From the NCBI RefSeq assembly GCF_003385775.1, contig NZ_QRDP01000004.1, forward strand, positions 1,473,763 through 1,537,762: a stretch of DNA of 64,000 nucleotides, in the 5' to 3' direction. This DNA comes from Parasphingopyxis lamellibrachiae (GTDB lineage Bacteria > Pseudomonadota > Alphaproteobacteria > Sphingomonadales > Sphingomonadaceae). The stretch's first letter is position 1. Every line of letters begins with the position of its first letter. This document shows positions 1 through 64,000 of this stretch, piece after piece. The position numbers and the translations under genes are program-made. Below the pieces are notes generated by a model, which was not told where the DNA came from, ran no database searches, and saw nothing but the letters and a program-made list of their open reading frames with translations.

Positions 1-264
1 CCGGGCGACGACAAGCAGAATTACTATGTAACGGAATCGGTAGGCATCGCATCGGGATTTCTTATCGCGGCGCTGCATGATGCCGGGCTGGCAACGCTGA
101 CCCACACACCCAATCCGATGAAGTTCCTGAACGAGGTGTGCGAACGTCCGGCCAACGAAAAACCGATGATGATTGTCGTTGCCGGCAAACCGGCTCCCGA
201 CGCGACAGTCCCTACTCATGCACTCAGCAAAAAGCAGCTCGACGCTATAGCCAGCTGGCTATAG
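1..264 (+). CDS. Nitroreductase family protein, C-terminal part
   Basis: The reading frame is open from the first base and ends at the TAG at 262-264, giving 87 residues of a protein whose start lies outside the window. The segment [19 protein letters not shown], followed by a Thr-His-Thr-Pro stretch and FLNEVCERP, is typical of the C-terminal half of FMN-dependent nitroreductases, where helix residues contact the flavin and the dimer partner. Such enzymes reduce nitro compounds, quinones or flavins with NAD(P)H in the cytoplasm. The substrate cannot be told from this fragment. The DUF418 gene starts 29 bases downstream on the same strand. Confidence 0.75.
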
Positions 265-293
265 CCTTCGGGGTCGGAGGGGGAATCGTCGCT

Positions 294-1541
294 ATGGCCA
301 GCACTGCATCAACGGACAGCCGTTTCATCAGCCTTGATGTCGTACGCGGTATCGCGGTGATGGGCATATTGCTCATGAACATTGTCGCCTTCTCCCTGCC
401 AAGCGCCGCTTATTTCACACCGCTTGCCTATGGTGGAGAGAGTCCGGTCGATTTGGCTGTCTGGGCTACGAATTTCGTGCTGGCGGACGGCAAGATGCGC
501 GGGCTCTTCTCCGTCCTGTTCGGCGCCTCGATGCTGCTCGTCATCCAGCGCGCCGAAGCGAAGGAGCAGAGCCCCGCCCTCACCCATTATTCTCGCATGA
601 CCTGGCTGCTCCTGTTCGGGGCCATCCATGCCTACGCAATCTGGTATGGCGACATATTGATGCTCTACGCGGTGATCGGTTCGATCGCCTTTTTCTTTCG
701 CAAGATGGAAACGCATAAACTGGTTGTGCTCGGGATCATATTGATCGCGGTGCAGGCGATCTTTCTCGCCCTGCTGGCCGGATCGATATGGCTGCTGCGC
801 GAATCGGCTCTGGCGCCAGGCGCCGATGCGGAACTGGTGCGGCAATGGCTGGCGATCGATGCGCAATTCGGTACGATGCCGCCCGATAAACTTGCCGAGG
901 AACTCGCGCGGTATCGCGGGAATTATGCCGATATTCTCGCCCATCGGCTAGGGCCGGGCTTCTGGGACCCGATACAGGCAAACCTTACCGCCGCGCTCGA
1001 TACGCTGGGGCTGATGCTGCTCGGAATGGCCGGACTGAAGAGCGGCTTCCTGACCGGCGAATGGGATCGGGCCAGCTACGCCCGTTACGCCAGGACAGGC
1101 TATTTGATCGGCCTTCCGCTGCTAACGGGGATTGCCCTGATAACGATGGCAAACGGCTTCGACGCGGTAACGATTTTCGCATTGGACTTCGCCGCACAGA
1201 CCGCCATCAACCCGGCGGTAATCCTCGCCCATGCCGCGCTCATCCTCTACTGGGTGAAATCGTCTGCCGGAAGCCAGTTCATCGCCCGGGTCGGGGCGGC
1301 CGGCCGCGCCGCCTTCACCAACTATATCGGCACGAGCCTCGTCTGCACGACGATCTTCTACGGCTATGGCTTCGGCCTGTATGGCGAGCTGAGCCGCACA
1401 GCGCTCTATATCGTCGTCCTTTGCGTCTGGGTGCTGATCCTGCTCTGGTCCAAGCCCTGGCTCGAACGTTTCCGCTATGGTCCGCTCGAATGGCTCTGGC
1501 GGAGCCTTGCCCGTCGCGAGTTGCAGCCCATCCGTAAATAA
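294..1541 (+). CDS. DUF418 (YeiB-type) integral membrane protein
   Basis: A 415-residue polytopic membrane protein. The N-terminus (SLDVVRGIAVMGILLMNIV) is the family's first transmembrane helix, several further hydrophobic helices follow, and the C-terminus carries the DUF418 signature around YGPLEWLWRSLARRE. YeiB/DUF418 proteins sit in the inner membrane; their biochemical role is unsettled, with an acyltransferase-like or transport function suspected. The ATG at 294 is chosen because it is preceded by a GGAGGGGG ribosome-binding site and begins just before the conserved domain, although the frame stays open upstream to 138. The preceding nitroreductase fragment is close enough to be co-transcribed. 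Confidence 0.85.
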   Translation: MASTASTDSRFISLDVVRGIAVMGILLMNIVAFSLPSAAYFTPLAYGGESPVDLAVWATNFVLADGKMRGLFSVLFGASMLLVIQRAEAKEQSPALTHYSRMTWLLLFGAIHAYAIWYGDILMLYAVIGSIAFFFRKMETHKLVVLGIILIAVQAIFLALLAGSIWLLRESALAPGADAELVRQWLAIDAQFGTMPPDKLAEELARYRGNYADILAHRLGPGFWDPIQANLTAALDTLGLMLLGMAGLKSGFLTGEWDRASYARYARTGYLIGLPLLTGIALITMANGFDAVTIFALDFAAQTAINPAVILAHAALILYWVKSSAGSQFIARVGAAGRAAFTNYIGTSLVCTTIFYGYGFGLYGELSRTALYIVVLCVWVLILLWSKPWLERFRYGPLEWLWRSLARRELQPIRK

Positions 1542-1564
1542 CATGGGCGGGGGTCATTTTTATT

Positions 1565-1585
1565 ATTGCGACTTAATCTCATTAG
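1565..1585 (+). promoter_or_regulatory. Possible iron-responsive (Fur-like) operator upstream of bfd
   Basis: The A/T-rich stretch ATTGCGACTTAATCTCATTA lies 15 bases before the bfd start and resembles the TTGCGA/TCTCATT half-sites of alphaproteobacterial iron boxes. Iron control of a bacterioferritin-associated ferredoxin is expected, but the match was made by eye only and the regulator (Fur, Irr or RirA) cannot be assigned. Confidence 0.35.
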
Positions 1586-1600
1586 CGCTATGGCAGGGCT

Positions 1601-1771
1601 ATGGTTGTTTGCATCTGCAATGCGATTCGCGAAAAAGACCTTCGCGCTGCCGCCCAGAAGGGGGCCGCGACCCCATCTTCCGCCTATGCGCAGATGGGAT
1701 GCAAGGCCCGGTGCGGCCAATGTGTATCCTTTGCACGGCAGATTATACAATCCGAAACTGCGACTGCGTAG
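1601..1771 (+). CDS. bfd: Bacterioferritin-associated ferredoxin
   Basis: A 56-residue [2Fe-2S] protein. The four cluster cysteines are at positions 4, 6, 38 and 41 (VCICN near the start, CGQC near the end), exactly the spacing of Escherichia coli Bfd. Bfd docks on bacterioferritin and passes electrons through the haem to reduce the ferric core, releasing iron. The next gene on the same strand is bfr, which supports the assignment. Translation begins at the ATG at 1601 behind a weak GCAGGG motif. An additional Cys at position 34 is present. A terminator-like hairpin separates it from bfr, so read-through between the two may be partial. Confidence 0.85.
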   Translation: MVVCICNAIREKDLRAAAQKGAATPSSAYAQMGCKARCGQCVSFARQIIQSETATA

Positions 1772-1785
1772 CATCAACATCTGAA

Positions 1786-1808
1786 AGCCCCGAAAACTGG
1801 GGGTTTTT
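1786..1808 (+). terminator. Hairpin with T-tract between bfd and bfr
   Basis: CCCC at 1788-1791 and GGGG at 1799-1802 form a short stem with a 7-base loop, flanked by AAA on the left and followed by TTTTT at 1804-1808. This is the form of a weak intrinsic terminator after bfd and could attenuate transcription into bfr. Confidence 0.45.
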
Positions 1809-1868
1809 GGCCTTCTCTCCCTCCATCCTTGCCGCTATAACGCCCGGATCAGAACAAGGAGGTCCGGC

Positions 1869-2351
1869 ATGAAGGGCGACGCAAAGGTCATCGAATTCCT
1901 GAACGAGGCGCTCAAGAACGAGCTGACCGCGATCAACCAATATTTCCTGCATTATAGGATGCTCGACAATTGGGGCATCGCGAAGCTCGCGAAGTTCGAA
2001 TATGAAGAGTCGATCGACGAGATGAAGCATGCCGACCAGCTGACGGAACGCATTCTCTTCCTAGACGGCCTTCCCAATTTCCAGCTGCTCGGGCGTCTGC
2101 GGATCGGCGAAAGCGTCGAAGAAATCCTCAAGGCCGATCTTGAACTCGAGAATGAAGCGATCCCCCTGCTCAGGGACGCGATCGAACATTGCGAAAAGAT
2201 TCGCGACTATGTCAGCCGCGATCTGTTTGCATCGATTCTCGATAGCGAGGAGGATCATGTCGACACCCTCGAACAGCAGTTCGACATGATCGAGCGGATG
2301 GGGATCGAAAACTATTGCCAGCTTCAGTCGAAACCGGCGGAAGACGGCTAG
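1869..2351 (+). CDS. bfr: Bacterioferritin
   Basis: A 160-residue haem-containing ferritin that assembles into a 24-mer, oxidises Fe(II) and stores it as a ferric mineral in the cytoplasm. All signature residues are present at the canonical positions: ferroxidase-centre Glu18, Glu51, His54, Glu94, Glu127 and His130, and haem ligand Met52 (ESIDEMKHAD). The length equals that of the family. An AAGGAGGT ribosome-binding site precedes the ATG at 1869. It follows bfd, its electron donor for iron release, and converges with the Hpt-domain gene only nine bases after its stop. Confidence 0.97.
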   Translation: MKGDAKVIEFLNEALKNELTAINQYFLHYRMLDNWGIAKLAKFEYEESIDEMKHADQLTERILFLDGLPNFQLLGRLRIGESVEEILKADLELENEAIPLLRDAIEHCEKIRDYVSRDLFASILDSEEDHVDTLEQQFDMIERMGIENYCQLQSKPAEDG

Positions 2352-2360
2352 TCCGGCCTC

Positions 2361-2792
2361 TTAAAGCCTGCCGAATTTCTGATTGGCGGCATGCCGCTCG
2401 TCAATGCCATGGTGGCGCTGGACGAGCGGATTTGTCGCTTCTTCCAGCCTCTCCATCGTCTCTTTGAGCGCGGGGCGCAGCTCGGCGGCATCGGGCACAA
2501 GCTCTTCCGGTGTCTGCTGAATCTCGACAAGGTGACGGGCAGTCATCTCGATCTTTTCGGCAATCATGCTCACGCGAATTGCGCCAAATTGGAGCGATTC
2601 ACCCTTCAGCGTATGCGCTGGCACGATCAGGGCCGCGGAAACCTTGTTGCGGATCGCTTCTTCGATTGCTTCGACCGACTTGATTCCGTCTTCGCTATAA
2701 TATCGGAGTATGCGCGCAAAATTCGATCCGAGTTCTTCCCGAACCGAATCAAACTCTGTCCAATCCACCAAATCTACGTTCTGGAACGACAC
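2361..2792 (-). CDS. Hpt-domain phosphotransfer protein
   Basis: A 143-residue helical protein with the histidine phosphotransfer motif AHTLKGES; the phosphorylatable histidine is about residue 60. It is expected to relay phosphate between a hybrid histidine kinase and a response regulator. The frame extends upstream to 2888, but the GTG at 2790-2792 is chosen because AAGGGAG lies seven bases before it and the protein then starts with SFQNVDLVDW, next to the first helix. No kinase or receiver gene adjoins it, so its partners are unknown; a role in the relay feeding CtrA (encoded near 61.8 kb) or in the general stress response is only a guess. About 130 bases upstream hold no recognisable gene. 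Confidence 0.8.
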   Translation of the reverse strand: MSFQNVDLVDWTEFDSVREELGSNFARILRYYSEDGIKSVEAIEEAIRNKVSAALIVPAHTLKGESLQFGAIRVSMIAEKIEMTARHLVEIQQTPEELVPDAAELRPALKETMERLEEATNPLVQRHHGIDERHAANQKFGRL

Positions 2793-2921
2793 GACGCGCT
2801 CCCTTTTCCAAAAGCCCCGTCCTGTCATTAGCCGGGGAGCGTAAACAACTGGTTTACCCACGGAAATATTTGCATCGGTTTCAGGCAATTAACCCGCAAA
2901 ACCGGCCCCGAGCCGCGGATT

Positions 2922-3155
2922 TTAACGAAAAATACGCCATCCGGTGCCCAATGGGGTCCGGATTTCCTCGACCGTCCAGCCCTTCTCCGCCGCCAGGGAT
3001 GAGATTTCCGCCGGTGCGATCGGATCGTCGGCGACGATCGCCGCGGATTTCTGCGTCCGCATCGCCCGCGCGAGGCGGAGCGCAGGCCATGGACATTTCA
3101 GCCCCCGGGCATCGATATCGACGGTTGCATCTCCGGCAGCGGCGTTATTGGTCAT
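2922..3155 (-). CDS. TusA/SirA-like sulfur-carrier protein
   Basis: A 77-residue protein of the TusA family. The family motif CPxP is seen as KCPWPALRLARAM, with the sulfur-carrying cysteine at residue 21. TusA-type proteins receive persulfide sulfur from a cysteine desulfurase and hand it on for tRNA thiolation or other sulfur relays. Its start overlaps the 3' end of der by eleven bases, so the two are translationally coupled. The ATG at 3155 is preferred over the one at 3164 because a GGGA lies at a suitable distance from it. Whether it is a true TusA or a paralogue with another sulfur acceptor cannot be decided. Confidence 0.8.
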   Translation of the reverse strand: MTNNAAAGDATVDIDARGLKCPWPALRLARAMRTQKSAAIVADDPIAPAEISSLAAEKGWTVEEIRTPLGTGWRIFR

Positions 3156-4509
3156 TCCCGCCATTCCCGTATGGGTTTTTCGGCGATCGCATGGTCAATC
3201 GAACCGGTATTCCGCCAAATCCGAGGTCGTTGCGGATGCCGTTCAGCAGATAGCGCTGATAGCTCATCGGGAGCTTGTCGACGCGCGAGCCGAACAGCAC
3301 GAAGCTGGGCGGACGATTGCGCGCCTGGGTCATGTAGCGCAGCTTGATGCGTTTGCCTTTGGGCGCGGGCGGAGGGTTGCGTTCCACCGCATCGCGGAAC
3401 CAGCGATTGAGCTCGCCGGTCGTAACCCTCTTCGACCATGCATCGCGGACCGTGAAAGCCGCTTCCATCAGATCGTCAATACCCTTACCCGAAACCGCCG
3501 AAATTGCGACCAGCGGCACTCCGCGCACCTGTGCCAACCCCTCATCAAGGGCGGTACCGATGCCTTCGAAAAGCGCCTTCTTGTCCGCCGCGATATCCCA
3601 TTTGTTAATGGCGATGACGAGCGCGCGCCCCTCTTCCAGAACGCGGTCCGCAATCTTCAGGTCCTGCACTTCGAGGCCGAGCGTCGCGTCAAGTAACAGA
3701 ACCACCACTTCGGCAAAATCTACGGCGCGCAGGCCATCGGCGACCGACAGCTTTTCGAGCTTGTCCTGCACCTTGGCGCGCTTGCGCATCCCGGCTGTGT
3801 CGATCAGTTCGACGGGTCTTCCCTGCCATTCCCAGGGAACCGCGATGGAATCGCGCGTGATACCGGCCTCGGGACCCGTTATCAGCCGGTCATCATCCAA
3901 CATCCTGTTGATAAGTGTCGATTTTCCGGCATTCGGGCGGCCGACGATGGCGAGCTTCAGGGGGCCGCCTTCATCTTCTGTTTCTTCACCGTCTTCACCA
4001 AATGCATCAGTTTCAATGAGCGGCTGCAACAGTTGAAACAGGTCTGCCATGCCTTCGCCATGCTCGGCACTGAGCGGCACGGGATCACCAAGACCCAGCT
4101 TGTAGCTTTCATAGAGGCCGGGTTCTGCCGCGCGACCTTCGGCCTTGTTGCCGACGAGAATGATCGGAGTTTCGGTACCGCGAAGCCAGCGGGCGATTTC
4201 TTCGTCGAGCGGCGTAAGGCCAACTCGCGCGTCGAACATGAAGAGCGCGACATCCGCATCGGAGATGGCGCGCTCGGTTTGCTGGCGCATCCGTCCCGGC
4301 AGACTTTTAGGATCCTCGTCTTCATAGCCGGCGGTATCGATGATCTTGAAATCAAGGTCGAACAGATGTCCCTCAGCCTCGCGCCGATCGCGGGTAACCC
4401 CCGGCCGATCATCGACGAGCGCAAGCTTCTTGCCCACGAGCCGGTTGAACAGCGTCGATTTGCCGACATTGGGGCGGCCGATAATCGCAATAACGGGCAG
4501 CCGCACCAT
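3145..4509 (-). CDS. der: Ribosome-assembly GTPase Der (EngA)
   Basis: A 454-residue tandem GTPase. The first P-loop, GRPNVGKS, is at residues 11-18 with DTAG at 58-61 and NKAE at 121-124. The second P-loop, GRPNAGKS, is at 190-197, followed by DTAG and NKWD, and a C-terminal KH-like domain ends the protein. Der binds the 50S subunit late in assembly and is essential in most bacteria. Between the domains lies a short acidic linker (about residues 170-183), as in other Der proteins. It lies between bamB (upstream, 22 bases) and tusA (downstream, overlapping). The adjacency of der and bamB is conserved in many proteobacteria. Confidence 0.97.
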   Translation of the reverse strand: MVRLPVIAIIGRPNVGKSTLFNRLVGKKLALVDDRPGVTRDRREAEGHLFDLDFKIIDTAGYEDEDPKSLPGRMRQQTERAISDADVALFMFDARVGLTPLDEEIARWLRGTETPIILVGNKAEGRAAEPGLYESYKLGLGDPVPLSAEHGEGMADLFQLLQPLIETDAFGEDGEETEDEGGPLKLAIVGRPNAGKSTLINRMLDDDRLITGPEAGITRDSIAVPWEWQGRPVELIDTAGMRKRAKVQDKLEKLSVADGLRAVDFAEVVVLLLDATLGLEVQDLKIADRVLEEGRALVIAINKWDIAADKKALFEGIGTALDEGLAQVRGVPLVAISAVSGKGIDDLMEAAFTVRDAWSKRVTTGELNRWFRDAVERNPPPAPKGKRIKLRYMTQARNRPPSFVLFGSRVDKLPMSYQRYLLNGIRNDLGFGGIPVRLTMRSPKNPYGNGGNDQ

Positions 4510-4531
4510 GACTATGCGCCTCTCTCTATCG

Positions 4532-5848
4532 TTAGCGCCAGGCGCTCAGTTCACCATCGCTGTCGAGCAGGAAGAGTGTATTGTCGGCAACGACCGGCGA
4601 AAGTTCGACACCTTCGTCCAGTTCATCGGTCCGGCTTACAGTCCCCGATGCCGGATCCATGAAAACCAGATGGCCACGGCTGGATACCAATACAAGCTGC
4701 CCGCCTGCCAGAACCGGTCCGCGCCAGAAAATCGGGCCCTTGCGCTTCTCTTCATTGCGATAGCGCGGCAATTGCGTGATCCAGCGGATACGCCCATTGG
4801 CGCGGGCGATTGCCATCACACGGGCATCGTCGGTAACGGCAAACATCCAGTCGCCTGCGATCCAGGGCGTGGACAGGCCCCCGGCATTAACCTCCCATAT
4901 CCGTTCACCGGTGATCAGCCGAAGCGCCACCATGCGGCCGCCCTGGCCGATGGCATAGACAAACCCGCTGTCGATCACCGGGCTCGCATCGATATCGGAA
5001 AGCGTCGAGACCGACGTGGAAATACTCGTGCGGTTCAAACCATCCTGCCAGACAATCTGCCCGTTTTCATAGCGATAGGCGATCAGCTCCCCCGAAGAGA
5101 AACCGGCGACAAGCGTCCCCTGCGCTGAAGCAGGAGCGGCAACGCCGAACACACCGGACACTTCAAGCGTACCCGACACCGTCCAGCGCGTTTCCCCATT
5201 GGCGGGATCGAGCGCAAAAATCTGATTGTCCTGGCTCAACACATAGACATTATTGTTGGCGATCGTCGGCGCACCGCGCAACGGGCCACCGGGGCGTACT
5301 TTCCAGATCTGGCTGCCGTCGGTGATATTGAGCGCGCCCGCATAACCGACACCGTTCGTCACATAGAGGCGATCGCCGGAAATGCTGATCCCGCCGCCGA
5401 AAAGAGCCGGCTCGCTGCCGATCTCCGTGCCGAACCGCATCGACCAGACTTCGCCGCCCGTCTGCACATCGAAGGCGCGCACGGTCGCTTCGGTGTCGAT
5501 CGTGAAGACCCGGCCATTGCTCACGACCGGAGCCGCCGCAAGGCGTGCGCGCGATCCGCCGCCATCGCCGATCGATGTCGACCATACTCGAACCGGCATA
5601 TTGCTCAACGCGAGATGGCCAAGCGATTTGCTGGCGCTGCCGCCGGGCTGGGTCCAGCCCGCATTTACCGCAGCCGGCGGCAGGACAACGGGAACGCTGG
5701 CAATTTGCGGATCTGCCTGAACGTCATTCTCGGAAACCAGTATGGGTGTGCGATTGCCAACCGTCGGCGTCGCATCGTCGCTGCCGCTGAACAAGCCGCA
5801 ACCGCTCAGCGCAAGCGCCGCGCAAGAGAGAATCAGAATACGCATCAT
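4532..5848 (-). CDS. bamB: Outer-membrane assembly lipoprotein BamB
   Basis: A 438-residue lipoprotein with a PQQ-like beta-propeller. The first 17 residues form a lipoprotein signal ending in LSGC, with Cys17 as the lipidated residue. Repeats such as VWSMRFGTEIGSEPALFGG, IWKVRPGGPLRGAPTIANN and RIRWITQL are propeller blades. BamB is the scaffolding lipoprotein of the BAM complex that inserts beta-barrel proteins into the outer membrane. The start codon overlaps the stop of the upstream yfgM-like gene in an ATGA junction, and der follows, the usual yfgM-bamB-der order. Confidence 0.93.
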   Translation of the reverse strand: MMRILILSCAALALSGCGLFSGSDDATPTVGNRTPILVSENDVQADPQIASVPVVLPPAAVNAGWTQPGGSASKSLGHLALSNMPVRVWSTSIGDGGGSRARLAAAPVVSNGRVFTIDTEATVRAFDVQTGGEVWSMRFGTEIGSEPALFGGGISISGDRLYVTNGVGYAGALNITDGSQIWKVRPGGPLRGAPTIANNNVYVLSQDNQIFALDPANGETRWTVSGTLEVSGVFGVAAPASAQGTLVAGFSSGELIAYRYENGQIVWQDGLNRTSISTSVSTLSDIDASPVIDSGFVYAIGQGGRMVALRLITGERIWEVNAGGLSTPWIAGDWMFAVTDDARVMAIARANGRIRWITQLPRYRNEEKRKGPIFWRGPVLAGGQLVLVSSRGHLVFMDPASGTVSRTDELDEGVELSPVVADNTLFLLDSDGELSAWR

Positions 5849-6600
5849 GAACTTGCTTCCTCCGCTGTTTCCGCTGCCAGAGGCTGGTTCGGAACAGTCT
5901 GTTCTTCCATATCTACCGGCTCATCCGGCACGGCATCCACACCCAATACGCCGGCCATCTGAACCGCACGTGTCCGAAGCGTTTCGGGAACGCTTTCGTC
6001 ATTCGCCATCTGGGCGAACAGCGCCCCGGCACCTTCTTCATCGCCCATCCGGATCATCGCTACCGCGGTGAGTTCCGCAGCGCTGCCGAACCATGGATTG
6101 CCTGGTACTGCAAGGCTTGCCAGCCGGTCGATCACCGCCTGCGGCTCCATATCTTCAAACTCGACGGCCGTCTGGCGGATCGTGGCAATATCGCGAAACT
6201 GTTGCGGAAGCCCGTCATCCGCAGCAATAACGGCAAAAACCTCTATGGCGCGTGCCCGGTCCTCGCCCTGCAGCGCCAGTGCTGCCTGGGTCAGCAAGGC
6301 TTCCGCGCGAATGATCGGGCGGCGAGATTCCGCCAGCGCACTAAGCTCGTCTTCCACATCCGTGTTGGTTCCGTCACTCAAACCTTCGAGCAACATGGAC
6401 AATTGCTCGGCTTCGGCTTCAGCGGCCGAAGTCTGCTGGTTGCTCCAGTAAAGCCAGCCGCCAAAGGCCGCGAGGCCGATGATAACCAGTCCGGCGATCC
6501 ACTTGCCCCAACGGTCCCAGAACTGGACCGCCTGTTCCTTGCGGACCTCCTCGTCGACTTCGCGCATGAAAGCGGAATTATCTTGCGGCGCAATCGCCAA
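5845..6600 (-). CDS. YfgM-like tetratricopeptide membrane protein
   Basis: A 251-residue protein with a cytoplasmic N-terminus, one transmembrane helix at about residues 34-52 (IAGLVIIGLAAFGGWLYW) and a periplasmic helical repeat region resembling TPR_21. In Escherichia coli, YfgM associates with the SecYEG translocon and the chaperone PpiD and helps outer-membrane protein traffic. Its stop overlaps the bamB start by four bases, which fits that role. The C-terminus is acidic and rich in Ala and Glu. Confidence 0.85.
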   Translation of the reverse strand: MAIAPQDNSAFMREVDEEVRKEQAVQFWDRWGKWIAGLVIIGLAAFGGWLYWSNQQTSAAEAEAEQLSMLLEGLSDGTNTDVEDELSALAESRRPIIRAEALLTQAALALQGEDRARAIEVFAVIAADDGLPQQFRDIATIRQTAVEFEDMEPQAVIDRLASLAVPGNPWFGSAAELTAVAMIRMGDEEGAGALFAQMANDESVPETLRTRAVQMAGVLGVDAVPDEPVDMEEQTVPNQPLAAETAEEASS

Positions 6601-6689
6601 CTCTCGTCTCCAATTCGTTATGGCGGCGGACCTTAGCGGCGCGCCGCGCCAAGGGAAAGCAATTGTGAACCACGGCCGCGGCGGCGGTC

Positions 6690-7562
6690 CTATTTCTTGG
6701 GTTGATATGTCTGCGCCTCTTCGGGAAAGCTCCGGCTGCGCACGTCGGCAGCATAGGTTTCAACGGCATTGCTGATGTTCGTCGCCAGGTCGTCGAATTT
6801 CTTGACGAACCGCGGGACGCGATCGAACATGCCAAGCATATCTTCGGTCACCAGCACCTGGCCATCGCATTGCGCCGATCCGCCGATACCGATTGTGGGA
6901 CAGGATACCGCCCGTGTCGCCTCGATGGCGATGGGCTCGATCACACCCTCGATAACGATGGCGAAGGCACCGGCCTGATCTATCGCTTTGGCGTCCGCGA
7001 TAACCTTGGCCGCTGTCGCATCGTCGCGGCCTTGCACCTTGTGGCCGCCGAGAATGTTTACGGCTTGGGGAGTCAGGCCGACATGCCCCATCACCGGAAT
7101 GCCCCGCGCCGTCAGAAACGCAACTGTTCCGGCCATCGCCTCGCCGCCCTCCATCTTGACGGCGGCGGCGCCGGTTTCCTTCATCACGCGGGTCGCCGAA
7201 CGGATCGCATGTTCCGGGCTTTCCTCGTAGGAACCGAACGGCAGATCGACGATCACGACGCTGTGATAGCTGCCCCTGACCACTGCCGCGCCATGCGCGA
7301 TCATCATGTCGAGGCTCACCGGAATCGTCGAATCCAGACCGTAGACGACCTGTCCGAGAGAATCCCCGACGAGCAACATGTCGCAATGCGGATCGAGCAG
7401 CTGCGCCGCGCGCACAGTATAGGCCGTGAGCATGACCAGAGGTTCGCCCGTTTTGCCGTCGGTTTTCCGTGACCTGATAGCCGGCACGGTAAGCCGTTTC
7501 ATCGGCTTGGGCGTTGGATGCGCACGATCGGTTTTGGTATCGAGGGTATAGGTGGTAGACAT
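6690..7562 (-). CDS. panB: 3-methyl-2-oxobutanoate hydroxymethyltransferase
   Basis: A 290-residue (beta/alpha)8 enzyme that transfers a hydroxymethyl group from 5,10-methylene-THF to alpha-ketoisovalerate to give ketopantoate, the first committed step of pantothenate and coenzyme A synthesis. Family motifs seen are [19 protein letters not shown] with [11 protein letters not shown] (metal-binding Asp), the KMEGGE motif and the VIEGV stretch near the catalytic Glu. The first 28 residues are an extension beyond the family core. It is transcribed divergently from the EEP-family gene; no other pan gene is nearby. Confidence 0.95.
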
Positions 7563-7667
7563 GGCGCGCGTTTTAGCTTTGTCTGAGAGGATTGGCCAGC
7601 TATCGCAACGATACGCCTCGGAAGAGAGTAGCCGTTATCATTGCTGGCAATTTGGGAAGGCACAATA

Positions 7668-8795
7668 TTGACGGCTTCAGAAAAAAGCAGCGGTTTCTCA
7701 TGGCGCTTCGCCGCAGCCGCGCTGATTGCCCTGGCAGCGCTCTTCATCATTCTCGCAACGATCGCCAGCGCCGTCCCCTCCAATCAGTGGTGGATCCGGA
7801 TATGGGATTTCCCGCGGCTCGCTCTGCTCACCGTGGGGCTGCTGGTGTTTCTTGCGATCTGCTTCATTCGCTTTCGATGGCGCTGGGCGGTGAGCGCGAC
7901 CCTGTTGGCGGCGCTCGCCTACCATGCAGGCCATATCTGGCCTTACACGGTGCTGGCTAGCGTCGAAGCGCAGACCATCGACATCACGGACGATGAGCGC
8001 GAAGCCCATTGTTTCCTGACGCTCAGCCTCAACGTATTGCAGGACAATCGCGACTATGATCGCACTCTGGCGCTGATAGCGCGGGAAAATCCCGACATTC
8101 TGGTACTTATGGAGACCGACGCGGCCTGGATCGCGGCAATGGAGCCGGCGCTTGCCCGGTTCTCCCATCGCTTCGAAGCGCCCCTCTCCAACAAATATGG
8201 CCTGGTTTTTGCGTCCCGCCTGCCTGTCAGCGAAGGCCGCATGGTCAACCTGACCGAGCCGGGCACACCATCCTTCCATGGAATTTTGCAGACCCCCGCC
8301 GGCAATGCTTTCCGGCTTTCCGCCCTCCACCCTCGCCCTCCGCATCCCGGCCAGGATACTGAAGAACGCGATGCGGAGATCGCCATCGCCGCGATGATGA
8401 CGCGCGACAGCGGAATGCCGACCTTTACGGTTGGCGATTTCAACGATGTTGGCTGGTCCGAAACGTCCCAGTTGTTTCGCCGGATCGGGCGCTATGTCGA
8501 TCCGCGAATCGGGCGCGGTTTCTATGCGACCTTTCCAGCCTCGCTCCCGGCGTTTCGCTGGCCGCTCGACCATGTGTTCTTCACCGAGGAGTTCGGCCTT
8601 TACAGCCTGAGCACAGGCGAGGCCGTCGGGTCCGATCACCTGCCGGTGCGCGCCGAAGTCTGTCTCGTCCCGGGCGAGGGAGAGAGGCTCAACACGCCCG
8701 AGGAAGCGGAGGCCGACGATGCCGGCGATCTCGAAGAAGTCATGCAGGCCTATCGCGAAGACCAGGTGATGGAACGCGCGACGGGCGAGGAGTAA
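7668..8795 (+). CDS. Membrane-anchored endonuclease/exonuclease/phosphatase-family protein
   Basis: A 375-residue protein with two or three N-terminal transmembrane segments followed by an EEP-fold domain. The catalytic motifs are all present: SLNV, LMETDAAW, ALHPRPP, VGDFNDVGW and GSDHLPVRAEV, which bind metal and activate water in DNase I-like, sphingomyelinase-like and inositol phosphatase enzymes. The catalytic domain is probably periplasmic. The substrate is unknown; phospholipids and nucleic acids are both possible. The TTG at 7668 is chosen because GGGAAGG ends seven bases before it; another TTG at 7641 lacks a ribosome-binding site. The C-terminal 45 residues are acidic and probably unstructured. 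Confidence 0.8.
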   Translation: MTASEKSSGFSWRFAAAALIALAALFIILATIASAVPSNQWWIRIWDFPRLALLTVGLLVFLAICFIRFRWRWAVSATLLAALAYHAGHIWPYTVLASVEAQTIDITDDEREAHCFLTLSLNVLQDNRDYDRTLALIARENPDILVLMETDAAWIAAMEPALARFSHRFEAPLSNKYGLVFASRLPVSEGRMVNLTEPGTPSFHGILQTPAGNAFRLSALHPRPPHPGQDTEERDAEIAIAAMMTRDSGMPTFTVGDFNDVGWSETSQLFRRIGRYVDPRIGRGFYATFPASLPAFRWPLDHVFFTEEFGLYSLSTGEAVGSDHLPVRAEVCLVPGEGERLNTPEEAEADDAGDLEEVMQAYREDQVMERATGEE

Positions 8796-8801
8796 CCGCG
8801 C

Positions 8802-9083
8802 CTAGCCGACCTCGACGCCCTTCCAAAAGGCAATATGATCCTGGATCGATGCCGCCTTCTCCTTGGGATCGGGATAGTACCAGGCCGCGTCCTTGTTCGT
8901 TTCGCCGGCAACGCTGAGCGAATAGTAGGACGCCTCGCCCTTCCAGGGACAGAAGCTCTTCGTATCGCTCTCGACCAGCAGATGTTCGTTGACCGCGACC
9001 CGCGGAAAATAATGGTTGTTCTCGACGACGATCGTCGCATCGCTCTGCGCTATAATCTCGCCATTCCATCTAGCGGTGACCAT
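8802..9083 (-). CDS. DUF427 domain protein
   Basis: A 93-residue protein matching DUF427, with the characteristic ARWNGEIIAQSD start, the FPRVAV segment and the central CPWKGEASYYSL motif. DUF427 is a small beta-tent-like fold common in actinobacteria and proteobacteria with no established activity; it probably binds a small ligand. It converges with the EEP-family gene six bases away and lies downstream of the HxlR regulator gene on the same strand, so the two could be co-transcribed. Confidence 0.85.
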   Translation of the reverse strand: MVTARWNGEIIAQSDATIVVENNHYFPRVAVNEHLLVESDTKSFCPWKGEASYYSLSVAGETNKDAAWYYPDPKEKAASIQDHIAFWKGVEVG

Positions 9084-9124
9084 GGGAGTTCCTTTCGGGG
9101 CTGATAGGGGTTCAAGGGTTTAAT

Positions 9125-9484
9125 CTAGGCCTCGAGCGGCTCCATGAAAGAGGCAGGCGGTACCCAGCTTTCCGGATAGTGCCGGTTGGCCCACGCGCAG
9201 ATCGCCAAAAGCACCGGATGCAGTTCGCTCCCCTTCTCGGTAAGGCGATAGGCGTAGCGGGTTGGCCGTTCCTGATAAGGTTTACGCTCGACAAGGCCGT
9301 TGGCAGTCATCGCTTCCAGTCGGCTGGCTAGGATATTGGTCGTTATCCGCTCCGGCGAGTCCAGAAATTCGGAATAGCGCGCCTTGCCGTTCAGCATGTC
9401 GCGGATCAGCACGAGCGTCCATTTGTCGCCGACCAGATCGAGTGTCGTGGCAATCGGGCAGCCAGAGCGGAAGATATCGGACAT
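9125..9484 (-). CDS. HxlR-family winged-helix regulator
   Basis: A 119-residue winged-helix DNA-binding protein. The conserved start GCPIATTLDLVGDKWTLVLI with Cys9, the recognition helix region and the RYAYRLTEKG wing are the HxlR signature. In several members (HypR, QorR, YodB) this cysteine senses quinones, aldehydes or disulfide stress. It is divergent from a GFA-family gene, and an inverted repeat lies just upstream of its start, so it probably represses itself and the GFA gene. Confidence 0.9.
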   Translation of the reverse strand: MSDIFRSGCPIATTLDLVGDKWTLVLIRDMLNGKARYSEFLDSPERITTNILASRLEAMTANGLVERKPYQERPTRYAYRLTEKGSELHPVLLAICAWANRHYPESWVPPASFMEPLEA

Positions 9485-9497
9485 CAGCTTTTCCTAG

Positions 9498-9525
9498 TGA
9501 CTTTTAAATTGCAAGTTACAAGTCA
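9498..9525. promoter_or_regulatory. Inverted repeat, likely HxlR operator
   Basis: TGACTT at 9498-9503 and AAGTCA at 9520-9525 are perfect inverted arms separated by sixteen A/T-rich bases. The repeat begins fourteen bases upstream of the HxlR start, between the two divergent genes, where autoregulatory HxlR sites usually lie. Confidence 0.5.
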
Positions 9526-9577
9526 TATGGATAGGATGCGCATAATATCCAGCGAATCGCAAGTAAGGGAGCATGAC

Positions 9578-10021
9578 ATGAGTGAGGGTTTTTCAGGTGG
9601 GTGTCTGTGCGGCGATGTCCGCTATGAAAGTGCCGCAGATCCCGTGATGACCGCGCACTGCCAATGCGTCGATTGTCGCAAGGCGAGCGGTACGGGCCAT
9701 GGCACTCATATAGTCCTGCCTGAACCCGCTTATCGACAGACCGGCGAAACGACGAGCTACGATCATCCCGCTGATAGCGGTAACATCGTCAGCCGTCATT
9801 TCTGCGCGCATTGTGGCTGCGCGATCCTGTCCACCAACAGTGCGATGCCGGGCATGGTGTTTGTGCGCGCCTCATCGCTTGACGATCCCGATATCGTCAG
9901 CCCGCAAATGGTCGTCTATGCGAGCCGAGGTGCGACCTGGGACCATATCGACCCGACCCTGCCGAGATTCGACACCATCCCCGAGGGCGGGCCGGAACAG
10001 GTAATCGCCGATGCCATGTAG
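9578..10021 (+). CDS. GFA-family (glutathione-dependent formaldehyde-activating-like) protein
   Basis: A 147-residue zinc protein of the GFA (CENP-V) family. The cysteine pattern is complete: CLC at 9-11, CQCVDC at 28-33 and CAHCGC at 76-81, which bind structural and glutathione-exchangeable zinc. Family members were proposed to condense formaldehyde with glutathione, but most have unknown substrates. The ATG at 9578 is chosen because AAGGGAG precedes it, not the upstream in-frame ATG at 9497. It is divergent from an HxlR regulator that may sense an aldehyde or another electrophile. Confidence 0.87.
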   Translation: MSEGFSGGCLCGDVRYESAADPVMTAHCQCVDCRKASGTGHGTHIVLPEPAYRQTGETTSYDHPADSGNIVSRHFCAHCGCAILSTNSAMPGMVFVRASSLDDPDIVSPQMVVYASRGATWDHIDPTLPRFDTIPEGGPEQVIADAM

Positions 10022-10029
10022 TTGCCACG

Positions 10030-10356
10030 ATGGCTTATGATCCGCATCTCGCCGACGAACTGGAAGCGGCATTCGCGGCCCGGCCCGATGTCGAGCGTAA
10101 GGCGATGTTCGGCGGCTATTGCTGGATGCTCAACGGCAATATGCTGTGCGGGGTCGAAGTCGGCCGCTTCATGTTCCGCGTCGGCAAGGATTTGCAGGCA
10201 GAGGCGCTCGAAAGGCCGGGCGCGGAACTGGTCAACTTCAACGGCCGCAAGATGGGCGGTATCATCTGGGTTGAGGAACATGCGGCGCGGGAAGCCGGAT
10301 TGGAGAACTGGATCGCGATGGCCGAACGGTTTGTCGGCAGCCTACCGCCCAAATAG
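10030..10356 (+). CDS. TfoX N-terminal-domain protein
   Basis: A 108-residue protein consisting only of the TfoX/Sxy N-terminal domain, recognised by RKAMFGGYCWMLNGNMLCGV and FRVGKDL. The C-terminal TfoX domain of competence regulators is absent, so it is not a full Sxy. Stand-alone domains of this type are common and functionally uncharacterised. It starts eight bases after the GFA gene on the same strand and is probably in one transcript with it. Confidence 0.85.
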   Translation: MAYDPHLADELEAAFAARPDVERKAMFGGYCWMLNGNMLCGVEVGRFMFRVGKDLQAEALERPGAELVNFNGRKMGGIIWVEEHAAREAGLENWIAMAERFVGSLPPK

Positions 10357-10370
10357 GCGGTCAATTAGCC

Positions 10371-10736
10371 TTATTCGGGCTCCAGTCCGAGCGCCGTTTC
10401 ATACTCGCCGCCCTTGAACCCGACGATCAGCGGGCCTTCGCTCTCTAGAACCGGCCGTTTGATCATTGAGGGATGCGTCTTCATCAGCGCCACCGCAATA
10501 TCCTCATCGACATCCGCCTTCATCTCGTCGGGCAAATCGCGAAAAGTCGTTCCGCGCTTGTTGAGCAACACTTCCCAGCCCACTTCGCTCATCCATTCGC
10601 GCAGCTTGGCCTCGTCGATGCCGGCTTTCTTATAGTCGTGAAAGGCGTAGTTGACGCCGCGGCGTTCGAGCCACTTCCGCGCCTTTTTGATGCTGTCGCA
10701 ATTGGGGATGCCATAGAGAGTCGGATCCATCGTCAT
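10371..10736 (-). CDS. ArsC/Spx-family reductase-like protein (YffB type)
   Basis: A 121-residue thioredoxin-fold protein. The motif [16 protein letters not shown] carries a single redox cysteine at residue 13, and the downstream IKRPVL motif contains the conserved Arg-Pro of the ArsC family. Related proteins reduce arsenate with glutathione or act as glutathione-dependent thiol reductases; the YffB branch is not clearly linked to arsenic. The start ATG overlaps the purT stop in an ATGA junction, so translation is coupled to purT. Confidence 0.85.
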
Positions 10737-11929
10737 TCTTCCCTGTAAACAATGTTGATGTGCGCCGCCGCTTCCACAGCCACCGCGCATGCTTCTTCAA
10801 CCGTGCCGTCATCCAGGCGCGCCAAAGCGACGCCCATGCGTCGCCATGGCCGGGTGACCGGCTTGCCGAACAGTCGTACATCGATATGGCAGCCGTCGCC
10901 CCCCTTGCCCAGCGCGTCTTCCACACCTTCAATGGCAAAATCCTCCGCCTCGCGATCGGCTAGGATCACCGCACTGGCCGATGCGCCTTTCGTCGCAATA
11001 GGCGGGACGGGCAGACCGAGGATCGCCCGGGCATGGAGATCGAACTCGTTGAGATCCTGCGAAACAAGCGTGACCATCCCCGTGTCATGCGGACGGGGCG
11101 ACAATTCGGAGAAGATGACCGTATCGCCCTTCACGAAGAACTCGACGCCGAAAATGCCCCAGCCGCGCCCGTCCCCGCCCAGGGCTTCGACGACCTTCGC
11201 CGCCATGTCCTGCGCCGCGGCCAGCGCCTTTTCTGACATCGCCGCCGGCTGCCAGCTTTCGCGGTAGTCGCCGCGCTCCTGCCGATGGCCGATCGGCGGG
11301 CAGAAATGCACGCCATCCTTCGCGCGGACGGTGAGCAGCGTGATCTCATAATCGAAATCGACGAACGCCTCGGCGATCACGCGCTGCCGATCGCCCCGCA
11401 TGCCTTCCGCCGCATAGTCCCATGCCGCATCGACCTCACCCATGTCGCGCACCGTGCTCTGCCCCTTGCCCGAAGAGGACATGACCGGTTTCACGACGAG
11501 GGGCATGCCGACCGCCTGCGCCGCCGCATGCAATTCCTCGCGGCTCTCCGCATAGCGATAGGTGGAGGTTTTCAGCCCGAGTTCTTCGGATGCCAGATCG
11601 CGGATCGCATCGCGGTTCATCGTCATCTGCGCCGCCCTGGCCGAAGGCACGACACGAAATCCCTTCGCCTCATACTCGGCCAGCACCTCGGTCCGGATCG
11701 CCTCGATCTCGGGCACGATGAAATCGGGCGCGTGCCTTTCGATCACCGCACCCAGCGCCGCACCATCGAGCATCGGGAATATTTCGCGCTCGTCCGCCAC
11801 CTGCATCGCAGGCGCGTTATCGTAGGAATCGCAGGCGATCACATGGCAACCGAGCCGCTGGCAGGAAATCGCGAATTCCTTCCCGAGCTCGCCCGAACCG
11901 AGCAGCAGGATCCTGGCGGTCGGCGTCAT
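10733..11929 (-). CDS. purT: Formate-dependent GAR transformylase
   Basis: A 398-residue ATP-grasp enzyme that makes formylglycinamide ribotide from GAR, formate and ATP, the folate-independent alternative to PurN in purine synthesis. The N-terminal motif [11 protein letters not shown], the ATP-grasp region [14 protein letters not shown], the metal-binding [12 protein letters not shown] and the [12 protein letters not shown] signature are all seen. The ATG at 11929 directly follows the stop of the upstream 77-codon gene and has GAGAGGGA before it. The downstream ArsC-like gene is translationally coupled. Confidence 0.96.
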
Positions 11930-11930
11930 C

Positions 11931-12164
11931 CTATTCCCTCTCGGCAAATTCGGAAACGATCCGCGAGCCGCAGTTCAGCAGTTCGCCCTTGGCATGTTCG
12001 GCGCAGGCCTGCTCCGCCTCCTCGACGGTCTGATAGGTTCCGAGCGTCTTCCAGCCCCAGAATCCCTTTCGTTGGGCCAGATACCATTCGGTCCAGGAGC
12101 GGCCGCGCGCCAGCGCCTGCCAGATCGATTTCGATTGATGGATGACCCGATATTTGACCTTCAT
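11931..12164 (-). CDS. Conserved-looking small protein of unknown function
   Basis: I do not recognise this 77-residue protein. It is basic and rich in tryptophan (five Trp, including [20 protein letters not shown] and GFWGWKTLG) and has a single Cys near the C-terminus. There is no signal peptide or membrane helix. Its stop touches the purT start, so it is probably translated from the same message as purT and the ArsC-like gene. The frame has normal codon use and a plausible start, which argues for a real gene. Confidence 0.6.
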
Positions 12165-12235
12165 GGCCGCTGGTTACGCCTCTGCCGGTATCGCCTCAAG
12201 CCCCGATGGCGCCGAAACGAAAACCGGGCGGTCCG

Positions 12236-12955
12236 TCAGCTGTGCCGGCGCTCTTCCTTCAGAAGCCAGGCAAAGGCCTGACGAAGAAAGGCCGTTCCGT
12301 CATCGCGCACGATCTCGCCATGCGCCATCACGACATTGCGGGGCCCGATTGCGATGAGGTCGCGCAGTTTCGCCCGCGCCGTCTCCCGATTGCGGAAGGT
12401 TGCCCGCAGTTCCAGCGGAGCATAGCCCTTCCCTTCGACGATCGACCAGAGCCGCGCGATCGGCCGCTGCCACCAGGACCAGTGCTTTTCGAGAAAGGCC
12501 TCGCTGAAATTCTCGGAAAGGTCGGCGAAGATCACGGTCGCGGAGGAGCGGTGGTAAAAAACAGTCTCTTCCAGAAAGGAGGAATTGGCAAAGTGATACT
12601 GGTCGATCTGGCCCGCCCATACATCCGGCGGGTCGTCGTCCAGCGCGCCGGCAAATGTCAGATCCTGCCGTTTCCCGATGGTCTCTTCGGGGCCCCAAAG
12701 CGCGGCATCGGGATAGGCCTCCTTCCACTCGGGCAGGAAGAGATGATGGAGCTTGTTGGGGCTGACGAGATGGCGCACCGGGCCTAGCCGGTCTACGCTT
12801 TCGGCGAGTTCGTCCGTCAGCGCAACGGGCGACCAAATCCACAGACCGCCATTCTCCAGCCGGACGACGACCATGCGCGTGGGATAGGCGAACCCGAAGA
12901 AATTGACGATTCCGCCTTCCGCGACCCAGATATCCGGCCCCAGCGGCTCCAGCAT
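12236..12955 (-). CDS. DUF4336 (metallo-beta-lactamase-like) protein
   Basis: A 239-residue protein of the DUF4336 family, seen in the ordered motifs DIWVAEGGIVNFFGFAYPTR, HLVSPNKLHHLFLPEW, ALWGPEETIGKR and VVMAHGEIVRDDG. The fold resembles a metallo-beta-lactamase, with His residues in HHLF and a later HGE that may bind metal. No activity is established for the family. The start at 12955 is preferred to longer possibilities because the conserved MLEPLG start follows a GGGAG site. It lies 35 bases after the GNAT gene on the same strand. Confidence 0.8.
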   Translation of the reverse strand: MLEPLGPDIWVAEGGIVNFFGFAYPTRMVVVRLENGGLWIWSPVALTDELAESVDRLGPVRHLVSPNKLHHLFLPEWKEAYPDAALWGPEETIGKRQDLTFAGALDDDPPDVWAGQIDQYHFANSSFLEETVFYHRSSATVIFADLSENFSEAFLEKHWSWWQRPIARLWSIVEGKGYAPLELRATFRNRETARAKLRDLIAIGPRNVVMAHGEIVRDDGTAFLRQAFAWLLKEERRHS

Positions 12956-12990
12956 CTCCTGTCTCCCTTCTATCGCCCCCGGCTCCGGAA

Positions 12991-13428
12991 TCAGCCCTTC
13001 CGGTCGAACCGGCGGCCGAGCGTTACCACGTCCTGCCGCGCCAGCCCAAGCGCCTCGTAAAAGGTGATCACATCCGCATTGTCGCTGCGCACCATCAGCT
13101 GGATCTTCGGCGCGCCGCGCGCACGCAACCAGGCTTCGGCCGCCGCCATCATCCGCTTGCCCAGCCCTTTTCGGCGATGATCGGGATGGACAGCGAGATA
13201 ATAGACCCAGCCGCGATGCCCGTCGAAACCAGTCATCACGGTTGCGATCAGGGTCGCGGCTTCGTGGAGGAGGAGAATGTCGGACGTGGAGTTTTCGACC
13301 GCCTGCCGGAAATCGGCCACCGGATCGTTCCACGGCCGCGTCAGACCGCTGGCGCGCCACAGGGCAATAACGGCATCCCGGTCGCTATCCTGCGCGGCGG
13401 CGATATCCGTCTCATCAATGGCCGTCAT
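12991..13428 (-). CDS. GNAT-family acetyltransferase (YpeA type)
   Basis: A 145-residue GCN5-related N-acetyltransferase. The acetyl-CoA-binding motif A is clear as VHPDHRRKGLGKRMMAAAE, and the C-terminal IQLMVRSDNADVITFYEALG motif is typical of YpeA-like enzymes. These acetylate amines of small molecules or proteins; the acceptor is unknown. Its start overlaps the end of the upstream endonuclease III-like gene by fourteen bases. Confidence 0.88.
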   Translation of the reverse strand: MTAIDETDIAAAQDSDRDAVIALWRASGLTRPWNDPVADFRQAVENSTSDILLLHEAATLIATVMTGFDGHRGWVYYLAVHPDHRRKGLGKRMMAAAEAWLRARGAPKIQLMVRSDNADVITFYEALGLARQDVVTLGRRFDRKG

Positions 13429-14128
13429 CCTCTACCCTCCCCGTCCGGCACTCTGGCCGCGCAGGCCATGCCGCGCAATGCCGCTCCTGCGGGCGGCAGA
13501 AGCGCTGGCCGACGCGCTTCACGAGCAGATGATGCTCGTCGACATGCTCGGGGGTCCACGTCTCGGGCAGGATCGGCATCAGCGTGTCATACGCCTTCGC
13601 GGTATCGGCCTTGGCCGGCACGAGCCCCATGCGCTGGATCACGCGGCGGTGGTTGGTGTCGATAACGAGCGCGGCGCGCTTGAACGTGCTCGCATTCATC
13701 ACACCGGCGCTCACCTTTCGCGCGACGCCCGGCAGACTTTCGAGCCAGTCCATCGCCTCTTCGGTGGGCAGATTGTGCAGATGATCGAGCGTGACCGCCC
13801 CGCGCCGCTCGACAATCTCCATGAGACACGCCTTGAGCCGCTCCGCCATCAGCTCGGGAAAGGTCGCGGTTTGAAGAAAGCGCAACAGCTCCGCCTCCGA
13901 CGCCGCCGCGACCGCCTCCCAGGAGCTGAAATGCGCCAGCAGCTGGTCGGCCGAGCGGTTCGAATGGATCGTCTTCGTCCGCGCCCCGATCACGCCCTGC
14001 ACCAGCACCCAGACCGGATCCCGGCGCTTCTCGGGTGGGCGGATCACCCGGCCGAAATGGGCGATCAACAGGTCATGCGTACGCTGGAGCGTTTCGGTGC
14101 GCGGGTCCGGGCCGAGGGGGAGTTGCAT
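13415..14128 (-). CDS. Endonuclease III-like HhH-GPD DNA glycosylase with altered Fe-S loop
   Basis: A 237-residue protein with the helix-hairpin-helix (LESLPGVARKVSAGVMN) and the VIDTNHRRV segment carrying the catalytic Asp of the HhH-GPD superfamily. It should excise oxidised or alkylated bases; the Lys after GVAR may give lyase activity. In Nth the C-terminal [4Fe-4S] loop is Cys-x6-Cys-x2-Cys-x5-Cys. Here the loop reads CRPQERHC then AAWPARPEC, so the third position is Trp (codon TGG) and only three ligands remain. The frame is intact around it. It may therefore bind an incomplete cluster or none. Confidence 0.82.
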   Translation of the reverse strand: MQLPLGPDPRTETLQRTHDLLIAHFGRVIRPPEKRRDPVWVLVQGVIGARTKTIHSNRSADQLLAHFSSWEAVAAASEAELLRFLQTATFPELMAERLKACLMEIVERRGAVTLDHLHNLPTEEAMDWLESLPGVARKVSAGVMNASTFKRAALVIDTNHRRVIQRMGLVPAKADTAKAYDTLMPILPETWTPEHVDEHHLLVKRVGQRFCRPQERHCAAWPARPECRTGRVEDDGH

Positions 14129-14150
14129 GGCTACTCGAAGTTAAATCTCG

Positions 14151-15104
14151 TTATTCATGTCGCGGCGGGCCGATAATGGACTCAAGACGTCGCGAAATAT
14201 CGTGGAACCTCGCTTCGACAGATTTTTCTGAGCAAACGAAAAACTCACCGCCGACGCTGCTAAACTCCTTCTTGAAAAGGGATTTCAGATCTGACTCTGC
14301 ATTGTCCGCATCATTAGAGGACTCAAATTTTCGCGATGATTGGATGACTCTCCAACGGCTGCCGCAAGCTGGCGGAAAACCTGAATTCAGCTCTTTGCAA
14401 CGGCGCTCAAGATGAGAAGTTCGGCCAACTTTATATAAGCCCTTGCCGACATACTCATGTGCGCGTCCGCCCATGAAAGAAGACAAATCTCCATCGAACT
14501 TCATCAGATAAAGAAAGCTACCCTTATCTTCGGTTTCGAATTCTCGCTTCCCAAAGCTTGGCTTCGGTCCTTTTGTTGGTTGCCAATGCTCTTCGAACGG
14601 TTGAAAACTTTGATTGCCTTCAGCCAACGGCGTCATCCCGTAAACTGAAAGTTGACGAGTTGGCCAGCTCATAACGTTTTTTGCTTCCCGTTCGGTCACT
14701 AAGACCCCGTAGGAACCAAGGACTCTGGCATTTTTATGAGTGTAAGTATCAGGAAATAAATCGGAAACACCGACCTTCTGCCGAAATTGCCATGCTCGGA
14801 CTACCGGCACGGCATACGTCCACCGATCTGTCCAACCATTCACTTCTTTGCGATGCTTCCCGGTCTCGGACATCCGGTCCACATCCTTTATCGGTTCTGG
14901 AACGATTTCCAGAATACCGAGAACCTGTCGACGTTCCTCTGCAGCGGTCAGCTCGCTATCCGCGCCATATATCAAAATAAGATCGCCGGGTTCGTAGTTC
15001 TCAAGCAGACGCGTACGACCGCCCTCGTTAGTGAAGCCGAGGTAACCTTCATTATCGGGATCAAATCCCCAAAAAGCTTTAAGCCAAAAACGAGGCTGGC
15101 TCAC
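14151..15104 (-). CDS. PUA/EVE-like domain fused to T5orf172/MUG113-type GIY-YIG nuclease domain
   Basis: A 317-residue two-domain protein. Residues 1-160 ([20 protein letters not shown], then [12 protein letters not shown] and later [20 protein letters not shown]) resemble a PUA-superfamily/EVE-type fold, a group known to read modified bases; this part is tentative. Residues 195-292 match the T5orf172/MUG113 branch of GIY-YIG nucleases: LYL (Tyr199), LYKVGRT (Tyr224), Arg234/235, NAES (Glu270) and GGEFFVC, so the catalytic set looks intact. The start GTG overlaps the guaA stop as GTGA. Base composition is visibly richer in A/T than all neighbours, suggesting transfer. A modified-DNA restriction role is inferred. 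No methylase or integrase is adjacent. Confidence 0.7.
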
Positions 15105-16669
15105 TCCCACTCAATCGTACCCGGCGGCTTCGACGTATAATCATACACCACCCGGTTGATGCCCTTCACCTCGTTGACGATCCGCGTCGCCACGCGGGTC
15201 AGGAAGCTCGCGTCGAAGGGATAGACGTCGGCGGTCATGCCGTCGGTCGAGGTCACGGCGCGCAGGCCGCACACATTATCGTAGGTCCGCCCGTCGCCCA
15301 TCACGCCGACGGTTTTCACCGGGAGCAGCACGGCAAAGGCCTGCCAGATCGCGTCGTAGAGCCCGGCGTTGCGGATTTCCTCGAGATAGATCGCATCGGC
15401 TTTGCGGAGAATGTCGCAGCGCTCCTTGGTCACCTCGCCCGGGATGCGGATCGCAAGGCCGGGGCCCGGGAACGGATGGCGGCCGACGAACGCGTCGGGC
15501 AGGCCGAGTTCGCGCCCGAGTTCGCGGACCTCATCCTTGAAGAGCTCGCGCAGCGGCTCGACCAGTTGCATGTTCATGCGTTCCGGAAGCCCGCCGACAT
15601 TGTGGTGCGATTTGATGGTCACGCTGGGGCCGCCCGTGAAACTGACGCTCTCGATCACGTCCGGATAAAGTGTACCCTGGGCCAAGAAATCCGCCCCGCC
15701 CACTTCCTTGGCCTCTTCCTCGAACACGTCGATAAAGGTCTTGCCGATAAATTTGCGCTTCAGCTCGGGGTCGGTGACCCCTGCCAGCCCGGAGAGGAAC
15801 ATCTCCTCCACATCGCGGTGGACGAGCGGCATGTGATAATGCCCCCGGAAAAGGGACACGACCTGATCGGCCTCGCCCTGCCGCATGAGGCCATGGTCGA
15901 CGAACACGCAGGTCAGCTGGTCGCCGATCGCTTCGTGGATCAGCACAGCGGCGACAGCGCTGTCGACGCCGCCCGATAACCCGCAAATAACCTTGCCGTC
16001 GCCTACCTGTTCGCGGATTTCGGCGATCTTGGCGGCCTTGAACTCCGCCATCGTCCAGTCGCCGGCACAGCCGCAGACATGGCGGACGAAATTGGCGATC
16101 ATCTTTGCGCCATCCGGTGTGTGCACGACCTCGGGATGGAACTGGGTGCCGTAATAGCGCCGGGCATCGTCTGCAATCAGCGCGAAAGGCGCGCCTTCGG
16201 TGGTTGCCACGATCCGGAAGCCTTCGGCAAACTGGGTCACCTTGTCGCCATGGCTCATCCAGACCTGGTGTCGCTCCCCGGTTTCCCAAAGCCCGTCGAA
16301 CAGCACGCAATCGTCGGAAATCTCGATAAAGGCGCGGCCGAATTCGCCGCTTTCGCCGGCTTCCACCTTCCCGCCAAGCTGTTCGGTCATGACCTGCTGG
16401 CCGTAGCAGATGCCGAGGATCGGCAGGCCGCTCTCAAAGATCACATCGGGCGCGCGCGGGCTATCCGCATCGGGCACGGATGCCGGGCTGCCGGACAGGA
16501 TAACGCCCTTGGGCTGCATGCGCGCAAAAGCTTCTTCGGCCGCGTTGAAGGGGGCGATTTCGGAGTAAACACCCGCTTCGCGCACGCGGCGTGCGATCAG
16601 CTGCGTCACCTGGCTGCCAAAGTCGACGATCAGGATCGATTCGCCGTGAAAAGAGGTCTGAATTGTCAT
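15101..16669 (-). CDS. guaA: GMP synthase (glutamine-hydrolysing)
   Basis: A 522-residue enzyme converting XMP to GMP. The class I glutaminase domain has GICYGQQ with nucleophile Cys88 and the catalytic HPE motif; the synthetase half begins with the PP-loop [13 protein letters not shown] and ends with the conserved PPGTIEWE terminus. The start at 16669 is chosen over 16720 because the family begins just before [11 protein letters not shown]. The intact 3' end, immediately followed by a foreign-looking gene, fits the known use of guaA 3' ends as island insertion sites. It is divergent from the chemoreceptor-like gene. Confidence 0.97.
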
Positions 16670-16724
16670 GACAGGGCAATAGATTTGCAGGCCGGGCCTG
16701 TCCAGCAATCGGGCGCGCACATGG

Positions 16725-16739
16725 TTAACCGGTCATTAG
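16725..16739. promoter_or_regulatory. CtrA-like half-degenerate box upstream of chemoreceptor-like gene
   Basis: TTAA at 16725-16728, seven bases, then TTAG at 16736-16739 match the CtrA consensus TTAA-N7-TTAA with one change. The site is 44 bases before the start of the chemoreceptor-like gene. CtrA controls motility and chemotaxis genes in sphingomonads, so the context fits, but the match is by eye. Confidence 0.35.
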
Positions 16740-16783
16740 CCTTTGGCAACTAGAAGGATCCGGTCGACTTTGATGGAGCTTCC

Positions 16784-17881
16784 ATGCCGAGACGTATCAA
16801 GGCCCTGCTCGACCTGCTCGAGGATGAAACTGGCCGCTATGCCGCCGCCAGCGATGCTATCGCCCAGCAAACCAAGATGCTCGCGCTCAACGCCACGATC
16901 GAAGCCGCGCGCTCGGGTGAAGCCGGGCGCGGCTTCGCGATCGTCGCCCAGGAGGTGAAGTCGCTTGCCACCAGCGCCTCGAATGCGGCCAGCGATTTTA
17001 GGCAAACGATTATCGACCGGCTTTCCCGAAGCACCGATATCGTCGACGAGCTGGTCGACGAACTGGAAGGTGCCCGGCTTGCCGACCTCGCCCATGCGTT
17101 CAACGACCTGGCCCTGCGCGGTATTTCCGAGCGCAGCATAGATTTACGAATACTCGCCACCGAGCCCAGCATCCGATCTTTTCTGCAGGATCTGGCAGAT
17201 GTGGAAAAAAAGGCTGCCGCGCGCGAACGGCTGCGCATGCAATTCGCCTTCTCCGATTTCTACCGCAACGCCTTTCTCGTTTCGACGGACGGCACGATCC
17301 AGCTGAGCATCGAGGAAAACCCCACATTCATGGCCTTCAACCTGAAGGGACAGCCGCAATTCGAACGCGCCATTCATACCGCCAGCGCCGATCAGTGGTC
17401 GGCCGATGAAATCTGGCTCAATCCGCAGGGCAATGACCGGCCATGCGTATTTTTCGTTTGCGGCGTTCGCGAACACGGCCTGGAAGGCGGCGATGTTATC
17501 GGCGCGCTCTACCTCGAATATGATTGGGGTCGGTACGCCAATTCGCTCGTCGCCGTTCAGGGCATGCTGCACCAGAATAACCGCAAAGGTGATCGCTTCC
17601 TCCTGCTCGACAAGGATGACAATATCGTCGGCAGTTCGGCTGGAGACAGTTTTGGCACCCATTATCCGTTGCAGAAGTCCGGTGAGAAACGGGGCTCCTA
17701 TACCCTGGGCCAGAAGAGCATCTCCTTCGCCAGGGGCGAAATCGAAAACGGCTTTGGCGGCCTGGAGCTGTGCAGCGTGATCGAGCGGGAAATGCGCAGT
17801 CCGGAGGAATTGCTGGCTGTTCTGGGCCTGGGCGATGAAAGCGACCGGCCGGACGGCGCGGCCCGGGACAAGGCCGCCTGA
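16784..17881 (+). CDS. Soluble chemoreceptor-like protein with N-terminal MCP tip and C-terminal sensor-like domain
   Basis: A 365-residue protein without a transmembrane helix. Residues 20-70 contain the methyl-accepting chemotaxis hairpin tip ([19 protein letters not shown], then AQEVKSLA), the part that contacts CheA and CheW. Only about 90 residues of the signalling coiled coil are present, against roughly 250 in a full receptor. The remaining 270 residues resemble a Cache/PAS-type sensor ([36 protein letters not shown]). The order, signalling part first and sensor last, is opposite to ordinary receptors. A ribosome-binding GGAG precedes the ATG at 16784. The ligand is unknown. Confidence 0.75.
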
Positions 17882-17891
17882 CGGGCATGAA

Positions 17892-17927
17892 AAAGGGCGC
17901 GAAACCCATGCCGATTCCGCACCCTTT
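17892..17927. terminator. Bidirectional terminator between convergent genes
   Basis: AAAGGGCGCG at 17892-17901 pairs with CGCACCCTTT at 17918-17927 over ten positions with one wobble, around a 16-base loop. T-rich sequence follows on both strands, so it can end the chemoreceptor-like transcript and the convergent secreted-protein transcript. Confidence 0.7.
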
Positions 17928-17946
17928 CTTCTAGCGACGGCCTTTC

Positions 17947-18459
17947 CTAGTTGAGGCCACGCACTCTCAATCGATCGATCCGGCCATAACGGATCCGGCA
18001 GGAGAAACGGCCTTCGTCATATCCGGCATTCCGATAGTGGCCCCGGCGCCCATAACGGCCTTCCTCGACGAGCAACCGACCCCGGATACGATATCCGTCA
18101 CGCCGGCGGTCGACTTCGGTGATCTCGGTTACCTGCGCACGGCCATAGCGCGATGCTTCATGCCGGGCGGCGCGGCGACACTGGCGAATGGCGCGCCGAG
18201 GACGCATGCGCTGGCCCTGGTGGCGACGATTGTACCGGCGGTCATAATCGTCATTGCGGCTGTAACGGCGATCATAGCGATTATCATCGTTACCATCGGA
18301 AACGGCAGCGGCAACCGCAGCGATCCCGCCGAGGATCAATGCGCCTGCAATAACATCTCCGGCATCAACGCCATCACGATCGCGGGCCTGGGCTGGAGCA
18401 GCGACGGCAAGGGCGGTCGCTGCGGTGGCGCCCATAAGGGTTTTTCCAAGAATATTCAT
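17947..18459 (-). CDS. Secreted Arg/Tyr/Asp-rich protein of unknown function
   Basis: A 170-residue protein with a clear signal peptide (residues 1-25, ending APAQA before RDRDG), then a small-residue hydrophobic stretch at about 33-54 (GDVIAGALILGGIAAVAAAV), and a highly basic region made of RYDRRYSRNDDYDRRYNRR-type repeats. The C-terminal part has two cysteines (at CRRAARH and FSCRIRYGR) that could form a disulfide. This architecture is common among exported sphingomonad proteins, but no function is known. The promoter should lie in the 145 bases between it and the prolyl oligopeptidase gene, where I see no clear motif. Confidence 0.65.
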   Translation of the reverse strand: MNILGKTLMGATAATALAVAAPAQARDRDGVDAGDVIAGALILGGIAAVAAAVSDGNDDNRYDRRYSRNDDYDRRYNRRHQGQRMRPRRAIRQCRRAARHEASRYGRAQVTEITEVDRRRDGYRIRGRLLVEEGRYGRRGHYRNAGYDEGRFSCRIRYGRIDRLRVRGLN

Positions 18460-18604
18460 GTTTGCGGCTCCTTTGCTGCATATAGTTCCTGAAGAACTGC
18501 ATACGGTTTAGGGGAGTCGCTCTGAGCACCGACTGAACTCGCCTGTAGGGCGTCGTTAATATAAACTCACGATTTAATGAACAATAAAATGCCGGATATC
18601 CGGG

Positions 18605-20767
18605 CTATTCGGTGTCGGGAACCTCCATTCCAGTCCAATAACCGATAAACGCCCACAGGTCGGCATATTCGGAAATCAGCTGACGGGTCGGCCTGCCCGC
18701 GCCGCCCGACGCATGGCCCGAGCGCGTCTCGATCCGAATCAGGCGAGGCCGGTTGCCCAGCTCGGCATGCTGCAGGGCCGCCATATATTTGAAGCTGTGC
18801 CCCGGGACGACGCGGTCGTCGGTATCCGCTGTCGGTACGATGATCGCCGGATAATCTCCGCTCTCCGGGATATTGTGATAGGGCGAATAACCGTAGAGCG
18901 TCCGGAAATCCTCTTCCCGGTCGGGATGGCCATAATCATCCACCCAATAGCGACCCGCCGTGAACCGATTGAACCGGAGCATGTCCATAACACCGACCTG
19001 GGGGATGGCAGCAGCGAACAGGTCAGGGCGCTGATTGACCACCGTGCCGATCAACAGCCCGCCATTGGAGCGGCCATGAACGGCCAGCTGGTCGGACGAA
19101 GTAATGCCCTCGGCGATCAGGAATTCGCCCGCAGCGATAAAATCGTCGAACACGTTCTGCTTGTTCTGCAAACGCCCCGCATCATGCCAGGCCGCACCAT
19201 ATTCCCCGCCGCCGCGAATATTGGCGAGCACGAAGACACCGCCGGACTCCATCCACTGGACGCGCGCGGGAATGAATTCAGGGGTGAGGGAAATGTTGAA
19301 CCCGCCATAACCATAGAGCAAAGTCGGACGGCTCTCGTCCAGATCGAGATCCGCCCGGTGGACGATGAACATCGGAATGCGCGTCCCGTCAGCCGATGCA
19401 TAGAAACGCTGTTCGACCGTATAATCGGCAGGATCGAAAGCGACCTCGGGTTCCGCAAAAACATCGGTTGCTCCGGTTGCGCTGTCATAGCGGTAAATCG
19501 TTGTCGGCTGGGCAAAGCTTTCAAAGGCGAAAAAGGTTTCCGGATCCTCCGGGCCGCCGCGGAAACCGCCAAGACTGCCGATACCCGGCACGTCCACCGT
19601 GCTTACCAGATTGCCCTCAAGGTCGAAGACCCGGGCTTCATTGCGCGCATCGACAAGATAGGTGGCGATGATCCGGTTACCGACCAGCGAAGCGCCTTCC
19701 AGGGTCGCTTCGTCTTCCGGCACCAGTTCGGTGATGACAGGCGCATCGCCGGACACGTCCATCCGAACGATCCGCTCGCGCGGTGCATTGCGGTTCGTGC
19801 GGAAATAGAGAGCATCGCCCGATGACCCGGCCAGGTCCCAGTTATTCTCGAACCCGGTGATGATCGCCCGAACGGGCACACCGTCCTGCGTCAGATCGCC
19901 CAGCGTCATCTCATAGGCATCGTCAGTGCCTTCGGACGAATAGATGAGCAGCCATCTCTTGTCGTCAGTCACCTCGGCAAAATGGTTGAGTGCAGGGCGG
20001 TCCGGCGTCGCATAGATCAGCCGGTCTTCGGACTGGTCGCTGCCGATCGCGTGATAGTAAATCGCATGGTTCATGTTGAGCGACTGGAATTCACCTTCGG
20101 CTTCGGGCGCCGGGAAACGCGAATAGACAAATCCGGCTCCGCCCTCGACCCATGCGATGTTGGTAAACTTGGCCCATTCGACCGCGTCTGCCAGCGTCTC
20201 GCCGCTTTCGACATCGAGTATGCGGATCGTCCGCCAGTCGGTGCCGCCATCCTCGACGCCATAGGCGATGTAGCGGCCATCGGGCGATGGCACCCATTGC
20301 GCCATCGCGGTTGTACCATCTTCCGACCAGCTGTTCGGGTCGATTACAATCCGGGGCTCGCCGTCCAGGCCTTCGCGCATATAGAGCACCGACTGGTTCT
20401 GCAGCCCGTCATTGCGCGTGTAGAAATAGCGATTGCCGCGCTTTGCTGGGATTCCAACCCGCTCATAATTCCACAGTTCGGCAAGCCGCGCCGCAATGGC
20501 ATCGCGCCCCGGCTGCGTTTCGAGATAGGCATCGGTGACCGCATTCTGCTCCGTCACCCAATCCCGCACCGCCGGATCGACGCGCACATCGTTTTCGAGC
20601 CAGCGATAGGGATCGGCAACCGCCACCCCGAACTGCTCCTCGACAACATCGCCGCGCTCGGTATCGGGATAGGTGAGAGGTGTTTCCATGGGTGCGGATC
20701 CCTGGGCGCCGGCCAGGGTAGGCGCGGCGAGACAGACAAGCGGGAGGAGCAATCGGGCAGCGGTCAT
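18605..20767 (-). CDS. Prolyl oligopeptidase family (S9A) serine peptidase, exported
   Basis: A 720-residue protein: a signal peptide (residues 1-21, ending LAGAQ), an N-terminal seven-bladed propeller, and a C-terminal alpha/beta hydrolase domain. The nucleophile serine is in HGRSNGGLLIG, the acid in PTADTDDRVVPGHSFKY and the histidine in RSGHASGG. The region YPDTERGDVVEEQFGVAVAD is the typical N-terminal S9A segment. Such enzymes cleave short peptides after proline in the periplasm. The ATG at 20767 is chosen because GAGGTG precedes it and the signal peptide starts there; the frame extends further upstream. It lies downstream of rplQ beyond a terminator. Confidence 0.93.
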   Translation of the reverse strand: MTAARLLLPLVCLAAPTLAGAQGSAPMETPLTYPDTERGDVVEEQFGVAVADPYRWLENDVRVDPAVRDWVTEQNAVTDAYLETQPGRDAIAARLAELWNYERVGIPAKRGNRYFYTRNDGLQNQSVLYMREGLDGEPRIVIDPNSWSEDGTTAMAQWVPSPDGRYIAYGVEDGGTDWRTIRILDVESGETLADAVEWAKFTNIAWVEGGAGFVYSRFPAPEAEGEFQSLNMNHAIYYHAIGSDQSEDRLIYATPDRPALNHFAEVTDDKRWLLIYSSEGTDDAYEMTLGDLTQDGVPVRAIITGFENNWDLAGSSGDALYFRTNRNAPRERIVRMDVSGDAPVITELVPEDEATLEGASLVGNRIIATYLVDARNEARVFDLEGNLVSTVDVPGIGSLGGFRGGPEDPETFFAFESFAQPTTIYRYDSATGATDVFAEPEVAFDPADYTVEQRFYASADGTRIPMFIVHRADLDLDESRPTLLYGYGGFNISLTPEFIPARVQWMESGGVFVLANIRGGGEYGAAWHDAGRLQNKQNVFDDFIAAGEFLIAEGITSSDQLAVHGRSNGGLLIGTVVNQRPDLFAAAIPQVGVMDMLRFNRFTAGRYWVDDYGHPDREEDFRTLYGYSPYHNIPESGDYPAIIVPTADTDDRVVPGHSFKYMAALQHAELGNRPRLIRIETRSGHASGGAGRPTRQLISEYADLWAFIGYWTGMEVPDTE

Positions 20768-20783
20768 CGGACACCTCAAAGCA

Positions 20784-20818
20784 AAAGGGACCGCAAGCCT
20801 AGCAGCCGCGATCCCTTT
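20784..20818 (-). terminator. Terminator after rplQ
   Basis: On the minus strand AAAGGGA and TCCCTTT (20812-20818 and 20784-20790) form the outer stem with an inner CGC/GCG, followed by TTGCTTTG. It lies between rplQ and the peptidase gene and ends the rpsM-rpsK-rpoA-rplQ transcript. Confidence 0.65.
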
Positions 20819-20855
20819 AGAAAATCCCGAAATGGGAAGCTGTGAAGTCAGCCGA

Positions 20856-21281
20856 TCAGGCCATCGCCTCTTCATAGTCCTCGGCCATTTCGACGGGGCC
20901 GGAATCCTGGCCCTTCGCGTCTTCGTCGCGGTCGACAAGTTCAATCACCGCCATCGGCGAGGCGTCGGAGGCGCGGTAGCCGGCCTTGATGACCCGGCAA
21001 TAACCGCCATTGCGATCAGAATAGCGCTCGCCCAGAACGTCGAACAGCTTTTTGAGCTGGGTTTCGTCCATCAGGCGGGACATGGCGAGGCGGCGATTCG
21101 AAAGGCCGCCCTTTTTCGCGAGCGTGATCAGCTTCTCGATATAGGGCCTGAGCTCCTTAGCCTTGGGCAAAGTCGTCAGGATCTGCTCATGCTTGATGAG
21201 GCCCGCCGCCATGTTGCGAAACATCGCCTTGCGATGGCTCGATGTTTTATTGAGTTTACGATGCGCTTTTCTGTGCCGCAT
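20856..21281 (-). CDS. rplQ: 50S ribosomal protein L17
   Basis: A 141-residue protein starting [20 protein letters not shown], the invariant L17 N-terminus, with [26 protein letters not shown]17 sits near the polypeptide exit tunnel. The C-terminus has an acidic tail of about twenty residues ([20 protein letters not shown]) seen in many alphaproteobacteria. It is the last gene of the alpha-operon segment, but it is separated from rpoA by about 190 bases filled with inverted repeats, an unusually large gap for this pair. Confidence 0.98.
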
Positions 21282-21368
21282 GGTTCATTCCTTCGTTCGT
21301 TCAGGGGCCGTGTGAGGTACCCCGGACCAGGCGGCAGTTGAAAAGGGTCGCCGCCCAACACCTCTTTT

Positions 21369-21384
21369 CCCGCCTCATGGCGGG
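21369..21384. repeat. Short hairpin next to the long rpoA-rplQ inverted repeat
   Basis: CCCGCC at 21369-21374 and GGCGGG at 21379-21384 form a perfect six-base stem with a four-base loop. It lies three bases from the long palindrome, and the two together look like a paired REP-type unit. Confidence 0.5.
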
Positions 21385-21386
21385 TT

Positions 21387-21466
21387 CGGCACCGGCCCAC
21401 TCCCCCTCCCGATCTCCCATAGAATACACTGAGTGGGAGGTCGGGAGGGGGAGTGAGCCGGTGCCG
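21387..21466. repeat. Long imperfect palindrome between rpoA and rplQ
   Basis: The arms at 21387-21419 and 21434-21466 pair over 33 positions: ten base pairs (CGGCACCGGC with GCCGGTGCCG), a two-base mismatch, fourteen base pairs (ACTCCCCCTCCCGA with TCGGGAGGGGGAGT), one wobble and six more pairs, around a 14-base loop. In the rpoA-rplQ transcript this would be a very stable hairpin that could stop exonucleases or limit read-through. It has the look of a REP or small miniature element inserted in the ribosomal operon. Confidence 0.7.
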
Positions 21467-21472
21467 TTTTAC

Positions 21473-22546
21473 CTAACCAAGAAGTTCCTGTTCCAGCTTC
21501 TTGGCCATTTCCTCGATATTCTCAGGCGGCCAGCCGGGGATGTCCATGCCGAGGCGCAGGCCCATGGTGGCAAGGACTTCCTTGATCTCGTTCAGTGACT
21601 TGCGACCGAAATTCGGCGTCCGCAGCATTTCGGCTTCGGTCTTCTGCACGAGATCGCCAATATAGATGATATTGTCGTTCTTGAGGCAGTTGGCCGAACG
21701 CACCGACAGTTCCAGTTCGTCGACCTTTTTGAGCAGGTAGCGGTTGAGCTGGTTGGCATCGCCTTCGGCCGATGCGCCGCCGAGCATGCCCGGTGAGGCT
21801 GCTTCGCCGATCGTCTGCGTGGGTGCTGGCAGTTCTTCGTCGAAATGCACGAAAAGCTGCAGCTGGTCCTGAAGGATGCGCGCCGCATAGGCGAGTGCGT
21901 CTTCCGGGGTCACCGTGCCATCGGTCTCGATGGTCAGTGTCAGCTTGTCATAATCGAGCTCCTGCCCAACGCGAGTATTCTCGACCTTGTAAGCCACCTG
22001 GCTTACCGGCGAATACAGGCTGTCGACCGGAATCAGGCCGATCGGCGCATCGGCCGGACGGTTCTGGGCAGCCGGCACATAGCCTTTGCCCGTGCTGGCG
22101 GTCAGCTCCATGTTGAGCGTCGCACCTTCGTCGAGATGGCAGATCAGCAGGTCCGGATTGCGGATCTCGATGTCGCCCGATGTCGTGATATCACCGGCTT
22201 TAACATCGGCCGGGCCGGTTGCGGAAAGCTGGAGGCGCTTCGTGCCTTCCGACTCCATCGCGATAGCGACCTGTTTGATGTTGAGCACGATATCGGTGAC
22301 GTCTTCACGAACGCCGGCCAGCGACGAAAATTCGTGGAGCACATTTTCGATCTTGATCGACGTGATCGCGGCGCCCTGCAGCGACGACAGAAGCGTACGG
22401 CGGAGCGCATTGCCCATCGTCAGGCCAAAGCCGCGTTCCAGCGGTTCAGCAACAAAGGTCGCCTTGCGCGTGGCATCGCCACCCGACTTCTTTTCAAGAC
22501 CGTTGGGCTTCTTCAGTTCTTGCCAGTTTTTCATATTAACGGACAC
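21473..22546 (-). CDS. rpoA: RNA polymerase alpha subunit
   Basis: A 357-residue protein. The N-terminal dimerisation domain includes [20 protein letters not shown], and the C-terminal domain contains [17 protein letters not shown] and [17 protein letters not shown], which bind UP elements and activators. The GTG at 22546 is chosen because AAGGGG precedes it and it gives the usual alphaproteobacterial start [13 protein letters not shown]; the frame remains open to 22627. It is the third gene of rpsM-rpsK-rpoA-rplQ. Confidence 0.98.
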
Positions 22547-22644
22547 GGTATTCCCCTTGGCATCTTGGCGGAGGCGGGGCTGGCCTCTGCCTGTAAAACG
22601 GTTCTTTTTCGGAAGCGCGGAGCCCACCGCCTCCCGTTACGCAA

Positions 22645-23034
22645 TCAGACGCGACGACGCTTGGACGGCCGTACGCCATTATGCGGGATGGAGGTTACGT
22701 CGCGGATCGAAGTGATCGTGAAACCAACCGCCTGCAGTGCGCGCAGTGCCGATTCACGGCCCGAGCCCGGGCCCTTCACTTCAACTTCCAGCGTGCGTAC
22801 GCCATGTTCCTGGGCCTTTTTGCCGGCGTCTTCTGCGGCAACCTGCGCAGCATAAGGCGTCGACTTGCGGCTGCCCTTGAAGCCCATCATCCCGGCCGAG
22901 GACCAGCTGATGGCATTACCCTGGGCATCGGTGATGGTGATGAGCGTGTTGTTGAAGGTCGCATTCACATGGGCCACGCCCGATGTGATGTTCTTTTTTT
23001 GACGGCGCTTTACCCGTTGTGGTTCGCGAGCCAT
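22645..23034 (-). CDS. rpsK: 30S ribosomal protein S11
   Basis: A 129-residue protein with the S11 motifs [40 protein letters not shown] and the C-terminal [19 protein letters not shown]11 forms part of the 30S platform and contacts mRNA near the Shine-Dalgarno helix. Length and ends are canonical. It lies between rpsM and rpoA. Confidence 0.98.
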
Positions 23035-23106
23035 GGTTTCAATTCCTACCTAAATATCCTGGAAGAACGCTTCGCGCGGCCGCTCATGCGGCGCGCAAAA
23101 CATTCG

Positions 23107-23475
23107 CTACTTTTTCTTGCCGGCGATCGGCTTGGCCTTGCCCTTGCGGGTGCGCGCATTGGTGTGCGTGCGTTGGCCGCGGACCGGGAGGCCCTTGCGA
23201 TGACGCAGCCCGCGATAGCAGGCAAGGTCCATGAGACGCTTGATGTTCATCGCCGTTTCGCGGCGAAGATCGCCCTCAACGGTAAGATCGTTATCAATCG
23301 CCTCGCGAATCTGAACGACTTCGGCGTCGGTCAGGTCCTGGACGCGGCGTTCGGAAGGAATGCCGAGTTGCTCCGTCAGCTTGGTGGCCGTTGTCGGACC
23401 AATGCCATGGATATAGGTTAGCGCGATTTCGACGCGCTTGTGGGTCGGAATATTGACCCCTGCGATACGTGCCAC
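23107..23475 (-). CDS. rpsM: 30S ribosomal protein S13
   Basis: A 122-residue protein with [34 protein letters not shown] and the basic C-terminal tail ([20 protein letters not shown]) that reaches tRNA in the P site. S13 forms bridges to the 50S subunit. The GTG at 23475 is preferred because GGAG lies before it and it yields the standard start; the frame is open to 23496. This is the first gene of its transcript and has a strong promoter upstream rather than following adk directly. Confidence 0.98.
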
Positions 23476-23606
23476 GTTATGTTTCTCCTGCTCCACGGGC
23501 CGCTTGGCTAGCTGCCCATCTCAAAGCTTCATGAACCGAAAACGAACGAACCCGACGGACGCACGAATCGCGCCGCCGGGTAGACCGGTGTCTTCGGAGT
23601 GGGGGT

Positions 23607-23635
23607 GAAATAGGAATTTCGCCCTGTTGTGTCAA
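23607..23635 (-). promoter_or_regulatory. Sigma70-type promoter for rpsM-rpsK-rpoA-rplQ
   Basis: On the minus strand TTGACA (23635-23630) is followed after seventeen bases by TATTTC (23612-23607). This is a consensus -35 with optimal spacing, 132 bases before the rpsM start. It shows that the alpha-operon part is transcribed independently of the secY-adk part. Confidence 0.75.
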
Positions 23636-23691
23636 GCTTGCTGGCGGGAATTCCCGTTCCCGGCTAGACCGTTGCGCCTTAAGGATCGCCC

Positions 23692-24765
23692 ATGACCGAA
23701 CAATCGAAACCCCATCCATACTCCGACACGGCCAGCCCCTTTGAATTTGCAGGCGATAGTGTCGCTCCCGGCAGCCTGCGCGCCTTCGAGTTGCCAATCA
23801 GCCGGGTCTCGTCCGGCAATGAAGTGTCTCTGCCCGTGCGCATCGTTCACGGCCGGAAGCCGGGGCCCGTACTGTTCGTCAGCGCTGCCGTCCATGGCGA
23901 CGAAATTACCGGCGTCGAGATCGTCCGCCGGCTGCTCAAGAAGATATCGCCCAAGACGCTGGCAGGCACATTGCTCTGCGTCCCGATCGTCAATGTGTAC
24001 GGATTTGTCGGCAACAGCCGCTACCTGCCGGATCGTCGCGATCTCAACCGTTCCTTTCCGGGTTCGCCGAACGGGTCACTGGCCGGGCAGCTTGCCCATC
24101 TGTTTCGTACGGAGATCATTGAACGCAGCGATTTCGGCATCGACCTGCATTCCGCCGCCGTCCACCGGATGAACCTGCCACAGATTCGGATCAGCGCCGA
24201 TTGCGCCAGATCCGAAGAAATGGCTTTCGCGTTCGGCGCACCCGCCGTCATCACATCAGCTTTGCGCGAAAAATCGTTGCGCAAGGTTGCCCTCGATGCC
24301 GGTGTCGAAATGTTGCTGTATGAAGCGGGAGAAGGACTGCGCTTTGACGATTTTTCGATCCGGACAGGCGTTAACGGGGTCATGCGGGTCATGTGCGCGA
24401 TGGGGATGATCCATTCGAAACGACTGGAAAAACAGCTGCCGACGCCAGCACGTTCGACGCGCAGCACCTGGGTTCGGGCGCCGCGCGGCGGTATCGCCAA
24501 TCTGACGGCCCATGCCGGCACGATCGTGTCGCAAGACCAGGCCCTGGCAAAGGTGGGTGATCCGGCCGGCGACGAGGAAGAAATCGTGCGCAGCCCCATC
24601 GACGGCATCATAATCGGCCATTCCACTCTGCCGATCGTCAATCAGGGCGATGCGCTGATCCATATCGCCGAGGTCAAGCGGTTCGACACGGTCGCCGACC
24701 GGGTCGACGAAATCACCGATACGATCCTGTCTGATGTGATGCTCGACGAGGACGAACTTCTCTAG
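23692..24765 (+). CDS. Succinylglutamate desuccinylase/aspartoacylase-family (M14) metallohydrolase
   Basis: A 357-residue zinc carboxypeptidase-fold enzyme. The metal ligands are visible as VHGDEITG (His68, Glu71) and DLHSAAVH (His153), and the C-terminal half carries a barrel-like domain (RSPIDGIIIGHSTLPIVNQG) typical of the AstE/AspA group. Family members remove acyl or amino-acid groups through an amide bond. It converges with rimK-rimB, the glutamate ligase and its protease, and may act on glutamylated products, which is inference from context. No arginine-catabolism genes lie nearby, so a classical AstE role is unlikely. Confidence 0.85.
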   Translation: MTEQSKPHPYSDTASPFEFAGDSVAPGSLRAFELPISRVSSGNEVSLPVRIVHGRKPGPVLFVSAAVHGDEITGVEIVRRLLKKISPKTLAGTLLCVPIVNVYGFVGNSRYLPDRRDLNRSFPGSPNGSLAGQLAHLFRTEIIERSDFGIDLHSAAVHRMNLPQIRISADCARSEEMAFAFGAPAVITSALREKSLRKVALDAGVEMLLYEAGEGLRFDDFSIRTGVNGVMRVMCAMGMIHSKRLEKQLPTPARSTRSTWVRAPRGGIANLTAHAGTIVSQDQALAKVGDPAGDEEEIVRSPIDGIIIGHSTLPIVNQGDALIHIAEVKRFDTVADRVDEITDTILSDVMLDEDELL

Positions 24766-24777
24766 GCGGCAGGCCTG

Positions 24778-25683
24778 TTATCCCTTGCCGCGCGTCTTGG
24801 TGTTGCCCGGCTTCGCCTTGGCTTCGATAAATTCGATAATCATGCCGGCAACATCCTTGCCTGTCGCATTTTCGATGCCCTCAAGCCCTGGCGAGCTATT
24901 CACCTCCATGATCACCGGCCCGTGATTGGCGCGCAATATGTCCACGCCGGCGACATTGAGCCCCATCACCTTGGCCGCCCGCACTGCCGTCGAGCGTTCC
25001 TCCGGCGTAATCTTGACCATCTTCGCCGTACCGCCGCGATGGAGGTTGGAGCGAAAATCGCCTTCCGCCCCGGTGCGCATCATCGCGGCGACGACCTTGC
25101 CGCCGACGACGAAAATCCGGATATCGCTGGATCCGGCTTCCTTGATGAATTCCTGCACCAGGATGTTGACGTTCAGGCCGCGAAAAGCTTCGATCACGGA
25201 TTTGGCGGAGTTGGCGGTTTCGCCGAGCACGACGCCAATGCCCTGCGTCCCTTCCAGAAGCTTGATCACCGCCGGAGCGCCGCCGACAATCTTGAGTACT
25301 TCGTCAGTTTGTTTGGGATCATGCGCGAAGGCGGTGACCGGAAGGCCAAGGCCGTGTTTGGCAAAAATCTGCATCGAGCGCAGCTTGTCCCGCGAGCGCC
25401 CCACCGCGACGCTTTCGTTGAGCGGCCAAACTCCCATCATCTCGAACTGGCGCAGCACGGCAAGACCGTAATGGGTGATCGATGCGCCGATCCGCGGGAT
25501 CACCGCATCGAAACCGGTCAGCGTCTCGCCATTGTAAAGGATCGACGGCCGGTGCGACGTAATGTTCATCGTGCAGCGCAGGGTATTCAGGATATGCATC
25601 GTATGGCCGCGCTCCTCCGCCGCCTCAACCAGGCGCTGGTGCGAATAGAGCTTGGGGTTACGCGCTAGCATTGCGATTTTCAT
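24778..25683 (-). CDS. rimK: Ribosomal protein S6 glutamate ligase (RimK)
   Basis: A 301-residue ATP-grasp ligase. Motifs seen are [20 protein letters not shown], the lid region [15 protein letters not shown] and the metal and ATP residues in [20 protein letters not shown]. RimK adds glutamates to the C-terminus of ribosomal protein S6 and can make poly-alpha-glutamate; in Pseudomonas this modification reshapes the proteome. The ATG at 25683 overlaps the stop of the upstream rimB-like gene (ATGA), a conserved rimB-rimK arrangement. S6 itself is not encoded in the window. Confidence 0.95.
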
Positions 25684-26168
25684 GACAGGCCTTCCTCTTT
25701 GGGTGGTTTGCCGAGCAACCATCTCTTGCCGCTGTTGACGAGAAAACCGCGTTTCAATGCTCGGCGTCCGACCAAAACCGGAAACGCCATTGTCGCGCGA
25801 TTCGCAAGCGTTATCTGGGCCTGCCAGGTCAATGGACCGAGCCGGGCCGTCGTCCCTATGACGTAGCGGTTTTGCCGGCTACCGTTCGAGCTGGTAACAA
25901 GCCGCCGTTCGATCAGCCGCGCTTCGCAATCCTGCGGGCCATGGCCTGCCGAGCGCGGCGAATGAAAACGGACCCATTCCTCGCCATCCCGTTCAAAGGT
26001 CCGGATGCGCGTAGCATGGATCGACGAAGTACGTGCGCCGGTATCGATCTTCGCATGCATGCCGAACAGCCCGAGATCGGGCAAATCGACCAGCTCGCAC
26101 CATCCGATCTCGACCGGTTCCCTGAGCCGTTTGCGACCAATGCGTTTCTTTATTTCCACCAAACGCAA
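25680..26168 (-). CDS. rimB: RimB-type retropepsin-like protease (ATP-dependent zinc protease family)
   Basis: A 162-residue protein with the aspartic-protease motif [13 protein letters not shown] (Asp42-Thr-Gly), WVRFHSPR in the middle and ILVGRR-type [14 protein letters not shown] near the end. The family is listed as putative ATP-dependent zinc protease, but it is structurally retropepsin-like; RimB is reported to remove glutamates added by RimK. The start is not certain: the TTG at 26168 has AGGA nine bases upstream, while the GTG at 26159 is also possible. It is coupled to rimK by a four-base overlap. Confidence 0.85.
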
Positions 26169-26216
26169 CTACCGCGTTCCTGCCACCCCGCGCAATCTCT
26201 TTGACGTGGCGGCGCG

Positions 26217-26543
26217 CTACATGTTCGGTTCGGCAGCCGGCTCGCGCGCTTTCTTGATCAGCGACCAGATGGAGTAGAGCACCAGCAGCGCGATTATCGC
26301 ATAAACCCACCAGGCCAGATTCTGACCGGCAAGGATAAGGTAGATATAGGCGGACATCGCCAGGAAGCCGGCGATGATAAGCTGGAAGGTGATCGGCAGG
26401 CCCTGGCGTTTCCGGCGAACCATCCACCCGACAGTGGCCAGGAAGAAGGGAATTGCCCCCACATAGATGCCGCCGAAGATATAGGGATTGACCCCATAAT
26501 CCGCGCCCAGGCTCAGAAACCATGTATTGATTGCTTCGATCAT
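26217..26543 (-). CDS. Small three-helix membrane protein of unknown function
   Basis: A 108-residue protein with three hydrophobic helices at about residues 20-41, 51-70 and 76-94 and basic loops (VRRKRQG) between the first two. I do not recognise a domain. The ATG at 26543 has GGAGG seven bases upstream, which makes it the better start than the one at 26600. It lies between rimB and a DUF3052 gene on the same strand and may belong to one transcript with rimB-rimK. Confidence 0.6.
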   Translation of the reverse strand: MIEAINTWFLSLGADYGVNPYIFGGIYVGAIPFFLATVGWMVRRKRQGLPITFQLIIAGFLAMSAYIYLILAGQNLAWWVYAIIALLVLYSIWSLIKKAREPAAEPNM

Positions 26544-26616
26544 TGCAGCCTCCGCGGCAGAAGATGTGCCGATGACGACCGGTTCGGACCCCAGGCGCAT
26601 CGGGTTACACGCAGGG

Positions 26617-27024
26617 TCACCTGCGCAGCTCTTTGCGGATCACGAGTTTCAGGCCCGACCAGATTTCATCGACGGCGCAAACCTTGATATCCACGAACCC
26701 CATGGGCAGCGCGACCGTGCGGATCACATCCTCAGTAATATCCGTCGGGACTTTCGAAGCCTTTTTCGGCCAGGACATCCAAACAAAGCCATGCTGTGCC
26801 ATGTTGCTTCGCAAGACCCGAAGCAGCTCCTCCATCTCGGCACGTTCGGTAGCAAAGATATGCGCGGCAACGGGAGATCGGATATCGCCCGCTTCCCATA
26901 TCACATCCGCCTGGCCGTCAATTGTCGCCCGCACGCTATCGGGAACGCCGCGCTGCCAGACGGTCGCCCCGTCCCCGAAGCCGAGCTTCTTCGCCAGCGG
27001 TGTTCCCGAATAGCCCGCGGGCAT
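26617..27024 (-). CDS. DUF3052 family protein
   Basis: A 135-residue protein with the DUF3052 landmarks AGYSGTPLAKKLGFGDGATV at the start, FVWMSWPKKASKVPTDITED in the middle and CAVDEIWSGLKLVIRKELR at the end. The family is widespread in actinobacteria and proteobacteria and has no proven function. It is eight bases downstream of gdhA and therefore probably co-transcribed with it. Confidence 0.85.
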   Translation of the reverse strand: MPAGYSGTPLAKKLGFGDGATVWQRGVPDSVRATIDGQADVIWEAGDIRSPVAAHIFATERAEMEELLRVLRSNMAQHGFVWMSWPKKASKVPTDITEDVIRTVALPMGFVDIKVCAVDEIWSGLKLVIRKELRR

Positions 27025-27032
27025 AAATGCTC

Positions 27033-28391
27033 TTAGACGACGCCGAAGGCCAGCATCGCATCGGCGACCTTCTTGAAGCCGGCGATGTTCGCGCCTTTGA
27101 CATAATTGACATAATTATCGCCCTCTCCGCCGCCATATTGCGCGCATTGGGCGTGGATATCCGTCATGATATCCTGCAGCAGATCGCCGAGCCGGTCGGT
27201 GTTCCAGGACACCCGCTCGGAATTCTGGCTCATCTCGAGACCGGAAACCGCAACGCCGCCGGCATTGGCCGCCTTGCCCGGCGCATACATGATATGCGCG
27301 TCGTGGAAGATATCCACGCCTTCCAGCGTGGTCGGCATGTTCGCGCCTTCGGAAACCGCGATCACGCCGTTGTCGACAAGCGTCTTCGCCTCTTCGCCGT
27401 TCAGTTCGTTCTGGGTCGCACAGGGCAGCGCCAGATCGCATGCCACACCCCAGGGGCGCGCGCCTTCATGGAAAGAGGCATTCGGGAACGTGTCGGCATA
27501 TTCGCTGATCCGGCCGCGGCGATGGGTTTTGTGCTCCTTGACCCAGTCGATCTTCTCCTGGTCGATACCGTCGGGATCGTGAATGAACCCGCCGCTGTCA
27601 GAAAGGGTCAGCACCTTGCCGCCCAGCTGGGCGATCTTTTCCGCGGCATGGGTCGCGACATTGCCTGAGCCCGAAATCACCGCCGTCTTGCCTTCGACAT
27701 CCTGCCCCTGATGCTTGAGCATGTTCTGGAGGAAGATCACCGCGCCATAGCCGGTCGCTTCGGGCCGCATGGCAGAGCCGCCATATTCGCGGGCCTTGCC
27801 AGTGAGGACGCCCTCCCAGCGATTGGTGATCCGTTTATACTGGCCGAACATATAGCCGATCTCGCGCCCGCCCACGCCGATATCGCCGGCCGGCACATCC
27901 GTGTCCGGGCCGATATGGCGATAGAGTTCGGTCATGAAGGACTGGCAGAATCGCATCACTTCGCTGTCCGACTTGCCCTTGGGATTGAAGTTGGATCCTC
28001 CCTTGCCGCCGCCCATGGGCAGGCCGGTCAGAGAATTCTTGAAAGTCTGCTCGAAAGCGAGGAATTTGAGCACGCTTTCTGTAACCGAAGGGTGGAAGCG
28101 GATCCCGCCCTTATAGGGGCCGATCGCATTGTTGTTCTGGACGCGCCACCCGCGCTGGACCCGGATGCAGTGATTATCGTCTTCCCAGCAGACCCGGAAA
28201 GAGACAACCCGGTCGGGCTCGGCGATCCGGCGCAGAATCTGCGCCTCGTGATATTCTTCCTTGTCTTCGATGAATTCGAAAATGTCCTGCGCGACTTCGC
28301 GAACCGCCTGGATGAACTCCACCTGCCCCGGATTGCGCTTCTCGACGCCAGCCATGAAGCCTTCAAGATCTACATGATCGCCAACTGCCAT
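27033..28391 (-). CDS. gdhA: NADP-specific glutamate dehydrogenase
   Basis: A 452-residue enzyme that aminates 2-oxoglutarate with ammonia and NADPH. Seen are the substrate-binding KGGIRFHPSVTESVLKFLAF, GLPMGGGKGGSNFNPKGKSD with the catalytic Lys, the PAGDIGVGGREIGYMFGQYK segment and the Rossmann motif VISGSGNVATHAAEK. Length and the FAFEQTFKNSLTGL context fit the hexameric GDH family (about 450 residues). It occupies the gap between adk and rpsM where other alphaproteobacteria have contiguous ribosomal genes. Its product glutamate is the substrate of the nearby RimK, an attractive but unproven link. Confidence 0.96.
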   Translation of the reverse strand: MAVGDHVDLEGFMAGVEKRNPGQVEFIQAVREVAQDIFEFIEDKEEYHEAQILRRIAEPDRVVSFRVCWEDDNHCIRVQRGWRVQNNNAIGPYKGGIRFHPSVTESVLKFLAFEQTFKNSLTGLPMGGGKGGSNFNPKGKSDSEVMRFCQSFMTELYRHIGPDTDVPAGDIGVGGREIGYMFGQYKRITNRWEGVLTGKAREYGGSAMRPEATGYGAVIFLQNMLKHQGQDVEGKTAVISGSGNVATHAAEKIAQLGGKVLTLSDSGGFIHDPDGIDQEKIDWVKEHKTHRRGRISEYADTFPNASFHEGARPWGVACDLALPCATQNELNGEEAKTLVDNGVIAVSEGANMPTTLEGVDIFHDAHIMYAPGKAANAGGVAVSGLEMSQNSERVSWNTDRLGDLLQDIMTDIHAQCAQYGGGEGDNYVNYVKGANIAGFKKVADAMLAFGVV

Positions 28392-28489
28392 AATCTCTTC
28401 CCCCGTTAAAATACCAAGCGCGCCCCGCCGGACGATTCGAGCCCGGTTCGGAAATCAGTGTAGCAGACCCGAATGGCGTGACCAGCTCA

Positions 28490-29008
28490 TCAATCGCTCG
28501 GGAAAAGCGCGGTAAGCCGTTCCAGCTGTTCGCGAACGACACCATCCACGACCGGGGCCAGTTCTTCGCGATCAAACTGCATATGCCCTCCCACCGAATA
28601 GGTCTGGGTGACACGGGTCCCCCCTTCGATCTCGTCAAGCTGCCAGGTCAGAACGCCGGCCAGCCCTTCGCCCTGCAGAGGGCCGAGCGCGCCCGACAGC
28701 CGCAGTGTCCGGTTCGGTTGCACCATCACCACGCGCATATGCTCTGCACTGCCGCCGTCGCCATTGCTCTCGCAGAAACAACCCCCGGCGACCGGATCGA
28801 GCGAAAAGCCGGAGGCATCGCCAAACCAGCTATGGTTCGGGTTCCAATAGAGCACCGGATTGATCAGGGCCGCCCAGACATCTGCCGGCCGGGCCGATAC
28901 GGCGGCGCTGTTGGTTGCAGTGAACCCGGTGTCCGACAGCGTCACTTCGGCGGGCGATGGCGCCGCAACGACGTACGCCGCCAGGATCACACTCACTCGG
29001 ACGGTCAT
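28490..29008 (-). CDS. SRPBCC-family protein with signal peptide
   Basis: A 172-residue protein: residues 1-20 (RVSVILAAYVVAAPSPAE) form a probable signal peptide, followed by a START/Bet v1-type ligand-binding fold seen in NPVLYWNPNHSWFGDAS, GGTRVTQTYSVGGHM and the usual AHSA1-like pattern. Two adjacent Cys-containing residues (GGCFCES) could form a disulfide. Exported SRPBCC domains bind hydrophobic ligands or act in lipid metabolism; no ligand can be named. It lies upstream of gdhA on the same strand, with about 100 bases between them. Confidence 0.75.
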   Translation of the reverse strand: MTVRVSVILAAYVVAAPSPAEVTLSDTGFTATNSAAVSARPADVWAALINPVLYWNPNHSWFGDASGFSLDPVAGGCFCESNGDGGSAEHMRVVMVQPNRTLRLSGALGPLQGEGLAGVLTWQLDEIEGGTRVTQTYSVGGHMQFDREELAPVVDGVVREQLERLTALFPSD

Positions 29009-29093
29009 CGCTTCCCCCTCGCTAGGAAAGGGTAAGCATAGCGAAGATTTTCAATTGTGCGAGGGCCGGCGCACGGCCCCGGTCCGACAGGGC

Positions 29094-29744
29094 TCAACCC
29101 GCGTCGAGAACCGCATCGATCGAATCGCTGACCGCTTCGATATCCGCCATGCCATCGACCCGGCGGACAAGGCCCTTCGGCTCGTAGTGCGGGATGATCG
29201 GCGCGGTCTTGGTGCGATACTCTTCCATCCGGGTGCGCACCGTTTCGGCATTGTCGTCCGGGCGCCGCTTGAATTCGGTCGAGCCGCATTCATCGCAAAC
29301 GCCGGCAACCTTGGGCAGCTTGAACGTGTCGTGATAGCCTTCGCCGCACTTGGCGCAGGTGAAGCGGCCGGTGATCCGCTCGACCAGCGCATCCTCGTCT
29401 ACGACAAGTTCAACAACATGATCGAGTTTCATGCCCTTTTCGGCGAGCAGCGCGTCCAGCGAATGCGCCTGCGCCTCGGTGCGCGGATAGCCATCAAGGA
29501 TGAAACCCTGCTTCACATCGTCCGCATCGAGCCGGTCGGAGAGGATGCCGGTGACGATTTCGTCGGAAACGAGATCGCCGCGCGCCATAACGTCTTTCGC
29601 CTTGAGGCCGATCGGAGTCTCCGCAGCCACGGCGGCGCGAAGCATATCGCCGGTGGAAAGTTGGACCATGCCGCGCTCGTCTTCGAGCTTGGACGCTTGG
29701 GTGCCTTTACCCGCACCAGGCGGGCCCAACAAAATTATATTCAC
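29094..29744 (-). CDS. adk: Adenylate kinase
   Basis: A 216-residue enzyme that interconverts AMP, ADP and ATP. The P-loop GPPGAGKGTQ is at residues 7-16, the FILDGYPRTEAQ motif follows, and the LID carries a zinc site made of Cys130, Cys133, Cys150 and Cys153. Zinc-lid adenylate kinases are common in this group. It overlaps secY by four bases (ATGA), the standard secY-adk order. The expected next gene rpsM is displaced by 5.6 kb. Confidence 0.97.
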   Translation of the reverse strand: MNIILLGPPGAGKGTQASKLEDERGMVQLSTGDMLRAAVAAETPIGLKAKDVMARGDLVSDEIVTGILSDRLDADDVKQGFILDGYPRTEAQAHSLDALLAEKGMKLDHVVELVVDEDALVERITGRFTCAKCGEGYHDTFKLPKVAGVCDECGSTEFKRRPDDNAETVRTRMEEYRTKTAPIIPHYEPKGLVRRVDGMADIEAVSDSIDAVLDAG

Positions 29745-31132
29745 CGACGCTGTCCCCCGCCCTTCAGTTTCGCCTTCTTGATCAGGTCACCATATTGGTG
29801 CGCAAGCAAGTGGCTCTGGATCTGACTGACAGTATCAATGGTGACGTTGACGACAATAAGCAAACTGGTTCCGCCAAGCACAAAGGCCTGGATGCCGACC
29901 TGGGTCGAGAGGAATTCCGGAATCAGGCAGATGGTAACCAGATAGATTGCGCCAACCACAGTGATTCGGGTCAGTACATAATCGAGATATTCCGCAGTCC
30001 GTTCACCCGGGCGGATGCCCGGAACGAAGCCGCCATAGCGTTTCAGATTGTCCGCGGTTTCTTCGGGGTTGAACACAACCGCCGTGTAGAAGAAGCAGAA
30101 AAAGGCGATAAGGCTGGCATAAAGCAGCAGATAGAGCGAACCGCCGCGGCCCAGCGCGTTGGTGATCGTCAGCAGAAGCTCGTTGCCCGTGCCGCTCGTA
30201 TCGGTGACCCCGCCCGACATGAACTGCGCCACGGTCAGCGGCATCAGCAGCAGCGATGACGCGAAGATCGGCGGGATAACGCCGGCCGTATTGATCTTGA
30301 GCGGGAGATGCGATTTCTCCTGCGTCATGCCGCCGCGCTGCTGGGCGCGCTTCGGATACTGGATCAGAACGCGGCGCTGGGCGCGTTCCATAAAGCAGAT
30401 GCCGAAAATCAGGCCGATGAAGAGAAGCAGGAAACCAACGACATAGCCGGTGGGGATCGCGCCAGTCTGGCCCGATGCGAACAGCTGTATCAGTTCGGTC
30501 GGCATCTGGGCGACAATGCCCGCCATGATGATCAGCGAAATACCGTTGCCGATGCCACGCGACGTGATCTGCTCGCCAAGCCACATCAGGAACATCGTAC
30601 CGCCGACAAGGCTGACCACGGCGCCGAGGCGGAACAGCATCATGCTGTCGCTGACAACCACCTGGACGCCCTGGGCCGCGCCCATGGTTTCCAGACCGAC
30701 GACGAGGAAATAACCCTGAACGATAGTCAGACCGACGGTGCCGTAGCGCGTATACTGGTTGAGCTTCTTGCGCCCGCTTTCGCCTTCCTTCTTGATCGCG
30801 TTGAGCGTGGGGGAAAGCGCTGCGGCCATCTGTACGACGATCGACGCGGTAATATAGGGCATGATGCCGAGCGCGATGATGCTCATCCGCTCCAGCGAAC
30901 CGCCCGAGAATGTGTTGAAGACATTGAGAATACCGCCGCCGCCGGTGTTATCCTGCATAGTCGAAACGACTTGCTGGAGGGCAACGGGATCGATGCCCGG
31001 CAGCGGCACGAAGCTGAGCAGCCGGAAAATAATCAGCGCACCAAGGGTGAACCAGATCCGCTGGCGTAGCTCCGTAGCCTGGGCGAATTTTCCCAGATTG
31101 AGCCCTGCTCCGGCATTGGCGTTGCTTGCCAT
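29741..31132 (-). CDS. secY: Preprotein translocase subunit SecY
   Basis: A 463-residue inner-membrane protein with ten transmembrane helices. Landmarks are the first helix around RIWFTLGALIIFRLLSFVPL with PGIDP, the plug region, and the conserved cytoplasmic loops with YPKRAQQR and KRYGGFVPGIRPG. SecY forms the protein-conducting channel with SecE and SecG. It is downstream of rplO after a 176-base gap that contains a REP-like repeat, and it overlaps adk. Confidence 0.97.
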   Translation of the reverse strand: MASNANAGAGLNLGKFAQATELRQRIWFTLGALIIFRLLSFVPLPGIDPVALQQVVSTMQDNTGGGGILNVFNTFSGGSLERMSIIALGIMPYITASIVVQMAAALSPTLNAIKKEGESGRKKLNQYTRYGTVGLTIVQGYFLVVGLETMGAAQGVQVVVSDSMMLFRLGAVVSLVGGTMFLMWLGEQITSRGIGNGISLIIMAGIVAQMPTELIQLFASGQTGAIPTGYVVGFLLLFIGLIFGICFMERAQRRVLIQYPKRAQQRGGMTQEKSHLPLKINTAGVIPPIFASSLLLMPLTVAQFMSGGVTDTSGTGNELLLTITNALGRGGSLYLLLYASLIAFFCFFYTAVVFNPEETADNLKRYGGFVPGIRPGERTAEYLDYVLTRITVVGAIYLVTICLIPEFLSTQVGIQAFVLGGTSLLIVVNVTIDTVSQIQSHLLAHQYGDLIKKAKLKGGGQRR

Positions 31133-31217
31133 CGTCTATCCCATCCCCGATCCGCGAAGACCGTTATATCGGAACGGGAGTGCCAAACAGCAAGGCCCGC
31201 TCGATTGTTACTTCAAC

Positions 31218-31302
31218 CGTCATCCCGGCATAGATCCGGAAACCAGGGCCATAGACAATATCGCACGCCGCCCTGGACCCCCGGCTCAGCTCCGGGGTGA
31301 CG
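31218..31302. repeat. REP-like palindromic element between secY and rplO
   Basis: CGTCATCCCGG at 31218-31228 and CCGGGGTGACG at 31292-31302 are inverted with one wobble pair. Inside them CCAGGGC (31243-31249) and GCCCTGG (31270-31276) also pair. The CGTCAnCCCGG core resembles the dispersed intergenic repeats common in sphingomonad genomes. It lies in the spc operon, where such insertions are unusual. Confidence 0.6.
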
Positions 31303-31308
31303 ATGGAA

Positions 31309-31848
31309 CTATTTCTTCGCCTTGGCTGCCTTTTTGGTTTCGGTCTTTTCAGCCTTGGCTGCTTTCACCTCGACATTGGTCGGAGCCAGCATTTCAATTT
31401 TGCCGCCAGACTTTTCGACAGCTTCGACCGCGCCCTTGGAGGCACCGGCTACGGCGAAATTCGCCTTGGCCGAGATCTCGCCCTTGCCGAGCAGGCGCAC
31501 GCCGTCTTTCCCGCCGCGCACAAGGCCCGCCGCTTTCAGAGCAGCCTGGTCGACAGTTTTCTTGGCGTCGATCTTCTTCTCGTCGATGGCTTTCTGGACC
31601 GCGCCGACATTGACGATGGCATAGTCCTTGCCGAACGGATTGTTGAAGCCACGCTTCGGAAGACGCATGTGGAGCGGCATCTGGCCGCCCTCGAAACCCT
31701 TGATGGCTACGCCCGAGCGGCTTTTCTGGCCCTTGATGCCACGGCCGCCGGTCTTACCTTTGCCGGAACCGATACCGCGACCGACGCGGGTGCGCTCCTT
31801 GCGGGCGCCTTTATTGTCTCTGAGATCGTTGAGTTTCATTGTCTGCAC
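31309..31848 (-). CDS. rplO: 50S ribosomal protein L15
   Basis: A 179-residue protein with [37 protein letters not shown] and [20 protein letters not shown]. It is about thirty residues longer than the Escherichia coli protein because of an Ala/Lys-rich tail ([19 protein letters not shown]). L15 is a late-assembling protein of the 50S core. It follows rpmD; the large gap to secY holds a repeat. Confidence 0.97.
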
Positions 31849-31895
31849 TCGCTTTCGCTTGGTTCGCGCTATCGCCTCCGGGCGGAGGCGTGTGT

Positions 31896-32090
31896 TTAGC
31901 TGTCCTGAATTTCGACCATATGCTGAACCTTGCTGATCATGCCGCGCACAGCGGGCGTGTCTTCGCGTTCAACCGTCTTGTTCATCTTGTTAAGGCCAAG
32001 GCCGATCAACGTTGCGCGCTGATCCGGCTTGCGGCGGATCGGCGACCCGACCTGCTTGATTTTGATCGTATTTTTTTTCGCTGCAGCCAT
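31896..32090 (-). CDS. rpmD: 50S ribosomal protein L30
   Basis: A 64-residue protein with [20 protein letters not shown] and [20 protein letters not shown], the L30 signature. It is a small globular protein on the 50S surface. The start at 32090 follows rpsE by five bases and it precedes rplO in the canonical spc order. Confidence 0.95.
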
Positions 32091-32095
32091 GTTCG

Positions 32096-33025
32096 TTACT
32101 CCGTAACCGCCTCGGCTTCTGCCTTGGCTTCTTCGGCACCGACATCACCGCGACGTTGAACCAGCTCGGCAATTTTCATGCCGCGCCGTGCCGCAACCGA
32201 TTTCGGGCTCGACTGATCCTTGAGCGCCTCGAAGGTCGCCCGGATCATGTTGTAAGGATTGGACGTGCCGACCGACTTGGTCACAACGTCAGCAACGCCG
32301 AGGCTTTCAAACACTGCACGCATCGGACCACCGGCAATGATGCCGGTACCCGGAGGCGCCGAACGCACGGTGACATTGCCCGCACCGAACCGGCCCTGGC
32401 CGTCATGATGCAGTGTGCGGCCGTCACGCAGAGGAACCCGCATCATGGCCTTTTTGGCAGCAGCCGTCGCTTTCTGAATGGCTTCAGGCACTTCGCGCGC
32501 CTTACCGTGACCGAAACCGGCGCGGCCCTTGCCGTCACCGACAATCATCAGCGCGGCGAAACCGAACCGCTTACCGCCTTTAACCGTTTTCGAGACGCGG
32601 TTGATATGGACGAGCTTCTCGACCAGATCTTCGCCATCATCGTCGCGGCGATTGTCACGACCGCCACGACCGCGGCCGCCGCCACGATTGTTGCCGCCGC
32701 GATTGTTGCCGCCACCGCGACCGCCCCGTGGGGGACGCGCTTTGGCCTGCGGTTCCGCAGCAGGTGGGGTTACCGTCTCGGTGGTGGCGTCTTCTGCCAG
32801 CTGCTTTTCAGCAACCACCGGTTCCGGAACATCGGTCTTCTCGGCTGCGGCTTCCGCTGAAGGCGTTTCCTCGGCGGGAGCAGCTTCCTTTTTCGCAGCC
32901 GGCTCTTCCTTCTTCGCAGCAGCCTTTTTAGGCGCAGCTTTCTTGGCAGCGGGCTTTTTCGCTTCGGTTTCTTCGGCTTTCGCCTCTTCCGGTGCGGCTT
33001 CTGTCTTCTTGTCGTCAGCCATCAT
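32096..33025 (-). CDS. rpsE: 30S ribosomal protein S5 with long N-terminal A/K/E-rich and RGG extension
   Basis: A 309-residue S5; the normal protein has about 165-240 residues. The S5 core starts near residue 133 ([59 protein letters not shown]). Residues 1-98 are built of Ala, Lys, Glu and Pro, with AAKK/APKK repeats at 22-47 that recall histone H1-like tails, and residues 99-128 are Gly/Arg-rich ([20 protein letters not shown]). The extension should be disordered and RNA-binding. S5 shapes decoding fidelity and the mRNA entry channel. The two adjacent ATGs at 33025 and 33022 are preceded by GGAG. The core itself is intact. Confidence 0.95.
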
Positions 33026-33381
33026 TAAAACTCCAGTCCGCCATCGCGGGCGGCATCGGCGAGCGCCTTGACGCGCCCGTGAAACAGAAAGGCGCCCCGA
33101 TCGAACACGACCTGCTTGACGCCGGCTTTGACAGCACGTTCGGCAACCCGCTTGCCAACATCCGCAGCTGCGGAAACGTTAGCGCCGGAATTGCCCTTAT
33201 AGTCCGTGTCGAGCGTCGAGGCCGCGGCAACAGTCGTGCCAGCCTTGTCGTCGATGACCTGCGCATAGATATGCCGGCCCGAACGGTGAATGGAGAGACG
33301 GGGACGACCGCCAGCCTTGCGGCGGAGCGCCACGCGAACGCGCTGACGGCGTTTTTCGAAAGGAGTAAGGCGTTTTGACAT
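33025..33381 (-). CDS. rplR: 50S ribosomal protein L18
   Basis: A 118-residue protein with [37 protein letters not shown] and the C-terminal [21 protein letters not shown]18 binds 5S rRNA with L5. Its stop shares one base with the rpsE start (TAATG), so translation is coupled. Confidence 0.97.
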
Positions 33382-33384
33382 GGC

Positions 33385-33918
33385 TTACTTCTTCTTTCCT
33401 TCTTTGCGGAAAACATATTCCCCGCGATATTTGATGCCCTTGCCCTTATAGGGTTCGGGTTTCCGCCATGCGCGGATTTCTGCAGCGACCTGACCGACTT
33501 TCTGCTTGTCGATACCGCTGATCTCGATCGTCGTCTGATCCGGCGTCTTGATTTCGATGCCCTCGGGAATCGCATAATTAACATCATGGCTGAAACCGAG
33601 CTGCAGCTTCAGGGTCTTGCCCTGCATCTGCGCGCGATAACCAACGCCGGTGATCTCGAGCACCTTGGTGTAACCCTCGGAGACACCTTCGATCAGATTG
33701 GCAACGAACGTCCGCTGCATGCCCCAATAGGCGCGTGCTCGCTTCGTGTCGTTGGCTGGCTTGACGAGGATCGAACCGTCTTCAATCTCATAGGAGATAT
33801 CGTCGATCAGCGTCATCGTCAGCGTGCCTTTGCTGCCTTTGGCGCTCAGTTCGCTGCCTTTGATTTCGGCCGTTACCCCATCGGGGATTGCGACCGGCTG
33901 TTTACCGATACGGCTCAT
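33385..33918 (-). CDS. rplF: 50S ribosomal protein L6
   Basis: A 177-residue protein with [14 protein letters not shown] at the start and [20 protein letters not shown] and [19 protein letters not shown] in the C-terminal half, the two repeated domains of L6. It binds the sarcin-ricin region of 23S rRNA. The ATG at 33918 is chosen as the family start; the frame is open further upstream only through rpsH shadow sequence. Confidence 0.97.
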
Positions 33919-33919
33919 C

Positions 33920-34315
33920 CTAGAACACCTCCGCCAGCACTTCGCCGCCGACATTCTGCTCGCGTGCTTCCGCATCGGAAAGCACGCCGCGTGGTGTCGA
34001 GACGATGGTGATGCCAAGGCCGTTGCGCACACGCGGCAGATCCTTCGATCCGCTGTAAACGCGGCGGCCCGGGGTCGAGACGCGCGCTACGTGCTGAATG
34101 GCCGGCTGGCCTTCGAAATATTTGAGCTCGATGCGCAGGCCTTTATGCTTGCCGAGCTCTTCCTCCGTGTAGCCGCGAATAAAGCCTTCACGCTGCAATA
34201 CTTCGAGTACGCGCGCGCGCAGGGTGGAAGCCGGGCTCATCACAGAGTCCTTCTTCGCCTGCTGGCCATTGCGGATGCGGGTGAGCATATCACCCAGGGG
34301 ATCGGTCATAGACAT
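33920..34315 (-). CDS. rpsH: 30S ribosomal protein S8
   Basis: A 131-residue protein with [20 protein letters not shown] and the C-terminal [19 protein letters not shown], canonical S8. It binds the central domain of 16S rRNA and in many bacteria autoregulates the spc operon by binding the rplE region. The stop and the rplF start are adjacent. Confidence 0.98.
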
Positions 34316-34325
34316 TGCGTTACCC

Positions 34326-34631
34326 CTACCAGCTCGACTTCGTCACACCGGGAATCATGCCCTTATTGGCCAGATCCCGAAGCGCGATGCGCGAGAGTTT
34401 GAATTTACGATAATAGCCGCGCGGACGCCCGGACAGCTCGCACCGGTTACGGATACGGGTCGGGTTCGCGTTGCGCGGAATTTCCGCCATTTTGAGGCGC
34501 GCAATCAGTCGCTCGCCATCGTCGAGTGACTTGTCGTTCGCCGTTGCTTTAAGCTTGGCGTATTTGGCCGCAAATTTCTTGGCCATACGCTTGCGCTTCT
34601 CATTCCGCTTGATGGAACTCAGTTTCGCCAT
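34326..34631 (-). CDS. rpsN: 30S ribosomal protein S14
   Basis: A 101-residue S14 of the long, zinc-free type: there is no Cys-x2-Cys motif, and the C-terminus reads [19 protein letters not shown] with the [20 protein letters not shown] ending. S14 lies in the 30S head next to S3 and S10. It sits between rplE and rpsH as expected. Confidence 0.98.
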
Positions 34632-34671
34632 GACTTAAGTTCTCGCTCCTTGTTGCGAGAAGGGAACGGGC

Positions 34672-35265
34672 TTACGCCGCTGCCTTCTGCTCTTCGTTCT
34701 CGGTTTCGTCGGCTTCCGGCGGGAAGGGGAAATTGAACAGCCGGAGCAGTTCGCGCGCCTCTTCGTCGGTCGTAGCCGTCGTCGTAACAATTACATCCAT
34801 GCCGCGTACTTCGTCGACATCGTCATATTTGATCTCGGGGAATACCATCTGTTCCTTGAGACCCATTGCGAAGTTCCCGCGTCCGTCGAAGCTTTTCGGG
34901 TTCAGGCCCCGGAAATCCCGAATACGCGGCATCGCAATAGTGGTCAGCCGGTCAACAAATTCGAACATGCGATCGCCGCGCAGCGTTACCTTGCAGCCGA
35001 TCGGCATGCCTTCGCGCAGCTTGAAGCTGGCGATGGACTGCTTGGCGATGGTGATAACCGGCTTCTGGCCGGCAATCTTTTCCATCTCCGCCGCAGCCTT
35101 TTGCACGCGCTTCTTGTCGTCCACGGCCTTGCCGACACCCATGTTGATGACGACTTTTTCAATCCGCGGCACCTGCATGTGATTTTTGTAGCCGAACTTT
35201 TCGGTCATCGCCTTGACGATGCGATCCTTATAGTCGGCGCGTAGACGTGGTGCGTAATCAGCCAT
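34672..35265 (-). CDS. rplE: 50S ribosomal protein L5
   Basis: A 197-residue protein with [37 protein letters not shown] and the [20 protein letters not shown] region. L5 binds 5S rRNA and contacts the P-site tRNA. The ATG at 35265 overlaps the end of rplX by eight bases. The short C-terminal tail is acidic and alanine-rich. Confidence 0.97.
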
Positions 35266-35578
35266 CGATCGTCTCCCCGGAGCGCGCTGCAACGCGAACC
35301 TTTTTGCCATCCTTGTTGGTTTCCATGCGGACCCGGGTCGGCTTGCCGGTTTTCGGATCCTCGAGCGCGACGTTCGAGACGTGCAGCGGTGCTTCGCTGC
35401 GCTCGATGCCGCCTTGCGGGTTTTGCTGGGTCGGCTTGCGGTGACGGACGGCGATATTCGCGCCTTCCACGACAACCTTGTCCACCTTCGGCAGAACCTT
35501 GGTTACCGTGCCGTGCGTGCCTTTGTTCTTGCCGGCCAGAATGACGACCTTGTCGCCCTTTTTGATTTTAGCGGCCAT
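35258..35578 (-). CDS. rplX: 50S ribosomal protein L24
   Basis: A 106-residue protein with the KOW motif [20 protein letters not shown] and [21 protein letters not shown]24 initiates 50S assembly by binding the 5' region of 23S rRNA. It overlaps rplE and starts two bases after rplN. Confidence 0.97.
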
Positions 35579-35580
35579 GA

Positions 35581-35949
35581 CTAGAGAACCTCCGGTGCCA
35601 GGCTGACGATTTTCATGTGACGGGCGGCGCGCAGTTCGCGAACGACCGGGCCGAAGATACGCGTACCAATCGGCTCCTTGTTGGCGTTCACCAGAACAGC
35701 GGCGTTGCTGTCAAAACGGATCGTCGAGCCATCGGCGCGCTTCACATCCTTGCGAGTGCGCACGATCACAGCGCGATGGACATCGCCCTTCTTGACCTTG
35801 CCGCGCGGCGCAGCTTCCTTGATCGAGACGACGATAATGTCGCCCACGGTCGCGGTACGACGCTTCGAGCCGCCCAGCACCTTGATGCACTGGACGCGCT
35901 TGGCGCCGCTATTATCGGCGACGTCGAGAACTGACTGCATCTGGATCAT
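35581..35949 (-). CDS. rplN: 50S ribosomal protein L14
   Basis: A 122-residue protein with [39 protein letters not shown] and the ending [14 protein letters not shown], all canonical. L14 forms an intersubunit bridge with 16S rRNA and is the docking site of the silencing factor RsfS. It starts the rplN-rplX-rplE-rpsN segment. Confidence 0.98.
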
Positions 35950-36000
35950 CGATCCGTTCCTTCTTCCTCATCTCCGCCCGAAGCGGAGAAACCTCAAAAA

Positions 36001-36336
36001 TTACGCTTCGGTCTTTGCTTCCGGTTCGCGCGCCGCTTCCAGATCGACATCCTTGCTTTCCGCAATGTCTATCTTCTCAACATGCTTCGGCGCCTTGCTC
36101 ACATCGACCCGCCCGACGACCTTCCAGGTCTTGAGCTTCGAAATCGGCTTCGTTTCTTCGATCCGAACGGTTTCGCCGATCGCGAACTCGTTCTTTTCGT
36201 CATGGGCGTGATATTTCTTCGAACGCCGAATAATCTTGCCGTACAGAGGGTGCTTCACCTTCCGTTCGACTTTGACGACGATCGTCTTGTCGGTCTTGTC
36301 CGACACAATCATCCCGGTCAGCACGCGCTTGGGCAT
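36001..36336 (-). CDS. rpsQ: 30S ribosomal protein S17 with acidic C-terminal extension
   Basis: A 111-residue S17. The OB-fold core, residues 1-75, is normal ([40 protein letters not shown]). About 35 extra residues follow ([20 protein letters not shown] and an Ala/Glu-rich end), roughly a third more than the usual 80-90 residues. S17 binds the 5' domain of 16S rRNA. The extension is lineage-typical rather than a frame error because the frame continues cleanly to the stop. Confidence 0.96.
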
Positions 36337-36348
36337 TGCAAAAACTCC

Positions 36349-36561
36349 TTAAGCCGTTTCAGCGGCCGCGCGAGCGCGTTCGCCCTGCAGCGTTTTGATA
36401 CGGGCAATATTGCGCCGGACTTCGGTTACCCGGGCCGGTCGTTCAAGCTGGTTCGTCGCCGACTGGAAGCGCAGGTTGAACTGCTCGCGCTTCAGGTCAG
36501 CAAGTTCTGCTGCCAGCTCATCGTCATTCTTGACCCGAAGGTCCTCGATTGGCCGTGCCAT
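36349..36561 (-). CDS. rpmC: 50S ribosomal protein L29
   Basis: A 70-residue protein with [20 protein letters not shown] and [20 protein letters not shown], the L29 helical hairpin. L29 surrounds the exit tunnel near the trigger-factor docking site. It lies between rplP and rpsQ. Confidence 0.96.
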
Positions 36562-36572
36562 TGCGGCGCCTC

Positions 36573-36995
36573 CTAGTAAATCGACTCACCAAGGCGGGCG
36601 ACCACCTTGGTCTTGATCGGCAATTTCTCGGCCGCACGCTCGAAAGCAACCTTAGCGAGCGGGCCGGGAACGCCGTCCAATTCAAACAAAATTCGGCCGG
36701 GCTTGACGCGAGCCGCCCAATATTCCGGCGAACCCTTACCTTTACCCTGACGAACTTCTGCAGGCTTTTTGGACACGGGAACATCCGGGAAAACGCGGAT
36801 CCATAACCGGCCCTGACGACGGATGTGACGCGTGATCGCGCGGCGTGCCGCCTCAATCTGGCGAGCCGTGATCCGCTCGGGCTCCATCGCCTTCAGGCCG
36901 AAGGATCCGAAATTGAGATCCGTACCGCCAGGCGCATTGCCCTTGATCCGGCCCTTAAAGGCCTTGCGGAACTTCGTGCGTTTGGGTTGCAGCAT
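36573..36995 (-). CDS. rplP: 50S ribosomal protein L16
   Basis: A 140-residue protein starting [19 protein letters not shown] and containing [20 protein letters not shown] and [21 protein letters not shown]16 lies near the A site and is needed for peptidyl transfer. It starts with the canonical MLQPKR, so the start is firm. Confidence 0.98.
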
Positions 36996-37016
36996 CGTGC
37001 CGTACCTTCCTAAAAA

Positions 37017-37718
37017 CTAGCGTCGCTGCGCCGGACGAACGCCCGAGGTCTGAGCCTCGACCATCAGCCGGTCTTGCGCCGTTGGATCATGGGCCATGAT
37101 TTCACCCTTGAAGATCCAGCATTTCACACCGCAGACGCCATAAGCCGTATGGGCTGCGACTTCGGCATAATCGACATTGGCGCGCAGCGTATGAAGCGGC
37201 ACGCGGCCTTCGCGATACCATTCGGTACGCGCGATTTCGGCACCGCCGAGACGACCGCCGCACGTGATCTTGATACCCTCTGCGCCGAGACGCAGGGCCG
37301 ACTGAACGGCACGCTTCATGGCGCGGCGGAAAGCGATCCGGCGTTCGAGCTGATCTGCGACCGACTGGGCCACGAGACGCGCATCGACTTCGGGCTTCCG
37401 AATTTCGACGATGTTAAGCGACACGTCGCTTTCCGTCATCTCACCGAGCTTTTTGCGCAGCTTCTCGATGTCGGCGCCCTTCTTGCCGATGATCACACCG
37501 GGGCGGGCAGCATAGACGGACACGCGGCACAGTTTTGCCGGACGCTCGATCACAACCTTGGAAATAGCGGCCTGGGCCACCGTTTCCATGATGAACTTGC
37601 GAATCTTGAGATCCTCGAGCAGCAACCGGCCATATTCGCTGCCTTCGGCATACCAGCGGCTGTCCCAGGTCCGGTTGATCTGGAGGCGCATGCCTATCGG
37701 ATTGGACTTATGACCCAT
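37017..37718 (-). CDS. rpsC: 30S ribosomal protein S3
   Basis: A 233-residue protein with [20 protein letters not shown], the KH domain ([20 protein letters not shown]) and the C-terminal [21 protein letters not shown]3 forms part of the mRNA helicase site at the entry channel. Its start shares one base with the rplV stop. Confidence 0.98.
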
Positions 37719-38095
37719 TACGCGTCTTCCTCTTCACGAACGACAATGCGGATGCGGCTGAACGGCTTCATGATCCGGGCCGAACGGCCACGGGCACGAG
37801 CGCGCCAGCGCTTCATCGTCAGCGCCTTGCCGACACTTGCCTCGCTGATGACCAGCGCGTCGATGTCGAGATTATGGTTATTCTCCGCATTGGCGATCGC
37901 CGACTGCAGAACCTTGCGAACGTCGACCGCCATGGCGCGCTTCGAGAAGCTCAACACGTTGAGCGCCTCTTCAGCCTTCTTGCCGCGGATCAGACCGGCG
38001 ACGAGATTGAGTTTCTGCGCGGATCCGCGAATCGAACTGCCGACAGCGTAAGCTTCATTGTCGGCCACGCGGCGGGGATTGGCTTGCTTGCTCAT
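37718..38095 (-). CDS. rplV: 50S ribosomal protein L22
   Basis: A 125-residue protein with [40 protein letters not shown] and [20 protein letters not shown]. The beta hairpin of L22 lines the exit tunnel and carries macrolide-resistance positions. Coupled to rpsC by a TAATG overlap. Confidence 0.97.
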
Positions 38096-38097
38096 GC

Positions 38098-38370
38098 CTA
38101 GCGTCCCTTCTTGTCGGCCATATGGCCGGGGAAGAAGCGGGTCGGCGCGAACTCGCCGAGCTTGTGCCCGACCATGTCCTCATTCACTGACACCGGCACG
38201 AACTTGCGGCCGTTATAGACGTTGAAGGTCAAGCCAACGAACTGCGGCAGGATCGTCGAACGCCGCGACCAGGTCTTGATCGGCTTGTTCGAGTTTTCGT
38301 CCTGCGCCGTTTCGGCTTTCTTCAGGAGATGAAGGTCTACAAAGGGACCTTTCCATACGGAACGGGCCAT
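38098..38370 (-). CDS. rpsS: 30S ribosomal protein S19
   Basis: A 90-residue protein with [40 protein letters not shown] and [17 protein letters not shown]-like [21 protein letters not shown]19 is in the 30S head near the A-site finger. It lies between rplB and rplV. Confidence 0.97.
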
Positions 38371-38372
38371 GA

Positions 38373-39212
38373 CTACCTCTTCTTCTTCTTGTGCCGCGAA
38401 CGGATGATCATCTTGTTCGAGGCAGCCTTGGGATTACGGGTACGGGCGCCCTTGGCGGACTTGCCCGTTGGCGAAACCGGATGACGACCACCGGATGTCT
38501 TGCCCTCACCACCACCATGCGGGTGATCAACGGGGTTCTTGGCCACACCGCGAGTCAGCGGTTTGATGCCGCGCCAGCGATTGCGGCCTGCCTTGGCGAA
38601 ATAGGTGTTGCTGTTGTCCGGATTGGAAACAGCACCAACCGTGCCCATGCAATCCGCAGGAACGAAGCGCTGCTCACCCGATTTGAGGCGAACCATCACC
38701 ATGCCGCGATCGCGGCCCACCAGCTGAACATAGGTGCCGGCGGCACGGGCGATCTGCCCGCCCTTGCCCGGGCGCATTTCGATATTGTGGCAGATTGTGC
38801 CGACCGGCATCTGCCCCAGAAGCATGGCATTGCCAGGCTTGGTATCGGTTTTTTCGCCAGCGATCACAGTGTTGCCAACATCGAGCCGCTGCGGCGCGAT
38901 GATGTAGGACAGTTCGCCATCGGCATATTTCAGCAGCGCGATGAATGCGGACCGGTTGGGATCATATTCGATCCGCTCGACCGTGGCTTCCACATCCCAT
39001 TTCCGGCGCTTGAAATCGACCTTGCGATATTTCTGCTTGTGACCGCCGCCGATGCCCCGCGCGGTGACATGGCCCATATTGTTGCGGCCGCCGGTCTTGC
39101 GCTTGCCTTCGACGAGCGACTTGACCGGTCCGCCCTTCCAGAGGCCGGACTTGTCGACGATGACGAGATGGCGCCGGCCAGGGCTCGTCGGTTTGGCTGA
39201 TTTAAGTGCCAT
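38373..39212 (-). CDS. rplB: 50S ribosomal protein L2
   Basis: A 279-residue protein with [40 protein letters not shown] and the universally conserved C-terminal [20 protein letters not shown] containing the histidine needed for peptidyl-transferase activity. L2 is one of the largest 50S proteins and bridges the subunits. It follows rplW. Confidence 0.98.
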
Positions 39213-39214
39213 GA

Positions 39215-39529
39215 CTAGATCCCCGTCGTAACGTCAATGGAATCACCATCAGCAAGCGTGATAACCGCTTTCTTGATGTCGTTCCGTTTGTAGGGACGAC
39301 CCTTCCAGAGCTTCTTCTTGCCCTTCTGGATCAGCGTGTTCACGCCGGTCACCCGAACATCGAACAGTGCTTCAACAGCCGCCTTGATGGCGGGCTTGGT
39401 CGCATCCTTGCTGACCCGGAAAACAACCGCGTTGTTTTCACTCAGCAAAGTGGATTTTTCCGTGATGTGCGGACCCTTGATCACGTCATAATGCTCAAGC
39501 GCAACCGCTTCGGTTTTCTTTTTAGCCAT
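39215..39529 (-). CDS. rplW: 50S ribosomal protein L23
   Basis: A 104-residue protein with [20 protein letters not shown] and [21 protein letters not shown]23 is the docking site for trigger factor, SRP and SecY at the tunnel exit. The ATG at 39529 overlaps the rplD stop by eight bases and is preferred to the longer frame at 39553. Confidence 0.96.
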
Positions 39530-40148
39530 TGAAGCGCGCCTCCAGCTGCTCAACCGCTGCGCGGGTCAGGACCAGCGTATCATGGTTGAGGATGTCATAG
39601 ACGTTGGCACCCATCGCCGGCATCACATCGACGCCGATGATATTGGCCGATGCCTTGCGGAAGTTATCGTTCACGGCCTCGCCGTCGATAACCAGCGCAG
39701 ACTTGCCCAGGCCAAGCTTGTCGAAATGACCCTTGAGCGCCTTGGTCTTCATTTCCTTGAGATCGATATTCTCCACGACGATCAGGCTTTCGGCCTTAAC
39801 TTTCGAAGAGAGCGCCATTTTCAGGCCGAGCGCACGAACCTTCTTGTTCAGCGACGGATCGAAATCACGCTTGCGCGCGCCATGAGCCTTGCCGCCACCG
39901 ATGAAGATCGGAGCACGGCGATCGCCATGACGAGCGGTACCACCGCCCTTTTGCTTGCCGTATTTCTTGCCGGTGCGGTTTACATCCGACCGTTCCCGGG
40001 TCGGACGCGCCGTCGCACGGCGCTTCTCGAGCTGCCACGTCACAACGCGGTGCATGATATCGGCGCGCGGATCGAGGCCGAAAATATCGTCTTTCAGATC
40101 GATATCGCCCTTGGCCTTTGCGTCGAGGGTTTTAACCTTGAGTTTCAT
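39522..40148 (-). CDS. rplD: 50S ribosomal protein L4
   Basis: A 208-residue protein with [38 protein letters not shown] and a C-terminal [21 protein letters not shown]4's loop reaches into the exit tunnel; in enterobacteria it also autoregulates the S10 operon. It lies between rplC and rplW. Confidence 0.97.
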
Positions 40149-40151
40149 GGC

Positions 40152-41003
40152 TTAGCCCTCCTTCTTCGCGTCATCGCCGGAATTTTCATCCGACTTGGAG
40201 GCTTCTTCGGCAGGCGCTGCAGCTGCAGCCGCTTCGATTTCAGCATCGGTTGGGCCGGTTGCAGCTTCGTGCACCGCGGCATCTTCGATCATGCCGGCCG
40301 GCGCATCCTCGGTTGCCGTTTCATCGGCATTGCGGCGAAGGCCGCCCGGGATCGGCGCGTCGGCATGAAGGGGAACCTTCATGGCATCGTTGATGATGAG
40401 CCACGCGCCCTTGTGACCGGGAACCGAACCCTTGATGAAGATAAGGCCGCGATTGGCGTCCGTGCGCACGACTTCCAGATTCTGCTGGGTGCGCTGGCGA
40501 TCGCCCATATGGCCGGCCATCTTCTTGTTCTTGAACACCTTGCCGGGATCCTGGCGCTGCCCCGTCGAACCGTGCGAACGGTGCGAGATCGAAACACCGT
40601 GCGTTGCGCGCAGGCCGCCAAAGCCGTGCCGCTTCATGGCACCGGCAAAACCCTTGCCCTGCGTCTGCCCGGTAACGTCGACGATCTGGCCGGCGACGAA
40701 ATGGTCTGCCGTCAGCGTCGCACCGACGGGAAGCAGCGCTTCTTCGTCGACCCGGAACTCGGCAACCCGCAATTTGGGCTCAACTTCATTTTTCGCGAAA
40801 TGGCCACGGACCGGCTTCGAAACATTTTTCGCCTTGGCCGTACCGGCACCCAGCTGCACGGCGGTATATCCGTCGCGCTCTGCTTCGCGGACCGACACCA
40901 CCTGGCAATTGTCCAGCTGCAGGACGGTAACTGGCACATGCCGACCGTCCGCCTGGAACAGGCGGGTCATCCCCATCTTCTTCGCGATAACGCCACTGCG
41001 CAT
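40152..41003 (-). CDS. rplC: 50S ribosomal protein L3 with long acidic C-terminal tail
   Basis: A 283-residue L3; typical proteins have about 205-250. The core is canonical: [60 protein letters not shown]. From about residue 215 an extra tail rich in Ala, Glu and Asp follows ([20 protein letters not shown] within it). The methylated Gln and peptidyl-transfer loop are unaffected. The start at 41003 gives the family N-terminus. About 190 bases separate it from rpsJ, far more than elsewhere in the operon. Confidence 0.96.
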
Positions 41004-41077
41004 CACAGCAATTCTCCTCAACAGAGGCCCACGACATGATTGCCGCGGGCATGATCAACCCAAATTTCCATGCATCG

Positions 41078-41123
41078 CCCCGTCCGGGCTGAGCGCCTCG
41101 CGAAAACCGCGAAGCAGACGGGG
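41078..41123. other. Nested hairpin in the rpsJ-rplC gap
   Basis: CCCCGTC at 41078-41084 pairs with GACGGGG at 41117-41123, and inside it CTCGCG and CGCGAAG can pair around AAAAC. The 190-base space between rpsJ and rplC otherwise shows no gene. It may be a regulatory leader structure or another small dispersed repeat. Confidence 0.4.
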
Positions 41124-41192
41124 GACGCAGACCACAGCATCGCTGCGCGGTATCCCAATATTTGCCACCCTCAACTCCGGGCGGCGCTCTGG

Positions 41193-41504
41193 CTAGGCCA
41201 GCTTAATCTCAACATCGACACCAGCGGCCAGATCGAGCTTCATCAACGCATCGACCGTCTGCGGCGTCGGCTGCACGATATCGAGCAGCCTTTTATACGT
41301 GCGAACCTCGAACTGCTCGCGCGACTTTTTGTCGACATGCGGGCCACGGTTCACCGTGAATTTTTCAATTCGCGTAGGCATCGGAATGGGTCCGCGAATA
41401 AGTGCACCAGTACGGCGAGCCGTATCGGCAATGTCGCCAGTTGCCTGATCGAGCACACGATGATCGAATGCCTTCAGACGAATACGAATATTCTGCGTTT
41501 CCAT
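41193..41504 (-). CDS. rpsJ: 30S ribosomal protein S10
   Basis: A 103-residue protein, [20 protein letters not shown] with [20 protein letters not shown] and [21 protein letters not shown]10 is in the 30S head and also serves as NusE in antitermination complexes. The ATG at 41504 is the family start, chosen over an upstream TTG. It opens the S10 operon after a double terminator behind tuf. Confidence 0.98.
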
Positions 41505-41533
41505 GTCCAACTACCGATGCGAAAGAGCCAAAA

Positions 41534-41549
41534 CCCGGCCGGAACCGGG
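41534..41549 (-). terminator. Second hairpin between tuf and rpsJ
   Basis: On the minus strand CCCGG, a six-base loop and CCGGG are followed by TTTTGGC. It lies 30 bases before the rpsJ start and may be a back-up terminator or a leader element of the S10 operon. Confidence 0.4.
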
Positions 41550-41577
41550 CTCTAAAACCAATTAAAACAAAAGCAAG

Positions 41578-41606
41578 CCGCCCGACTCCATAAAGGAATC
41601 GGGCGG
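41578..41606 (-). terminator. Terminator after tuf
   Basis: On the minus strand CCGCCCGATTCC and GGAGTCGGGCGG pair over twelve positions with one wobble around TTTAT, followed by CTTGCTTTTGTTTT. It separates the rpsL-rpsG-fusA-tuf transcript from the S10 operon. Confidence 0.7.
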
Positions 41607-41623
41607 GCTATGCACATCCTATA

Positions 41624-42814
<1,191 letters not shown>

Positions 42815-42863
42815 AATTAATTCCTTGTCTTTCTTACGTCTTCAAAAATCTAGCTGCCAACCT

Positions 42864-44942
42864 TTATGCAAGCTTGGCCTTCACTTCATCAGCAACCTGC
42901 TGCGGCACTTCCTCATAGTGAGAGAACTGCATCGTATACTGGGCACGCCCCTGACTGAACGAGCGCAGCTCATTAACGTAGCCGAACATATTAGCAAGAG
43001 GTACTATCGCATCCACCGTCTGCGCATTGCCCCGGCTATCGGTTCCCTGAACCTGGCCGCGACGGCTGTTCAAGTCGCCGATTACATCGCCCAGATAGTC
43101 TTCCGGGGTCACAACCTCAACCTTCATAACAGGCTCAAGCAGCTTGATACCGGCCTTCTGCGCCACTTCGCGCATTGCGGCACGGCCGCAAATCTCAAAT
43201 GCAAGCGCAGAAGAGTCGACGTCATGATATTTACCGTCGAGCAGCTGAATCGCGAAATCGATGATCGGGAAGCCGATGAGCGAACCGGTTTCGGCCGTTT
43301 CACGCATACCTTTCTCGACCGAAGGTATATATTCCTTCGGAACGTTACCGCCCTTGACCGAATCTTCGAATTCAATGCCCGAACCGCGCTCGCCCGGCTG
43401 AACTGCAATCTTGACTTCGGCGAACTGACCCGAACCACCCGATTGCTTCTTATGGGTGTAGGTAAGCTCAACCGGCTTGGCCAGGCTCTCGCGATAGGCA
43501 ACCTGCGGCGCACCGACATTGGCGTCCACCTTGAATTCACGCTTCATGCGATCAACGAGAATCTCGAGATGGAGCTCGCCCATCCCCTTGATGATCGTTT
43601 GGCCGCTTTCATAGTCGCTGGTCACGCGGAAAGACGGATCTTCCTGAGCGAGGCGATTGAGTGCGATGCCCATTTTTTCCTGGTCGGCCTTGGTCTTCGG
43701 CTCAACGGCAACCTCGATAACGGGATCGGGAAAGTCCATACGCTCCAGAATAACCGGCGCGCTTGACGAAGACAGCGTATCGCCCGTCGTCACATCCTTC
43801 AGGCCGGCGATGGCGACAATGTCTCCCGCATAGGCGACATCGATATCCTCACGGTCATTGGCATGCATAAGCAGCATGCGACCGATTTTCTCTTTCGAAT
43901 CCTTGACCGAGTTCAGAACCTGGTCGGACCGCGAAAGCTGGCCGGAATAGATGCGACAGAAGGTCAGCGTACCGACAAAGGGGTCGGTCATGATCTTGAA
44001 AGCCAGCGCGGAGAACGGGGCGCTGTCATCGGCAGCACGCGTTTCTTCCGATTCCTCGTCGCCAGGCTTGATGCCCTTGATGGCGGGAACGTCGACCGGG
44101 CTCGGCAGATAGTCGACCACAGCATCGAGCAAAGGCTGGACACCCTTGTTCTTGAAGGCCGAGCCGCACAGTACCGGAACGAACTTCTGGTCCAGCGTAC
44201 CCTTGCGGATGAGCTTTTTCAGCGTGGCCATATCCGGCTCATTGCCTTCCAGATAGGCGGTCATGACATCGTCGTCCTGCTCAACGGCAAGCTCGAGCAT
44301 CGTTTCGCGCGCGGCGGCGGCAGCGTCGACCATGTCGGCGGGAATGTCCGTGATTTCGAATTCCGCGCCCAGCGATTCGTCCTTCCAGACGATCGCGTTG
44401 TTGGCGACCAGATCGACAACACCTTTAAGGTCGGATTCGAGACCGATCGGCAAAGTCAGCACCAGCGGCGTCGCGCCGAGGCGATCGACGATCATCTCGA
44501 CGCACATGTCGAAATTCGCACCCGTGCGGTCGAGCTTGTTGATGAAGCACATCCGCGGCACCTGATACCGGTCGGCCTGACGCCACACGGTCTCGGACTG
44601 AGGCTCGACACCGGCAACGCCGTCGAACACGGCAACCGCGCCATCGAGGACGCGAAGCGCGCGCTCGACTTCGATCGTGAAGTCGACATGGCCCGGGGTA
44701 TCGATGATATTGATCCGGTGATCTTTCCAGAACGTCGTTGTTGCAGCAGAGGTAATGGTAATACCACGCTCCTGCTCCTGCTCCATCCAGTCCATCGTCG
44801 CCGCGCCATCATGGACCTCGCCGATCTTGTAGGACTTACCGGTATAATAGAGGATGCGTTCGGTCGTCGTCGTCTTACCGGCATCGATGTGCGCCATGAT
44901 GCCGATATTACGATACATTTCGATCGAAGTGTCGCGGGCCAT
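42864..44942 (-). CDS. fusA: Elongation factor G
   Basis: A 692-residue translocase. Motifs are [15 protein letters not shown] (P-loop), [30 protein letters not shown], and the later domain IV/V segments [20 protein letters not shown] and [20 protein letters not shown]. It moves tRNAs and mRNA after peptide bond formation and also acts in recycling. It follows rpsG in the usual str order. Confidence 0.99.
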
Positions 44943-45009
44943 TTCAAATTGCTCCAGTGATCGGCCAGCAGGGCCGAATTCAGTTCAGTGTCTGTGCTAC
45001 CGGCGCCGG

Positions 45010-45480
45010 TTACCAGCGATAGTGCGAGAAGGCGCGGTTGGCTTCAGCCATTTTGTGCGTGTCTTCACGCTTCTTGACCGCATTGCCGCGATTGTTGGAC
45101 GCATCCATCAGCTCACCGGAAAGGCGTGCCGCCATCGTATTCTCGCCACGGCTGCGCGCGGCGCCGATGAGCCAGCGAATGGCCAGCGCCTGAGCGCGCT
45201 CCGGGCGAACCTCAACCGGCACCTGATAGGTAGCACCGCCAACGCGGCGGCTGCGCACTTCAACACCGGGCTTGATGTTGTTCAATGCGTCATGAAACAC
45301 CTGAACCGGATCGGCCTTGGATTTCGCTTCGACCTGGTCGAGCGCGCCATAGACGATACCTTCAGCGACGGATTTCTTGCCGTCGTACATCAGGTTGTTC
45401 ATGAATTTCGAAAGCACCTGATCTCCAAATTTGGGATCGGGCAGAATTTCCCGTTTCTCGGGACGGCGACGACGTGACAT
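45010..45480 (-). CDS. rpsG: 30S ribosomal protein S7
   Basis: A 156-residue protein with [40 protein letters not shown] and [20 protein letters not shown]-type [21 protein letters not shown]7 organises the 3' major domain of 16S rRNA and autoregulates the str operon in Escherichia coli. The ends are canonical. Confidence 0.98.
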
Positions 45481-45504
45481 ATCGTTAAACCTCTTCGATC
45501 AATC

Positions 45505-45876
45505 TTATTTGGGACGCTTGGCGCCGTATTTCGAACGGCTCTGCCGGCGGTCTTTCACACCCTGCGTATCGAGAACACCGCGCAGCACATGATAGCGGAC
45601 GCCGGGAAGGTCGCGTACACGACCACCACGGATCAGCACCACAGAGTGCTCCTGCAGGTTATGCCCTTCGCCCGGGATATAGCTGATGACTTCGCGCTGG
45701 TTGGTCAGGCGGACCTTGGCAACCTTACGCAGAGCCGAGTTCGGCTTTTTCGGGGTCGTCGTATAAACGCGCGTGCAAACGCCCCGCTTCTGCGGGTTCG
45801 CCTCCATCGCGGGCACTTTCGATTTCGCCTTTTGCGGCGTGCGACCCTTGCGGATCAGCTGATTGATCGTTGGCAT
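45505..45876 (-). CDS. rpsL: 30S ribosomal protein S12
   Basis: A 123-residue protein with [40 protein letters not shown] and the [20 protein letters not shown] loop. S12 is at the decoding centre. Lys43 is wild type, but the residue at position 88, Lys in most bacteria, is Arg here (codon CGC, in GRVRDLPG), the substitution that in enterobacteria and mycobacteria gives streptomycin resistance. The ATG at 45876 is the family start. First gene of the str operon. Confidence 0.98.
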
Positions 45877-46181
45877 GAAGCCCTTCACCTTTGTCAGTTA
45901 CTCTGTCACGGGCACGCCGCATGTTTCCGAGTCCGGTATCCGGAAGCCGGAAACGCACAAAGGCCTTCCGGCAACCGCTAACGGCTCCGCAAGGCCCCAT
46001 ACACGCCAATGGCAATGTTCAAGCTCATTGTCCCATGTCGAATCGTCTCCGGGTTAAACCCTACTACCGATCCTCGGGACGGGCGGCGATATAGCCCCGG
46101 TCCGGCAGACGGTCAATGGCGCAAGCGCAACAATATGTCGCAGGTGCACAGTGCATCGAGATTGCGTAGAGAGTTTGATTG
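45877..46181. other. 305-base intergenic region with str-operon leader
   Basis: The region separates the divergent rpsL and uracil-DNA-glycosylase-like genes. It must hold the str-operon promoter, but I could not pick convincing -35/-10 boxes. At 45923-45954 GTTTCCG and CGGAAAC form the base of a hairpin that lies in the rpsL leader and contains two CCGG steps. No open frame with a credible start or codon pattern was seen. Confidence 0.5.
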
Positions 46182-46760
46182 ATGAAGCTGAACGTCCATC
46201 TCTCTTCCGTACGCAACTGCCGGCTGTGCGCGGGAACCATTCCCGATCCAATCCGGCCTGTTTTGCAGGCGGGTGCAAATGCCCGCGTCCTCGTCGCCGG
46301 GCAGGCGCCGGGCAGAAAGGTTCAGGCAAGCGGTATCCCGTTCGACGATGCCAGCGGAGATCGGCTGCGGGAGTGGATGGGCGTGAACCCGGAAACATTT
46401 TACGATCCCGAGCGGATTGCCATTCTGCCCATGGCGTTCTGCTATCCGGGAACGGGCAAGTCCGGCGACCTTCCTCCGCCGCCCATCTGCGCCACGACAT
46501 GGCGGAAAAACCTGCTTGAAGGACTGAAGAATATCCGCCTGACGCTGGTGATCGGGCAATATGCGATGGGCTGGCATCTCGATACGCCGCACCGGACACT
46601 GACGGAGACCGTGAGGCACTGGCGCGATTTTGGCGAGGCTGAGATACCGCTGCCCCATCCCAGCCCGCGCAACAATATCTGGCTTTCGAAAAATCCTTGG
46701 TTCGCAGCCGAACTGCTCCCCGTACTGCGCCGGAAAATTGCCGGGGCGCTACGCGATTGA
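46182..46760 (+). CDS. Uracil-DNA-glycosylase-family protein
   Basis: A 192-residue protein of the uracil-DNA glycosylase superfamily. The motif VAGQAPGRKVQASGIPFDDA corresponds to the GQAPG or GEAPG water-activating loop, and the C-terminal LPHPSPRNNIWL to the HPSP loop. An N-terminal Cys-x2-Cys pair (CRLC) is present. This subgroup is widespread in proteobacteria; its base specificity is not established. The ATG at 46182 is used; a TTG lies immediately before it. It is divergent from the str operon. Confidence 0.82.
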   Translation: MKLNVHLSSVRNCRLCAGTIPDPIRPVLQAGANARVLVAGQAPGRKVQASGIPFDDASGDRLREWMGVNPETFYDPERIAILPMAFCYPGTGKSGDLPPPPICATTWRKNLLEGLKNIRLTLVIGQYAMGWHLDTPHRTLTETVRHWRDFGEAEIPLPHPSPRNNIWLSKNPWFAAELLPVLRRKIAGALRD

Positions 46761-46857
46761 CGGTGCAATAAGCACTGTTCTCTCATGCGATATTCTGCCA
46801 TCACCGCGCTGCAAACTCCTGTAGTTCCATGACCATCAACGGCGCTCCTCCCTGTCC

Positions 46858-48132
46858 ATGAACCGCCTCGCCCTTCCTATAACTCTGGCAATTGTCGCGC
46901 TCGGCACGCTGCTCATGGCGGATATTATCGGCGGGCCCTTTCCAACCCACGCCGTATCCAATGCCTTGTCCGTCACGCTCGCTCCGCCGGAAGAGGCCAC
47001 GCCGGAACCGGGCGGCGATATTATCGAACTCAACGGCCGGTCCGGGCTGATCGATTACAACGAGATCGAACGCCGAATAGACGCCCTGATGGAAGAAGGT
47101 ACGATGGTCGGGCTTTCGGTTGCGATCATGGAAAATGGCCAGATCACATTTGCACGCGGCTATGGCGAAACCTTGTATGGCAGCGGCGAGGAGGTGACAG
47201 TCGACACTGTTTTCCGCTGGGCATCGCTCTCAAAAGGCATCGCATCGACAATGATAGCGCTGCTGGCAGAAGACGGTGCCCTCGATCTCGACGCACCGGT
47301 TTCCAGGTTTGCGCCCTCGCTGCGGCTGCCGGCATCCGGCCAGATGCGCATCACCATTGCCGATCTCTTGTCTCACCGGCTGGGCATTGAACGCAACGCG
47401 CTCGACAACCGACTCGAAGCCGGCGAGGATCCACTGATCCTGCGCACGGCGCTTGGCAGCCGTCCTGAGGTCTGCACACCGGGCACCTGCCATCGGTATC
47501 AGAATATCGGCTTCGATGCGGCGAGCGAGATAATCGAGGGCATTACCGGGCAAAGCTATGAAATTGCCGTGCAACGCCGCCTGCTGCAGCCGCTCGGCAT
47601 GCGGACTGCCAGCGTATCACGCCGCGGTCTGTTCGAGAGTCAGAGCTGGGCCCGCAGCCATCGCGGCGAAGGCATAGAGGTGCCGGTCGTGGAGCCTTAT
47701 TACCGGATACCGGCCGCCGGCGGTATGAACGGATCGATCCGCGACCTTGCCCGGTGGATGCAGGCACAGGTTAATGGCGCGCCCGATATTGTTCCCCCCT
47801 CGATACTCGCCACAACCCATCGCCCGGTTGTCCGTACGGAACGCGAAGACCGGCGCAACCGGCGCTACGCGGAGAGGATATCCAATACCCATTATGCGCT
47901 GGGTTGGCGCGTCTATGACTATGCCGGCCATACCGTCATCTCCCACCGCGGAGCCGTGCGCGGGTATCGGGCGATGATCATGTTCGATCCTGCGTTACGG
48001 ACCGGCGTGGTCGTGCTCTCGAATTCCGGCAATGGCCGGCCATTCGGCATTCCGATGGATGTATTCGATCAGCTATACGGTCTGCCCGACGCCAACTGGA
48101 TCGATCCTGAAGCGGCGGACAGTTCCCGTTAA
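46858..48132 (+). CDS. Exported serine hydrolase, class C beta-lactamase family (S12)
   Basis: A 424-residue protein with a hydrophobic N-terminal signal or anchor (ALPITLAIVALGTLLMADII). The S12 catalytic motifs are in order: SLSK (Ser123, Lys126), YQN near residue 214 (RYQNIGFD) and HRG (ISHRGAVRGY). Such proteins include class C beta-lactamases, D-peptidases and esterases. It lacks clear features of a true AmpC and is more likely a peptidase or esterase. It is followed on the same strand by an alpha/beta hydrolase. Confidence 0.85.
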   Translation: MNRLALPITLAIVALGTLLMADIIGGPFPTHAVSNALSVTLAPPEEATPEPGGDIIELNGRSGLIDYNEIERRIDALMEEGTMVGLSVAIMENGQITFARGYGETLYGSGEEVTVDTVFRWASLSKGIASTMIALLAEDGALDLDAPVSRFAPSLRLPASGQMRITIADLLSHRLGIERNALDNRLEAGEDPLILRTALGSRPEVCTPGTCHRYQNIGFDAASEIIEGITGQSYEIAVQRRLLQPLGMRTASVSRRGLFESQSWARSHRGEGIEVPVVEPYYRIPAAGGMNGSIRDLARWMQAQVNGAPDIVPPSILATTHRPVVRTEREDRRNRRYAERISNTHYALGWRVYDYAGHTVISHRGAVRGYRAMIMFDPALRTGVVVLSNSGNGRPFGIPMDVFDQLYGLPDANWIDPEAADSSR

Positions 48133-48157
48133 GATCGGGACAGCTAGGCGACCGGAT

Positions 48158-49021
48158 ATGCCGCGCGCCCAATTCATGCTCCTGTTCCTGGTCAGCATTG
48201 CGATGCTGGTCGCGCAATCGGGCTGTGCACATTTTGCACGTGAGCAGCTCTATGCGCCACCGGTCGGCCCCATCGCCATGCCGGAATGGGATGGAGCGGC
48301 ACCGCAGCGCGTTTCCGTCACGACGGAGGATGGGCTCGGTCTTGCAGGCCTCTATTGGCCTGCGACCAATGGCAATCAGGACATTATACTGGTCCTGCAC
48401 GGCAGGCGCGACAATGCGGGACGGATGGCCGGATATGTCCAGCGGATCGCAGCCAGTGGACGCGGTGTCCTTGTCGCCTCCTATCGAGGCTTCAATGACA
48501 ATCCGGGCTCGCCGACCGAGGCTGGCCTGGTTGCAGACGCCCGGGCCTTTTTCCGGTTCGCGCGCGAACAGGCGGGAAGCAATGCCGACGTATATGTCTT
48601 TGGCCATTCGCTTGGCGGCGCGGTGGCGATCCAGCTTGCCGCGCGAGAAGAGCTGGCGGGAGTCATAACATTGGCCACCTTCAGCGATCTTGATGAAGCG
48701 GCCCCCTATTTCAGCGAAATTTTTATTCCGGACAGCTGGGCGAGCATCGCCACGCTGGGCCGCGTCACAGAACCGATCCTTTTTATCCATGGAGCGGACG
48801 ACGATTATGTGGAGCCTGCCCATTCACGGCGTCTCTATGCGACAAGCTGTTCGCTCGCCGCCCTCGCCATCATCGCTGGGGTCCGGCATCGACCGAATAT
48901 CCGGTTGGTCGAACCGCTGCTCGTCGGCTGGATCGATGCGCTTGAAAACAGTCAGGGACGCGAAATTTCTATCGAGGGCACGGCCAGCTGGGAGAGCAAG
49001 GACGCATGCGCGACGCGCTGA
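48158..49021 (+). CDS. Exported alpha/beta hydrolase
   Basis: A 287-residue protein with an N-terminal hydrophobic signal (FMLLFLVSIAMLVAQSGC); the Cys could be lipidated, although the box QSGC is not canonical. The hydrolase part shows LVLHGRRDNAGRM, the nucleophile elbow VFGHSLGGAVAIQL and ILFIHGADDDYVEPAHSRRL with the acid residue. The fold matches the BEM46/YfhR group of serine hydrolases; substrate unknown. The ATG at 48158 is the start because the frame upstream overlaps the previous gene. It is 25 bases after the S12 hydrolase gene. Confidence 0.82.
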   Translation: MPRAQFMLLFLVSIAMLVAQSGCAHFAREQLYAPPVGPIAMPEWDGAAPQRVSVTTEDGLGLAGLYWPATNGNQDIILVLHGRRDNAGRMAGYVQRIAASGRGVLVASYRGFNDNPGSPTEAGLVADARAFFRFAREQAGSNADVYVFGHSLGGAVAIQLAAREELAGVITLATFSDLDEAAPYFSEIFIPDSWASIATLGRVTEPILFIHGADDDYVEPAHSRRLYATSCSLAALAIIAGVRHRPNIRLVEPLLVGWIDALENSQGREISIEGTASWESKDACATR

Positions 49022-49030
49022 CCGCGCCAT

Positions 49031-49759
49031 CTACAGTATCAGGCGGTGCGCCCTCAGCGCTTCATAATGAGGGCGGCAACGATCGGCGAGCGCGCGATAT
49101 TGGTCGGATATCTCGACCTTTCCGCGATCATCGCCTTCGAACCCCGTGCTCTGTTCGACCCTCCCATACCAATGCGGTGCCCATACGCCGTCCGTGTCCC
49201 GTGGTCCCTCTTCCCATTCGAGCATCGCCGGGTCCCAGGGAATGTCGAGCGCATCGCACAGTTTTTCCAGCATTAGTCCAGGTGCATCGAGGATATCCGC
49301 ACCTTCGACAACGGGCGGCGCATGGCCCAGCCGATCCGCCTCCATCCGGAAATAGAGGTGCAGCCGTTCCAGCCCCATATCCTCGAAGGAAACGGCCTCC
49401 ATCTTCTTCGCATAGCTGGCGATCATCCGCTCCGGATCGCGGATCAGGAATGCGTGCCGATGCGCAGTCAGGTCCTGTATTCCGACCGCCCCGACCATTT
49501 CAGAGGGCATATGCTTCTGATACCAGATAGCTTCACCACTAGCAGGATTGCCGTTCATCGCGCGGGCCACGGATCGCCAGTCGCAATCCATATCGGCAAT
49601 GATCGCGTCGGCCATCGGATGTTTGAACCCCGTGGCCTTCAAATAGGCCCCGTAAAATGGCTCGTCCGAAACCGTGCAGTCGGGCCGGCTGCCAAAGCTG
49701 CGCATCATTGCGGTCGAGATATTGCGCGGTCCCGACCACATTGCGATCCGGACGGTCAC
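49031..49759 (-). CDS. Sulfotransferase-family protein
   Basis: A 242-residue protein with the PAPS 5'-phosphosulfate loop motif SGPRNISTAMMRSFGSRPDC and the 3'-phosphate motif AFLIRDPERMIASYAKKMEA. This branch of the sulfotransferase fold is poorly studied. Its start overlaps the end of the upstream class IV aminotransferase gene by four bases (ATGA), so both are made from one message. No other sulfur gene is near. Confidence 0.82.
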   Translation of the reverse strand: MTVRIAMWSGPRNISTAMMRSFGSRPDCTVSDEPFYGAYLKATGFKHPMADAIIADMDCDWRSVARAMNGNPASGEAIWYQKHMPSEMVGAVGIQDLTAHRHAFLIRDPERMIASYAKKMEAVSFEDMGLERLHLYFRMEADRLGHAPPVVEGADILDAPGLMLEKLCDALDIPWDPAMLEWEEGPRDTDGVWAPHWYGRVEQSTGFEGDDRGKVEISDQYRALADRCRPHYEALRAHRLIL

Positions 49760-50679
49760 GGGCGCGACCGCGCAGCGGTGTCGGCAGCAAGGCGCGCGCC
49801 ATACAACTCCTGCAATCGTTTCACCATGGGCCCCCTGCCTTCCGTCATCCTGCGTCCGTCAACCTCGGTAACGGGAACGACTCCAGCGAAAGTACCAGTC
49901 ACAAAAGCCTCATCCGCTCCATAAACGTCGGTCAGCGAAAAATTCCTCTCGAACACCGGAATTCCGGCTTCGCGGCACAGGTTGACAACCGTGCTGCGGG
50001 TAATCCCTCCGAGGCAATAATCGCCGCTCGACGTCCACACTTCCCCCTTACGTACAATAAAGAAATGCGTAGAGTTGCAGGTCGCCACAAAACCTTGGGG
50101 ATCGAGCATCAGCGCTTCATCGGCACCCGCTTTGGTCGCCTGGATACAGGCCGTGATACAATTGAGTTTGGAATGCGAATTGAGCTTGGGATCCTGCACC
50201 GCGGGGTCGCCGCGCCTTACATGAACGGTAAACAGCCGGATGCCGTTTTCGACCGTCGCCGGCAGAGGCTCCTTATATTCGGGTACGATGACTATGGTTG
50301 CCGGGGACACCACGACGCGCGGGTCCTGATATGGGGTCGAGCGAATACCGCGCGTCACCATCAGGCGGATATGCACGCCTTCGGAATCGCCATTGGCATC
50401 GATTGTTTCGTAGAGTCTCCGTTCAAGTGCTTCCCGGTCGATCCCGATATCCATGTCGATCGCCTTGGCGCCTTCGAACAGCCGGTCCATATGCTGGTCG
50501 AGAAAGGCAATCCGGCCCTGATGAACGCGTAGCCCCTCCCAAATGCCGTCGCCCAGCATGAAACCGGAATCGAACACCGATACCATTGCTTCGGCACGTG
50601 GCAGGATATCTCCATTGATATTGATCAGGATCGCCGCATTGCGCGGGTCCTCGCGATAGTCGTGTGTTCCCTTGCCCAT
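49756..50679 (-). CDS. Class IV (fold-type IV) PLP aminotransferase
   Basis: A 307-residue aminotransferase of the branched-chain/D-amino-acid/ADC-lyase fold. Motifs: SVFDSGFMLGDGIWEGLRVH, LDQHMDRLFEGAKAIDM, VIRLMVTRG-like HIRLMVTRGIRSTPYQD and STHFFIVRKGEVWTS with GGITRSTVVNLCREAGI. The PLP lysine is probably the one in SHSKLN, though alignment there is uncertain. The start is the ATG at 50679. Coupled to a sulfotransferase gene; possible products are branched-chain amino acids, D-amino acids or keto acids. Confidence 0.88.
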   Translation of the reverse strand: MGKGTHDYREDPRNAAILININGDILPRAEAMVSVFDSGFMLGDGIWEGLRVHQGRIAFLDQHMDRLFEGAKAIDMDIGIDREALERRLYETIDANGDSEGVHIRLMVTRGIRSTPYQDPRVVVSPATIVIVPEYKEPLPATVENGIRLFTVHVRRGDPAVQDPKLNSHSKLNCITACIQATKAGADEALMLDPQGFVATCNSTHFFIVRKGEVWTSSGDYCLGGITRSTVVNLCREAGIPVFERNFSLTDVYGADEAFVTGTFAGVVPVTEVDGRRMTEGRGPMVKRLQELYGARLAADTAARSRP

Positions 50680-50759
50680 CGTTGCGCTATAGGCGGCGGC
50701 AGCCCGCCATTCCAAGCAAAAACGAGCCCCAAAAACACGCACCGGGCGTTTGTTCCGTC

Positions 50760-50809
50760 GACTCGACCCGAGTCGCCAACGATTCATCGCGGCTGGGTTC
50801 GATAGATTC
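50760..50809. promoter_or_regulatory. Cluster of four GANTC sites upstream of the M23-bactofilin genes
   Basis: GACTC at 50760-50764, GAGTC at 50770-50774, GATTC at 50781-50785 and GATTC at 50805-50809 lie in the 189-base space between the divergent aminotransferase and M23 peptidase genes. GANTC is the target of the cell-cycle methylase CcrM, and such clusters in alphaproteobacteria mark GcrA/CcrM-controlled promoters. Confidence 0.5.
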
Positions 50810-50868
50810 GCTGTTTCAGCATTTTGTTGCTAGCGGGACTTCACAAATTTCAATTCACAGGGTTGCAC

Positions 50869-52032
50869 GTGTCTAGAAATCTAAAGGAAGGCCCGAGCCT
50901 ATGGTCTCGGTTCAAGGGCCTTTTTCCTGACCATGAGCTGCATATCCGCTCCGGCGGTAAGCTGCGCTTTTTCAGGATTTCCAGTAAGTTACAGATCAGG
51001 GTCGTGTCGATCGCGGCTTTGGGAGCCTTCACCTGGCTGGCCGTGACATTGGTCATGGTCGGGCTTCAGGTAAAGGGTGCGAGCGACCGAATCGCACTTG
51101 ACCAACGCGAACAGCACGTCATCCAAACCGAAGCGCGCGTCGCCGAGTATCGCGGCTCGGTTGAAGATCAGGTTGCGCGCGTCGAGCAGCGCCAGGCAGT
51201 TCTCGACGCGCTTGTCCGGCGGCATTTCGGCAATCTTGATATCGAAGACGGCGATGCGGCTGCGACCGAAGACGGCGCGGACGCCGACGAAACCGGCGCC
51301 GCCATTCCCGAAGCGGCCGCCCTGCAGGCACTCGAACAACATCAGGTCGCTTTTGCCCGTGCATTGCGCGGTGCGGTTGAAGCCCGCACGCGGCAGACGG
51401 CAGAGGCCATTCGCGGATTCGGCTTCGACCCACGCGCGATGAGCCGTCAGGCCCAGGGCGGCCCGCTGCAGCCGGTGCACACGGCGATAACCGAAAATGG
51501 CGCCATAGACAGCGAGATCGCCGATCTCGAGATTGCCCTGAACCGCCTGGCCGTGATGGAGCTTTCGCTGCGCGCAATTCCCTCTGCCCAGCCGACCGCC
51601 TATGGCTCGATGAGCAGCCCTTTTGGCCTGCGCCGCGACCCGTTCACGCGGGGCCGCGCAATGCATAACGGGATCGATTTCCGCGGCACCACCGGCCAGG
51701 GTATATTGGCTACCGGCCCGGGCCGCGTGAGTTTTGCGGGTTGGAAAGGCGGCTATGGTCGCTGCATCGAAATCGATCATGGCGCCGGCGTGGTAACGCG
51801 TTATGCGCATCTTTCGGGTATCGACGTCGAAGTCGGTCAGGAAGTCAGCCGGGGGAACAGGATCGGCAGAATGGGCAGCTCAGGCCGTTCCACTGCCACT
51901 CATCTGCACTATGAAGTGCGAATCAACGGCCGGGCGGTAAATCCCCGGCCCCTATTGGAGGCAGACCGCGATGTTCTCGAGATCCAATCCGTCGCCGAAA
52001 GAAGAAATGGCGATCCCGTCGAGCGCGGATAA
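50869..52032 (+). CDS. M23-family metallopeptidase, membrane anchored
   Basis: A 387-residue protein: a cytoplasmic N-terminus, one transmembrane helix at about residues 45-67, a coiled coil to about 115, an acidic stretch, then an M23 (LytM) domain. All four functional residues are there: His266 and Asp270 (HNGIDF) and His347 (HLHYE) for zinc, and His314 (RYAHLS) plus His345 for catalysis. It should cut peptidoglycan cross-bridges. The GTG at 50869 is chosen as the start; no ATG gives a better one. The bactofilin gene begins inside its 3' end, the standard M23-bactofilin pair that controls cell shape. Confidence 0.88.
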   Translation: MSRNLKEGPSLWSRFKGLFPDHELHIRSGGKLRFFRISSKLQIRVVSIAALGAFTWLAVTLVMVGLQVKGASDRIALDQREQHVIQTEARVAEYRGSVEDQVARVEQRQAVLDALVRRHFGNLDIEDGDAAATEDGADADETGAAIPEAAALQALEQHQVAFARALRGAVEARTRQTAEAIRGFGFDPRAMSRQAQGGPLQPVHTAITENGAIDSEIADLEIALNRLAVMELSLRAIPSAQPTAYGSMSSPFGLRRDPFTRGRAMHNGIDFRGTTGQGILATGPGRVSFAGWKGGYGRCIEIDHGAGVVTRYAHLSGIDVEVGQEVSRGNRIGRMGSSGRSTATHLHYEVRINGRAVNPRPLLEADRDVLEIQSVAERRNGDPVERG

Positions 52033-52438
52033 CCGGTCGACCTTTTCGGTCATCGGCTCGGACGTCACCGTCACGGGCGATATAGACGCTTCTGTCGACC
52101 TGCATGTCGATGGCCGGATCGAGGGCGATATCCGCTGCGCGACGCTGGTCCAGGCGAATAACAGCACGGTCAAGGGCAATGTCAGTGCCGAACAGGCCCG
52201 CATCGCCGGACGCGTAGAAGGCTCCATCACCGCCAAGGAGCTGATCGTCGAAGCATCGGCCAAGGTGATCGGCGATGTCACCTATGAAAAGCTGAGCATC
52301 GAAACAGGCGGCCATGTCGAAGGCAGCTTCCGGTATAAAAGCGCTGGTACACTCCAGAAGGACGACCCCAAGGATGCGTCGCTGAAGCTGGTCGACGAAG
52401 CGCCCGCCACCAAGCCGACCCAGACTTCGGCGCTTTAG
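51971..52438 (+). CDS. Bactofilin
   Basis: A 155-residue polymer-forming cytoskeletal protein. The central beta-helix shows the repeating pattern DLHVDGRIEGDIRCATLVQA, VKGNVSAEQARIAGRVEGSI and VEASAKVIGDVTYEKLSIET, with disordered ends. Bactofilins form nucleotide-independent filaments that place peptidoglycan hydrolases such as the M23 protein encoded upstream. The reading frame overlaps the M23 gene by 62 bases in another phase; this is common for the pair. Confidence 0.93.
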   Translation: MFSRSNPSPKEEMAIPSSADNRSTFSVIGSDVTVTGDIDASVDLHVDGRIEGDIRCATLVQANNSTVKGNVSAEQARIAGRVEGSITAKELIVEASAKVIGDVTYEKLSIETGGHVEGSFRYKSAGTLQKDDPKDASLKLVDEAPATKPTQTSAL

Positions 52439-52474
52439 CTTTCGGCAGAGACGCGCCTCTGCCAGACATACAAC

Positions 52475-53875
52475 CTACATATGAATGACGCGGCCATAGG
52501 CGTCGAGTACGCTTTCGTGCATCATCTCGCTCAGCGTTGGATGCGGGAAGACGGTTTCCATCAGCTCCGCCTCGGTCGTCTCGAGCTGGCGCGCAACGGC
52601 ATAGCCCTGGATCAGCTCCGTCACTTCCGCGCCGATCATATGCGCGCCCAATAGCTCACCCGTTTTTTCATCGAACACGGTTTTAACGAAGCCCTCCGCC
52701 TCGCCCAGCGCAATCGCCTTGCCATTGCCGATAAAAGGGAAGTTGCCGACTTTGACCTTGTGCCCGGCCTCTTTCGCCTGCGCTTCGGTTAGCCCGACAG
52801 ACGCGACCTGCGGCCGCGAATAGGTGCAACCCGGGATATTGCCCGTCTCGAAGGCGTGCGGGTTTTCGCCCGCCAGCTTCTCGACGGCAACGACGCCTTC
52901 ATGGCTCGCCTTGTGTGCAAGCCAGGGCGGGCCCGTCACGTCGCCGATGGCGAGAATGCCCTCGACATTGGTCCGGCCGAAGCCGTCCACCTCGATATGG
53001 CCGTTCTTGCCGGTCTTCACGCCCAGCGCGTCGATGCCCGTGTCCTCGGTGTTCGGGACGATGCCGATGGCGACGATGGCGTGGCTGAATTCGCTTTCCG
53101 CGACCTTGCCCTTGGCGTCCTTGATCGCGGCTTTGACCGATTTCGCACCGGCCTCCAGCTTTTCGACGCCCGCGCCGGTCATGATGGTCATGCCCTGCTT
53201 TTTGAGCGCCTTCAGCATATGCTTCGAAACATCCTCGTCCTCGACCGGCAGGATGCGCGGCAGCATTTCGACGATCGTCACCTCGGCGCCCATATCCGAA
53301 TAGAAGCTGGCGAATTCGACGCCGATCGCGCCCGAGCCGATGACCAATAATTTCGACGGTACCTCTTCGGGCACCATGGCGTGGCGATAGGTCCAGATGC
53401 GCTTGCCGTCCGCCTTGGCGAACGGCAGATCGCGGGCCCGCGCGCCGGTCGCGATCATGATGGATTTCGCGGAAAGCTCGATCGTCTTGCCGTCCTCGGT
53501 TTTGACGGTCAGCTTCCCCTTGGCCGTGATCGTGCCGAAGCCTTCATGCACATCGACCTTGTTCTTCTTCATCAACCCGGTGACGCCCTGGTTGAGCTGC
53601 CCTGCCACCTTGCGCGAGCGCTCGACGACCTTGGCGAGATCGAAGCCCGTCTTCTCCGCCTTCAGCCCATAGGCCTCGGCATGGGTCATATAATGATAGA
53701 TTTCGGACGTGCGGAGCAACGCCTTGGTCGGGATGCACCCCCAGTTGAGACAGATCCCGCCCAGCTTCTCCCGCTCGACGATCGCCACCTTCATGCCCAA
53801 CTGCGAAGCCCGGATCGCCGCGACATAGCCGCCGGGGCCGGAACCGAGGATTATGAGATCGTATTGGTTAGTCAT
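52475..53875 (-). CDS. lpdA: Dihydrolipoyl dehydrogenase
   Basis: A 466-residue flavoprotein. FAD-binding motif GSGPGGYVAAIRASQLG, redox disulfide GGICLNWGCIPTKALL (Cys42, Cys47), an NAD domain and the C-terminal FPHPTLSEMMHE with the catalytic His. It is the E3 component reoxidising lipoyl groups of 2-oxoacid dehydrogenases. Its start shares one base with the E2 gene stop, so it is the E3 of this PDH complex. Confidence 0.97.
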   Translation of the reverse strand: MTNQYDLIILGSGPGGYVAAIRASQLGMKVAIVEREKLGGICLNWGCIPTKALLRTSEIYHYMTHAEAYGLKAEKTGFDLAKVVERSRKVAGQLNQGVTGLMKKNKVDVHEGFGTITAKGKLTVKTEDGKTIELSAKSIMIATGARARDLPFAKADGKRIWTYRHAMVPEEVPSKLLVIGSGAIGVEFASFYSDMGAEVTIVEMLPRILPVEDEDVSKHMLKALKKQGMTIMTGAGVEKLEAGAKSVKAAIKDAKGKVAESEFSHAIVAIGIVPNTEDTGIDALGVKTGKNGHIEVDGFGRTNVEGILAIGDVTGPPWLAHKASHEGVVAVEKLAGENPHAFETGNIPGCTYSRPQVASVGLTEAQAKEAGHKVKVGNFPFIGNGKAIALGEAEGFVKTVFDEKTGELLGAHMIGAEVTELIQGYAVARQLETTEAELMETVFPHPTLSEMMHESVLDAYGRVIHM

Positions 53876-55134
53876 TATGCGAGCATCCCCAACGGATTTT
53901 CCACGAGCTGCTTGAACGCCTGCATAAGCTGGGCGCCGTCCGCGCCGTCGATGGCGCGATGGTCGAAGCTGCCGGTGGCGCTCATCACGGTTGCGATTTG
54001 CAAGGACTCATTGACCACATAGGGCCGTTTCTCGCCCGCGCCGATCGCCATGATCATGCCCTGGGGCGGATTGATGACAGCGTCGAACTGTTTGATGCCG
54101 AACATGCCCATATTGGAAATGCTCGCCGTGCCGCCCTGATATTCGTGCGGCTGGAGCTTGCCCTCCTTCGCGCGGCCGGCGAGCTCCTTCACCTCGGCCG
54201 AGATGGCGGACAGCGATTTCTCGTTCGCGCCCGTCACGATCGGCGTGATCAGGCCGCCCGGGATGCTGACCGCCACGGCGATATCGGCGCGGTGATAGCT
54301 GATCAGCTGGTCGCCCGCGAAGGATACATTGCATTTCGGCACCTGCATCAGCGAGGCGGCGAGCGCCTTGATCAAAAGGTCGTTGACCGAGAGTTTTATG
54401 TCGCGCGGTTCGAGCGACGCGTTGAGCTGTTTGCGCAGATCGAGCAGCGCATCGAGCTGGATATCGACGGTGAGATAGATATGCGGAACGGTCTGCTTCG
54501 CCTCGGTCAGGCGGCGCGCGATCGTCTTGCGCATATTGGAGAGTTTTTCCGTCTCATGCGGGATATCGCCGGCATCGACGGGCGCGGATGCGGGCGCTGC
54601 CGCAGCCCCGCCTTCGAGCGCGGCCTCGATATCGGCCTTGACGATCCGGCCCCTTGGCCCGCTCCCTGAAAGCTGCGCCAGATCGAGGCCGTTCTGTTCG
54701 GCAAGACGGCGGGCCAGCGGGCTCGCCGCGATGCGATCGCCGTCGCCGGATGGCGCGGCGGGCGCGGGAGCCGGCGCCGCCACTTTCGCAGGAGCCGCCG
54801 GAGCGGACGCTGGCTCAGCGGCGGGTGCCTCTTCCTTCTTCTTCGCCGGGGCTTCCGATTTCGCCGGAGCTTCGATGCTCGCCGCATCCTCGCCTTCCTC
54901 GGCAATGATCGCGATAACCGTGCCGACCTGCACTTCGTCCGTGCCTTCAGGAATCAGGATCTTCGCCAGCACGCCTTCATCGACCGCTTCGAATTCCATC
55001 GTCGCCTTGTCGGTCTCAATCTCAGCCATGATATCGCCCGAGCTGATCTCATCGCCTTCCTTGACCAGCCATTTGGCCAGTGTCCCTTCTTCCATGGTCG
55101 GCGAGAGGGCAGGCATTTTGAGTTCAATCGGCAT
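53875..55134 (-). CDS. pdhC: Pyruvate dehydrogenase E2 (dihydrolipoamide acetyltransferase)
   Basis: A 419-residue E2. Residues 1-76 are a lipoyl domain with the lipoylated Lys43 in [11 protein letters not shown]; an Ala/Pro/Lys linker follows; a peripheral-subunit-binding domain lies at about 130-168 ([20 protein letters not shown]); the catalytic domain ends with the [20 protein letters not shown] motif. The protein transfers acetyl from lipoyl to CoA. The E1 genes are not in the window. The lpdA gene is coupled by a one-base overlap. Confidence 0.95.
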
Positions 55135-55163
55135 GGTTTGTCCCTGACTTCATAGGTCGGTAT

Positions 55164-55583
55164 CTATTTGAGCAATCCATGCCGCGCCGCCCAGCGCGCG
55201 TAAAGAGCCAAGAGGATCTGGATCGCTATCAAAATGAGGGAGAAAACGACGCCGAACGTGCCATAGGCTGTGATTCCGTCGGCGAACGGCAGGTCATAGC
55301 CAAGAAAGCCTATCGCCATCATCACGGCGGTGGCCCAGAAGGCGCGCTCGGCCATCACACGGCGGAGCAACAGCAGAGCGGCCGCAATCACACCGAGAAA
55401 CACGCTGGTCGTCCAGAGCAGGCGCCGCCATTCGGGAAATGCCTCGATCATCGACAGCATCTGCGGCGGGAACTGGGCAAGATAATCCTGATTGAGGGTC
55501 AGCGTCATGTAGAGGTCGTAAAGGCCCGTCAGACTCCACAGCAACGCGAGCACACTGACGATCCAGAAAATTCCGTTGCGCAT
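55164..55583 (-). CDS. Small four-helix membrane protein of unknown function
   Basis: A 139-residue membrane protein with hydrophobic segments near residues 5-25 (IFWIVSVLALLWSLTGLYDL), 54-75, 80-100 and 110-130. It has no motif I recognise beyond an acid-free hydrophobic core. The ATG at 55583 follows a GGGAGG site; the frame stays open upstream. It lies 29 bases upstream of the PDH E2 gene and may be expressed with it. Confidence 0.6.
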   Translation of the reverse strand: MRNGIFWIVSVLALLWSLTGLYDLYMTLTLNQDYLAQFPPQMLSMIEAFPEWRRLLWTTSVFLGVIAAALLLLRRVMAERAFWATAVMMAIGFLGYDLPFADGITAYGTFGVVFSLILIAIQILLALYARWAARHGLLK

Positions 55584-55720
55584 GGAGCGCGCCCTCCCAA
55601 GATATTTTCGGCGGTTACCGTAGCGGCGAAACGCGGCCAGGAACAGCCTGAACGATGCCCGCCCGCTTGCCAGCCCGATCATATTCCCCCAATCTTCCTA
55701 TCGATAGGGGGAGGGTCGCG

Positions 55721-56176
55721 ATGCGGACCTATTTGGTAGTGATCGACGAAACACCGGAAGCGCGCGCGGCACTGCACTATGCGGCCGTGCGGGCCATCCG
55801 GCTTGGCCGGACCGTAGAGATCGTCGCATTGATCCCGCCACAGGAATTCGTGAACTGGGCAGCCGTCGAGGCGACCTTCGAGGAAGAGGCGCAATTGCGC
55901 GCGGAAGCCGCTGTTGCCCAGGCGGCCGGCGAACTGGTCGAGGCGACGGGTGTGCACCCCAAGATTGTCGTGAAACGAGGGGACCCGGTGAAGATGGTGC
56001 GTGAGGCCATTGACGAGAGCGAGAATATCGCCGGTATCATGCTGGGGGCCGCCGCGGAGGGACCACCCGGCCCGCTCGTTGCCCATTTTGCCGGTAGTGT
56101 CGCCGGCCAGCTGCCCTGCCCGGTCATCATCGTGCCCGGCGCGTTGAGCTTCGAGGAACTGGAGCGGCTCGGCTAG
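55721..56176 (+). CDS. Universal stress protein-family protein
   Basis: A 151-residue UspA-fold protein with RTYLVVIDETPEARAALHYA at the start and the ATP-binding glycine motif GAAAEGPPGPLVAHFAGSVA followed by PCPVIIVPG at the end. UspA-type proteins bind ATP and accumulate under stress or low oxygen. A GGGGGAGGG site precedes the ATG at 55721. It is divergent from the membrane-protein gene and convergent with the RcnB-like gene. Confidence 0.85.
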   Translation: MRTYLVVIDETPEARAALHYAAVRAIRLGRTVEIVALIPPQEFVNWAAVEATFEEEAQLRAEAAVAQAAGELVEATGVHPKIVVKRGDPVKMVREAIDESENIAGIMLGAAAEGPPGPLVAHFAGSVAGQLPCPVIIVPGALSFEELERLG

Positions 56177-56218
56177 GCAAGCCGCGCCTGCGCCTTCATC
56201 CAGGCCGCGCAATTGAAA

Positions 56219-56248
56219 AAGGGCGGCAGGATCGCTCCCACCGCCCTT
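56219..56248 (-). terminator. Terminator after the RcnB/glycine-zipper gene
   Basis: On the minus strand AAGGGCGG pairs with CCGCCCTT over eight bases and is followed by TTTC. It lies between the convergent USP and RcnB-like genes and probably serves both, most clearly the minus-strand gene. Confidence 0.6.
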
Positions 56249-56287
56249 CCTTGCCCCTTGCTCCCCCCCGGGAGCAGAGAAGCTGGC

Positions 56288-57442
56288 CTACCGGCAATTG
56301 CAACTGCGTGCCTGCCTGGCCGGCCGGGCCGCACGGCGCGCCCTGCGACGCGGTGCGACATATTCGACTTCCTCTTCGATGAAGGTTGTCGTTGTGGTGG
56401 TTGTCGCCGGAGCGGAGTTCAGAACGATGGTCGTCGTGGCGCTCTGGGACACGCCGTTGGAATGATTGACCGCATAGGTGCCCGGGCCGCTCACGCCAAT
56501 ATGCGTCTGAACAGGCGGCACCTGCTGGACGGGCGGATACTCGATATAGCGTTCTTCCGTCCGGTAGCCGCGATCATAATCGGTGCCATATTCCATCTGC
56601 GGAGCGGCCGGCGGGTAATAATCGCCGCGACCGACATATTCCGGAACGGGACCGCGATAATAATGTCGCCGCTCTTCGGAATAGCGGGAGTCCGCATGGT
56701 GACGATCATGGCGGTCGCCACGATAGCGCCCCTCACGGTAACGCCGGTCATAACGGTCGGAACGTCCGGCTTCGCTGCCGATCACACCGCCCGCTATGGC
56801 GCCAACGGCGCCGCCGATAATCGTACCTTCCGTACGATTGCCACGGCCGGCAATCCGGTTTCCGGCAATCCCACCGACAATGCCGCCAATGACAGCGCCT
56901 GCCGCCGCATCGCCCGAACTACCGCGGCGCCGGTCATCATAATAGCGTCGGTCGTCATAGTAGCGACGATCGTCGTAGGTGCGACCATCGTCACCATAAT
57001 AACCGCCACCCCCATCATAGCGCACGCCATAGCGTTGGTCGGCAATTTGACCCCGCCCGTCGACCAGATAGGCATCGTCATAATAGCGTACCCAGCGATA
57101 ACCGCTGCGGGGCTGGACCAGACCGTATCTCGGATAGTTCACCACATAATAGCGGGGCGCGAGAAAATAGCTGGGCAGGAACCCGCCGGCAAAGAAGCGC
57201 GTACCGCGGTTGAAGCGACCGCCTCCGCGCCAAACGCGCGTCCTGCCATAACTGCCGCCGCGCGTACCATGACGACCACGCATGCCATGACCGCCACGAT
57301 TGCCTCTCATGCCGCGCATAGCCTGGGTCGCAAGGGCAACGCCCGCAGCGGATGAACTTGCTCCGGAGTCGGTCTGTGCCTGCGCCGTCACCGGAATCAT
57401 CGTCATGGACGCCATAAGGCCCAGAAAAGCTAAGCTACGCAT
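56288..57442 (-). CDS. Exported protein with RcnB-like segment and glycine-zipper domain
   Basis: A 384-residue secreted protein. The signal peptide is residues 1-22 (AFLGLMASMTMIPVTAQAQ). An RcnB-type motif (SGYRWVRYYDDAYLVDGRG) lies near residue 120, and a glycine zipper (AAAGAVIGGIVGGIAGNRIA and TIIGGAVGAIAGGVIGSEAG) in the middle of the protein. Between and after them are Arg/Tyr/Asp repeats (DDRRYYDDRRYYDDRR). RcnB helps Ni/Co homeostasis and glycine zippers mark outer-membrane-associated proteins; both parts are common in sphingomonads but the combined function is unknown. The ATG at 57442 has GGAAGGG before it. Confidence 0.7.
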   Translation of the reverse strand: MRSLAFLGLMASMTMIPVTAQAQTDSGASSSAAGVALATQAMRGMRGNRGGHGMRGRHGTRGGSYGRTRVWRGGGRFNRGTRFFAGGFLPSYFLAPRYYVVNYPRYGLVQPRSGYRWVRYYDDAYLVDGRGQIADQRYGVRYDGGGGYYGDDGRTYDDRRYYDDRRYYDDRRRGSSGDAAAGAVIGGIVGGIAGNRIAGRGNRTEGTIIGGAVGAIAGGVIGSEAGRSDRYDRRYREGRYRGDRHDRHHADSRYSEERRHYYRGPVPEYVGRGDYYPPAAPQMEYGTDYDRGYRTEERYIEYPPVQQVPPVQTHIGVSGPGTYAVNHSNGVSQSATTTIVLNSAPATTTTTTTFIEEEVEYVAPRRRARRAARPARQARSCNCR

Positions 57443-57583
57443 AATATGCCCTTCCATAGAATTAATCGGCCAAAGAGCGTCATGGCCCCCGGCATTCATA
57501 CATTCTTAACAGTTTTGCCCGGTTCATGCCACGGCGCGCATCGCGCATTTCTGTCCCGATTTGAGGCAGTTGCTATGGGTGTC

Positions 57584-58078
57584 CTACGGGGTTTCGACGA
57601 CCCTCGGCGCGACCAGTGCAACGAGCGCCTCGCATCCCGCGGCATCTTCCGCATCGAATCGCGCGGCGATCGGACTGTCGATATCGAGAACCCCGATCAA
57701 TGCGCCCTCGACCATGATCGGCACGACGAGTTCGGACCTTGAAGCCGCATCGCAGGGGATATGGCCCGGAAACGCCTCGACATCGTCGACGAGCTGCGTA
57801 GCGCGCGTCGCGGCAGCCGTTCCGCAAACACCCGCCCCCACCTTTATGCGAATACAGGCCGCCTTTCCCTGGAAGGGCCCCAGAACAAGCTCGTCATCAA
57901 TCATCCGGTAAAATCCCGCCCAGTTGATATCGGGCAGATATTCCCAGAGCAGGGCTGCGATATTGGCCATATTGGCGATTGCATCGGGTTCGTCGGCGGT
58001 CAGGCCGTCAACCGCCGAGACGAGGTCTGCATAGAGCGCCGCCTTGTCCGAAGGTTCGGCGATATCGAAACTGTGCAT
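57584..58078 (-). CDS. msrC: Free methionine-(R)-sulfoxide reductase (GAF domain)
   Basis: A 164-residue GAF-domain enzyme. The three catalytic cysteines are at 75 (KAACIRIKVGAGVC), 85 and 109 (HIPCDAASRSELVVPI), the same spacing as E. coli fRMsr. It reduces free methionine-R-sulfoxide with thioredoxin. It follows arfB on the same strand, sixteen bases apart, so the two may be one transcript. Confidence 0.9.
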   Translation of the reverse strand: MHSFDIAEPSDKAALYADLVSAVDGLTADEPDAIANMANIAALLWEYLPDINWAGFYRMIDDELVLGPFQGKAACIRIKVGAGVCGTAAATRATQLVDDVEAFPGHIPCDAASRSELVVPIMVEGALIGVLDIDSPIAARFDAEDAAGCEALVALVAPRVVETP

Positions 58079-58094
58079 GGTAACGGTCCTGATT

Positions 58095-58508
58095 CTAGTC
58101 GATTTGCGGTTTACCGCGCGCCTGTTTGATCTGCCCGCGCACCTTTTTGCTGTCCACCCGCCTTGCCTTGGCCGCGCGGCTCGGCTTGGTCTTTATCCGG
58201 CGGGCTGGGCGGTGATGGGCTTTTTCGAGCAATGCGGTAATCCGGGCAATGGCCTCGCGGCGATTGGCTTCCTGGCTCCGATGGTTGCGCGCGGTAACGA
58301 CAAGCACACCCTCTGCGGTCATCCTGTTGCCGGCCAGTTCCCGCAGTCGCCGATATATCGACGGCGCCAGACCAAGCGCAAAGACGTTGATACGCATTTG
58401 CACGGCCGTCGCCACTTTGTTGACATTCTGCCCACCAGGGCCCGTGCCAGAGAGATGGCGCTCCTCGACGGCATCGGGAGGAATAGTGGAGAAATCGAAA
58501 CCGGCCAT
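58095..58508 (-). CDS. arfB: Peptidyl-tRNA hydrolase ArfB (ribosome rescue)
   Basis: A 137-residue protein with the release-factor catalytic motif GTGPGGQNVNKVATAVQMR (GGQ at 25-27) and a basic C-terminal tail (AKARRVDSKKVRGQIKQARG) that enters the mRNA channel of stalled ribosomes. ArfB hydrolyses peptidyl-tRNA when no stop codon is present, as a partner of trans-translation. The start at 58508 is preferred to the TTG at 58544 because AAAGGGG precedes it. Confidence 0.92.
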   Translation of the reverse strand: MAGFDFSTIPPDAVEERHLSGTGPGGQNVNKVATAVQMRINVFALGLAPSIYRRLRELAGNRMTAEGVLVVTARNHRSQEANRREAIARITALLEKAHHRPARRIKTKPSRAAKARRVDSKKVRGQIKQARGKPQID

Positions 58509-58571
58509 GCGCCCCTTTAACCGAACTCGGGAGGAGCTGTCCAAATCGGGTCAGCAAACGCAACCCTTCGG

Positions 58572-59216
58572 TTAGCCAGGCGTCCAGTCGCCGAAACTGT
58601 CCGGCACCCGGGCTTCCGCCTCGATCGCCGCCTTGCCCTGGCGGGGCACACCGATCGACCGCGCATGGAGCAGCATCGGCCCCTTGCCATTGGCATAGAC
58701 CGGATCGCCCATGATCGGTGCGCCGAGCCCCTCTTGTGCATGGACGCGCAGCTGGTGCGTTCGCCCCGTCTCAGGTCGAAATTCGATCAGCGTTTTGCCG
58801 CCGTCCGTTATCAGCCGTTTCCAGTGCGTCCTTGCTGGTTTGCCGCGCGAGCTCCCCTCCACCCACCAGCCGCGTTCGCGGGTCGACTTTTTCTCAAGCG
58901 GGATATCGATCAGCCCCTCTTCGCCATCGGTCTCGCCATCGAGCACAGCCCAATAGACTTTGGTTATCAGACCCTCGGAAAAACTCCGGTTGAAGCGCTT
59001 AAGCGCCTTGGGATTGCGCGCGAGCAAAAGGCAGCCGCTGGTATCCTGATCGAGGCGGTGAACAATCATCGGCGACCGGGCAAAGCCCATGCGCAATTCC
59101 TCTAGCCGGTCCTCGATACAATCACCGCCGCGCTTCGTCCGCGTTACGGGCAAACCGGCAGGTTTGTCGATGACGATAGCCTCGCCGTCGGAGAAGAGGA
59201 TGCGATCATCCAACAT
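58572..59216 (-). CDS. RluA-family 23S/tRNA pseudouridine synthase
   Basis: A 214-residue enzyme with MIVHRLDQDTSGCLLLARNP carrying the catalytic Asp, EFRPETGRTHQLRVHAQEGL and a short C-terminal region. It lacks an N-terminal S4 domain, so it resembles RluA or TruC-like rather than RluC/D. The position modified cannot be told. The ATG at 59216 is chosen because GGGGCGC precedes it and the sequence starts DDRILFSDGEAIVIDKPAGL. The upstream ATG at 59228 is an alternative. Confidence 0.85.
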   Translation of the reverse strand: MLDDRILFSDGEAIVIDKPAGLPVTRTKRGGDCIEDRLEELRMGFARSPMIVHRLDQDTSGCLLLARNPKALKRFNRSFSEGLITKVYWAVLDGETDGEEGLIDIPLEKKSTRERGWWVEGSSRGKPARTHWKRLITDGGKTLIEFRPETGRTHQLRVHAQEGLGAPIMGDPVYANGKGPMLLHARSIGVPRQGKAAIEAEARVPDSFGDWTPG

Positions 59217-59269
59217 GCGCCCCGCCATGACAGTGCGGTGCGCGGCAAGCAACAGAAAGCGGTGTCCTG

Positions 59270-59872
59270 CTAAACCACAGCGTCGATGGCCGTCTTGGTT
59301 GCCGCAACCTTTTCATCGCCATGCATCATCAACTGATCGGCGGCGAAAAACGCCACGTCATGAATGCCGAGAAAGCCGAGCACATGTTTCAAGTACCCGC
59401 TGGCAAAGTCGATCGTGCTGCCGACTTCGGTTCCGCCGGAGGCAATTGCCACATAGGCCTTTTTGCCTTCCAATAGGCCGACCGGCCCGGTGTCTGTATA
59501 TTTGAAGGTCTTGCCCGCACGGGCAACCATGTCGATCCAGGCTTTGAGGCTTGCCGGAATGCCGAAATTGTAAATGGGCGTGCCGATTACGATTATCTTG
59601 GCCGCTTCAAGCTCAGCGACCAGCGTATCGGAAAGCGTCAGAGCCTTTGCCTGGCTGTCATCCCGCTCTTCCGCCGCTGTGAAATTGGCGTTGATCCAAT
59701 CGTCGCTAACAAACGGCAAACCCTGGGCAACATCGCGCGCTACAATTGCCGCATCAGGATTTTCCGCCGCGAGTTTGGCGATCAGATGATCGGTAAGCGC
59801 ACGGGAATTCGATCCGGCGGAACGACCGCTGGAATCGATACGCAGCAGGGTGGGAGCATGGGTAATGGACAT
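59270..59872 (-). CDS. azoR: FMN-dependent NADH-azoreductase
   Basis: A 200-residue flavodoxin-like enzyme with LLRIDSSGRSAGSNSRAL near the phosphate-binding loop and IVIGTPIYNFGIPASLKAWI at the flavin site, followed by KKAYVAIASGG. AzoR reduces azo dyes and quinones with NADH and protects against quinone stress. It lies downstream of the pirin gene on the same strand, and both are divergent from a LysR gene that probably controls them. Confidence 0.93.
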   Translation of the reverse strand: MSITHAPTLLRIDSSGRSAGSNSRALTDHLIAKLAAENPDAAIVARDVAQGLPFVSDDWINANFTAAEERDDSQAKALTLSDTLVAELEAAKIIVIGTPIYNFGIPASLKAWIDMVARAGKTFKYTDTGPVGLLEGKKAYVAIASGGTEVGSTIDFASGYLKHVLGFLGIHDVAFFAADQLMMHGDEKVAATKTAIDAVV

Positions 59873-59949
59873 CGGAATCTCCTTGGAACGATGGAAAATG
59901 GGAAAATCGGGTGTGAGATCGAACGAGGAGCGGTCAGGCCCCTCTTTCG

Positions 59950-60666
59950 CTAGTGCGTGGCGGCTGGAACTTCAGCGAGGAGAAACTCGGTATCGTCCAG
60001 CGCTTCGATGCTGAGCGACGGTTCATCGGCAATGGCAGCGGCATCGCGGGCGTCGAGATCAACGCCATTGACCCGCAACCGCCCTTCCGAAACGACCAGA
60101 TAGCCGCGATATCCCTCCGCAATTTCATGTTCGATCTCCGTACCACTCGTTAGCGTGGCACCGGAGAGCCGGGCATCGGCGCGGATCCACAATGCGCCCT
60201 GTTCAAGATCGGCGTTGAAACCGCTGGCCAACACTTCGAGCGAGCCGGCACGATCGCCCTTGGGAAACTGCTTGGCGTCCCAGCGCGGCATGCCGCCATT
60301 CTCCTTCGGCTCAATCCATATCTGGAACAGCCGGGTTTCTTGGTCGCCGAGATTATATTCGCTGTGTTGAATGCCCGTACCGGCGCTCATCACCTGGACA
60401 TCGCCGGCCAGAGTATGGCCTTCATTGCCCATGGAATCGCGGTGCGTGATGGCACCCTGACGAACATAGGTGACGATTTCCATATCGCGATGCGGATGGG
60501 TGGGAAAACCGCTTTGCGCGCCAATCTCGTCATCATTCCAGACGCGAAGCGCGCCCCAGCCCATCCGTGCGGGATCACGATAATCGCCAAAGGAAAAATG
60601 GTGGCGGGCATTGAGCCAACCATGATTGGCATGGCCAAGACTGGTGAAAGGGCGTTTCTCGATCAT
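59950..60666 (-). CDS. Pirin-family cupin protein (YhaK type)
   Basis: A 238-residue bicupin. The N-terminal metal site is FPTHPHRDMEIVTYVRQGAI with the HSEYN motif following (GTGIQHSEYN). Pirins bind iron; some have quercetinase activity, others sense redox state. The ATG at 60666 is chosen because the conserved region starts soon after. It leads the pirin-azoR operon, divergent from lysR, a frequent arrangement for quinone response. Confidence 0.9.
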   Translation of the reverse strand: MIEKRPFTSLGHANHGWLNARHHFSFGDYRDPARMGWGALRVWNDDEIGAQSGFPTHPHRDMEIVTYVRQGAITHRDSMGNEGHTLAGDVQVMSAGTGIQHSEYNLGDQETRLFQIWIEPKENGGMPRWDAKQFPKGDRAGSLEVLASGFNADLEQGALWIRADARLSGATLTSGTEIEHEIAEGYRGYLVVSEGRLRVNGVDLDARDAAAIADEPSLSIEALDDTEFLLAEVPAATH

Positions 60667-60738
60667 CTGACTGTTCCTTGCTTTACTATCTCGTTGACAC
60701 CCAGATAGCGCTCTGCGATTGGCAATAAATAGAAACAT

Positions 60739-60757
60739 TGGAAAAGCATCGTTTCCA
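60739..60757. promoter_or_regulatory. TGGAAA-N7-TTTCCA inverted repeat, possible LysR operator
   Basis: TGGAAA at 60739-60744 and TTTCCA at 60752-60757 form a perfect inverted repeat of LysR-box size, directly before the lysR ATG at 60762 and 72 bases upstream of the divergent pirin gene. It probably binds the LysR protein. Confidence 0.5.
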
Positions 60758-60761
60758 TTTT

Positions 60762-61736
60762 ATGCCCAATCTACCCGATCTCGAAGCCTGGGCGATATTC
60801 GCCAAAGTCGTCGAACTGCGGTCTTTCACTGCTGCTGCGGAAGAGCTCACGATTTCGAAGGCGACCGTATCCAAGGCCGTCAGCCGGCTCGAACGGTCCC
60901 TGGGCGTGCAGCTTTTCCACCGAAGCTCACGCCATCTGTCGCTGACGGAAAGCGGACGGGAGCTTGCCGGGAGAGCTCAGCAACTGCTCAGCCTTGGCGA
61001 GGAAGCGGAGGACGCCGCGCGCGACGAAGCAACCAATCCGCGCGGGCTGGTCCGCCTTGCCGCGCCGATGAGTTTCGGCATTGCCCATGTCGGCCCGGCA
61101 CTGCCGGATTTTCTGGCGCTCTACCCGGATATCGCCATCGATCTCCATCTGAGCGACGAGGTCGTCGATATTGTCGCTGGCGGGTTCGACGCCGCGCTCA
61201 GGATCGGCGCATTGCCCGACAGCACATTGAAAGCGCGCCGCCTCGCGCCGGTCAGCCGCCATCTGGTCGCCTCGCCAGCCTATCTCGAAAGCCGCGGCCG
61301 CCCCGCGCACCCATCGGAACTCAAAGACCATGATTGTCTCTGCTATGCCTATCTGCCCAATCCGGAGAGCTGGCGCTTCACTCACAAAAATGGCGAGGAA
61401 GCGCATATTCGGCCAAGCGGCCCGCTGCGCGCCAATAACAGCGATGCGATGATACCGGCTCTCAAAGCCGGACATGGCATAGCGCTTGTCCCCGACTTCA
61501 TGTTGCAACAGCATGAGAACGGGCAGGGCCTGGAAAAATTGCTGACAGAATGGTCGGCGCCGTCCGTCGCGCTCCATCTGGTCACCCCTCCCGGTAGCCT
61601 GCGCCCGACGCGCGTGACGGCTTTGGTCGATTTTCTGGCCAAACGGTTCGGCCGGTCGTCATGGGAAAAGACCCACAATTCCAGCCCGCAAACCACTGAG
61701 TCCCAAATGTCACAGGTGCGCGACTCGCGGAGTTAA
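60762..61736 (+). CDS. LysR-family transcriptional regulator
   Basis: A 324-residue regulator with a winged helix-turn-helix (FTAAAEELTISKATVSKAVS, RLERSLGVQLFHRSSRHLSL) and an effector domain with the VRLAAPMSFGIAHVGPALPD segment of the CrgA/AphB-like group. These regulate divergent genes in response to quinones or aromatic compounds. The ATG at 60762 is chosen over the TTG at 60738 because a palindromic operator lies immediately upstream. Its stop overlaps the CtrA box of the next gene. Confidence 0.9.
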   Translation: MPNLPDLEAWAIFAKVVELRSFTAAAEELTISKATVSKAVSRLERSLGVQLFHRSSRHLSLTESGRELAGRAQQLLSLGEEAEDAARDEATNPRGLVRLAAPMSFGIAHVGPALPDFLALYPDIAIDLHLSDEVVDIVAGGFDAALRIGALPDSTLKARRLAPVSRHLVASPAYLESRGRPAHPSELKDHDCLCYAYLPNPESWRFTHKNGEEAHIRPSGPLRANNSDAMIPALKAGHGIALVPDFMLQQHENGQGLEKLLTEWSAPSVALHLVTPPGSLRPTRVTALVDFLAKRFGRSSWEKTHNSSPQTTESQMSQVRDSRS

Positions 61737-61747
61737 CGGGCCTTTAA
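61733..61747 (+). promoter_or_regulatory. Perfect CtrA box (TTAA-N7-TTAA) upstream of ctrA
   Basis: TTAA at 61733-61736, seven bases, TTAA at 61744-61747: a full CtrA site 92 bases before the ctrA start. Two GANTC sites lie just before it at 61698-61702 and 61722-61726. This fits autoregulation together with CcrM methylation as known for Caulobacter ctrA. Confidence 0.7.
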
Positions 61748-61838
61748 CCTTTTGCGTTCATATCTCTCATGGTTAATGAATTGCACTCAGCCGTTCGGGA
61801 CATGTTCTCGTTCGGTGCCACAAACAAGGGGTAACCTG

Positions 61839-62540
61839 ATGCGCGTGCTGCTGATCGAAGACGAGCCCACCACGGCAAAGAGCATTGAAATGATGCTCAC
61901 GACCGAAGGCTTTAATGTTTATACCACCGATCTTGGCGAAGAAGGCCTCGATCTGGGCAAGCTCTATGATTACGATATCATATTGCTCGACCTGAACCTG
62001 CCGGACATGCACGGCTATGACGTGTTGAAAAAGCTGCGCCTATCCAAGGTCCAGACCCCGGTGCTCATTCTTTCCGGCATTGCCGAGATGGACAGCAAAG
62101 TCCGCAGCTTCGGCTTCGGCGCTGACGATTATGTCACCAAACCGTTTCACCGCGAAGAGCTGGTCGCCCGCATTCATGCTGTTGTGCGCCGCTCCAAAGG
62201 CCATAGCCAGTCGGTTATCAAGACCGGCAAGCTCGCCGTTAATCTCGACGCCAAGACCGTTGAAGTGGATAGCAACCGCGTTCACCTGACCGGTAAGGAG
62301 TATGCGATGATCGAGCTGCTCTCGCTACGCAAGGGCACGACCTTGACCAAGGAAATGTTCCTGAACCACCTTTATGGCGGCATGGACGAACCGGAACTCA
62401 AGATCATCGACGTCTTCATCTGCAAGCTCAGAAAGAAGCTCAGCCTCGCATCCGGCGGCGAAAATTACATCGAAACCGTCTGGGGCCGCGGCTATGTGCT
62501 GCGCGACCCGGAAGAGGAAGAACAGGCGCAGGTCGCCTGA
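61839..62540 (+). CDS. ctrA: Cell-cycle master regulator CtrA
   Basis: A 233-residue OmpR-type response regulator. Receiver: acidic pocket Glu7-Asp8, phosphorylated Asp51 ([17 protein letters not shown]), Lys104-region [22 protein letters not shown]-binding domain: [51 protein letters not shown]. The whole protein matches CtrA of alphaproteobacteria, which controls cell-cycle or motility genes depending on the order. The ATG at 61839 is the family start. A perfect CtrA box precedes it and a strong terminator follows. Confidence 0.97.
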
Positions 62541-62586
62541 TCGTTTCACGCTACTGAGCGGGGTTTCCGAATCTTGATAATGGGGC

Positions 62587-62619
62587 AAGGCCGCGGCATG
62601 AAAAGGCCGCGGCCTTTTT
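62587..62619 (+). terminator. Terminator after ctrA
   Basis: AAGGCCGCGGC at 62587-62597 and GCCGCGGCCTT at 62606-62616 form a perfect eleven-base stem with an eight-base loop and a T-run at 62615-62619. It ends the ctrA transcript. Confidence 0.85.
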
Positions 62620-62721
62620 CATCTGCCCGCGGCCCAAACTCCGTCCCGGCCTTCCTGACCGGCAATATGCGCGCTCATATCGCCAAGCGCCGCCAGGTGA
62701 GTTGAACAAAAGACCCCGCTC

Positions 62722-62741
62722 GTGCATTGATTACAATGCAC
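62722..62741. promoter_or_regulatory. Perfect 20-base palindrome just before the ATP-grasp start
   Basis: GTGCATTG at 62722-62729, ATTA, and CAATGCAC at 62734-62741 make a perfect eight-base inverted repeat that ends one base before the ATG at 62743. No Shine-Dalgarno motif is visible between it and the start, so it could be a DNA operator or a hairpin covering the start. Confidence 0.5.
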
Positions 62742-62742
62742 A

Positions 62743-64000
62743 ATGGCAAGAACATATTTTGACGAGATTTGGGGAAAGAGCAGGGGGCGAAAGCCCCGGC
62801 CCGGTTTTGAGTCCATCGCACAATGGATCCGCGAAACCCCGAGACGCGAACTGGGCCGCCGTCAGAACTCCGCAGAAGCCGCCTTCCGACAGCTCGGTAT
62901 CACGTTCAACGTCTATGGCGATGAAGACGAAGCGGAACGGATCATCCCCTTCGATATCGTTCCGCGTATTTTTACCGCTGCGGAATGGGGTTCGCTCTCC
63001 GTCGGGCTGGAGCAACGCGTAACGGCGCTCAACATGTTCCTTGAAGATGTTTATGGCGACCGGAAAATTCTGAAAGACGGTGTGGTTCCTGCAGATCTCG
63101 TCCTGTGTAACCCGGGCTTCACTCCGCTGGTCAACGGCCATCGCCCACCGCATGGCATCTATGCGCATATCTGCGGGATCGACATGGTGCGAACCGGACC
63201 CGACGAGTTTCTCGTACTGGAAGACAATGCGCGCACGCCGTCCGGCGTTTCCTATATGTTGGAGAATCGGGAGGCGATGCTCCGGCTCTGCCCCGAACTG
63301 TTCGAGACGTTCGAGGTGGAACCGGTGGACGGCTATCCCGACGCTCTGGGCAGGATGATGCAGGCGGTTGCGCCGGAAGGCGCACCGGGCGACCCATGCT
63401 GCGTACTGCTGACGCCCGGCCATTTCAACAGCGCCTTCTATGAGCACAGCTTCCTCGCCGACAATATAGGGATCGAACTGGTCGAGGCTGCCGATCTTGT
63501 CGTCGACGACGATATCGTCTGGATGCGCACTATCGAGGGCCGCAAGAGAGTCGACGTAATATATCGCCGGATCGACGACGACTTTCTCGATCCCCTCGTC
63601 TTCCGGCCGGATTCGATGCTCGGCGTACCCGGGCTAATGGCCGCCTATTTCGCGGGTAATGTGACCCTGATTAACGCGCCGGGCGGCGGTATTGCCGACG
63701 ACAAGGCGATCTATTCCTATATGCCGGAAATCGTGAAATACTATTCGGGTGAGGATGCCAGGCTTCCCAATGTGGAAACCTGGCGCTGCCGCGAGCGCGA
63801 TGCACTCAAATACACGTTGGACAATCTCGCCGACCTGGTGGTGAAAAAAGTCGACGGGTCGGGCGGTTACGGCATGCTTGTCGGCCCGACATCGACAAAG
63901 GAGGAAATCGAGGAATTTCGGGCCGCGCTCAAGGCCAATCCGGACGGTTATATCGCGCAGCCGACACTCGACCTCTCCACGGTGCCGACACTGACCGACA
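62743..64000 (+). CDS. Circularly permuted ATP-grasp protein (DUF404/DUF407), 5' part
   Basis: A frame open from 62743 to the end of the window (419 codons). The N-terminal RTYFDEIWGKSRGRKPRPGF, LGITFNVYGDEDEAERIIPF and QRVTALNMFLEDVYGDRKIL, and the later DEFLVLEDNARTPSGVSYML, APGGGIADDKAIYSYMPEIV and VVKKVDGSGGYGMLVGPT, are typical of type 2 circularly permuted ATP-grasp ligases. These usually pair with an alpha-E helical protein and a transglutaminase-like gene in a peptide-forming or degrading cluster of unknown role. The rest lies outside the window. Confidence 0.85.
   Translation, partial: MARTYFDEIWGKSRGRKPRPGFESIAQWIRETPRRELGRRQNSAEAAFRQLGITFNVYGDEDEAERIIPFDIVPRIFTAAEWGSLSVGLEQRVTALNMFLEDVYGDRKILKDGVVPADLVLCNPGFTPLVNGHRPPHGIYAHICGIDMVRTGPDEFLVLEDNARTPSGVSYMLENREAMLRLCPELFETFEVEPVDGYPDALGRMMQAVAPEGAPGDPCCVLLTPGHFNSAFYEHSFLADNIGIELVEAADLVVDDDIVWMRTIEGRKRVDVIYRRIDDDFLDPLVFRPDSMLGVPGLMAAYFAGNVTLINAPGGGIADDKAIYSYMPEIVKYYSGEDARLPNVETWRCRERDALKYTLDNLADLVVKKVDGSGGYGMLVGPTSTKEEIEEFRAALKANPDGYIAQPTLDLSTVPTLTD

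Follow-up and report, generated by a model that had tools for sequence, protein, structure and literature searches.

In their section on type IV enzymes, Bell, Wolf and Koonin (2020; PMC7641849) describe fusions of EVE domains with GIY-YIG nucleases as numerous, and they also mention EVE proteins beside type I loci. VcaM4I and TspA15I (PMC7897488) combine an N-terminal EVE sensor and a C-terminal nuclease in one protein, and P24, W82, and Y130 are the pocket residues of VcaM4I. Two further groups contain a GIY-YIG nuclease: CMoRE (PD-T4-3; PMC12923530), a single-gene type IV enzyme acting against phages with modified cytosine, and the wH-GIY-YIG enzymes Ahi29725I and Apa233I (PMC11037411), which read Gm6ATC by a winged helix. 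Relatives of the gene described here were also detected in DnmA-YeeB-YeeC clusters. In B. subtilis, such a cluster did not protect against any of three phages, although deletions left Vibrio crassostreae more sensitive to certain phages (PMC9973331). The accessible part of a paper on restriction in Zymomonas (PMC8432527) contained no relevant gene. An EVE-GIY-YIG enzyme with measured activity was not found in the literature searched.

The window analyzed here, the whole stretch of DNA of 64,000 nucleotides, contains one gene for such a fusion, which is listed with its domains and neighbors in Table 1. It starts with a GTG codon at position 15104, and the sequence GTGA forms a 4-nt overlap with the stop codon of the upstream gene. 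A second in-frame GTG is located at 15110 and would yield a product of 319 aa. The upstream ORF is taken to be guaA, judged from its translation and from the first-pass annotation of this sequence, and the downstream ORF is presumably nth-like, likewise judged from the sequence. According to the ORF list, the fusion gene is the sole gene between these two in the window. A methyltransferase gene does not adjoin it, and it is present as a single copy in its genome. Genes in the window and in unannotated loci were called with a script of our own.

Table 1 Features of the EVE-GIY-YIG locus in the window
Feature	Position	Strand	Remarks
EVE/T5orf172 (GIY-YIG) fusion gene, 317 aa	14151..15104	(-)	intact frame
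N-terminal EVE/PUA-like domain, about residues 5-152	14649..15092	(-)	conserved G13, G63, W95, A104, W105
Linker, about residues 153-194	14523..14648	(-)	pLDDT <50 at 178-192
C-terminal T5orf172/MUG113-type GIY-YIG domain, residues 195-311	14172..14522	(-)	invariant Y199, K225, G227, R235, E270, E287
guaA (GMP synthase) ORF, presumed, upstream neighbor	15101..16720	(-)	ORF translation; last codons give the shared GTGA start/stop
nth-like (endonuclease III-like) ORF, presumed, downstream neighbor	13415..14128	(-)	far border of the variable guaA-nth spot

Both halves of the protein were recognized by Pfam models, EVE matching residues 28-119 (24.4 bits, gathering cut-off 23), T5orf172 residues 221-299 (30.2 bits, cut-off 20), and MUG113 residues 224-298 (24.6 bits, cut-off 22.3); the general GIY-YIG model reached 12.2, below its cut-off of 22.6. 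A PHROGs family called endonuclease was matched by residues 193-281 (E 1.3e-5). PADLOC-DB yielded no match to the protein and NCBIfam one, which was far below its cut-off, and sequence searches of the PDB returned weak matches to UPF0213 (E 0.0094) and UPF0310 (E 0.027), the rest being unrelated. When Pfam was applied to relatives at E 0.01, EVE was detected in only two and T5orf172 in only four of 19 (alignment A2 has 19 rows). The predicted fold of the N-terminal half matched PUA-like structures of the EVE/YTH/ASCH type; the matches listed include no winged helix, which leaves its absence unproven. The C-terminal half was folded alone, since N-terminal matches had filled the first Foldseek and VIA runs. 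It matched GIY-YIG structures of the Slx1, HIGLE, and UvrC type as well as viral proteins named T5orf172, the latter with a probability of 1.00. Foldseek E-values were modest, the best being 1.4e-3 and 0.16, and the VIA Z of 7.0 for the C-terminal half lies in a range where a mere common arrangement is possible. With a score above the gathering cut-off and a predicted PUA-like EVE fold, the protein can be assigned to EVE (PF01878), and the profile scores, the predicted GIY-YIG fold, and the conserved Tyr, Arg, and Glu residues place it among the T5orf172/MUG113 nucleases as well. The fusion of a PUA/EVE-like domain with GIY-YIG that the first-pass annotation had proposed at 14151-15104 is borne out by the Pfam scores, and the fold comparison suggested there for the N-terminal half led to a predicted PUA-like fold of the EVE/YTH type.

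YTH RNA-reader structures were among the best fold matches of the N-terminal half. They would fit an RNA-targeting counterpart, in which a YTH/EVE-like reader of modified RNA is joined to a nuclease, for example as an abortive-infection ribonuclease. However, the solved GIY-YIG structures matched by the C-terminal half, Slx1, UvrC, and HIGLE, are DNA nucleases, and the classified contexts of relatives are DNA restriction loci. A shared fold does not show the substrate. An RNA target is considered very improbable.

Conservation was followed in 25 aligned rows, one of them the window copy, and the tree is based on the same rows. The alignment is composed of 21 out of 30 profile matches (bit score >110) and four out of five named loci, L144 being the same as G063. 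The copy on Sinorhizobium plasmid M162 was excluded because, in the middle part, its frame differs from that of a near copy, G596 is absent because it was missed by the script gene calls, and eight weaker profile matches, several of them reader-only or nuclease-only, were not counted. The six residues given as invariant in Table 1 were found in the nuclease half of all 25 rows, and for this reason the active site looks intact as judged from sequence. In the EVE half, G63 is invariant, W105, A104, and G13 are each present in 24 rows, and W95 in 22. Tyrosine at position 224 was detected in two rows and arginine at position 234 in eight, the window being included in both counts. Among the nuclease residues named in the first-pass annotation, Tyr199, Glu270, and Arg235 are therefore confirmed, but Tyr224 and Arg234 are not, and Lys225 is conserved instead. 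Loss of the nuclease residues across homologs, which was mentioned there as contrary evidence, was not observed. The sequence around Y199 reads F-L-Y199-L-M, without a tyrosine two residues to either side. K225 is assumed to occupy the place of the YIG tyrosine, a placement taken from the T5orf172/MUG113 group and not from a superposition.

Base composition sets the fusion gene apart. Among 75 called genes of the window of at least 100 aa, in which the fusion gene was counted from the GTG at 15110, it has the lowest GC content (0.494, median 0.603) and also the lowest GC3 (0.475, next lowest 0.591, median 0.719), in agreement with the earlier remark that it is richer in A/T than its flanks. 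Matches were detected in none of nine other genomes of the genus, which were 66 to 100% complete and included some incomplete drafts, and in 18 of 397 genomes of the family sample (E 1e-6), the own genome and one-domain matches being counted; in four of these 18, G571, G472, G794, and G689, the match is confined to the nuclease half. Counted in the same way, the class sample contained ten matches in 385 genomes (E 1e-6) and the phylum sample seven in 398 (E 1e-10), all seven from the same class. With this distribution in genus and family, the gene is an accessory gene, and vertical conservation at the same place in all relatives, listed in the first-pass annotation as speaking against its proposal, does not apply. 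It is probably of foreign origin, acquired horizontally. Seven of 72,556 plasmid records also match; the hosts in six of them are recorded as alphaproteobacteria, and Ancylobacter, the seventh host, belongs to this class as well. No match was obtained in 50,697 phage records (tblastn at 1e-5), no homolog in viral contigs by two scans resting on two peptide patterns each, and no match in a first scan of genome contigs with the window protein as query.

The settings of the relatives are diverse. Two are located in type I restriction loci, one in a phage gene cluster, and eight in DnmA-YeeB-YeeC clusters, and in ten cases a dnmA-like or HsdM methyltransferase gene adjoins. In Brevundimonas, genes for HsdM, HsdS, an Abi_C protein, HsdR, and a YgjP-like peptidase are followed by the EVE-GIY-YIG gene with a 4-nt overlap; on a Thioclava plasmid the order is HsdM, HsdS, a small ORF, a peptidase annotated as M48, and EVE-GIY-YIG. 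In an Acetobacteraceae MAG (L140:114-4482), which was found by searching genome contigs and not phage or viral records, the gene is positioned 165 bp behind terminase and portal genes near the end of a 4.6-kb contig, which is a prophage or phage. The gene follows one annotated as restriction endonuclease on Sinorhizobium plasmid M162 and one annotated as AbiEii/AbiGii toxin on a Xanthobacter plasmid. For the other ten of the 25 tree rows, a clear defence neighbor is lacking or the neighbors are unclassified; Bradyrhizobium, with the gene behind a helicase-like gene, and Neorhizobium, with the gene near a resolvase gene, belong to these. In the tree, the eight cluster copies fall into a clade of 12 rows (100/98) alongside Limimaricola, G122, G302, and G422. 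The window copy is found in a clade of eight rows with lower support (91/96), together with Acetobacteraceae, Brevundimonas, Bradyrhizobium, Neorhizobium, Thioclava, G063, and G011. On Thioclava plasmid p6 (L009:2008-3570), an ORF of 178 aa that matches the reader half only is immediately followed by an ORF whose PLD-like match is below threshold, an arrangement that looks as if reader and nuclease had been split into two genes.

The eight clusters, all in genomes of the same family, contain the EVE-GIY-YIG gene inside an operon for an MmeI-like methyltransferase, an SF2 helicase, and a second T5orf172 protein. Domains were determined by Pfam on the members of G668 and in the other genomes by similarity. 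The operon corresponds to DnmA-YeeB-YeeC by its predicted domain content and gene order. PADLOC yielded no match to the cluster relative in L096. Since the eight relatives are codirectional parts of the clusters, and some of them overlap yeeB or dnmA by 4 nt, the protein could be an accessory subunit that needs a restriction complex, with the YeeB helicase or HsdR as partner, and the copy beside guaA would be an orphan remnant or inactive passenger. A search with the yeeB helicase, which matched 35 of 394 family genomes, gave no match in the genome of the window, so that a possible partner is missing there; an HsdMSR set with YgjP elsewhere in this genome could provide a partner of that kind. 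But EVE-GIY-YIG is known in the cluster of only eight of the 35 yeeB-bearing family genomes, keeping in mind that the samples of 397 and 394 genomes need not coincide. Moreover, dnmA directly abuts yeeB, with gaps of 9 to 45 bp, in ten of 30 loci examined (of 39 matches), and the wider gaps contain EVE-GIY-YIG, a RelB-YafQ pair, a Schlafen (AlbA_2)/HATPase protein, or ORFs without Pfam match (L096, L059, L097, L098, L099, L072, L101, and L102). EVE-GIY-YIG is therefore optional cargo of an internal slot and not a fixed subunit, and both solitary copies keep the catalytic residues fully. Dependence on a complex was regarded as unlikely. Two slot loci showed peculiarities. In G018 (L111:229-376), the dnmA 3' end (aa 867-916 of the G668 protein, 61-76% identical) is repeated between EVE-GIY-YIG and yeeB. 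The cargo thus has a dnmA end on either side, as would result from entry by recombination at this place. In G015 (L114), a piece like the N-terminal extension of a 395-aa operon form (aa 7-64, 47% identical) is located directly before yeeB, where neither the EVE nor the GIY-YIG part found a match.

The place behind guaA was compared in 19 fetched genomes, one of which was ended by the contig end, and in the window. Within the stretch compared, nth was found in 11 of these 20 genomes, at distances of 38 to 4184 bp from guaA. For 13 genomes the cargo was tabulated, in G009 and G007 up to a gnat gene, and most of these gaps contain unrelated ORFs; the contents of the guaA-nth stretch thus vary within the family. 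Some of the ORFs appear sulfotransferase-like and others kinase-like, both names being given by eye (window 13415-15104 compared with L040-L058). A second EVE-GIY-YIG gene behind guaA was found in G011, which belongs to another genus, 1 nt past the guaA stop codon. The two fusion proteins are 45% identical and sisters in the tree (91/99), and the guaA proteins are 83% identical. One ancestral insertion with many losses and transfer via shared guaA flanks both fit this placement. The coupling to guaA reported in the first-pass annotation is real as far as the overlap is concerned, but it is not peculiar to guaA, because 4-nt start/stop overlaps recur in at least six relatives whose upstream genes differ, and the gap between guaA and nth varies in the family. 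As guaA is a known integration site, a GIsul2-like integrative genomic island at guaA was also considered. It was ruled out, as a direct repeat of the guaA end was not detected in 13900-15300, and an integrase is absent between guaA and nth in the window and was not recognized by eye in the tabulated cargo of the 13 genomes.

Occupation of the same intergenic place on the 3' side of guaA in two genera by sister copies, together with the patchy occurrence and A/T richness of the gene, would also be expected for a selfish, free-standing endonuclease of the homing type. Its GIY-YIG domain would cut alleles without the gene, repair would copy the gene in, and the EVE-like domain would serve only as a DNA-binding clamp; T5orf172 figures prominently in a study of mobile phage nuclease genes (PMC10448857). 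The family, however, resides in unrelated places, DnmA-YeeB-YeeC clusters, type I loci, plasmids, and among phage genes. In Brevundimonas, Thioclava, Xanthobacter, Sinorhizobium, and the eight clusters the gene runs in the same direction as the defence gene upstream and in many cases overlaps it, which resembles operon cargo, G122, G063, and G302 being exceptions that are not codirectional with the upstream neighbor. In addition, the guaA-nth spot of relatives contains other cargo, non-nuclease as judged by eye, and the reader domain belongs to the modified-base class. Homing was rated as quite improbable.

As a check of self-compatibility, genes for C5-cytosine methyltransferases were counted. 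C5-methyltransferase genes are present in 13 of 18 EVE-GIY-YIG carriers and in 109 of 199 family genomes, the two samples overlapping; hence, carriers do not avoid these genes but have them at least as often. Plain 5mC is therefore unlikely as a universal target of EVE-GIY-YIG proteins. The genome of the window has no C5-methyltransferase gene, and the sister carrier G011 has one. Bases modified in phages only, for example 5hmC and its sugar derivatives, may be targets. About 1.25 Mb from the fusion gene, the own genome harbors a tyrosine integrase gene, two ORFs, and genes for HsdM, HsdS, HsdR, and a YgjP-like peptidase (L155:3474-15216, C1 about 2737473-2749215). Given this type I set, the host likely marks its DNA with N6-methyladenine, which the fusion enzyme would then have to tolerate. 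An ORF that looks TIR-like by eye is located nearby (L155:1046-2122).

Taken together, the gene product is probably a stand-alone, modification-dependent (type IV-like) DNA endonuclease acquired by horizontal transfer. This reading is preferred because a predicted reader and a predicted cutter are present in one chain, no methyltransferase gene adjoins, the active site is kept, and 11 relatives are found in restriction or phage company; its horizontal, type IV-like part rests on foreign base composition, patchy distribution, and relatives in restriction operons and a phage gene cluster. The EVE domain would flip a modified base out of incoming DNA and accommodate it in its pocket, so that the GIY-YIG domain is brought in to cleave nearby; E270 would hold a metal, and Y199 and K225 would participate in catalysis. 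Host DNA would be spared as it is without that base, and a partner protein would not be required. Transcription from the guaA promoter and start-stop coupling might provide steady expression. For base flipping and metal-dependent cutting, this scheme draws on VcaM4I (PMC7897488) and on other enzymes with GIY-YIG (PMC12923530, PMC11037411). The most likely role would be one-protein protection against phages with modified bases. The defence role put forward in the first-pass annotation thus gains partial support, from homologs in restriction loci and a phage gene cluster, and draws none from the C5-methyltransferase genes, which carriers do not avoid. A wider, rather doubtful idea is that EVE-T5orf172 is a portable second lock of alphaproteobacterial restriction, which plugs in between dnmA and yeeB or behind HsdMSR-YgjP, destroys phage DNA that escapes restriction by base modification, and also lives alone, as it does behind guaA, or among phage genes.

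With 317 residues, a stand-alone organization, and a seemingly intact site, the protein is a good candidate for the first EVE-GIY-YIG enzyme to be assayed. If it is true that modified DNA is cut, modified bases could be mapped with a new pair of reader and cutter. The family also draws attention to the internal slot of DnmA-YeeB-YeeC clusters, which may collect further defence genes. Neither the placement in these clusters nor the guaA-linked stand-alone form was found in open-licence literature, which is weak evidence of absence.

EVE-GIY-YIG proteins are a kind already known, so far mostly by prediction, and the window gene is a further member. It has in common with the fusions of Bell et al. 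(PMC7641849) the make-up of two domains and the predicted role, a specificity module for modified bases combined with a nuclease. In that paper the class is covered by one sentence and Fig. 7, the word T5orf172 does not appear in the main text, and the guaA-linked and DnmA-YeeB-YeeC placements were not met in the passages on the class. Compared with DnmA-YeeB-YeeC (PMC9973331), relatives of the gene occupy the cargo position that separates the dnmA-like from the yeeB-like gene in the eight family genomes, but the window gene itself lies outside such a cluster. The window protein shares GIY-YIG with CMoRE (PMC12923530); there, however, the nuclease comes first and a sensor of distinct fold last, the reverse of the order seen here, and a GIYxY-YIG motif is present that the window protein does not have. 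As in the wH-GIY-YIG enzymes (PMC11037411), an N-terminal reader of modification is joined to GIY-YIG, but the predicted reader is a PUA-like EVE domain instead of a winged helix. The arrangement of sensor and nuclease is that of VcaM4I and TspA15I (PMC7897488), with GIY-YIG in place of the HNH nuclease of these enzymes.
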